Source: a virus. Taken from it: a stretch of 30,249 nucleotides of DNA. The translations under genes and the position numbers were made by a program. The stretch is taken from positions 1-30,249 of IMG/VR virus record IMGVR_UViG_3300044647_001295; one strand, 5' to 3'. Shown here one piece after another: positions 1 to 30,249 of this stretch (the first letter of the stretch is position 1; each line of letters begins with the position of its first letter). Below the pieces are notes generated by a model that saw only the letters and a list, made by a program, of their open reading frames with translations, ran no database searches and was not told where the DNA came from.

Positions 1-243
1 GACGATCTCATTGCACATCACGGCGATACTCTTGCTGATGTTACATACACCACTGGGCTGTATCAGCCAAGTATGCTCACAGTGACGGTACTCCATGAAC
101 GCCTTGCATGGAAGGGCGAGTATATCGTTGCCGATGGGATGCTGTACCTGACTGCGCTGAGTGTAGACGCATCCCACAGTTGCACTCCAAGACCCGAGCA
201 TGTTCGTCACATCCTTGAAAAAGTTCGCAAGGTGATGCCATAA
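1..243 (+). CDS. 3' part of an unidentified protein (partial)
   Basis: Frame 1 is open from the first base to a TAA at 241-243, giving 80 residues with the start outside the window. I do not recognise the family. The stop overlaps the next ATG by one base (TAATG), so it is translationally coupled to the ParB-like gene and belongs to the same rightward transcript. A gene just upstream of ParB-like and terminase genes is often involved in DNA modification or packaging, but nothing in these 80 residues proves that. Confidence 0.6.
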   Translation, partial: DDLIAHHGDTLADVTYTTGLYQPSMLTVTVLHERLAWKGEYIVADGMLYLTALSVDASHSCTPRPEHVRHILEKVRKVMP

Positions 244-794
244 TGTACGAAAATCGCATTGTTGGCCACGGCGAAGAATCGCCAGACCAGCTACTCGCCA
301 ATCCGTACAACTTTCGGATACATGGCAAGGGACAACAACAAGCACTGCACAACGTCATGTCCGACATCGGCGTTGTGCAAAGCGTAATCGTGAATCGCAT
401 CAGTGGACATATCATTGACGGACACCTTCGAGTGGCACTTGCTTTGCGCAACGACCAGCCGACCGTGCCGGTTACCTACGTAGAGCTATCAGAGAGCGAG
501 GAAAAGACCATCCTTGCAACTTTTGACCCCATCTCCGCAATGGCTGGCATTGACGAAGAAAAGCTTGCCGAGTTGTTGCAGGAAGTGGAAGTTACTGATG
601 GTATTGAGAGTGTGATTGACGATCTCAAAGTGGATGCAGGCATCATGCCACCACCGATTGACAATCCAGAGGTATTGCCTACATTTGACAAAACGTTTAT
701 TGTACTAGTAGAGCTTGATAATTATGATGACTATCAGAACGTCAAACTCGAGATGGAACGACGTGGGTACAAAGTAAGGGGTAATCAAAAATGA
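243..794 (+). CDS. ParB-like N-terminal domain protein
   Basis: A 183-residue protein. The N-terminal half looks like the ParB/sulfiredoxin nuclease-like fold: an LLANPYNFR-like opening near residues 17-25, a segment proposing a new index (residues 40-55), and the hallmark DGHLR at 59-63, followed by a hydrophobic helix. The C-terminal end (about 150-180) has a small alpha/beta segment with a D-Y-D-D-Y pattern typical of phage ParB-like proteins. In phages this family sits next to terminase genes and is sometimes linked to DNA modification or nicking; the activity here is unknown. The start overlaps the preceding stop by one base, with AAGGTG upstream; the stop overlaps the terminase small subunit start (ATGA). 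Confident in the fold, not in the role. Confidence 0.75.
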   Translation: MYENRIVGHGEESPDQLLANPYNFRIHGKGQQQALHNVMSDIGVVQSVIVNRISGHIIDGHLRVALALRNDQPTVPVTYVELSESEEKTILATFDPISAMAGIDEEKLAELLQEVEVTDGIESVIDDLKVDAGIMPPPIDNPEVLPTFDKTFIVLVELDNYDDYQNVKLEMERRGYKVRGNQK

Positions 795-1195
795 CGATTG
801 TCTATCAGAAGAAGACTCCAGAGCGCATGAAACGCATCCTGCAGGCGTTGGAGCTTGGGGCAACATATCAACTCGCTGCCAACGCCGCAGGCATTTCGGC
901 AACTACGCTGACACGCTGGATGAAAGAGGATGAGGAGTTTGGAGATGAATGTCGCTCATCCGAGGGCAAGGCCGCTGTGCGGTGGCTCGCCAAAATTGAG
1001 CAAGCCGCATCCGCAGGGGATTGGCACGCCGCCGCTTGGAAGCTGGAACGACGCTTCCCTCGGGATTACGGGAAACGCATCGTAGAACACGAAGGGACAG
1101 TGGACTATGTCATCGACCTCTCACTCGGACACGGACAAGCAGGTAATCCGGCACTCGACGATGACGGAGCCTCAACGCCGCTTTTGGGCGAGTGA
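791..1195 (+). CDS. Terminase small subunit
   Basis: A 134-residue protein just before the large terminase gene. Residues 14-45 form a predicted helix-turn-helix (LGATYQLAANAAGIS followed by TTLTRWMKED), the DNA-recognition element of phage small terminases, which bind the packaging site and regulate the ATPase. The central part (about 50-95) is alpha-helical with the AGDWHAAAWKLERRFP pattern seen often in this family. The length is normal. The start follows AAGGGG with good spacing and overlaps the ParB-like stop by 4 nt. The 3' end overlaps the large-subunit gene by 89 nt if that gene begins at 1107. Confidence 0.8.
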   Translation: MTIVYQKKTPERMKRILQALELGATYQLAANAAGISATTLTRWMKEDEEFGDECRSSEGKAAVRWLAKIEQAASAGDWHAAAWKLERRFPRDYGKRIVEHEGTVDYVIDLSLGHGQAGNPALDDDGASTPLLGE

Positions 1196-2300
1196 GGCAC
1201 GCTTTCGACTGTTTGTGGGTGGGGTTGGGAGTGGTAAAACGCGCGCAGGCATTGTTGAAACATTCCGACAGCCAGCAGGCTCAACCGGCATGATTGTTGC
1301 GCCTACGTACACCATGCTTCGGGACGCAACGTTGCGCACGTTCATCGACCTTACTCGTACTGCCAATATCCTACAGTCATTCAAGGAACAGTTGATGGTG
1401 GCAAAGCTGAAAGGCGAGCGCACCATCCTGTTCCGTTCTGGTGATGATCCCGACCGACTCCGTGGCCCGAATCTTGGATGGTTTATGTTGGATGAGGCAG
1501 CCATGCTAGATGAGGAAGTGTGGAGGGTGATGATTGGTCGTCTTCGTGAGAAACCATCACGAGGATGGGCGGTGACCACGCCGAGAGGGAAAAATTGGTT
1601 GTACCGATTATTCCATTCCGGCAATAATTACGAAATCATCAAATCATCCAGCAAAGACAACCCGTTCTTGCCAGAAGGATTTGTGGATTCACTTGAGCAA
1701 TCCTATACGGCGGAGTGGCGAGCCCAAGAAATTGAGGGCGACTTCCTTGACCCACTTGGCGCACTATTTCGGCGCGAGTGGTTTCAGGTGGTTGAGAGCG
1801 CACCACCAAATCTTCAATGGATACGATATTGGGATTTAGCGGCAAGTGTTCGCACCACGGCTGACTTTACGGCAAGCGTTGCTATTGCAATGGATGATGA
1901 TGGCACTCTATACTTAAAAGAGGGAATACACCTTCGAGCCGAATGGCCGGATGTGCAAAAGATTATGATTCGCACCATGCTGGAAGAACCACGCACGCTT
2001 CACTACATTGAAGAAGCGTTGCACGGGTTGGCAGCTATCCAAGAGCTGATGCGTATCAAGGAAATTGCGCACATTTCGATTGGTGGTATTCGAGTAGAGA
2101 AAGACAAGATTCAACGGGCAATGGCGTGGGCAAGCAGAGCCGAACAGGGCAAGGTGCGCATTGTTGCAGGAGAGTGGATGACAGAGTTTCTTGACGAAGT
2201 CGCCATGTTTCCTAAAGGCAGGCACGATGACTATGTGGACGCTGTGTCTGGCGCAATGCCAATGCTCGGGTACGGAGGGAAGTTGTTGCTATGGGATTAA
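1107..2300 (+). CDS. Terminase large subunit (ATPase and nuclease)
   Basis: The DNA-packaging motor, 397 residues. Walker A is GGVGSGKT at 38-45; Walker B is FMLDE ending at D129-E130. The RNase H-like nuclease begins with YWDLAAS, whose aspartate (D243) would bind metal, and ends with HDDYVDAVSGA near 373-383, whose aspartates complete the metal site. Both domains look intact. The start at 1107 has an AAGGGA nine bases upstream. An ATG at 1161 gives a more family-like N terminus but no convincing ribosome site. It overlaps the small subunit at the 5' end and the portal gene by 10 nt at the 3' end. Confidence 0.92.
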   Translation: MSSTSHSDTDKQVIRHSTMTEPQRRFWASEARFRLFVGGVGSGKTRAGIVETFRQPAGSTGMIVAPTYTMLRDATLRTFIDLTRTANILQSFKEQLMVAKLKGERTILFRSGDDPDRLRGPNLGWFMLDEAAMLDEEVWRVMIGRLREKPSRGWAVTTPRGKNWLYRLFHSGNNYEIIKSSSKDNPFLPEGFVDSLEQSYTAEWRAQEIEGDFLDPLGALFRREWFQVVESAPPNLQWIRYWDLAASVRTTADFTASVAIAMDDDGTLYLKEGIHLRAEWPDVQKIMIRTMLEEPRTLHYIEEALHGLAAIQELMRIKEIAHISIGGIRVEKDKIQRAMAWASRAEQGKVRIVAGEWMTEFLDEVAMFPKGRHDDYVDAVSGAMPMLGYGGKLLLWD

Positions 2301-4321
2301 AGTCAATTCCGATAGAAGCGTTTCCGCCAAGCTATTGGCGAGTGCTTGAAGGGAAGTTGGACGAATCGGGCCCGATTTCGGCAACACACGCATACCGGAA
2401 TGTACCGGTAATGCGATCTGCGATTGAGTTGCGTGCGCACGCAGTGTCAAATCTCCCCTACATCATCATGCAGGGCGATGAGGATGTGTCGCTAAAGCCA
2501 GAGATTGTGACATTCATGCGCACATTGCGTCCACTTCTGCGCAAGATTGAACTCAACTTGTGCCTGTTTGGATGTGCGTACTTACTGATTGAACGCAATC
2601 GGTACGGACTCAATGGCAAACTCCGAAGTATATTACCAAACACCATCAGCCCTATTTATGACACGAATGAGGGACTAGTTGGCTTTAAGCGTGTAGTCGG
2701 CAACAAAGAGTACAAGTTGTCTACCAAAGACGTGATTTACTTTTGGATGGATAACGTGGAAGCGGAAGTCGGCCCCGGCCCTGCTCCAGCCGAAACCGCA
2801 CTGCGCTCGGCAAGCACGTTGTACTTTCTTGACACGTTTTTGCAAAACTTCTGGAGTCGTGGTGCTATTAAGGCAACCCTGCTTTCAGTGAACGGACCAA
2901 CTCAACAATCCGAAATGGAAAAGTTGGAGAATTGGTGGAAGCGGTTTATGTCTGGGGTCAAGAACTCATGGAACACCGTTGCCATTCGCTCGGACATCAA
3001 GCCGGTTGTGGTTGGTGATACCCTCAAAGACACCGTGAATCCAGACTTAACCGAACAGTCGCGCACTGATACGCTGACTGCTTTTGGTGTTCCACACTCA
3101 CTCGTACTCTCAAATGCTGCCACGTATGCCACGGCAAATGTAGATCGCCTTGCGTTCTACGAGGACACCGTCGTGCCACAAGCGCAAATGATTTGTGATG
3201 CCATCAACGAGCAACTGTTAGACCGTGCCAATCTTCGCATCGTACCACGACCAGACAAGTTGGAAACCTATCAGCGCAACGAGTTGGATAAAGCGCAAGG
3301 CGTGATTCAGCTGACCGGCAGTCCAATCCTGACGGTCAATGAAGCGCGCGACATGATGGGATATGGCCCAATCGACCAAGCCCCAATGAACATTGATGAT
3401 AAGTTTGACCAGCCAGAGGAAATCATCAACGCCACCGCTCCAAAGGTAGTAGATGAAACGCCCGAGCCGGTGTCTACTGTTCCAGAGAAGCTTACCAAGT
3501 CACTTGATACATCTGCATCGCTTGACTTAAATCGCTGGAAAGCGAAAGCAATTAAGTCAATGAAGTCGGGGCGATCTGCGGACGTGCGCTTTGACTCCAC
3601 AGACATTCCCTATACGGATAGTTGCCATCTTAAGCAATTACTATCTGAAGCGGATTGTACTGATGCGGTCAGTCATATTTTCAAGGCGTTCAAGTCCGCC
3701 CCGGGCGAATCACTTACACCAGATGAGCAAGAGCTTTACGACATCTTGGCGCGAGCAATGGCAAAGATTCGCCGTGATGCCGAACGTCAGGGAGTCAAAC
3801 TTTCGCCTGATGAGTTTGCGCAACGCCTCGGACGTGAGGTGGCAGCAGCTCTTAACCTATCGCTTACGTCGGTCTATCAGCAACTGATTCAGGAAGCGGT
3901 GAGTGCCACCGGTATTGGCATTGACCCACTTGACCTGACGTTGCGTCTTGCGCCAGAGTGGGACACGTATGTTCGTGACCGTGGCAAACAGATTGAAGAT
4001 ACCACCCGTCGATACTTGATGGCAATCATCAATGGTGGCATCATTAGCAACGACGCACTCTTTGACATTCCGTTTGGATTGCGCCGAGCCGAAATCATTG
4101 CAGTCACAGAAACCACCAACGCCAAAGCAATGGTCATGATGGCAATTCAGAAAATCCTTGCCGAGCAAGGTGTTCAGACGCAACTGATATGGGTGACCGC
4201 ACAAGACGAACTTGTATGTACCAAGTGCCGACCGCTGAATGGCCAAGCACAAGGAGTGTGGCAAACACCACCGCCAGCACACCCATACTGTCGATGTACT
4301 TTGCGATTGGAGGTCGTGTGA
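2291..4321 (+). CDS. Portal protein fused to Mu gpF-like minor head protein
   Basis: A 676-residue protein. About residues 1-400 look like an HK97-type portal (dodecameric ring at the capsid vertex): the AYRNVPVMRSAIELRAHAV opening, an FLQNFWSRGA segment and the FGVPHSL region are all family-like. After a Pro/Thr-rich linker (about 385-410) there is a helical region with RWKAKAIK near 418. The last ~130 residues match the Mu F-like head morphogenesis domain, with paired cysteines C643/C646 (CTKC) and a terminal HPYCRC at 664-669, probably metal-binding. These are usually two adjacent genes, so this is a fusion. It overlaps terminase by 10 nt and the next gene by 4 nt. Confidence 0.85.
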   Translation: MGLKSIPIEAFPPSYWRVLEGKLDESGPISATHAYRNVPVMRSAIELRAHAVSNLPYIIMQGDEDVSLKPEIVTFMRTLRPLLRKIELNLCLFGCAYLLIERNRYGLNGKLRSILPNTISPIYDTNEGLVGFKRVVGNKEYKLSTKDVIYFWMDNVEAEVGPGPAPAETALRSASTLYFLDTFLQNFWSRGAIKATLLSVNGPTQQSEMEKLENWWKRFMSGVKNSWNTVAIRSDIKPVVVGDTLKDTVNPDLTEQSRTDTLTAFGVPHSLVLSNAATYATANVDRLAFYEDTVVPQAQMICDAINEQLLDRANLRIVPRPDKLETYQRNELDKAQGVIQLTGSPILTVNEARDMMGYGPIDQAPMNIDDKFDQPEEIINATAPKVVDETPEPVSTVPEKLTKSLDTSASLDLNRWKAKAIKSMKSGRSADVRFDSTDIPYTDSCHLKQLLSEADCTDAVSHIFKAFKSAPGESLTPDEQELYDILARAMAKIRRDAERQGVKLSPDEFAQRLGREVAAALNLSLTSVYQQLIQEAVSATGIGIDPLDLTLRLAPEWDTYVRDRGKQIEDTTRRYLMAIINGGIISNDALFDIPFGLRRAEIIAVTETTNAKAMVMMAIQKILAEQGVQTQLIWVTAQDELVCTKCRPLNGQAQGVWQTPPPAHPYCRCTLRLEVV

Positions 4322-4788
4322 AGACATACGCTAACGTCACGCTCTCTCCGTTCCTAAAGAAGATGATTCGCAACCGTGGCGATGATTATGGAACAAAGTT
4401 GGAACGGCACACGACTGACCTGCTTCGGGTTATTGCCCGTGAAGGTCGTGACTTTGTGTCGCAGTATCCGCCACAAAAACCACTGAATACGAACAAACCC
4501 CATTGGCGACGTGGTATTGGTATGGTGTATATTCGCAAGCGTGACGGACGCATGAGTATCTACGAGCGGTCGCAGATACTTTTTGCCAAGTGGGCGATTT
4601 CGCAGTTCCCCACATCAGTGGTGCTATATAACACGGCGACCTACTCTGGCATTGTGCATCGGGATGACATCCAACGCTTCCAGCACATCGGGTTTTGGCG
4701 CACGGATGCACAAATGATTAGCTACCTTAAGGGACATCTTCGACGCATGATGCCGAGCGGTATCATGTCTGTGGTGAGGGCATTATGA
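4318..4788 (+). CDS. Possible HK97 gp10-like neck or minor structural protein
   Basis: A 156-residue basic protein. I chose GTG 4318 because GGAGG lies just upstream (4309-4313) and the start overlaps the portal stop by 4 nt; an in-frame ATG at 4294 is possible. The N-terminal part is helical (residues 8-45), followed by a region with YPPQKP, paired basic residues, and a YNTATYSGIVHRDD segment. That order (helix, then a beta hairpin ending in a closed, tailed-phage-like Y-A-x-x-x-E/H region) resembles HK97 gp10-type proteins at the neck. The resemblance is weak; the position right after the portal supports a structural role. The stop overlaps the next ATG (ATGA). Confidence 0.45.
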   Translation: MKTYANVTLSPFLKKMIRNRGDDYGTKLERHTTDLLRVIAREGRDFVSQYPPQKPLNTNKPHWRRGIGMVYIRKRDGRMSIYERSQILFAKWAISQFPTSVVLYNTATYSGIVHRDDIQRFQHIGFWRTDAQMISYLKGHLRRMMPSGIMSVVRAL

Positions 4789-5720
4789 CCGAAATCATGA
4801 TTCGAGATGGTGTAATCACCACGTTGCCAAGTACATGGACAATTTTGGCGTGGGACAGTACGCGCAATAACAGCAATGCACCACTCACCAACAACGTGGC
4901 CATCGCATACAGTGTGTGGAATGAGTTTGATCTCACCACAAACTACAATATCGTGTCAACGTTTAATAAAAACGACGCAAACGCAAGCACGGTTTTTTAT
5001 GATTTACCCGGCACTGACCTGTCTGGCAGTATCGTAACCTACCCGGGAATGCAGGCATCAGTGTGGTCATATCGAGGAAATGCGATTGGCCCGTGGGCTG
5101 GCACCGTGGGATTTGGTGGCGTACTGCAAATGGCATTTTCAAGCATTGCATCGGATGTACGCCAATTACTGCTATCAGTAGGGTCAAAAAACTCCGAGAA
5201 TGAGCCATCGTGGGCATATGCGTCTATGAACTATTGGTTTGACGCATCAAACTTGCATGACTACATTGAGTGTCGAGTGGGCATCACCATCAAAAAGGTC
5301 AAGCTGAATCAGTTTGACAAAACCATCCCACACCTCTATGTCATCTACAAAGATACGTTTTCCTCGCAGATACGATTTTACGTAGACAACTTGCTTGTTG
5401 CGTCTATTCCGTTGTTGTCTACCAGCGACCCAGAGTGGTCAACGGTAAATCAAAATGACGACCTTGATACATGGTGGGCATTTAGTGATTACGGATACGT
5501 TCCGAGTGCTGGTACTCCAGCAACATACACAGATGCGTATACACTCTTTGTGATTTCGTATGGCGGATTTGGTGTAAATCATACGCCGTTGTTGGACTTG
5601 TGCAGATATAGATATGGCATTATCACTGATGCAAATACCGCATCAACGCACATCATCACACTTGACGGCTCAATGATTGCAATTTTTGACATTAGTGATT
5701 TCGACACGACGTTTATTTAG
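4785..5720 (+). CDS. Unknown beta-rich structural protein, possibly lectin-like
   Basis: A 311-residue protein rich in Asn, Thr, Ser and aromatics with few charged stretches, as is usual for phage surface or fibre proteins. A segment reading IRFYVDNLLVASIPL near residues 197-211 resembles the D-G/N hairpin of concanavalin-like jelly-roll domains, which often bind glycans. No coiled coil or enzymatic motif is visible. It overlaps the upstream stop by 4 nt and is followed after 10 nt by another beta-rich protein, so the two may form a pair on the particle surface. Jelly-roll assignment is inference. Confidence 0.5.
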   Translation: MTEIMIRDGVITTLPSTWTILAWDSTRNNSNAPLTNNVAIAYSVWNEFDLTTNYNIVSTFNKNDANASTVFYDLPGTDLSGSIVTYPGMQASVWSYRGNAIGPWAGTVGFGGVLQMAFSSIASDVRQLLLSVGSKNSENEPSWAYASMNYWFDASNLHDYIECRVGITIKKVKLNQFDKTIPHLYVIYKDTFSSQIRFYVDNLLVASIPLLSTSDPEWSTVNQNDDLDTWWAFSDYGYVPSAGTPATYTDAYTLFVISYGGFGVNHTPLLDLCRYRYGIITDANTASTHIITLDGSMIAIFDISDFDTTFI

Positions 5721-5730
5721 GAGGCAGTAA

Positions 5731-6288
5731 ATGGCAACTTGGACAGCACCAACAGATGTTATTGCCGGACAGGCATTGACATCACTTTTGTGGAACGAGC
5801 AACTTGGAGCGACAGGATCGCTTCAATATGTCTATGACGAGCTGACCGGTATTCAGCTGAAGCGTTATGTGGTGCTATACAAAAGCACTAACACGGTGTT
5901 TGCCACAGCAGGTAATTCTGATTTGGCGTTTGATACTATTGTGGCAGACTTTGCTAATCAACAGCTGAACTTTCCCATTACTACGCCTGTTACAAATATT
6001 CCCATTCCAGCAGCAGGAATGTATATCGCAACGTTTCAATTCCGTACCACCACAGCGGTAATCACTCGAAGTAACTTTTTCCTGACAAGTGGTGCAACGA
6101 CTCGACAGTTTACGGATACCGCAAACACAAGCACTGCAAGCGTGTTGCACTCCAACACGGTGATGTTTTATGCTCCAGCATCTAGCACTGTCAAGTTGAA
6201 CGTTCAGGTGAGTGCCGCTTCTACTTATACAGCCGCTGCTCCATCGGCAACTGACGGAAGCCAAGTGCTGACGATTGCGAGGATTTGA
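5731..6288 (+). CDS. Unknown beta-rich particle protein, possibly C1q/TNF-like
   Basis: A 185-residue protein preceded by a strong GGAGG. It starts with WTAPTDVIAGQ and a short helix around LLWNEQLGATG, an opening common in phage surface proteins that anchor a distal beta domain. The rest is Thr/Ala/Ser-rich beta sequence; GMYIATFQFRT near residues 96-106 resembles the core strand of C1q/TNF-like trimeric heads. It may be a capsid fibre or decoration protein. Its stop overlaps the start of the next gene. Function unproven. Confidence 0.5.
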   Translation: MATWTAPTDVIAGQALTSLLWNEQLGATGSLQYVYDELTGIQLKRYVVLYKSTNTVFATAGNSDLAFDTIVADFANQQLNFPITTPVTNIPIPAAGMYIATFQFRTTTAVITRSNFFLTSGATTRQFTDTANTSTASVLHSNTVMFYAPASSTVKLNVQVSAASTYTAAAPSATDGSQVLTIARI

Positions 6289-7361
6289 TGGATAAAACGT
6301 GGAAAGCCCCGGCCGCCGCTCGTGAGGCGGCTCGCCGAGCGATTGAGGTGCGCAACGAGAAACCGCCATCCCAGCGTGGCATGATCTCAACGGGGCTTGC
6401 TCGCGCACGTCAACTCATCAACAATGATAACTTTACCGAGAATGACATCCGTACTATGTACGCATGGTTTCGTCGTCATGCCGTAGACAAGAAGGGAAGT
6501 ACGTGGGGTGAAAAGGGCAAAGGGTGGCAAGCGTGGCACGGGTGGGGTGGTGATGCCGCATTCTCGTGGGTATCACGCCTCGTAAAGCAACTTGATGCCA
6601 CCAAAGCCATTTCAGTCAAACCATACTACCGAGATGGTCAACGAGTTGCAGGATACACGACTGCCCGAAGTAAGGAGAAACAACCAGCCACAAGCGGGCC
6701 GGATGTCGTTCCAGAGCAAGTAAAGTTTCCTGCGTTGTACCGCAAAGCACGACGCATGGCACGTCAAAAGTATTCCAGCAAGTGGCCGTCTGCCTACGCA
6801 TCAGCGTATATGGTGGCAACGTATGAGCGTTTGGTGAAGGCTCGTGGTGGGAGTAAGCCGTACCGAACCACCAAATCACTTGAATCCATAGAGAGCGTCG
6901 TGATACAGTATGGACAGGAACTTCTTGCTCATGCGCACGATGACAGCGTGAAGCGTGCAAACGAGCCGGAAAATCCAGACCTGTGGCAGCGTGCAATAGC
7001 GGAAGCCAAGAAGCGATTCAAGGTGTATCCGTCTGCATATGCCAATGCGTGGGCGGCTCGCTGGTACAAACAACGTGGTGGCACATGGAAGTCTGGCACA
7101 AAGGATTTGCGTGAGTGGTTTCGTGAGGAATGGGTAGACATCTCACGACCAATCCGAGAGGATGGCAAGATTGTTGGCTATCAAGCATGTGGGAGATCGA
7201 ACACCGAAGACGCTGACGGGTATCCCAAGTGCTTGCCAAAATCAAAAGCCATGCGATTAACTGAAGAGGAACGACAACAGTTGATTGCACGCAAACGCCG
7301 ACAGGGAATGCCAAAGGACGGGAAGCCAACCATGACCAGCAGTGAAACGGGAAAAGAATGA
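6288..7361 (+). CDS. Phage DUF protein with duplicated motif and DUF5872-like C terminus
   Basis: About 357 residues. I chose ATG 6288 over TTG 6285; GAGGA lies just upstream. Three parts are visible. The N-terminal domain (about 1-100) carries GLARARQLIN, YAWFRRH and WHGWGGDAAFSW, a motif set common in phage head modules. The middle has two copies of one motif: WPSAYASAYMVATYERLVKARGGS (split here for length: residues about 165-190) and YPSAYANAWAARWYKQRGG (about 245-264). The C terminus (about 270-330) has LREWFREEWVDISRP and CGRSNTEDADGYPKCLP, resembling DUF5872. The function is not known. The stop overlaps the next start by 4 nt. Confidence 0.6.
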   Translation: MDKTWKAPAAAREAARRAIEVRNEKPPSQRGMISTGLARARQLINNDNFTENDIRTMYAWFRRHAVDKKGSTWGEKGKGWQAWHGWGGDAAFSWVSRLVKQLDATKAISVKPYYRDGQRVAGYTTARSKEKQPATSGPDVVPEQVKFPALYRKARRMARQKYSSKWPSAYASAYMVATYERLVKARGGSKPYRTTKSLESIESVVIQYGQELLAHAHDDSVKRANEPENPDLWQRAIAEAKKRFKVYPSAYANAWAARWYKQRGGTWKSGTKDLREWFREEWVDISRPIREDGKIVGYQACGRSNTEDADGYPKCLPKSKAMRLTEEERQQLIARKRRQGMPKDGKPTMTSSETGKE

Positions 7362-8482
7362 GCTACACCGACAAACAAATTGCGCTTGCCGATGCACTGA
7401 ATGAACTTGTCATTCGTCATGGTGCATTTGAGGCAGGTGATGATGCAAACGGATGTGACTACCGTGATGGTGAGGAAAACGCCAACCACGGGGGAAAGTG
7501 TTGCGCCGAATGTATTTTTTATCGTGGGGGAGGGTGTGCCATCGTCAATGGGGACATTGACCCAATGGGCATCTGTCGATTCTGGATTATCACCGACCAA
7601 GCACTTGAAGAAGGAGAGTACGACGATGGCTTACGGGAAGAAGACGGGGAAGAACCCAATGGACAAGATGATGAAGCCAATGGAGAAGAAGCCAAAAGCT
7701 ACGAAGACCCCCATGAAGAAGAAATGAAGGCGATCCTTACGACCGCCCAGCGCAACAAGCTGAAAGACAGCGACTTCGTGTTTCCAGATGAGCGAGCGTT
7801 CCCGATTGTGGACGGAAGCGATGTGGAAGACGCAGTATCGTCGTGGGGGCGGTATCGTGGGGAGCAATCATTTGACACGTTTAAGAGCCGCCTGATTGCC
7901 CTTGCCAAACGGAAAAACTTGCAAGACAACTTGCCTGAAGCGTGGAAGAACGAAAAGAAATCGTTTGAGTACGCTATCAAGTCGGTTGGAGTCAACACGT
8001 ATCGTGGTCTTGGGGTGGTCTTTGGTGGCAGGGACTTGACTGACGATGAGTTCACCAAGTCTACAGAGTTTGGCTTTGAGCGATCTCCTATCGGAATGCC
8101 GGTGTTCTTTGAGCATGGGCTTGATGATTCAGGGATTGGCACAGAAGAACTTCGCAAACCCATTGGCTCTGTTACCGGCTATAAGCAGGATGACATGGGT
8201 ATTTGGTTTGAGTTCCAGCTCAACAAAGCAAGCAAGTACTTGAATCGCATCAAGGACTTAATTGACGCTGGAGTGGTCGGGCTCTCAACCGGCGCACTCC
8301 CTCATGTTGTGGAAAGAGAGAAAAATCGGACGATTAAGCAGTGGATTATGGGTGAGCTTTCAATCACCACGCATCCAGCCGAAGCCCGAACTCTGTTTCA
8401 TATAACGTCACAGGTGGGGGCAAAAGCAATCGAAGAGATTGAGTCACCACGACGGCCCATTATCGTTCTCTTGAAGAAGTAA
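7358..8482 (+). CDS. HK97-type prohead protease with N-terminal cysteine-rich domain
   Basis: A 374-residue three-part protein. Residues about 40-78 hold cysteines C48/C49, C52, C60 and C73 in a C-x-x-C...C...CRFW arrangement like high-potential iron-sulfur proteins. Residues about 85-121 are a very acidic linker. Residues about 124-190 resemble a small phage DUF (LTTAQRNKL to IALAKRK). Residues about 195-374 match the S78-type prohead protease, with candidate catalytic H253 (FFEHG) and S310 (LSTGA) and a conserved ELSITTHPAEA around H339. It would cleave the capsid delta domain during maturation and lies directly before the capsid gene. Internal initiation at ATG 7724 could make a shorter protease. 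Confidence 0.75.
   Translation: MSYTDKQIALADALNELVIRHGAFEAGDDANGCDYRDGEENANHGGKCCAECIFYRGGGCAIVNGDIDPMGICRFWIITDQALEEGEYDDGLREEDGEEPNGQDDEANGEEAKSYEDPHEEEMKAILTTAQRNKLKDSDFVFPDERAFPIVDGSDVEDAVSSWGRYRGEQSFDTFKSRLIALAKRKNLQDNLPEAWKNEKKSFEYAIKSVGVNTYRGLGVVFGGRDLTDDEFTKSTEFGFERSPIGMPVFFEHGLDDSGIGTEELRKPIGSVTGYKQDDMGIWFEFQLNKASKYLNRIKDLIDAGVVGLSTGALPHVVEREKNRTIKQWIMGELSITTHPAEARTLFHITSQVGAKAIEEIESPRRPIIVLLKK
7626..7727 (+). CDS. Overprinted lysine/methionine-rich 33-residue ORF
   Basis: Inside the protease gene, in another frame, ATG 7626 is preceded by AAGGAG (7611-7616) with nine bases of spacing. It encodes 33 residues beginning MAYGKKTGKNPMDK, with 12 lysines and 6 methionines, ending at TGA 7725-7727. 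That stop overlaps ATG 7724, which is in frame with the protease (ATGA). Tiny MAYGKK-type Lys/Met-rich proteins occur in head modules of other phages, from memory. The same bases encode the acidic linker of the long protein, so this is either a real overprinted gene or a coincidence of purine-rich sequence. Confidence 0.5.
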   Translation: MAYGKKTGKNPMDKMMKPMEKKPKATKTPMKKK

Positions 8483-8491
8483 GGTAAGAAC

Positions 8492-9628
8492 ATGGCAGAT
8501 ACCGTAACCGTGGATATGAATGAACTCGCCTCGCAGGTGAGTGGTGCCATTAAGGCCGATGTCATTCAGGCAATCCTCAACGACCCAATCGTCGCCAAGC
8601 ATGGCGTGGTCACCCCTGATGGTGGTGCCAAAGACAAGGAAGTGAAGAACTTTGCCGACTACATGGCAGCCGTGATTCGTCGTGATGACAAGCGGTTGAC
8701 CGGCGTATACGGCGTAAAGGCACAGGTGGAAAGCTCTGGTACGAGTGGCGGTTATGCGGTTCCGCCTGAGTACGGTGGCATGATTGATGGCTATGCTGTT
8801 GAGTCTGGATTGATTCGTCCAGGCGCAATGGTAATGTCGGTCAACAGCCCCGAGTTCAAGGCCCCACGCTACGACCAAACGATTGCTCCCGATGGCTCAT
8901 CGGCTATGCTTGCCGGTGTAAAGCTGTTTTGGACGGCAGAAGCTGGGAACATTCAGTCAACTCAGGTTAAGTTTGACCAAATTGACTTGCGTGCTCACAA
9001 GTTGGCAGCGTACATCCAAATCACTAGCGAGTTGCTTGCTGATGCTCCGGCCTTGTCGGGGATGCTGATTCGTCAGTTTGGTCAAGCCAAAGCATGGTTT
9101 GAGGATTACAACTTCCTTAGCGGGAATGGCGTTGGGAAGCCGTTGGGCATCCTCAATGCACCTGCCACGTACTCGGTTACGCGCGACACCGCCACCGACT
9201 TCAAGTTGGCTGATGCCAAGAACATGATTGCCCGTATGCCAGCAAGTGCGCTTGGTCGTGCGGTATTTATCATGCACCAGAGCGTCATGCCCAAGCTGTA
9301 TAGCATGGCTGAGAGCGGTAACTTTGTTACTTTCTTGCGTGACTTGCAGGGCCGTCCGGCAACGCAGTTGCTTGGTCACACTGTCTTGTTTACTGAGAAG
9401 CTTCCGGTGCTTGGCACGGCTGGCGACGTGTTGTTGGTTGACCGCAACGCATACTACATCATGGATCGACAAGACACCACCATCAGCACCAGCGATGCTC
9501 CGGCGTTCTTGACTGACCAGATGACGATGCGTATGACCAGCCGTCTTGATGGTCAGCCTGCATTGAACGACAAGATCACCCTTGCCGATGGTTCGTATCA
9601 GGTTTCGCCGTTTATCAAGTTGAGCTAG
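8492..9628 (+). CDS. Major capsid protein, HK97 fold
   Basis: A 378-residue coat protein. The first ~80 residues are a helical delta (scaffold) domain likely removed by the upstream protease. Then comes the typical SSGTSGGYAVPPEYG entry to the HK97 fold (about 87-101), a YDQTIAPDG region, an ITSELLADAP spine helix region, and the LSGNGVGKPLGILN segment near 210-223, a hallmark of the phage capsid family. The length is typical. AAGG precedes the ATG. It sits after the protease and before small neck genes, as in standard HK97-type modules. Confidence 0.93.
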   Translation: MADTVTVDMNELASQVSGAIKADVIQAILNDPIVAKHGVVTPDGGAKDKEVKNFADYMAAVIRRDDKRLTGVYGVKAQVESSGTSGGYAVPPEYGGMIDGYAVESGLIRPGAMVMSVNSPEFKAPRYDQTIAPDGSSAMLAGVKLFWTAEAGNIQSTQVKFDQIDLRAHKLAAYIQITSELLADAPALSGMLIRQFGQAKAWFEDYNFLSGNGVGKPLGILNAPATYSVTRDTATDFKLADAKNMIARMPASALGRAVFIMHQSVMPKLYSMAESGNFVTFLRDLQGRPATQLLGHTVLFTEKLPVLGTAGDVLLVDRNAYYIMDRQDTTISTSDAPAFLTDQMTMRMTSRLDGQPALNDKITLADGSYQVSPFIKLS

Positions 9629-9638
9629 GAGTAAGGAA

Positions 9639-10082
9639 ATGCCTCATTTCACCGAACGACTGTCTGAGGGTTTGGCAATCATCGCCACGATTGACCCTGC
9701 CTCACACAGCACTGCCCAGAACAGCGATGGTATTGACATGCGCTTGTTCCGGCGTGTTATCTTTGTGGTGGCCGCAGGTGCCATTGGCGCAAACACTCTT
9801 ACGGCAGTTATCAAGGGTGGCAACGACAATAGCACGTTTGCGACCACGTTGACCGGCAAGACGTTTTCGTCGGGCGTGTTCAGCGGTAGCGTGGATAACA
9901 ACACGCAGGGTATCATTGAAGTGACTGCCGAAGAGTGTGCCGCGCAGGACGTGCGCTACATTCGCATGGAAGCCACTCCAAGTGGTGCTGCCATCTTTGG
10001 CGTGGTAGCCCTTGCTGGTGTCGCTCGATACGAGCCTGCAAGCGACTACGATTTGGCATCCGTCGCAGAGATTGTTGCATAA
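9639..10082 (+). CDS. Unknown capsid-adjacent protein (possible decoration or stabiliser)
   Basis: A 147-residue protein directly after the capsid gene, preceded by a strong AGGAGTAAGG. It is rich in small residues and beta-prone, with a repeated Ala/Gly/Val pattern (VVAAGAIGANTL, GAAIFGVVALAGVA). No enzymatic motif is visible. Proteins of this size immediately downstream of HK97 capsid genes are often decoration or stabilising proteins, but I do not recognise a named family. Confidence 0.5.
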   Translation: MPHFTERLSEGLAIIATIDPASHSTAQNSDGIDMRLFRRVIFVVAAGAIGANTLTAVIKGGNDNSTFATTLTGKTFSSGVFSGSVDNNTQGIIEVTAEECAAQDVRYIRMEATPSGAAIFGVVALAGVARYEPASDYDLASVAEIVA

Positions 10083-10106
10083 GAACAGACGAAGGGGGAA
10101 AGTGCT

Positions 10107-10766
10107 GTGAAGCTGTTTATTTTTATGCCACGGTTGCGTACCATTGGACGGACGCACGTTGCGCTTTGGGAAGCTCGCTATTCGTGGGGGAAACCGCACG
10201 TCTATGTGGAGTATCAGCACGACCAGCCGTCCAAAGACGGATACGAGAATGTGACGCATAACTATGAGAAGGCTCGACAGCACTTTCTCTCTACGGACTG
10301 TGATGCGTTTGTCAGCGTTGAGGATGACATCATCATCCCCAAGCACGGGTTTGGAGCATTGGCGGAACTGAATGTGCCGGTGGCAATGGGGGTCTACTGT
10401 TTGCGACAGAAGCCCAACTATCGCTGGAACGCATTTGTCACCGTCAAGGAAGATGAGGGACTCGCGCTGACAGACCACAACACACCGGAGGTGTTTCAGC
10501 TGGCTCGGAATGGATGGGTCAAAGAGGTTGCAGGGGTGGGTCTTGGGTTTACCATGATTCAGCGAAGCGTTCTTGAAGACCTGAAGTTTGAGAAGCGCGG
10601 TGGCGCATCCAATGATTGGTATTTCTCAATGGACTGCCAAACCAAAGGATACGGTCAATTCGCACACTTTGGAGTGTTGTGCGGACATATGGTTGAATCA
10701 GCGACCCGTCGTGTGTTGTGGCCGGACTATACGGCACACAACTTGCACCGAGAGGAACATGTGTAA
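10107..10766 (+). CDS. Glycosyltransferase-like protein (GT-A type)
   Basis: A 219-residue protein, GTG start after GAAGGGGGAAAG. The N terminus (MKLFIFMPRLRTIGRTH) and the DAFVSVEDDIIIP segment, with acidic residues E72, D73 and D74, fit a GT-A nucleotide-sugar-binding fold where the DxD-like motif binds the metal and UDP/GDP sugar. A later GASNDWYFSMDCQTKGYG segment (about 165-182) and HFGVLCGHM resemble the acceptor/metal side of GT2-like enzymes. It lies between the capsid and connector genes, so it could glycosylate a virion protein. Donor and acceptor are unknown. Confidence 0.65.
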   Translation: MKLFIFMPRLRTIGRTHVALWEARYSWGKPHVYVEYQHDQPSKDGYENVTHNYEKARQHFLSTDCDAFVSVEDDIIIPKHGFGALAELNVPVAMGVYCLRQKPNYRWNAFVTVKEDEGLALTDHNTPEVFQLARNGWVKEVAGVGLGFTMIQRSVLEDLKFEKRGGASNDWYFSMDCQTKGYGQFAHFGVLCGHMVESATRRVLWPDYTAHNLHREEHV

Positions 10767-11413
10767 TGGCGTATGTTACGCTGGAAGCACTAAAGCGATA
10801 CCTAAAAATCCCAAGCAACGTGACCACGGATGACACGTTGTTGACGGAACTCATTGCAGATACAACAAACATCATTAACGCATACACCGACCGAGTATTC
10901 GAGGTGCCTGCCGATACGGTGCGAAAGTTTGATGCAGTGCGGTATCGTGAGTATGCCGACCGGATGCAAATTGAATACTATCAATACTTTGACTACTACG
11001 ACCAGCGAGTGCTGTGGCTCGGCAAGTACGATCTTGCGCAAATCACGTCGATTGTAAACGGGGATGGAACTACCGTTGCCAGCAGCGAGTATGTCACACT
11101 TCCCATCAATGCGATTGCTGACGGTCGGCCAATCTTCGGGATTCGGCTAAAGCTAGACAGCGACGTGGTGTGGACGTGGGATAACAGCCCTGATGCAGCG
11201 ATTGTTATCACCGGACGGTGGGGGTACTCTGTTACCTGCCCCGGAACAATCGCATTTGCGGCGAAGCGACTTGCACAGTACCTGTACAAACAAAAGGATA
11301 CAAGTGGCGAGTTAGATCGCACTATCTACACCGCAGATGGAATGGTTGTTCCCAACTCACTTCCAGCGGACGTTGTGCAGTACCTAGAGCCATATAAAAG
11401 GCTGGTCATATGA
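10766..11413 (+). CDS. Head-tail connector (gp6-like)
   Basis: A 215-residue protein. I chose ATG 10766, which overlaps the preceding stop as TAATG and has AGAGGA upstream. The opening AYVTLEALKRYLKIPS followed by TTDDTLLTELIADTTNIINAYTDRVFE is the classic helical start of phage connector proteins that stack under the portal. The middle is beta-rich, and the C terminus contains AAKRLAQYLYKQ. The position between capsid and tail genes fits. Overlaps the next gene by 4 nt. Confidence 0.7.
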   Translation: MAYVTLEALKRYLKIPSNVTTDDTLLTELIADTTNIINAYTDRVFEVPADTVRKFDAVRYREYADRMQIEYYQYFDYYDQRVLWLGKYDLAQITSIVNGDGTTVASSEYVTLPINAIADGRPIFGIRLKLDSDVVWTWDNSPDAAIVITGRWGYSVTCPGTIAFAAKRLAQYLYKQKDTSGELDRTIYTADGMVVPNSLPADVVQYLEPYKRLVI

Positions 11414-11847
11414 GTCAGATTAACGATATTGTTCAAGCACTTGCGGATATGTCCGTGAATGGCATTACTGCAGAGTACAGCACCACGCTTCGAGATGATG
11501 CCGTATCAGCGATTTTGCCGTACCGCTTTATCTCGCACCGAGGAGCTGGAATGTCCGGCAATGCGTTGAATCGCACCACATTCAGTGGCCCTGCATTTGA
11601 GTTGCAGTGGAAGCTGGTTGATGTCGTGCTGATTCGACCGGTTGCATCTGGAATTGGAGTATCGGACATCAGCTTTGACGTATATGACTACATGGGCGAG
11701 TACGTATCGGCGTTGCGAGATGTTGCAACAAACAAATACGTTATCGTTGATGTACAAATTGAGTCAACGCTGTTGGAATGGCCGGCATCATCAGATCGCC
11801 GATATGACGCTGTAATCGCCGTTGTGACGATTGCAGAAAACAACTAG
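11410..11847 (+). CDS. Probable neck or tail terminator protein
   Basis: A 145-residue protein beginning with a helix (INDIVQALADMSVNGI) then alternating strands (ELQWKLVDVVLIRPV, NKYVIVDVQIES, YDAVIAVVTIAENN). The order connector, this protein, tail tube fits a head-tail completion or tail terminator protein. The family is not recognised from sequence; the call rests on gene order, size and predicted fold. Confidence 0.45.
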   Translation: MSQINDIVQALADMSVNGITAEYSTTLRDDAVSAILPYRFISHRGAGMSGNALNRTTFSGPAFELQWKLVDVVLIRPVASGIGVSDISFDVYDYMGEYVSALRDVATNKYVIVDVQIESTLLEWPASSDRRYDAVIAVVTIAENN

Positions 11848-11856
11848 GAGAAACCA

Positions 11857-12354
11857 ATGGCACAAACTTCTACCACCGTATCGGGAGTAATCGCCAAGAT
11901 TCAGATTAGCTCTGATTTGAGTACTTGGACAGAGATTTCGGGTAGCTCGCAGAGCGTTCAGAGTACTGACCAAGAGCGTGCGTCAAATGAGGCGTACACG
12001 CTGGATGGCGACACTGCCATCATCGCCACGGGCAAGCGTCAGCCGATTGACCTTGAGTTCAATATCATCTACAGCGCAACAAGCACGGAAGCTTACGAAG
12101 TGGCTCGCGCCATCTTTGAGAGTGGCGACACCGGGAGCAAGGTGTATGTGCGTTGGGTTCCGTCAGGCGGTGTTGACCCGGTTGCGCCAATGTATCGCAC
12201 GCCCATCACGGGAAGCCCGGCATTTGTTACAATGTTCCGGTACCCAGCTGTGGATGCGGCTGCGCCCGGCCCTATCATGGGTATGTTTCGAGTTCGTACA
12301 CCGCTGGTGCAAAAGACCACCGCCGGTAACACTTCAGGGGGGAGCGGTACCTAA
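11857..12354 (+). CDS. Major tail (tube) protein
   Basis: A 165-residue beta-rich protein with a strong AGGAG before the ATG. The sequence alternates strands with small turns (VSGVIAKIQISSDLSTWTEISG, IDLEFNIIYSATST) and ends in a Gly/Ser-rich flexible tail. It lies immediately before the frameshift-linked chaperone pair and tape measure gene, the invariant place of the tube protein in siphoviruses. The call is by fold type and position. Its stop overlaps the next start by one base (TAATG). Confidence 0.65.
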   Translation: MAQTSTTVSGVIAKIQISSDLSTWTEISGSSQSVQSTDQERASNEAYTLDGDTAIIATGKRQPIDLEFNIIYSATSTEAYEVARAIFESGDTGSKVYVRWVPSGGVDPVAPMYRTPITGSPAFVTMFRYPAVDAAAPGPIMGMFRVRTPLVQKTTAGNTSGGSGT

Positions 12355-12602
12355 TGCCTGACAAAGCCAACAAGTTTTTGTACAAGTTGAAGCGAAATGA
12401 GCTGACGTTTGCTGATATGAAGTTTATGTCGCTCATGCGCTCGGGGGGAATCACTGATGCAGAGGCCATTGATTGGCTTGACCGAGTGGTAGAGGGGGGT
12501 GTGATGAACATCCCTCTCCCAGAGTTCAACGAGGTATTTTCCCAAGTCTACAAGCAATTCTACGATATTGACGATCCAGAGGACAATTCGGGAAAAGCTT
12601 GA
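12354..12602 (+). CDS. Tail assembly chaperone (gpG-like), upstream frame
   Basis: An 82-residue helical protein, the zero-frame product of the tail chaperone pair that sits between tail tube and tape measure. The last codons are TCG GGA AAA GCT TGA, placing GGGAAAA (12590-12596) in the correct X-XXY-YYZ register for a -1 shift. A shift there continues into the frame ending at 12787, giving a G-GT fusion of about 144 residues. The chaperones bind the tape measure protein and recruit tube subunits. Confidence 0.7.
   Translation: MPDKANKFLYKLKRNELTFADMKFMSLMRSGGITDAEAIDWLDRVVEGGVMNIPLPEFNEVFSQVYKQFYDIDDPEDNSGKA
12590..12596 (+). promoter_or_regulatory. -1 programmed frameshift slippery site
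   Basis: GGGAAAA in the register G-GGA-AAA, six bases before the upstream TGA. A -1 slip reads AGC TTG AGG onward in the frame open to 12787. It matches the form of the lambda G/T slippery site (GGGAAAG) and is in the expected gene position. Confidence 0.75.
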
Positions 12603-12787
12603 GGTTCCGTGTGATGGCGCACCTTCACACCGGAACTGAATCAATGCCGTTTGAGTTGTTAATCTTGCGGCTCTGTCGAGAGTTTCATGTACTCCCTAGT
12701 GCGCTATTGGCAGAGCCGTGGGAGAATATCGCACCGTTGCTCACCTGCATGGCAGTGGAGGCACAAGTAAGGGAGTTTCGGAAATGA
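12596..12787 (+). CDS. Tail assembly chaperone, -1 frame extension (gpT-like)
   Basis: A helical segment in the -1 frame, most likely made as the C-terminal part of the frameshift fusion from 12590-12596. Reading from the shift it gives S-L-R-F-R-V-M-A-H-L-H and ends after VEAQVREFRK. Independent start at ATG 12614 is also possible, since GAGG lies nine bases upstream; that would give 57 residues (MAHLHTGTESMPFELLIL onward). It overlaps the tape measure start by 4 nt. Confidence 0.65.
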   Translation, partial: SLRFRVMAHLHTGTESMPFELLILRLCREFHVLPSALLAEPWENIAPLLTCMAVEAQVREFRK

Positions 12788-15654
12788 CCAACGAGCAATT
12801 TAAGGTAACGTTTACCGCTGACAATCAGCTGTCGGCGGAACTGACTAAAATTACTCACGATCTTGATGCTACCTATAAAGCAGCAGGGAAGACAACGCAG
12901 GGAATTACTGCGTTGTCTAAAGCTTTTGCGCCCACTGCAAGCATGACCAAGTTTGCAACAGGCATTACTAATACTCAAAACGCACTTACAACATTAACTA
13001 CGTCAGGATTAAATACAGGTCGGCTGAATCAAATCTCGCAGTCAGTCACAAAACTTGCTCGGGCACTTACTTCCTTATCTGGAGTAACAGTACAACAAAA
13101 TCTTGCAGCTCCATTATCTAAATTGAGTAAATTAACTGTCACTCCATTGACAAACTCAATGCACAAATTAGCTATTGCTAGTGGACATGTTTCTCGCAAT
13201 CTTAATAGCATTGTAAAATCAATGTCTAAATTGCAAAGCATGGGTGCGTTAAATGCCAAGATGACTGTTACCATGCCAAAAACGGGTGGCACGGGTAGCA
13301 CGGGTGGCACGGGTGGTGCAGGTGGTACTACTCCGCAACAAAAAACCGGTGTGCAAGGTTTTGCGTCATCGTCTGGATGGCGCGACTTTGAGAAAACGCT
13401 TCACATCTTTAACTCGTTAACCTATGCAGTTGGAACAGTACAACTTGCGTTTCAGTCGTTATTTGATACAATCGCTCGTGGCAATGAATTAACTAAAGCA
13501 CAATCTCTCTTAATGGGTGTTTCCCAAACAAAGGGAATGTTACTTGGCACAAGTGCAGCTGAACGATACTCTGCGGCAATTCGAGTAGCAGCAAAAAATC
13601 AATTACTATTTGGTGGTTCATTTGCTGAATCTATTAACGGCATCCTGAAACTTCAACAGATTTCTATTTCAGCTGGCGTAAGTGTAGAGGAACTGAATAA
13701 TGTAGTTCAGTTGCTTGCTATGCGTGACCCGATTCAGGGTATTGAAGGCGCAACAATCGCTGTGCAAGAATTAATGTCGGGCGACCCCATGTCGCTTCGA
13801 CGACGTTTTGAGTTGCCATCAGATGAGGTCAATGCACTTGCCAATGCGGCTGGAGATGCAAAAGGGCAGATTTCTGGTCTTACCGCACTGCTTGGAACGC
13901 AAGGCATTACCGCAAAAGTGCTTGCAGATCAATTAGACACCACGGCTGCCGCATACGCCCGATTTGGCGCAGTAACAAGTGTTGCTGGTGAAACATTTGG
14001 GCAGGGCATTGCCGAAATGTTTAAGAATCCTACAGAAGAATTGACCAAGTTTATTGCTCAATCGCTGTATGGATATGGCAGTATGAGTACATCGGTCGGT
14101 CAATTTGGGAATGCAATATCAAGTGTATACATGGGGCCAATGGCATCATTTTTGTCAACAATTCCCACAATGATTTACGAAACCAGCGACATGAAATATG
14201 CGTTTCGTGAAGCAAATCAAGAGATTTTTGATAGCTGGATTCAGATGGGATTGATTCATGACCCATACCGAATGAAAGAGTTGGAAGAAATTACGTATGG
14301 GGTAGATCATTACAATGCCATTGCCAACGAAATGATAAACACACAGATGCGTGTCAATGACGCATTTATGCAAACAGGTCTTGTCACGGCTACACTTGGT
14401 GAAAGCATTGGCGATTACATTACTCAAATGAATCAGTCCAATCAAGTATCACGACGTGAATTGCTGTTGAATGCAGCATTGATTAAAGCAAAAACAGATT
14501 TTGCTGGCGCAACACTTATCACTGCTCGTGTATTCAATATTACCGAAAAAGAGGCATCTCGCTTACTGAAAACACTGCAAACTACAAAACAATTTGAGGA
14601 GGGTGGTGGTGCGCTTAAAGATACTGCTGCCAACATTTATGGCATTGAGTGGCCGGTTGAAGAACTGAATGAAACAGCAAAGGCCACACGAGCAGTGGCA
14701 GACGAAACAAAACGCCTCAATGAAATCTATCAAGACACAATGGAGCGTCTAGTTGAGTTTGACAAAGAAGTGTATCGCAAGCGCATTCGTGAAATGCAGT
14801 CGTATTATGCGGAAGCTACACTTTTGCAACAGCAACGTGCATATGAAATGCGTGCCAACGACCTTGACCTTGTTGAGGGGCGGAACAGCAAGTTAGAAGC
14901 TGCTGACCGACAGCGGTTGCTGGCTCGTGAGAATATTGAGGCATACGGCCAACTGCAAATGAATCAGGCAGTTGCAAAAGCTAACGAGATTGCGCTTGGT
15001 GGGAATGCCAAGTTTGCGCAAGAGTACCTGAAGATTCAGGAAGATCGCATCAGCGAGGGGTCAAAGCTGTATCAGCAACTGCATGATACGCAAGTGCGGT
15101 TAGAGGGTGATCCTGAAGCGCAACAACGTGCCAAACAGATTTACGATGAATCTGTCAAGCTGATGGATGAGTACTACAACACCAAAGTCGGACTTGCTGA
15201 CGCTGCCGCTCGTGAGCAACGAGAGGAAGAGGCGAGTCAGCGTCGGCAGATCATTGACGATGCAATTAAGAGCGTGTTGCAGTTAGAGAATGTTGACGAA
15301 ACTCAACGTCAGGCTATCATTCAGGGATTAGAGATTGCCAAGACCACCATCACCGACCTGTCAAACACGTATGTGGATAAGGTTGATGCAATGCGTGGAA
15401 GCCTTAACTTATTGGCTGAAGCACTTGCGAAAGTCCGTAACGAGTCAAACATTCTTACCCCACAGCAACTTGCGGCGTTTAATGGCATGGGCATGGGGCA
15501 GATTACCGCGCCTCCGGGTGGTTCGGTAGATGTAACTCAAACCACCGTCAATGTAGGTGGTATTAACATCACGGTGAACTCGCAGGTCAGTGCAGAAGAA
15601 ATCCGCAAGATCGTGTTGAGTACGTTGCAGACTCAACTGAATCAGAGAGGGTAA
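12784..15654 (+). CDS. Tape measure protein
   Basis: A 956-residue protein; I chose ATG 12784, which overlaps the previous stop (ATGA). It is the longest gene in the window and mostly helical, with N-terminal Leu/Thr/Ser-rich repeats (to ~160), a Gly/Thr linker of TGG/GGT repeats around 167-182, a hydrophobic mid-section, a charged coiled-coil region near 680-860, and a Val-rich tail. It sets tail length and enters the cell on injection. At ~0.15 nm per residue the tail would be near 140 nm, an inference. There is no obvious lytic enzyme domain. Confidence 0.88.
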   Translation: MTNEQFKVTFTADNQLSAELTKITHDLDATYKAAGKTTQGITALSKAFAPTASMTKFATGITNTQNALTTLTTSGLNTGRLNQISQSVTKLARALTSLSGVTVQQNLAAPLSKLSKLTVTPLTNSMHKLAIASGHVSRNLNSIVKSMSKLQSMGALNAKMTVTMPKTGGTGSTGGTGGAGGTTPQQKTGVQGFASSSGWRDFEKTLHIFNSLTYAVGTVQLAFQSLFDTIARGNELTKAQSLLMGVSQTKGMLLGTSAAERYSAAIRVAAKNQLLFGGSFAESINGILKLQQISISAGVSVEELNNVVQLLAMRDPIQGIEGATIAVQELMSGDPMSLRRRFELPSDEVNALANAAGDAKGQISGLTALLGTQGITAKVLADQLDTTAAAYARFGAVTSVAGETFGQGIAEMFKNPTEELTKFIAQSLYGYGSMSTSVGQFGNAISSVYMGPMASFLSTIPTMIYETSDMKYAFREANQEIFDSWIQMGLIHDPYRMKELEEITYGVDHYNAIANEMINTQMRVNDAFMQTGLVTATLGESIGDYITQMNQSNQVSRRELLLNAALIKAKTDFAGATLITARVFNITEKEASRLLKTLQTTKQFEEGGGALKDTAANIYGIEWPVEELNETAKATRAVADETKRLNEIYQDTMERLVEFDKEVYRKRIREMQSYYAEATLLQQQRAYEMRANDLDLVEGRNSKLEAADRQRLLARENIEAYGQLQMNQAVAKANEIALGGNAKFAQEYLKIQEDRISEGSKLYQQLHDTQVRLEGDPEAQQRAKQIYDESVKLMDEYYNTKVGLADAAAREQREEEASQRRQIIDDAIKSVLQLENVDETQRQAIIQGLEIAKTTITDLSNTYVDKVDAMRGSLNLLAEALAKVRNESNILTPQQLAAFNGMGMGQITAPPGGSVDVTQTTVNVGGINITVNSQVSAEEIRKIVLSTLQTQLNQRG

Positions 15655-15656
15655 TC

Positions 15657-17135
15657 ATGTTTGCATCATGGGGTACATACTTTAAGTCCATCCATCTTAA
15701 CAACACGTCAGGCGTGCTGAATCCAAATGGTGATTACACTGACCCTGCAACCACTCCGATTGTAGTACTCGCAGACTCGCAAGGCTCTGGATACACGCCA
15801 ATGGCCACGCAATTCATTGACGTGTACTCTGGCGGCGCGCCATTCACGTTGACACAGGAGCTTGTGCAACGAGGCGCAGAGGTGCAAGAAGAAGAAATCC
15901 GTATTGCAGTATGCGGTAACTCTATTTCGTCAATTATGACGATTGTGTCTGATTTGCGTCGAGCGTTGAGTATGCAGGAGTACACCGGACATCAAGTGCT
16001 TGCAATTCGACGGCCAAACCAGACTGCATATACCGAGTGGTTTGTGCAATCGGCAATTATCCAAGAAGAAACAACATTCTTGGGTCGTGATGTAAAGCAC
16101 ACCGGATTCCCCGTAGTGTACCTCAACATTAAAATCACGCGCTCTCCGTATGGTGCTGATTCTGCAACCACCGCAACGGCTACCGTAGGGTATCCCACCA
16201 ACACCATACCACTAGTGTTCTACGGGGATTATGCGTTTGACATTATTGACATCTCCGAAAACCCCAACTTGGTTGGGTCGCTTATGAATGTTGATATAAA
16301 TTGGAACTTAACCGGCTCAACTCGCAAGTTCGGGCCAAGTATGCTTGCTACTATTGTGGATGACACCGTGATAGATCAAACAATTTCTGTAAGTGGTACG
16401 CTTGCAGCAGGTGGTTCATTTACATTTGCAAGTACATACTCGTACCAGCTATTAGATGTGCAACACAGTAATGCGCCGTTGATTGTGGCAATTCTTGGCG
16501 ATCCACAAAGCAACGAGATTGAAATGCGTGCCACTATTCAGGGATACAGTACTCCCTATGTGCGAAGCGTGGGCACAAATATCAACACGTCAAATGGAAT
16601 CAATCGCATTTTCCTTATGCCACCCATCAATGTGGCATCACTGTTTGAGGGTTTTTCGGACTACAACACGTCGTACTCTATCCCAATCACCATTAGTATT
16701 CGCAATATCAATCGTGGCTCAACCCGAACATACACGTTCAATAGGCTATGGATGTTCCGCTCTGACAATATCCTGCAATTATTTCCAAGCACGGTGTGGA
16801 CTTCCCGAACAGAGCAATACATTCAGTATCGAGTAGCTTCGTTTTACGACCAGCTGGATACACCTGCACAGCCACTGCCTACGTCAAAAGCGATGATAAC
16901 TACTACCGATGCGGTCGGCTTTGATACTCGGTATGAGTATAGTGAATCTTGTGAAATGCGTGGTGCTGGATTGCGTGTTCGGCAACTCTATGGCATGATG
17001 AAGGGGTATATCTGGAACTTTGACTCCACATGCTCATACATCAACCCGACATGGGATTACATCACGCCTCCAGACGCACCGGGACTTAATTTGACATTCC
17101 GCTTTGGAGCGTTGCATCAAACCATACAAGGATAA
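15657..17135 (+). CDS. Distal tail-like protein
   Basis: A 492-residue beta-rich protein directly after the tape measure, the usual position of the distal tail (Dit) protein that forms the ring joining tube and tip. The N-terminal part (to ~180) with QELVQRGAEVQEEEIRI and DLRRALSMQEYTG resembles the start of Dit-type proteins, while the rest is extended beta sequence, perhaps carbohydrate-binding or tip-forming. Two bases separate it from the next gene. Confidence 0.5.
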   Translation: MFASWGTYFKSIHLNNTSGVLNPNGDYTDPATTPIVVLADSQGSGYTPMATQFIDVYSGGAPFTLTQELVQRGAEVQEEEIRIAVCGNSISSIMTIVSDLRRALSMQEYTGHQVLAIRRPNQTAYTEWFVQSAIIQEETTFLGRDVKHTGFPVVYLNIKITRSPYGADSATTATATVGYPTNTIPLVFYGDYAFDIIDISENPNLVGSLMNVDINWNLTGSTRKFGPSMLATIVDDTVIDQTISVSGTLAAGGSFTFASTYSYQLLDVQHSNAPLIVAILGDPQSNEIEMRATIQGYSTPYVRSVGTNINTSNGINRIFLMPPINVASLFEGFSDYNTSYSIPITISIRNINRGSTRTYTFNRLWMFRSDNILQLFPSTVWTSRTEQYIQYRVASFYDQLDTPAQPLPTSKAMITTTDAVGFDTRYEYSESCEMRGAGLRVRQLYGMMKGYIWNFDSTCSYINPTWDYITPPDAPGLNLTFRFGALHQTIQG

Positions 17136-17137
17136 CT

Positions 17138-18304
17138 ATGACAACCGCTGACTCCTTGACCGTAAACATTCTTAATCGAGGGTTGTACAGTGTGCCTGTA
17201 GTGAATGATCTTATCCAAATCACCGGCGGACTGACTACATATCAGCACTCTATCACCGCTCGTGGTGGGTGTGAGTCGTGTACGCTGACGCTTGATGTGT
17301 CACTGACGGATGCTCCACAATACCTTGATATGGTGCTACGCCACGTTCGAGTCATTGACCAATATGCACAACAAATCTGGACAGGCATCATCTCATCAGT
17401 AACCGTTGACTATGGCAGTGCAACCACAAGCGTTGGTATTGACAACTTTGCCTCACGCTATGCACTTTTTCGTTCTGATACAAACACGCCATCAACAACC
17501 CTTTTTGACTCTAACGTTGCACAAACATACTGCGATAAGTACATGCCAATCCAAATTAAAGCATACATTGGAAATGCGGCCATGCAAACAGCATATCTTA
17601 CCACGCAATTAAATATGTTTGGCATGCCAAATATCCAAACAACAGCTAACGCACAAACACGATCTAGTCAGCAATGTCGCATTACCATCAATGCAGTAGG
17701 ATACTACTCCGCATTGGCATGGGTAGTAGTGCAAGCGCAACAAAATGGATTAAATACCAATTCGGATGCGTTTGCTATTACTATGCTTCAGCAGGCACTC
17801 ACAAACAACAATTATTTTTCTATTGGAAGTGTCTACACTACTACCAATGTCAACATCGGATCAGGTGCATATTGGAACGCATATACTACATATCAGCAAA
17901 TCATTGATGACATTTTTAATGCTGGTACTGATGTTGGGCAAGTGCTTGCGTGGGGCGTACAACCGTACAACAATGCGTTTGAGATGAAGCTATCTCAAAT
18001 CAACTATAAAACGATTGATTATATAAAATCACTTGGCTCGGCCAAGATTTTTGGCGCAGCTGGGAATGAGATACCGCCGACACAAGTACTTCCAGATCGC
18101 AATCTGTCTATTCAAGAGTTCAAGCCGTTGTATCAGCAATATGGGTTGTCATCTATACCCGGGCTTCAGTACATTGACCGTGTGTCACTCCAGATTGACC
18201 GCAACGGCTATGAGCTGAATCTAGAGCCGTCTGGATTGTGGGACTCAATGTACGAGTTGGCTCGGCTTGTCAAAGACCGCAAATGGCGGTTTAGCACACG
18301 ATAG
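17138..18304 (+). CDS. Probable tail tip hub protein (Tal/gp27-like)
   Basis: A 388-residue protein following the Dit-like gene. The N terminus has TVNILNRGLYSVPV and ITARGGCESCTLTLDVSL, and VRVIDQYAQQIWTGIISSV near 68-86, a pattern like the first beta domain of tail hub proteins (code after an axis or angle of ring). The Asn/Gln/Tyr-rich middle is less typical. Placement between Dit-like protein and lysin supports a tail-tip role; the exact homologue is not clear. Confidence 0.5.
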   Translation: MTTADSLTVNILNRGLYSVPVVNDLIQITGGLTTYQHSITARGGCESCTLTLDVSLTDAPQYLDMVLRHVRVIDQYAQQIWTGIISSVTVDYGSATTSVGIDNFASRYALFRSDTNTPSTTLFDSNVAQTYCDKYMPIQIKAYIGNAAMQTAYLTTQLNMFGMPNIQTTANAQTRSSQQCRITINAVGYYSALAWVVVQAQQNGLNTNSDAFAITMLQQALTNNNYFSIGSVYTTTNVNIGSGAYWNAYTTYQQIIDDIFNAGTDVGQVLAWGVQPYNNAFEMKLSQINYKTIDYIKSLGSAKIFGAAGNEIPPTQVLPDRNLSIQEFKPLYQQYGLSSIPGLQYIDRVSLQIDRNGYELNLEPSGLWDSMYELARLVKDRKWRFSTR

Positions 18305-18313
18305 GGGGAAGAT

Positions 18314-18796
18314 GTGCGAATCATTCGAGGAAGGGTCGTGCCAGAGGCACACCTACTGACATGGTTTTCTAATTACGCGCGCCACTTGGATTTAGAAGTT
18401 CGCTACGAGATTGCAAGTGCGTACACGGCTTGTGGATACTTCACAACGTTTGGCAACGTCTACCCACTTGCGCACGCTGCCATTGAAACCAATCACTTTA
18501 CCACTGACGAGTTCATTCAGCGACGCAATCCAGCCATACCCGGGTCGCACACGTTTGACACCTACAGCTCTGGGGTGGTGGCGCATATGGCTCACCTGTG
18601 CGCTTACGTGTACATTGACGACGATCTTGATGCGTTTACCAAGTCATTCATCAAGCTCTCCCCTGCAAGCGCACAGGTGCATAAAAGTCAACTTCGAGGA
18701 ACGGTCAAGGATTGGGAAGACCTTTCACCTCGGTGGAATACATCGCCATCCTTTGCGAAACAACTGCACTTTGTTGCACAAACCATCCTAGGCTGA
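18314..18796 (+). CDS. Short glucosaminidase-like lysin
   Basis: A 160-residue protein starting at GTG 18314 after GGGGGAAG. The segment PLAHAAIETNHFTTDEF, with E58 as the candidate catalytic glutamate, followed by RRNPAIPGSHTFDTYSSGV and AHMAHLCAYVY, resembles the catalytic core of GH73-type glucosaminidases, which cut the glycan of peptidoglycan. It could be an endolysin or a tail-associated lysin; no signal peptide or binding domain is visible. Its final 92 bases overlap the convergent RusA-like gene. Confidence 0.55.
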   Translation: MRIIRGRVVPEAHLLTWFSNYARHLDLEVRYEIASAYTACGYFTTFGNVYPLAHAAIETNHFTTDEFIQRRNPAIPGSHTFDTYSSGVVAHMAHLCAYVYIDDDLDAFTKSFIKLSPASAQVHKSQLRGTVKDWEDLSPRWNTSPSFAKQLHFVAQTILG

Positions 18797-19190
18797 CATC
18801 GGTGAATACCACCTCAACTCTGCCAGCAGGGAATGGTTCGGCTCGGCGAATGGCCACCGAGTGAATGTGTGTATCGTCTACCCTCAATCCGTCCGTCAGC
18901 GCATCCTGAAGTACCTTTAGCAGGTTATCCAAGTCGCGCTTTCGGCGATCTGGAGGGTAGACGGTTACCCATAGACTAAACGGACACGGAACTCCCCCAA
19001 AGCGTTGCACTCCATTTGCCGTCAGGAGCGACACTAGATGTCGATAGTCCTGTGCTACCGGCTTTAGGACACGCCTGCCATCTCGCAACGTCATGTACGA
19101 GTGATTGACGCTTGGAGGGTAGGGGAGTTCAACTCCCCACGGCGTGAAAGCCATTCCTGAAACTGCGGTCGGTGATGCTCGTTTGCCCAT
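18705..19190 (-). CDS. RusA-like Holliday junction resolvase
   Basis: A 161-residue protein; ATG 19190 has GAGGT upstream (ATG 19154 possible). The N terminus has LPYPPSVNHSY, a RusA hallmark. The catalytic region is YPPDRRKRDLDNLLKVLQD ending in D86/D88 and K92, plus D105/D106 in GLRVDDTHI, equivalent to the metal-binding acids and lysine of E. coli RusA. It resolves recombination branches before packaging. The normal family end (VEVVFTD) is at about residue 133, so the last ~28 residues look like a run-on into the antisense of the lysin gene. Confidence 0.8.
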   Translation of the reverse strand: MGKRASPTAVSGMAFTPWGVELPYPPSVNHSYMTLRDGRRVLKPVAQDYRHLVSLLTANGVQRFGGVPCPFSLWVTVYPPDRRKRDLDNLLKVLQDALTDGLRVDDTHIHSVAIRRAEPFPAGRVEVVFTDVSLGWFVQQSAVVSQRMAMYSTEVKGLPNP

Positions 19191-19762
19191 TTGCTTACCT
19201 CATCCACGCAGTAGTACTTACACCGATGTGAAGTATACGCCTCTTTTGGGAATCCCTTGTGGAATGTCCAATTTGAGATGTGTTGATATGGCACGCCAAA
19301 CGCTTCCATCAGTTCTAGTCTGGTAACAAAGTTACTCTCTGGTCGCTTTGCGTGCCACATTTCTTTTGCATCCGCAATCATCTTGCGCATCCGGTCAGTG
19401 GTGGGCTTCATTTTACGTTGCCAATTCCCCTCCGCCAACCACTCAAGTAGATGCGTAGACGTTACCCAATAGGCATTGCCACGCTCGTAGCTCTTTAACC
19501 CACTCCGGATATACAGGTGTGTGGTAGAGAGAGGGACACCCATCTCTCGTGACAACTCTCGTACCGAGAAGTGCGTGTCTAGTATCTTTTCCTGCCTACG
19601 GCCAAGCAGGCGATTCATTCGCACGGTTACCGACCACACCGTGCGATTCAGCTGCTTGGCAACCACTCCGGGGCGCACCCCATTCTGGAACGCTTCCTGC
19701 AAGATCACATCCTCGTGCGCTTCCCACATACGATGGGTACGTTGCTTATATCGTACTGTCAT
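19091..19762 (-). CDS. Multi-HTH DNA-binding protein
   Basis: A 223-residue basic protein, ATG after AGAGGTGCATA. Residues 10-55 look SANT/Myb or HTH-like (EDVILQEAFQNGVRPGVVAKQLNRTVWSV, split by its own helices), then a second winged-helix-like segment (VRELSREMGVPLSTTHLYIRSGL, about 67-90) and a third (RLELMEAFGVPYQHISNWTFHKG, about 148-170). Three such motifs suggest a regulator or homing-like DNA-binding protein. The stop lies 100 nt inside the RusA-like gene. The target is unknown. Confidence 0.55.
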   Translation of the reverse strand: MTVRYKQRTHRMWEAHEDVILQEAFQNGVRPGVVAKQLNRTVWSVTVRMNRLLGRRQEKILDTHFSVRELSREMGVPLSTTHLYIRSGLKSYERGNAYWVTSTHLLEWLAEGNWQRKMKPTTDRMRKMIADAKEMWHAKRPESNFVTRLELMEAFGVPYQHISNWTFHKGFPKEAYTSHRCKYYCVDEVSKWANEHHRPQFQEWLSRRGELNSPTLQASITRT

Positions 19763-20036
19763 TATGCACCTCTTTCATACGCTTGCCAATCCACTCCGCC
19801 ACCGGCACAGCCACGGAGATGTCTTGACAAGGGAATCCTCCGCAAACAACGTCGATTGTTCCTCGCTCATACGAAACCTTTCTCACATCTGTGTGCAACG
19901 TGGCAGCAGGGAAGTGCCGTTGCAAAATCTTCTGGGCGTGTTTATCAATCTCGCACACGCCCACCACAGTCATCCCAGCACGCTCAAAGCCCAAATCAAA
20001 GCCACCGATACCACTGAATAGGGAAAGCACGTTCAT
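19746..20036 (-). CDS. Internally deleted C5-cytosine methyltransferase remnant
   Basis: A 96-residue protein. Residues 6-20 are SAM-binding motif I (LFSGIGGFDLGFERA) and 66-73 are motif IV with the catalytic cysteine C70 (GGFPCQDI). Directly after this, residues 75-86 read VAVPVAEWIGKR, which matches motif X, normally some 200 residues later at the protein end. Motifs VI, VIII, IX and the target recognition domain are absent. The frame is intact, and start (ATGA) and stop overlaps are neat. It may be a relic or a retained binding protein; methylation activity is unlikely. Confidence 0.7.
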   Translation of the reverse strand: MNVLSLFSGIGGFDLGFERAGMTVVGVCEIDKHAQKILQRHFPAATLHTDVRKVSYERGTIDVVCGGFPCQDISVAVPVAEWIGKRMKEVHNDSTI

Positions 20037-20440
20037 TTATCTATCCCCCGTGCCAACTTCCACCCTCGCACTAACCCCATTCCAAACAAACGCAATTCGT
20101 CCAAAGAGTAACTTTGCGGGTCAATACCATGCTTGGTAAATGGCTGATGGATGGCATCTCGCATGTACTGTTCTAGGCGGTCAATTTCCCAAAAAATGTA
20201 TTCTTCAGGAAAGAGTCCATGCAACACAAAGTGTGGGCCATCCCCATTTGACCAAAATGCAAATATCTCAAACTTTCTTGTTGCGTACACAGTCACGCAC
20301 CCAAACCCCTCAAAGTGAATGGATATTTCCTCGCCATTCCAGACGTATTTTGCAAGGTGTGGCGCACCAGCTTCCTCATGAACAGTTAACGCCACACCGT
20401 GAGGTGAACGAAACTCACCCTGTACCATGCGCAGTTTCAT
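20033..20440 (-). CDS. Unknown operon protein
   Basis: A 135-residue protein not recognised. It has a beta-rich first half (VALTVHEEAGAPHLAKYVW, ISIHFEGFGCVTVYA) and a helical C-terminal half (IDRLEQYMRDAIHQPF). Start and stop overlap both neighbours by 4 nt (ATGA), and AAAGGGAA lies upstream, so it is firmly part of the leftward operon. No catalytic motif is visible. Confidence 0.6.
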   Translation of the reverse strand: MKLRMVQGEFRSPHGVALTVHEEAGAPHLAKYVWNGEEISIHFEGFGCVTVYATRKFEIFAFWSNGDGPHFVLHGLFPEEYIFWEIDRLEQYMRDAIHQPFTKHGIDPQSYSLDELRLFGMGLVRGWKLARGIDK

Positions 20441-20646
20441 TGCAATTCCCTTTCGTACTCACCGAAGCGTGCATCCGCCTCGCTCCTACTTACTCCCCAC
20501 CACCAAAGGACAGCAACCCCCAGATTGTTTGCACCACGTTCCTGACAGTAGATGCGATACCGACCACTGCGTCGATCCTGATACATCGTGAGTAAACCGC
20601 CGGGTGAGTTTGACACCTTCACAACCGTGTTGTAATTGTTTTGCAC
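20437..20646 (-). CDS. Unknown small operon protein
   Basis: About 69 residues starting at GTG 20646 (VQNNYNTVVKV), which has AGGGGGAAG just upstream and overlaps the previous stop by one base (TAGTG). It contains a RYRIYCQERGANNLGVA strand-rich stretch and a tryptophan triplet. No family recognised; coupling to neighbours supports it as real. Confidence 0.55.
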   Translation of the reverse strand: MQNNYNTVVKVSNSPGGLLTMYQDRRSGRYRIYCQERGANNLGVAVLWWWGVSRSEADARFGEYERELQ

Positions 20647-21590
20647 TACTTCCCCCTTTCTCGAATTACTTGGCGATACGATTGCAGTGGCAACCACAGC
20701 CTCTGCGCCTGATTGATGCGGTCGGCAAGTCGCTCATCCAGCCGATTGTAGAGTTCCTGTGGGTCAAGGTTGCTGGTGTAGACCGTCTTTTTGTTTGTAC
20801 GACTATCAACAATCCGAAGCAACCGCCCTCGTACCCAATCGCTCTGGTCTTCCTCTGCACCGATGTCATCAAGTACTAGCATATCACAATACGATAGTTT
20901 GTCAATTAGCGCATCCACGGTGTTAGTCTTCACGCTTGACCGTAGCTCATCCACCAAGTTTGGCAGGATACGATACATCACGTTGTATCCCATCTCGGCG
21001 TACCGCAGTGCCCACGCACGAGCAAGATGGCTCTTCCCAGACCCTACGTTGCCCCAAACGTAGAAAGACATACCATTCGTCGGGTCATCCTCTTTCAGCG
21101 TCGCATACGCCCGCTGGAGGGCACTACGCTGGAATCTAACGGGAATGGTTTCGTTCCCACTTCGATAGTCCGACATCGGACGGTCAAGATCAAACGCATC
21201 AAACGTGTCATCGGCAAATGCCTTCAGTGATTCTCTTAAGACGCTCCCTGCTGGATTGCATGAATCACACCGTTGCAATACTCGATACCGGTAGTCCGCA
21301 GGGTCAACGTCAAGGTAGTACCATCCAGCCCCGTCGCAGTTGCACCCAGCCACAAGCGGTCTAGAATGGTAGGTCGTAATCCGGTTGACCTTGCCCTTCG
21401 TGCGGTAGTACTCGGCCCAATACGTCTTGCTCGCCTCGTACACTTCCTTCCCCGTCATCCCTGGTCGCACTATCCCCAATTCCTGAAGCGGAGATTTCTC
21501 TGGCATACTCGGCAAGGTACGCTGCCATCCGCTCTTCACGCTGTTGCCGCTGAATGTCCCCTCGTTGCGCTTGTCGTTGTCGCTTGTCAT
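20646..21590 (-). CDS. DnaC-like helicase loader (AAA+ ATPase)
   Basis: About 314 residues from ATG 21590 (GGAAACAG upstream). N-terminal cysteines (C-x-C at 83/85 and C-x-x-C at 108/111) look like a zinc-binding site. Walker A is GNVGSGKS at about 180-187; Walker B is LVLDDIGAE around 239-246. The arginine-rich C terminus (RLLRIVDSR, DERLADRIN) completes a DnaC/IstB-type AAA+ domain. It would load the replicative helicase at the origin inside the next gene. It overlaps the initiator gene by about 230 nt, so the true start could be further in. Confidence 0.78.
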   Translation of the reverse strand: MTSDNDKRNEGTFSGNSVKSGWQRTLPSMPEKSPLQELGIVRPGMTGKEVYEASKTYWAEYYRTKGKVNRITTYHSRPLVAGCNCDGAGWYYLDVDPADYRYRVLQRCDSCNPAGSVLRESLKAFADDTFDAFDLDRPMSDYRSGNETIPVRFQRSALQRAYATLKEDDPTNGMSFYVWGNVGSGKSHLARAWALRYAEMGYNVMYRILPNLVDELRSSVKTNTVDALIDKLSYCDMLVLDDIGAEEDQSDWVRGRLLRIVDSRTNKKTVYTSNLDPQELYNRLDERLADRINQAQRLWLPLQSYRQVIRERGK

Positions 21591-22245
21591 TCTGTTTCCA
21601 GCCTTCCTTGTACACTTGCAGGCATCCTGCAACGTTTCCCTTTCGGTATCCCCTACTCACCCACTCTTTGCAGATACTCTCCCATCGTGCAAGATCACCC
21701 ACCTCGCGCATCACCTCATCCCTCACAGCGATTGGTACTGATAGTCGGTGATAATCCCGAAAGATGGTCAACGGTGTTGGCTCAACTGTCGGAGTTTCTT
21801 TTGGCGCACGTTGACGCTTCGGCTTGGCAGGTTTCTCGCTCTGTACAATATCGCTAGATATTGTATTTCTTTTCTTTTCTTTATATGTTGGCAATTTTTG
21901 CAATACCTCTGTAGCAGTTTTTGCTATAGCATTTTTTTCTATAGCAATTTCTTCTATAGGTGCATCATTGCAACACCCCTCTGGAACGTCGTGAATGGTA
22001 TACACTGTGCCACTTGCCGTCTTCACACTTTGCGTCAAAAACCCAAGTGCTTGCAGGCGCGCGGTGGCCGTGCTGATTTGTCGGATTGAGCATCCGGTCA
22101 GCTTGGCAAGTGCGGAGAGCGACAGGGTGGTGGTCTGCTGATGATACCCGATGGTGTGTCGGTATATCACCAGCATGATCTTGACCTCTGTCCCAGACAA
22201 GTCTGGCATTCGCTCAATGAACTTGTTCGGGAGCTTCGTGAACAT
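21361..22245 (-). CDS. Replication initiator (lambda O / DnaD-like wHTH protein)
   Basis: A 294-residue protein, ATG after AGGATTC. The N terminus (FTKLPNKFIERMPDLSG, VKIMLVIYRHTIGYHQ, then ALAKLTGCSIRQIS, about 45-58) is a winged helix typical of phage O-type initiators that bind the origin. A low-complexity middle (about 100-130) contains the iterons described separately. The C terminus (about 155-225) is a DnaD-like helical part, and the protein ends DYDLPF, common in loaders of this kind. With the DnaC-like gene next to it, it forms the replication pair. Confidence 0.75.
   Translation of the reverse strand: MFTKLPNKFIERMPDLSGTEVKIMLVIYRHTIGYHQQTTTLSLSALAKLTGCSIRQISTATARLQALGFLTQSVKTASGTVYTIHDVPEGCCNDAPIEEIAIEKNAIAKTATEVLQKLPTYKEKKRNTISSDIVQSEKPAKPKRQRAPKETPTVEPTPLTIFRDYHRLSVPIAVRDEVMREVGDLARWESICKEWVSRGYRKGNVAGCLQVYKEGWKQNDKRQRQAQRGDIQRQQREERMAAYLAEYAREISASGIGDSATRDDGEGSVRGEQDVLGRVLPHEGQGQPDYDLPF
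21845..21899. other. AT-rich candidate unwinding element
   Basis: A stretch dominated by T and A (long TTTCTTTTCTTT-like runs and TATATG) immediately beside the iterons, inside the initiator gene. In lambda the order within the O gene is iterons then AT-rich region; the same order occurs here in the gene's sense direction. Function is inferred. Confidence 0.45.
21900..21959 (-). repeat. Four tandem 15-bp iteron-like repeats (candidate origin)
   Basis: On the - strand four 15-mers follow each other: CTATAGAAGAAATTG, CTATAGAAAAAAATG, CTATAGCAAAAACTG and a degenerate CTACAGAGGTATTGC. They lie in the initiator gene and encode a repeated five-residue pattern around IAIEKNAIAKTATE. Tandem initiator-binding sites inside the initiator gene are the arrangement of the lambda origin. 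Confidence 0.55.
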
Positions 22246-22253
22246 GGTGAATC

Positions 22254-23045
22254 CTACGTCATGCAGTAACCGCTCTCGCAGTTATCGAGTTCCTCGGTAC
22301 TAAACATATTGTCGCTTGGAGCGTCTACAGCGTGTTCTAATGGAATCAACCACGGCGACAGATACACCTCATCTCGACCAGCGTTGGCTCGCTTCACATT
22401 CAGATGCTTTTCAAGATCAACGGCTTTGGCAAAGAGTTCGGGTTGATGTTGCCGAAGCTCAATCCAATCTCGCTTTCGGAAGTACGGACAAAACCAGCAC
22501 GATGACTTGGGGGCAGCAGGAAGTCCTGCTTCTCGAATCACGTCCTGACACATACGCCGAGTCATCAGCATATCAATGAGAGGATACTCCTTGAACACAA
22601 ACGGCTCACGTTCCGGGTCGTCAGTGCGCATCCGATACGACTCATCTGCACTGATGCCAACCCCAAGTGGCTGTCGATTCTGCTTGGTAGCACCAGCATG
22701 TTGTTTCATCCACCGCTCAATGACCTTGACCTTCCACTTGGTCGTGCAGTTGCGCTGTGCTGGTTGCCCAATCTTTCCCATCTTGGCAGGAATAGACACG
22801 TTGGTATTCTCACTCATAATGTCCTGATACAACGTGATCCCGTTCTTTTGCACTTGGTGGATTTTCAACCCGTTGCGCTCGGCGTATGGGATGGCCACGT
22901 CACGCAAGTATGCAATGGTCTGTGGATTCTCGGTATCATCTCCGACATTCGCAAATACAAAGTCGGTGTACGGCATCTTCCCCTGCGCTGACAGCACTAG
23001 CACCGCAGTGGATTGCACCCCACCTCCAAAGCTAAACACTCGCAT
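22254..23045 (-). CDS. PAPS-reductase-like ATP pyrophosphatase
   Basis: About 263 residues from ATG 23045, preceded by GGAGAGAGG. Residues 5-13 (SFGGGVQST) are the PP-loop that binds ATP in this superfamily. Downstream are RNCTTKWKVKVI and SSCWFCPYFRKRDW, cysteine motifs seen in phage PAPS-reductase-like and DndC-like proteins. Most phage members have no known substrate; sulfur transfer, nucleic-acid modification or precursor metabolism are options. It lies near a cytosine methyltransferase remnant. The role here is inferred from family only. Confidence 0.72.
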   Translation of the reverse strand: MRVFSFGGGVQSTAVLVLSAQGKMPYTDFVFANVGDDTENPQTIAYLRDVAIPYAERNGLKIHQVQKNGITLYQDIMSENTNVSIPAKMGKIGQPAQRNCTTKWKVKVIERWMKQHAGATKQNRQPLGVGISADESYRMRTDDPEREPFVFKEYPLIDMLMTRRMCQDVIREAGLPAAPKSSCWFCPYFRKRDWIELRQHQPELFAKAVDLEKHLNVKRANAGRDEVYLSPWLIPLEHAVDAPSDNMFSTEELDNCESGYCMT

Positions 23046-23073
23046 ATGCCTCTCTCCGTTTGATACAATAAAG

Positions 23074-23127
23074 ATGCAGTTCCTCTGCTGCATTCGTGAC
23101 GGGCAACGTTCCCCCTTGCCCGTCACG
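23074..23127. other. Two hairpins in the intercistronic gap
   Basis: A 12-bp perfect stem (23095-23106 with 23116-23127, nine-base loop) and a 6-bp stem (23074-23079 with 23088-23093) fill the ~90-nt gap between the RHH gene and the PAPS-like gene. There is no U-run on the - strand, so a leftward terminator is unlikely; an attenuator or mRNA stability element is possible. A T-run after the first stem on the + strand gives terminator form in that direction. Confidence 0.55.
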
Positions 23128-23134
23128 ATTTTTG

Positions 23135-23443
23135 CTACTTGTGATACCACGCCATTGCGATCCGAATCGCATGGGCCAACGACAACCGCCGACGCAGACT
23201 CACGTCCTTAAGGCGATTATAATCCACCTGTGTGAAGTACGCCCCTAGATGCACTCGAAACCGCTCCATTGGCACTTCCAGCACGGGTGAGCCAGCCTCA
23301 ATCCACTTGCTCACTACCATCCGAATGTGGTCGCTCATGGTGTTCATTTCGGCTTTGGCGCGCTGATTGACCTTTGCGCCCAGCTCCGGTGGAACGCTCG
23401 TGGCGACCATCGTGAATGTCTTCATAGAGTCGTTCGATGGCAT
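23135..23443 (-). CDS. Ribbon-helix-helix-like protein (second of two)
   Basis: A 102-residue basic protein; ATG 23443 has GGGGAAG upstream. The segment FTMVATSVPPELGAKVNQRA and EMNTMSDHIRMVVSKWIEAG (about 10-50) fits a ribbon-helix-helix DNA-binding domain: one strand then two helices. Its first 146 bases overlap the preceding RHH gene in another frame. Such small RHH proteins regulate phage early or copy-control promoters. Confidence 0.55.
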   Translation of the reverse strand: MPSNDSMKTFTMVATSVPPELGAKVNQRAKAEMNTMSDHIRMVVSKWIEAGSPVLEVPMERFRVHLGAYFTQVDYNRLKDVSLRRRLSLAHAIRIAMAWYHK

Positions 23444-23546
23444 GTCGTACTACTTCCCCTTTCGTCACCCGAAGCCGTATGGCTACGTCAGTGATCTTGT
23501 TTTCAATTTCCTGATTCACTCGAATGGATAGAATCCTAGATAGCAT
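23298..23546 (-). CDS. Ribbon-helix-helix protein (first of two)
   Basis: About 82 residues from ATG 23546, which overlaps the previous stop by 11 nt and has AAAGGG upstream. LSRILSIRVNQEIENKITDVA and IRLRVTKGEVVRHAIERLYEDI form a clear ribbon-helix-helix. After residue ~48 the sequence becomes low-complexity, charged and unlike a folded domain, exactly where the second RHH gene overlaps it, so the tail may be a run-on after a frameshift. Confidence 0.6.
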   Translation of the reverse strand: MLSRILSIRVNQEIENKITDVAIRLRVTKGEVVRHAIERLYEDIHDGRHERSTGAGRKGQSARQSRNEHHERPHSDGSEQVD

Positions 23547-23880
23547 CTTCGCCCTTTCCGATGGGATACCCGTTGGCATCAACGGCCTTATGCAGTTCCA
23601 GCACTTTGGCAGCCATGTCTGTTGCGATAATCATCTCGTTGTAATGGATGTTCTGAAGCCTGTCCAAGTCCAAGTGCATTTGGTACACCATATGCTCAAA
23701 TCGCAACGTCTGGTACTCCTGCAACTTTGCGTCCTCCGAGATACCACGTTTGGCGATGCCCGTTGCCCAAATCTGCATTTCCATCAAATGCTCACACATC
23801 GTGGTGAGATGGTCAGCCCGAATCTTGTAAATCGCCTGCATCTGGGCTGATGCGTCAGCAACGTCCTTAAATGCTCCCAT
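23536..23880 (-). CDS. Unknown helical early protein
   Basis: A 114-residue protein with a strong AAGGAGATAGT before ATG 23880. It is almost entirely helical with many Met, His and Gln (ADHLTTMCEHLMEMQIWATG, FEHMVYQMHLDLDRLQNI). No known family is recognised. It opens the RHH cluster and follows an intercistronic hairpin. Confidence 0.6.
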   Translation of the reverse strand: MGAFKDVADASAQMQAIYKIRADHLTTMCEHLMEMQIWATGIAKRGISEDAKLQEYQTLRFEHMVYQMHLDLDRLQNIHYNEMIIATDMAAKVLELHKAVDANGYPIGKGEDAI

Positions 23881-23891
23881 ACTATCTCCTT

Positions 23892-23919
23892 GTGGCTAGG
23901 CAGTTGCCCACCTAGCCAC
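23892..23919. other. Intercistronic hairpin before a ribosome site
   Basis: GTGGCTAGG (23892-23900) pairs perfectly with CCTAGCCAC (23911-23919) across a ten-base loop, in the gap between the 23933 and 23880 genes. On the - strand it is followed by the ribosome site AAGGAG rather than a T-run, so it is not a terminator in that direction. Confidence 0.55.
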
Positions 23920-23932
23920 GCTTCCTATACGA

Positions 23933-24187
23933 TTAGTGCCACTCTTGGGACGGATACATTACCTCCCAATCAATTTCTACCACCCCATTGCAGTCTGCGC
24001 CAAGTGCTGCCAAGATGTCAATGTCGCTTGCGTCCCGTTGCATGGGTGACAGTCGCTGATTTGGTGCATTGTCATAGACCACTGCCACATGGTTAATCAG
24101 GTTGTCTGCGTTGCGATAAATCGTGACCTGTGCCTTCTTGCCATTGAGTTGCCCAGCATAGGTTACACTCCGATAGGTTACTATCAT
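23933..24187 (-). CDS. Unknown small protein
   Basis: An 84-residue protein overlapping the upstream stop by 4 nt (ATGA). It starts with beta strands (IVTYRSVTYAGQLNGKKAQVTIYRNA) and ends VVEIDWEVMYPSQEWH. The family is not recognised. Real by coupling and coding character. Confidence 0.55.
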   Translation of the reverse strand: MIVTYRSVTYAGQLNGKKAQVTIYRNADNLINHVAVVYDNAPNQRLSPMQRDASDIDILAALGADCNGVVEIDWEVMYPSQEWH

Positions 24188-24735
24188 ACCTTTATCCCCT
24201 TCCCTTCCAGAGCGGTCTTGATGTACTTACCAAGTTGAATTAGGTCGGCATCAGCCAAGTCTTCCATTGGCATATCCAGCAGTGGGTGTTTCAGGTCAAC
24301 CTGCTTATCTGCTGCCAACCGTAACAGCTGGTCAATGCGATCCTCAAACTGCTTGCGCTTATCGGGTGCTTTATTCGCATCATGCTCGGCACGACGTTGC
24401 GCTTCCTCGACCTCCTCACGGCTTGCAATGCTGTATCCCTGACGCTTGTCCGCCGAGTATCCGAGGAACGCAAGGGCTCGACCAACAGCACTCGTTTCAC
24501 AATCCTCAATGGGATTGGTAGCTTTGGCACTGTTCCCAGAGATGTCCAACCGGAAGCTGGACGTGGCAGTAGCCACACGGTCGTTGCGCATCGTGATGGT
24601 TGCCTGAATGTATCCCATCGCCGAGGTCAGCATCACGGGCTGACTGATTTCCACCTTCAGAATTTCTGCCTGTGCATCGAAGACGCGCTCCGCCACCGGT
24701 GCATAGTTGGCCAACCGATTGTTGTTGTTGCTCAC
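24184..24735 (-). CDS. Probable ERF/Rad52-type single-strand annealing protein
   Basis: About 183 residues from GTG 24735, which has AGAGG upstream and overlaps the previous stop by 4 nt. The first part has APVAERVFDAQAEILKVE and beta strands (GYIQATITMRND, RVATATSSFRLDIS), then ETSAVGRALAFLGYS at about 80-94, a hallmark seen in phage annealing proteins of the Rad52/ERF type. A charged, helical C terminus follows (about 105-183). With the RusA-like resolvase it suggests phage-encoded recombination. Confidence 0.55.
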   Translation of the reverse strand: MSNNNNRLANYAPVAERVFDAQAEILKVEISQPVMLTSAMGYIQATITMRNDRVATATSSFRLDISGNSAKATNPIEDCETSAVGRALAFLGYSADKRQGYSIASREEVEEAQRRAEHDANKAPDKRKQFEDRIDQLLRLAADKQVDLKHPLLDMPMEDLADADLIQLGKYIKTALEGKGIKV

Positions 24736-25190
24736 TTGATAGCCTCTTTCCACTGTTCGTGCTTCTCGGCAGCCGTCTGGAAGTGACGGAGTGCCTGCCC
24801 AAAGTACAACTTGCCTTCCTCGCTCCCATCTCCCAACATAAACGCAGTGCGGTGTGCGCCAAGCCCAAGACGCATCTCGGTATCCACCTCATCCACCAAG
24901 CGATCTGCCGCATCACCACAGCCGTAGGGAAGCTTCTGTGTATCGTACTTGACGATGATGGCATCCAGCTGGGTGATGGTCAGCACATCTCCCCACAGCT
25001 CGTGCGCTTCCACAAAGTTCTCCGACCATGCCACCGGATTACATACCGTCTGGGTTGGCTCTGGCACACTTGTTGCCGTAGCAGGCAGTGGTGTGGCTTC
25101 CACAAACTCTTTGTCTGTCGTGTCCATCAGCGACCCCACAAGTCCAATGAAAATCATCAATCCCAATCCCCACACGCATCCCTTACGCAT
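24732..25190 (-). CDS. Membrane-anchored early protein with Pro/Thr linker
   Basis: A 152-residue protein. Residues 7-21 (WGLGLMIFIGLVGSL) form an N-terminal hydrophobic segment, either a signal anchor or signal peptide. Residues 33-48 (TPLPATATSVPEPTQT) are a Pro/Thr-rich spacer, then a helical domain with two cysteines follows (about 50-152). Export or membrane attachment is likely; the role, such as superinfection exclusion, is speculation. The stop overlaps the annealing gene's GTG. Confidence 0.55.
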   Translation of the reverse strand: MRKGCVWGLGLMIFIGLVGSLMDTTDKEFVEATPLPATATSVPEPTQTVCNPVAWSENFVEAHELWGDVLTITQLDAIIVKYDTQKLPYGCGDAADRLVDEVDTEMRLGLGAHRTAFMLGDGSEEGKLYFGQALRHFQTAAEKHEQWKEAIK

Positions 25191-25193
25191 CTC

Positions 25194-25526
25194 CTACCAC
25201 TCTTTCTTTACCATCAGATAGCCTTTGGTTGTGGACTCCGACCGTGCTTTGGCAATCGCATTGGCGGTATGCACATCCCCGTCCTGAAGACACTGTGCAA
25301 TGAACGCATCCAGCACCTTCGTATCGTACTTCACGGTGGTGCGATCCTTTGTCATCGTCACCGTGCCAAGCCCCGTAATCACCAGCTTCTCACCCCCACG
25401 CTTGACCATAATTTCCGTGAGCGCATTCCGGATGATTTCCTTGCGCTCGGTCAGCAACTTGAGTTCGCTTTCGACCTCACCAAGTTCGGCAAGCAGCTCT
25501 TTCTCGTTCCACTCTGGATTAGTCAT
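25194..25526 (-). CDS. Coiled-coil protein, Gp157-like
   Basis: About 110 residues from ATG 25526, with GGAGG nine bases upstream and an 8-nt overlap with the previous gene. Residues about 7-40 form a coiled coil (LAELGEVESELKLLTERKEII), followed by beta strands (KLVITGLGTVTMTKD) and a helical part ending in a lysine-rich strand. The layout recalls Gp157-type phage proteins, which are linked to early replication regions, but the match is loose. Confidence 0.5.
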   Translation of the reverse strand: MTNPEWNEKELLAELGEVESELKLLTERKEIIRNALTEIMVKRGGEKLVITGLGTVTMTKDRTTVKYDTKVLDAFIAQCLQDGDVHTANAIAKARSESTTKGYLMVKKEW

Positions 25527-26127
25527 CGTCGCCATCCTCCTCATCAAATGCCTCGTACCGACTGACTGCATCAAACCCCTTCAGGAATAAGGGAATCTCA
25601 TCAGCGGTAAACGGAGTGGTGCGCCACGGAGATTCATGCACTACCTTGTTGTCTACCTTTAGCACAAGACGGAACCCGGTGTCATCTGCAGTAGATCGCT
25701 GGATAACTATACCTCCCACAAACCGACCAAGTGCTTGCTCATGGAATGAGATAAACTTCCATGCGTCTTCCTTGCACCGCTGAATAACCAGACCATGTTT
25801 CATGAGCATATCAAACATGTTTTTGGATTGTCTGCGTGCATAGTACAGACTCGCTAACTGTGAAATCCGTTGAAGATTAAACGTCCGACGAGTGCTGTCC
25901 CAATACTCACTGCGATGCACGTATTCATTGTGAAAGATTACATCATTTTCAATGATGAGGCTGATACGGTCGCCATAGCGCATCAAGAACACCTGCAAGT
26001 CTGGCTGTTTGTATCGTGGCACATCAGCAGACAACTGATACAGCTGGTTGCCAATGCTCCGCTCCAAGACTACCGGAACTGCCGTTTGCTCATCATTGGT
26101 GTAGATGGTCAAATACAAATCACTCAC
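25519..26127 (-). CDS. Unknown early protein
   Basis: About 202 residues from GTG 26127, preceded by GGAGGAACAG and overlapping the previous stop. It alternates strands and helices (LYLTIYTNDEQTAVPVVLE, YGDRISLIIENDVIFHNE, TRRTFNLQRISQLASLYY) and ends in an acidic tail EEDGDDD. No family recognised. It is the second gene of the leftward operon. Confidence 0.55.
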   Translation of the reverse strand: MSDLYLTIYTNDEQTAVPVVLERSIGNQLYQLSADVPRYKQPDLQVFLMRYGDRISLIIENDVIFHNEYVHRSEYWDSTRRTFNLQRISQLASLYYARRQSKNMFDMLMKHGLVIQRCKEDAWKFISFHEQALGRFVGGIVIQRSTADDTGFRLVLKVDNKVVHESPWRTTPFTADEIPLFLKGFDAVSRYEAFDEEDGDDD

Positions 26128-26368
26128 CCTGTTCCTCCCTGTTCCGCCACACCTGAATCGCCGCATAGAGGTCGAATCCATTGAGTACCGAATCCTCGCC
26201 CAAGTACTGACGCACCTGATGAATGTTTACCACATCACCACGCTCGTCGATGTACTCGCAGATAATCCCGATGAGTTCGTCAATGGTGACGTTCTCTGGC
26301 ACGGTCGTCTTGTGTGCGATGTTGCCGACAGTGATGGTGCCAAGCATCTGTTCCCGTGTGATTTCCAT
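26120..26368 (-). CDS. First gene of the leftward operon, unknown
   Basis: An 82-residue acidic protein (EITREQMLGTITVGNIAHKT, TIDELIGIICEYIDE) with AGGAG upstream. It is the first gene after the leftward promoter, about 35 nt past the expected transcript start. A small acidic first-gene protein could modulate host transcription or replication, but nothing identifies it. Confidence 0.6.
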   Translation of the reverse strand: MEITREQMLGTITVGNIAHKTTVPENVTIDELIGIICEYIDERGDVVNIHQVRQYLGEDSVLNGFDLYAAIQVWRNREEQGE

Positions 26369-26384
26369 GTCATTTCTCCTACTG

Positions 26385-26397
26385 TGTCAATCTGACA
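26385..26397. promoter_or_regulatory. Candidate operator at the leftward promoter
   Basis: TGTCA-atc-TGACA, a perfect 5-bp inverted repeat with 3-bp spacer, lies just downstream of the -10 box where a repressor would block initiation. One of the RHH proteins is a possible ligand; this is inference. Confidence 0.35.
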
Positions 26398-26403
26398 AGA
26401 GTC

Positions 26404-26432
26404 ATTGTATTACAAAGAAAAAAATATGTCAA
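26404..26432 (-). promoter_or_regulatory. Sigma70 promoter of the leftward operon
   Basis: On the - strand TTGACA (26432-26427) is followed by exactly 17 bases and TACAAT (26409-26404). This is a near-consensus sigma70 promoter and drives the whole - strand replication operon. Confidence 0.8.
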
Positions 26433-26863
26433 GGGGAATCTTGCACCAATTTCGTGATGCCACGAAAAAGCTCTGCTTGCTCGCAGGCGTACGCGCGGAA
26501 CCGGAACCCGAGTAGTAGACCAGCAAGCAGGCGAAATCGCATCGCCGAGTAGTAGGAACGAACGAGCCACCTCTTTCCCCGTCGCTCGCAGGCGCGCGGA
26601 ACCGAAGCCCGAGTAGTGGGGGGTGAGTACGCGCGGAACCGAAGCCCGAGTAGTAACCCCCCCCAGCTCGCAGGCGCGCGCCCGACCGCCCCGACGCGCC
26701 CCGCTCCGGCCCCGGCGGTGATCCCGTCAAATGTCGATTTTCTCATCTTTCACCCGGCTCCGGTGGTGCTGGCTCCGCGGTGATTTTGGCAGCTCCGGGG
26801 TGGTGGTTGGGGTGATCTTTTGGGGGTGATGTGTGCATATATAGAATTGGTGGCAATTCATGT
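26433..26863. repeat. Non-coding GC-rich repeat region between divergent promoters
   Basis: This ~430-nt stretch holds no convincing gene. It contains three copies of CTCGCAGGCG (26480-26489, 26585-26594, 26667-26676), three near-identical copies of a ~25-bp unit starting CGCGCGGAACCG and ending GAGTAGT (26492-26517, 26593-26617, 26630-26655), and a fourth GAGTAGT at 26547. GAGTAGT start points are at 26510, 26547, 26611 and 26648, so pairs sit 37 bp apart. The ORFs across it are Arg/Gly/Ser-rich shadows. Long C-runs precede the duplicated promoter cassette. Confidence 0.6.
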
Positions 26864-26892
26864 TTGACAAACATACATACATCATGTATATT
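26864..26892 (+). promoter_or_regulatory. Rightward promoter PR1
   Basis: TTGACA (26864-26869), 17 bases, TATATT (26887-26892): a sigma70 promoter for the clamp-like gene. The surrounding sequence is duplicated at 28903-28989. Confidence 0.8.
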
Positions 26893-26897
26893 GTAGA

Positions 26898-26927
26898 CAA
26901 CCCGGCAACGATGAACGCCGGTACACA
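26898..26927 (+). repeat. Shared 5' leader, copy 1
   Basis: A 30-base sequence identical to 28960-28989, starting at the expected transcript start. It contains a CCGGC (26902-26906) / GCCGG (26917-26921) stem with a ten-base loop holding ATGAAC. It may be a translational operator or mRNA-stabilising 5' hairpin. Confidence 0.7.
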
Positions 26928-26945
26928 GTAGGGAGAACATACAGT

Positions 26946-27698
26946 ATGTTCACACGTGACGATGGTACACAGTTGGAAGTGGTGGTAATTCGGTGGTGGT
27001 TGCCAACCAAAACGAACGCTAACGAAATCTTTAGTAAGCATGGTGGTTTCCCCGTTGACAAAAACGGGAGCATCAACATTACCAACCGTATCATCAACGG
27101 CAACATGGTCTACGATGTTGGCAAGTGGTTTGTGATGTTTGCAGATGGGTACCGGTTGGCCAAGCTCCCGGTGTGTGTGAACTTGTTCGATGATGCTGGC
27201 AACCCGGCAACGTTTACCGGGGAGCAATACAAAATTGACATACACCCGGGATTGGGCGCGGCTATGAAGTTTGATAGTGTGTGTGATATGACAATCAACG
27301 TAAAGGAGGAACAACGAACGGCGGTACCAACAAGCTACATTAAATATAATGCACGTATGTCAACCGCTACCATTGGCGCCGGCCGTTTCAAGGGTGGCAA
27401 GTATGGAGCTGCAAACAACAACGAAATCGACAGCACCAAACCAACCCTAACGATTGTACACAATGACAGCACCGCGCCGGATTACCACCGGGTAATACCG
27501 GATACATCAACGTACGTTAGAACCGTATCACTTAACCCCAAGTATTTGGGTGATCTTGCGAAGATGTGCAATGATGCCACATCAATTACGCTACACTTCG
27601 CAAGTGAAAACAGCACAGAAAACCCGGTGTATGTCACTGTGTCCGATGGTGGTGACACGGCCCCGGTGTTTGTGGTAATGCCAATGATGGTGAAGTGA
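26946..27698 (+). CDS. Sliding-clamp-like protein (DnaN-related)
   Basis: A 250-residue protein, ATG about ten bases after TAGGGAGA. Residues 66-71 (ADGYRL) match the ATDGxRL turn of bacterial beta clamps. Residues 178-185 (PDYHRVIP) match FPDYRRVLP, and about 194-201 plus the last residues (VSLNPKYLGDL, then FVVMPMM) match the FNxxYLxDxL and final VMPM of domain 3. At 250 residues it is too short for the usual three-domain clamp; two domains could trimerise. Family is inferred from these motifs. Confidence 0.5.
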   Translation: MFTRDDGTQLEVVVIRWWLPTKTNANEIFSKHGGFPVDKNGSINITNRIINGNMVYDVGKWFVMFADGYRLAKLPVCVNLFDDAGNPATFTGEQYKIDIHPGLGAAMKFDSVCDMTINVKEEQRTAVPTSYIKYNARMSTATIGAGRFKGGKYGAANNNEIDSTKPTLTIVHNDSTAPDYHRVIPDTSTYVRTVSLNPKYLGDLAKMCNDATSITLHFASENSTENPVYVTVSDGGDTAPVFVVMPMMVK

Positions 27699-27766
27699 TG
27701 GAATTACTATTATTTTTGATTGCATATCTGATTATGCGTAGTGAAAAGAAACGGAACGGCAAGTAA
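27698..27766 (+). CDS. 22-residue membrane peptide
   Basis: ATG 27698 overlaps the clamp-like stop (TGATG) and ends at TAA 27764-27766, which overlaps the next ATG (TAATG). It encodes MELLLFLIAYLIMRSEKK plus four residues: a hydrophobic helix with a basic tail. GGTGAAG lies upstream. Small, but tightly coupled on both sides. Confidence 0.55.
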   Translation: MELLLFLIAYLIMRSEKKRNGK

Positions 27767-27981
27767 TGAACAAGATTAAGTATTGGTTCGCATGGAAGAT
27801 TTTGGGCGTGTGTGTGTGGTCTATTGTGTACACTGATGGCACGGAGCAAATCACAACCAGCATTGGTGCGGCGTTTGATGCGGCCGGGGTGTACACCCGC
27901 AATGTGGGTTGTATGGGGTATGTGATTAACCCGGCCGGAGAAGTGGCAGCAGTGTTCTCACACGGTTTTTACATGGAATAG
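27766..27981 (+). CDS. Unknown small protein
   Basis: A 71-residue protein starting in the previous stop (TAATG). It begins MNKIKYWFAWKILGVCVW, possibly membrane-associated, followed by a Gly/Ala-rich segment with VYTRNVGCMGYVINPAGEVA, a beta-hairpin-like part. No family is recognised. Confidence 0.5.
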   Translation: MNKIKYWFAWKILGVCVWSIVYTDGTEQITTSIGAAFDAAGVYTRNVGCMGYVINPAGEVAAVFSHGFYME

Positions 27982-27989
27982 TCAACAAG

Positions 27990-28023
27990 ATCACCACCCC
28001 CGGCAATGGTTGGGGGTGGTGAT
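27990..28023 (+). other. 12-bp perfect hairpin in an intercistronic gap
   Basis: ATCACCACCCCC (27990-28001) pairs with GGGGGTGGTGAT (28012-28023) around a ten-base loop. No T-run follows; instead a ribosome site begins four bases later. It shares its sequence with the terminator at 28574-28607, so it may be a converted terminator or attenuation site. Confidence 0.6.
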
Positions 28024-28041
28024 GATAGGAGAGTAGACACA

Positions 28042-28437
28042 ATGACAAACAATGAAAAGAACTTGCAAGAACGGGCCAAGCAGCTGGGGTTGGGGGTTGC
28101 CACGTATTCCCCGGGTGATGGTAAACGGTATGTAGTGAAAGCAGCTCCGCACTATGATTACTTTGGTGATGGTGACGTGTACCGTGCTGGTTGCAACCCC
28201 GGCAATGTGGCCGCATTTTTGGCCGGGGTGTCCTATGCACAGTATGATTTGTCTAGTTCGATTTTGCGCCGTATGGGTGTATTGCAATCTGACATTGCAC
28301 AGTATGACAAGGAGCTATCACAACCGGGGATTACCGAAGAAGTGACAGAACGCATCACCCGCAATCGTGCATACACATACCATCGGTTGGAAGTATTGCG
28401 CCGGGTGTTGGAAGTGATAAAGGAATTAGAGCAATGA
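28042..28437 (+). CDS. Unknown early protein
   Basis: A 131-residue protein from ATG 28042, with AGGAGAG upstream. The first half is beta-rich (LGLGVATYSPGDGKRYVVKA, HYDYFGDGDVYRAG), the second half helical (ILRRMGVLQSDIAQYDKELS). Not recognised. The stop overlaps the next start (ATGA). Confidence 0.55.
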   Translation: MTNNEKNLQERAKQLGLGVATYSPGDGKRYVVKAAPHYDYFGDGDVYRAGCNPGNVAAFLAGVSYAQYDLSSSILRRMGVLQSDIAQYDKELSQPGITEEVTERITRNRAYTYHRLEVLRRVLEVIKELEQ

Positions 28438-28562
28438 CAATAGAACGTGGTGTATATGGTTGGGTGGTGTCAGACGTGATTAATGGTTATCTGGTATCAC
28501 GGTTGTATATCGGATACACTAAGCGACAAGCACGGCAACGGTTTATTGCAGAACACAAGTAA
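28434..28562 (+). CDS. 42-residue small protein
   Basis: ATG 28434 overlaps the previous stop as ATGA and runs to TAA 28560-28562. The sequence is basic at its end (GYTKRQARQRFIAEHK) and beta-prone at its start (ERGVYGWVVSDVINGYLVSR). It is followed directly by a terminator, so it ends the transcription unit. Function unknown. Confidence 0.55.
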   Translation: MTIERGVYGWVVSDVINGYLVSRLYIGYTKRQARQRFIAEHK

Positions 28563-28573
28563 TCAACAAGATC

Positions 28574-28607
28574 ACCACCCCCGGCCGATTGCTGGGGGTG
28601 GTTTTTT
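28574..28607 (+). terminator. Rho-independent terminator
   Basis: ACCACCCCC (28574-28582) pairs with GGGGGTGGT (28594-28602), followed by a T-run. It closes the transcription unit that starts at the 26864 promoter. Confidence 0.8.
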
Positions 28608-28850
28608 GTACCATTTTTTGTTGACAAAACAGCTTCCATTAGAGAACGTGAAAAAATCATCACCCCCGGCCGCGCCGCTGAAAACCGCGCGTAATCCGGG
28701 GCCGGAGTAGAGAAGTGATACACCCCCTAAAATCACCCCCCAACCCCCCCAAAAAAACACCCCCGGCAGCTCCGAACCACCACCCCGGCCGGGTGGTTTT
28801 CTCATTTCACGCCAGCACCCCCCCGGGGGTGATCCTCCCCCGGTTTTTCG
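28608..28850 (+). other. Non-coding GC-rich spacer
   Basis: No gene is visible. It contains C-runs, a terminator-like hairpin (ACCACCC at 28779-28785 with GGGTGGT at 28791-28797, then TTT), and a TTCTCATTTCAC motif shared with the first cassette near 26739-26752. A TTGACA at 28621-28626 has no matching -10. Confidence 0.5.
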
Positions 28851-28886
28851 CAGCTCCGGGGGTTGCTCCGGGGGTTGCTCCGGGGG
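28851..28886 (+). repeat. Three tandem 12-bp repeats
   Basis: CAGCTCCGGGGG followed by two TTGCTCCGGGGG units. They lie about 40 bp upstream of the second rightward promoter and could be binding sites or simple slippage. Confidence 0.6.
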
Positions 28887-28925
28887 TGGTTGCAACGTAT
28901 ATATGGGAGTGGTTGTAATTCATAC

Positions 28926-28954
28926 TTGACAAATACTTTTACATCGTATATATT
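28926..28954 (+). promoter_or_regulatory. Rightward promoter PR2
   Basis: TTGACA (28926-28931), 17 bases, TATATT (28949-28954). It matches the 26864 promoter in spacing and surroundings, and drives the zinc-finger repeat protein gene. Confidence 0.8.
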
Positions 28955-28959
28955 TGTGG

Positions 28960-28989
28960 CAACCCGGCAACGATGAACGCCGGTACACA
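28960..28989 (+). repeat. Shared 5' leader, copy 2
   Basis: Identical over 30 bases to 26898-26927, with the same CCGGC/GCCGG hairpin at the transcript start. Confidence 0.7.
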
Positions 28990-29004
28990 CATAAGGAGCC
29001 CCCC

Positions 29005-30249
29005 ATGAATCGCAACGAAATCACCCCGGCAATGCTTGAGGCCCTCACCCCGGCCGTGTTGGCGGCTATGTCACCGGAAGACTTGGAAGTCCACATCTTG
29101 GCAACGTACCAACCGTTGGTTACCCCGGCCGTTGCGTTGCGTGTGCGGTATACCGACGTGGCACGCCGGGCGGCGATGCAGTACCGGCACGGTGCCGAGA
29201 TGGTAACGATTGACACCCGGTACTCTGACTATGTGGACGTGTCGTTGGATGTGTTGAAATCGGTTGAATGTGCTTGGTTTGATATGTGGCCGGTTGACGT
29301 TGACGTCAATATTGACGCCGTTGTGGACATCAATCGCACCGGTTTCCGGTGGGCAAGCAACCCCCCAACCCCAACCCCCAAGCAGCCAACCCCCCCGGCA
29401 ACCACTATGTATGCGACGCTAGTGGCCGGGGTTGCCAACCGGTATGCTCCGGAGGTGTTAATGTCCACATCATACGCAACCATGCAGGATTGGGTGGCCG
29501 GCGAAAAACTGTGCAACCACCCCGGCACCACGTGGGTGGTTCGTACCGTTGCGTTGTCGGTTGAAGTCGGCACCCATGTGGTGTACGTTGATGGGGGGGA
29601 TGTGCTGACCAAGCATTCATCTATGGTTGACGTTGCCGAGATGATGCGCTACTACGCAGGCGGTATGGCCGGCGACTTGGGGGCGACGCTTGACACCTGC
29701 CACACGGCTTATGATGTGGTTGCGACCGTATGCAATCACCTAGTTGGAACCGGTTGCTCCCCGTTCGATATTGACGGGGAAATGTTGGGGGTGGTGATGT
29801 ATACCGGCGACTACCACACCCCGTTAACAAACAACGACTTGGAGGCATATGCCAACATGTGGTACACGTCACTCGAAACTATCGACACGTGCCGGGGGTG
29901 TGGTTACACCGTTGACGTTGCCGACGCCGTTTTAATTGACGATGAGGTGTGGTGTGAGATGTGCTATGCGGATACGGTTGCCACGTGCCGGGGGTGCGGG
30001 TGTGAGATGGAGGAGGATTATGCACATCACCACAACGGCGAGGTGTGGTGTGAAATGTGCTACAACAACCAACCGGTGCACTGCGATGGGTGCGGGTGTG
30101 ATGATGTGATGCATTGTGACAATGGTTCGTGGTGCGAGATGTGCTATGTAGATACGGTGTGTAACGGTGATGATACCGGTGACCTGCATGATGTGGTAGC
30201 TACCATCTGCGATGAAATCATGGCCGGGGTATACGCAACCACCCCATAC
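29005..30249 (+). CDS. Partial protein with C-terminal zinc-finger-like repeats
   Basis: ATG 29005 has AAGGAG six bases upstream, and the frame stays open to the window end (415 residues, C terminus missing). The first ~290 residues are Pro/Thr/Val-rich with a Pro/Thr stretch near 117-131. From C296 there are three repeats with a 32-residue period: C-x-x-C-G, about 17 residues, then WCEMCY. Such paired C-x-x-C motifs suggest LIM-like or treble-clef zinc binding and protein interaction. Function unknown; a host-takeover role is inference. Confidence 0.65.
   Translation, partial: MNRNEITPAMLEALTPAVLAAMSPEDLEVHILATYQPLVTPAVALRVRYTDVARRAAMQYRHGAEMVTIDTRYSDYVDVSLDVLKSVECAWFDMWPVDVDVNIDAVVDINRTGFRWASNPPTPTPKQPTPPATTMYATLVAGVANRYAPEVLMSTSYATMQDWVAGEKLCNHPGTTWVVRTVALSVEVGTHVVYVDGGDVLTKHSSMVDVAEMMRYYAGGMAGDLGATLDTCHTAYDVVATVCNHLVGTGCSPFDIDGEMLGVVMYTGDYHTPLTNNDLEAYANMWYTSLETIDTCRGCGYTVDVADAVLIDDEVWCEMCYADTVATCRGCGCEMEEDYAHHHNGEVWCEMCYNNQPVHCDGCGCDDVMHCDNGSWCEMCYVDTVCNGDDTGDLHDVVATICDEIMAGVYATTPY

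Follow-up and report, generated by a model that had tools for sequence, protein, structure and literature searches.

A putative lambda-type replication origin with a strand-polar hairpin inside the O-like initiator gene of an IMG/VR virus

The window analysed here, which is the whole stretch of 30,249 bases from a single IMG/VR virus record, contains tandem 15-bp repeats within a gene for an O-like replication initiator. This raises the question of whether the repeats and the DNA next to them form a replication origin, or whether they serve the encoded protein, a transcript or another DNA-binding function. Judged from sequence comparisons, the locus is very probably a lambda-type theta origin located in the gene of its own initiator, with iterons and an A+T-rich tract that is flanked by a strand-polar hairpin.

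Genes and layout of the locus

The following features were identified:
20646..21590, minus strand, DnaC-like helicase loader gene (phrog_50; relatives)
21361..22245, minus strand, O-like replication initiator gene, 294 aa (Pfam/PHROG matches, AlphaFold model)
21844..21865, plus (template) strand, perfect hairpin TACAATATC-GCTA-GATATTGTA (strongest hairpin of the window; covariation)
21866..21889, minus strand, A+T-rich, purine-rich tract AACATATAAAGAAAAGAAAAGAAA (coding strand), presumed unwinding element
21890..21906, minus strand, invariant 17-bp box GTATTGCAAAAATTGCC between the iterons and the A+T-rich tract
21902..21961, minus strand, four tandem 15-bp iterons (Tandem Repeats Finder, chance tests, conservation)

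The gene containing the repeats had been called O-like in an earlier note, and this was supported by profile matches. The initiator was found to match HTH_36 in Pfam above the cut-off (1.1e-6) and Phage_rep_O just under it (3.4e-6; 27.9 bits, 0.8 bit short of the curated cut-off of 28.7), and its best PHROG was phrog_678, 'replication initiation O-like' (2e-15). A winged helix was predicted at about residues 1-84 and a helical C-terminal domain at 158-253. The linker (residues 90-143), in which the origin block is encoded, showed pLDDT below 50 in the AlphaFold model and was predicted to be disordered. A Foldseek search with the initiator model returned generic winged-helix proteins only (none at E <= 0.001), and neither a PDB profile search nor a comparison of the initiator protein with INPHARED gave a match.

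The loader gene, previously described as an adjacent DnaC-like gene, was confirmed as such by its match to phrog_50 (8.4e-40), and it was shown to share about 230 bp (21361-21590) with the end of the initiator gene in a different reading frame, an overlap that is retained in relatives. Its reading frame is open from 21632, and the start at 21590 is suggested by alignment with relatives. A search of bacterial genomes with the loader alignment gave no matches. Directly upstream of the initiator gene is a PAPS-reductase-like gene (22254-23150), and a similar gene was found at the same place in one related lineage, L008.

In the direction of the gene, the iterons (21961-21902) are followed by the box (21906-21890), the A+T-rich tract (21889-21866) and the palindrome (21865-21844). 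The iteron units read in this direction are ACCTATAGAAGAAAT (21947-21961), TGCTATAGAAAAAAA (21932-21946), TGCTATAGCAAAAAC (21917-21931) and TGCTACAGAGGTATT (21902-21916). Tandem Repeats Finder reported 21908-21959 with a period of 15, 3.5 copies and 83% matches. The best period-15 self-match was 34 out of 45 positions, whereas 100 dinucleotide shuffles of the full window never exceeded 28 and 500 shuffles of the surrounding 400 bp never exceeded 26 at any period from 9 to 30. Thus, the four tandem repeats reported earlier are real and beyond chance, except that only three of them are good copies and the fourth (21902-21916) is degenerate. Three iterons are centred on CTATAG, with a dyad core resembling TTGCTATAGCAA, and the array of putative initiator-binding sites is conserved as DNA.

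The box overlaps the last iteron by a few bases and contains a GCAA-AAA-TTGC dyad. The A+T-rich tract that had been noted after the repeats, in the same order as in lambda, was also confirmed, and the annotated lambda O gene agrees with this order. The 36-mer starting at 21864 has an A+T fraction of 0.81, the joint highest in the window (window mean 0.496). Positions 21866-21890 are 80% A+T and 84% purine, and 21866-21882 form a 17-base pure pyrimidine/purine run that has no counterpart elsewhere in the window.

The layout agrees with that of annotated lambda and P22. As in lambda (ori lambda in gene O; NC_001416), the origin block lies inside the initiator gene between the winged helix and the C-terminal domain, with four dyad iterons followed by a purine-rich A+T-rich tract and the helicase-loader gene next to it (PMC4488673, PMC3349717). 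The label 'lambda-style' therefore applies to the layout but not to the dimensions of the iterons, which in lambda are 18 bp long with a spacing of 20-24 bp and in the window are 15 bp long with a spacing of 15 bp. With this spacing, the face of the helix changes from one site to the next, which differs from lambda. The lambda loader is P and not a DnaC-like protein, and the palindrome beyond the A+T-rich tract of lambda is imperfect (ATTCGTCAGA-GAAT-TCTGGCGAAT) and lacks the C-T..C-G loop. GC skew, which had been suggested as a check, gave the origin no support, as the sign change falls at about 15.5-16.5 kb and not at 21.9 kb, a measure that is confounded here by gene orientation.

A covarying hairpin with a strand-polar loop

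The interval given in the earlier note (21845-21959) spans all but one base of the palindrome next to the A+T-rich tract, which was not mentioned there. The palindrome has a 9-bp stem and a 4-base loop and reads TACAATATC-TAGC-GATATTGTA on the coding strand with the loop closed by C-G. No other hairpin in the window is as strong, and none shares its loop class. In the gene of the window, the loop T and C are third codon positions.

When viral contigs were searched at the protein and DNA level, the gene pair was recovered in six further IMG/VR lineages (L002/L003, with an initiator 78% identical to that of the window, L007, L008, L030, L031, and L032). Like the window, they contain an O-like and DnaC-like pair, iterons, an A+T-rich tract and a hairpin, and the block was found at the same place in all seven lineages, window included. 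They differ from the window in the iteron core, which is TTGCTATAG or TTCTATAG, and in the letters of the stem and loop, which vary within a rule. The stem arms of the seven lineages vary as complementary sets (TACAATATC, TACTGTATC, TACAACATC, TACTACATC, and a shorter CAACATC in L032), and the loops are TAGC, TAAC, TGAC, TCAC, and TGTC, all of them T..C and closed by C-G. The rule is C-TNNC-G on the coding strand, which corresponds to C-GNNA-G on the template strand. Two further contigs obtained by a palindrome-pattern search (L034 and L036) were chance matches and were discarded. Scanning viral contigs with a 17-mer yielded 16 stretches: four belonged to lineages already recovered by the protein searches, and the other 12 lay in unrelated genes and were discarded.

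A comparison of 14 centre-aligned hairpins showed that 96.4% of the cells pair (58.8% when shuffled) and that both sides had changed in 39 cells (11.3 when shuffled). The covariation score was 0.955 compared to 0.216 for shuffled sets, and it was reached by none of 500 shuffles. No position in this set is invariant except the closing C-G and the T and C of the loop; for the loop this is by construction, because the hairpins were chosen for having it. The pairing is the informative part within the set, and the loop is tested by counts across clusters.

These counts were obtained from phage records, bacterial genomes and viral-contig loci, which together gave 126 O-like genes in 90 clusters. From the A+T-rich tract onward, C-T(N)NC-G with a stem of at least 6 bp was found in 21 of 89 clusters (0.03 expected from shuffles), and the mirror form, C-G(N)NA-G on the coding strand, in none of the 89. 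A later sample of 23 unseen clusters, all from the PAJU2/PMG1-like clade, gave 18 with T..C and none with G..A, and no hairpin of either class was found in the rest of the genes of these clusters (11.8 kb). When whole genes were scanned with no reference to the A+T-rich tract, 42 of 113 clusters contained C-T(N)NC-G with a stem of at least 6 bp; all of these were located in the middle of the gene (positions 350-575). They comprise 23 different stems, and reverse polarity was seen in none. With a stem of 5 bp, the same scan gave 45 T..C and two of reverse polarity. None of these counts represents a number of independent events, because the clusters share ancestry.

The cultured phages or prophages PAJU2, HK97, and PMG1 were found to obey the loop rule despite little or no protein similarity. 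The Pseudomonas phages PAJU2 (NC_011373) and PMG1 (D3-like, HQ711985) resemble the window in having an O gene, iterons or repeats, an A+T-rich tract and a hairpin, and their hairpins, ACAACTCC-TAAC-GGAGTTGT in PAJU2 and CTGTTCC-TTC-GGAACAG in PMG1, show the same loop rule and strand polarity. On the template strand, a TTC loop such as that of PMG1 reads C-GAA-G. They differ from the window in the iteron sequence and in the loader or DnaB partner, and their initiators show no whole-protein similarity to that of the window; PAJU2 was reached only from L008, at 29%. The hairpin of HK97 is CCCCC-TAAC-GGGGG, and prophage loci of P. sagittaria and Azotobacter (L051, L050) also contain the motif. Lambda, phi80 and many enterobacterial O genes break the T..C rule, several of them having C-run/G-run hairpins with other loops, and the deepest relatives (L045 and L046) have palindromes with no T..C loop. 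Since lambda, phi80 and many enterobacterial O genes fall outside the rule, the T..C hairpin is a widespread variant and not a defining feature of lambda-type origins.

Two further observations were made on these sequences. In P22-like enterobacterial O genes (L052 P22, L054 HK97, L119, L123, and others), a C-run motif, CCCCCTTACCCCC, follows the A+T-rich tract and often forms part of a complete CCCCC/GGGGG hairpin, the loop of which varies. Besides, 15-bp dyad iterons (GTTAAAGAATTTAAC, GTAAAGAATCTTTAC, and GGTCAAAATTTGACC), a purine tract and a palindrome were found in the remote relatives L045 (1723-1743), L046 (3722-3739) and L004 (near 3530), of which only L004 has a T..C loop (CGCGC-TGAC-GCGCG, 5 bp).

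A perfect dyad that adjoins the A+T-rich tract, next to iterons that are themselves dyads, could also be a duplex site for a dimeric protein such as the loader, a repressor or a host factor. We consider this unlikely, as the arms diverge almost freely while complementarity is kept, which would not be expected of a fixed protein site, whose arms should be conserved, and a symmetric site gives no reason for the 42:0 polarity of the loop. An RNA structure, whether formed by the initiator-loader operon mRNA or, as a terminator or processing site, by an antisense transcript, is improbable to about the same degree. The palindrome does lie inside a gene, and the plus-strand hairpin is followed by TTTCTTTTCTTT, which gives it the rough look of a terminator. 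The loops in the mRNA would, however, be UNNC or UUC, and in the antisense transcript the tetraloops are GNYA in 15 of 19 cases and not GNRA. To our knowledge, neither UNNC/UUC nor GNYA is a general class of stable RNA loop. It is the predominance of GNYA among the template-strand tetraloops that makes the RNA reading unlikely. An antisense intrinsic terminator was considered separately and rejected: the stem in the window is mostly A+T and the T run is broken by C every 3-4 bases, and PAJU2, PMG1, and HK97 have no U run after the hairpin.

Constraint on the block as DNA

Constraint on the DNA was measured as the use of the same codon where two lineages share an amino acid for which a synonymous choice is possible. 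Among the seven lineages, the same codon was used in 368 of 407 comparisons over codons 95-134 (0.904; 160 expected), compared to 340 of 882 (0.385) before the block (codons 1-94) and 258 of 650 (0.397) after it (codons 135-200; 42.9% in codons 201-218). The DNA of the origin block is thus constrained beyond what the peptide requires. In the overlap with the loader gene (codons ~211-255), the value was about 0.60-0.68, which is raised as expected of a stretch coding twice but is below that of the origin block. Judged by codon use, the origin block is therefore more constrained as DNA than a stretch that codes twice. Within the block and among related lineages, the same codon was used in 74 of 82 comparisons in the box (codons 113-119) and in 87 of 87 in the A+T-rich tract (codons 120-126). 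The box was identical in the window, L002, L003, L007, and L008.

It could also be that the O-like protein binds the repeats for autoregulation or partition and that replication starts elsewhere, given that intragenic arrays of binding sites can be regulatory and that GC skew is unhelpful for locating the origin. We regard this as very unlikely, since the A+T-rich tract and the position match mapped lambda-type origins and the whole block of iterons, A+T-rich tract and hairpin is constrained as one unit.

The iterons are in frame and encode the peptide repeat IEEIA/IEKNA/IAKTA. Synonymous-codon shuffles that kept the peptide were as repetitive in none of 2000 trials with the codon pool of the whole gene and in eight of 2000 with the local pool, and the repetition in the DNA is closer than the encoded peptide calls for. 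That the repeats merely encode a repetitive linker, as their frame and the predicted disorder of that linker might suggest, can practically be dismissed and is refuted as a sole explanation by the failure of the synonymous shuffles to reproduce the repeat, by the codon identity of 0.904 compared to about 0.39 on either side and by the complementary changes in the palindrome. The comparison of relatives that the earlier note had proposed thus shows that the DNA is conserved too, and not the peptide alone, which is the opposite of the outcome that the note had named as refuting its reading.

Proposed function of the hairpin and other observations

In the proposed lambda-type origin, the O-like protein, probably as a dimer and through its winged helix, would bind the 15-bp iterons. 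By analogy with lambda, bending and negative supercoiling would then open the adjacent purine-rich A+T-rich tract, and the DnaC-like product of the overlapping gene would bring a DnaB-type helicase, presumably that of the host, to the open DNA. As the tract opens, the template strand may fold into a mini-hairpin closed by G..A that resists SSB. This hairpin could delimit the bubble and make it harder for the bubble to close again, or it could give the machinery for loading or priming a structured strand to act on. The layout, the constraint on the DNA, the covariation and the strand polarity of the loop are shown by the sequences, whereas binding by the initiator, melting, and the extrusion and role of the hairpin are inferred.

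GNA triloops are exceptionally stable in general, and the plus strand of the window shows the d(cGNNAg)/d(cGNAg) pattern, with a C-G closing pair, a G..A loop and a perfect stem. Energies computed with the DNA parameters of ViennaRNA were -5.8 (template) and -5.4 (coding) kcal/mol for the window hairpin, and the difference between the strands, 0.4 kcal/mol for tetraloops and none for TTC triloops, is not convincing. Folding of the template strand is proposed because d(cGNNAg) belongs to the stable DNA tetraloops found by selection (Nakano et al., 2002, as cited in the reference list of PMC5090098) and because there is a precedent in the G..A hairpins of phage N4. The promoters of the N4 virion RNA polymerase contain, like the window, a small hairpin in which a C:G pair closes a G..A loop on the template strand, the N4 loops having three bases; the closing pair and the loop G and A are needed for supercoil-driven extrusion, and the stability is explained by a sheared G:A pair (PMC4496689). 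At these promoters, SSB melts only the other strand and the template hairpin is left standing (PMC4496689). The N4 hairpins serve a phage RNA polymerase as promoters, whereas the hairpin of the window is located at a putative origin.

Tentatively, and with slightly less than an even chance in our judgment, a large share of the lambda-type origins in phages and prophages may have as a third element a C-G-closed G(N)NA hairpin that folds exclusively or preferentially on the template strand, is extruded by supercoiling, resists SSB as in N4 promoters and determines both the boundary and the strand chosen when the helicase is loaded or the first primer is made. In the textbook model of the lambda origin, two parts are named, the iterons and the A+T-rich tract. 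Should compensatory mutation maintain a third part, a strand-specific hairpin, in many relatives, the upkeep of the open state and the strand choice of the helicase would become testable, with a precise rule to mutate. If true, the proposal would also mean that G..A mini-hairpins extruded by supercoiling occur at replication origins as well as at the N4 promoters from which they are known. The combination of dyad repeats, a purine-rich A+T-rich tract and a C-T(N)NC-G hairpin at gene positions of about 350-575 could serve as a signature for locating the origins of uncultured phages.

A partial literature search gave no description of a hairpin of this kind in lambda-type origins; the lambdoid-origin papers of 1979, which reportedly discuss palindromes, lie outside that search. 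The origin of the window would be a new member of the lambda type, and its covarying, strand-polar hairpin a variant that we did not find described and for which priority is not claimed.

Some other features of the window were recorded. The match of a 96-aa ORF (19746-20036) to C-5 cytosine DNA methylase is confined to the first 77 of the 324 positions, and the ORF is, judged by this match, a truncated or frameshifted methyltransferase. A 91-bp direct repeat with 80% identity (26837-26927 and 28899-28989), with TTGACA and TATATT-like boxes, precedes two genes and is probably a duplicated promoter and leader. Three 36-bp copies ending in GCGCGGAACCGAAGCCCGAGTAGT or similar were found in a G+C-rich stretch (26481-26654; spacing 101 and 37). 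Finally, a long ORF that runs off the end of the contig (28954-30249) contains repeated CxxC zinc-ribbon-like units (CRGCG...WCEMCY).
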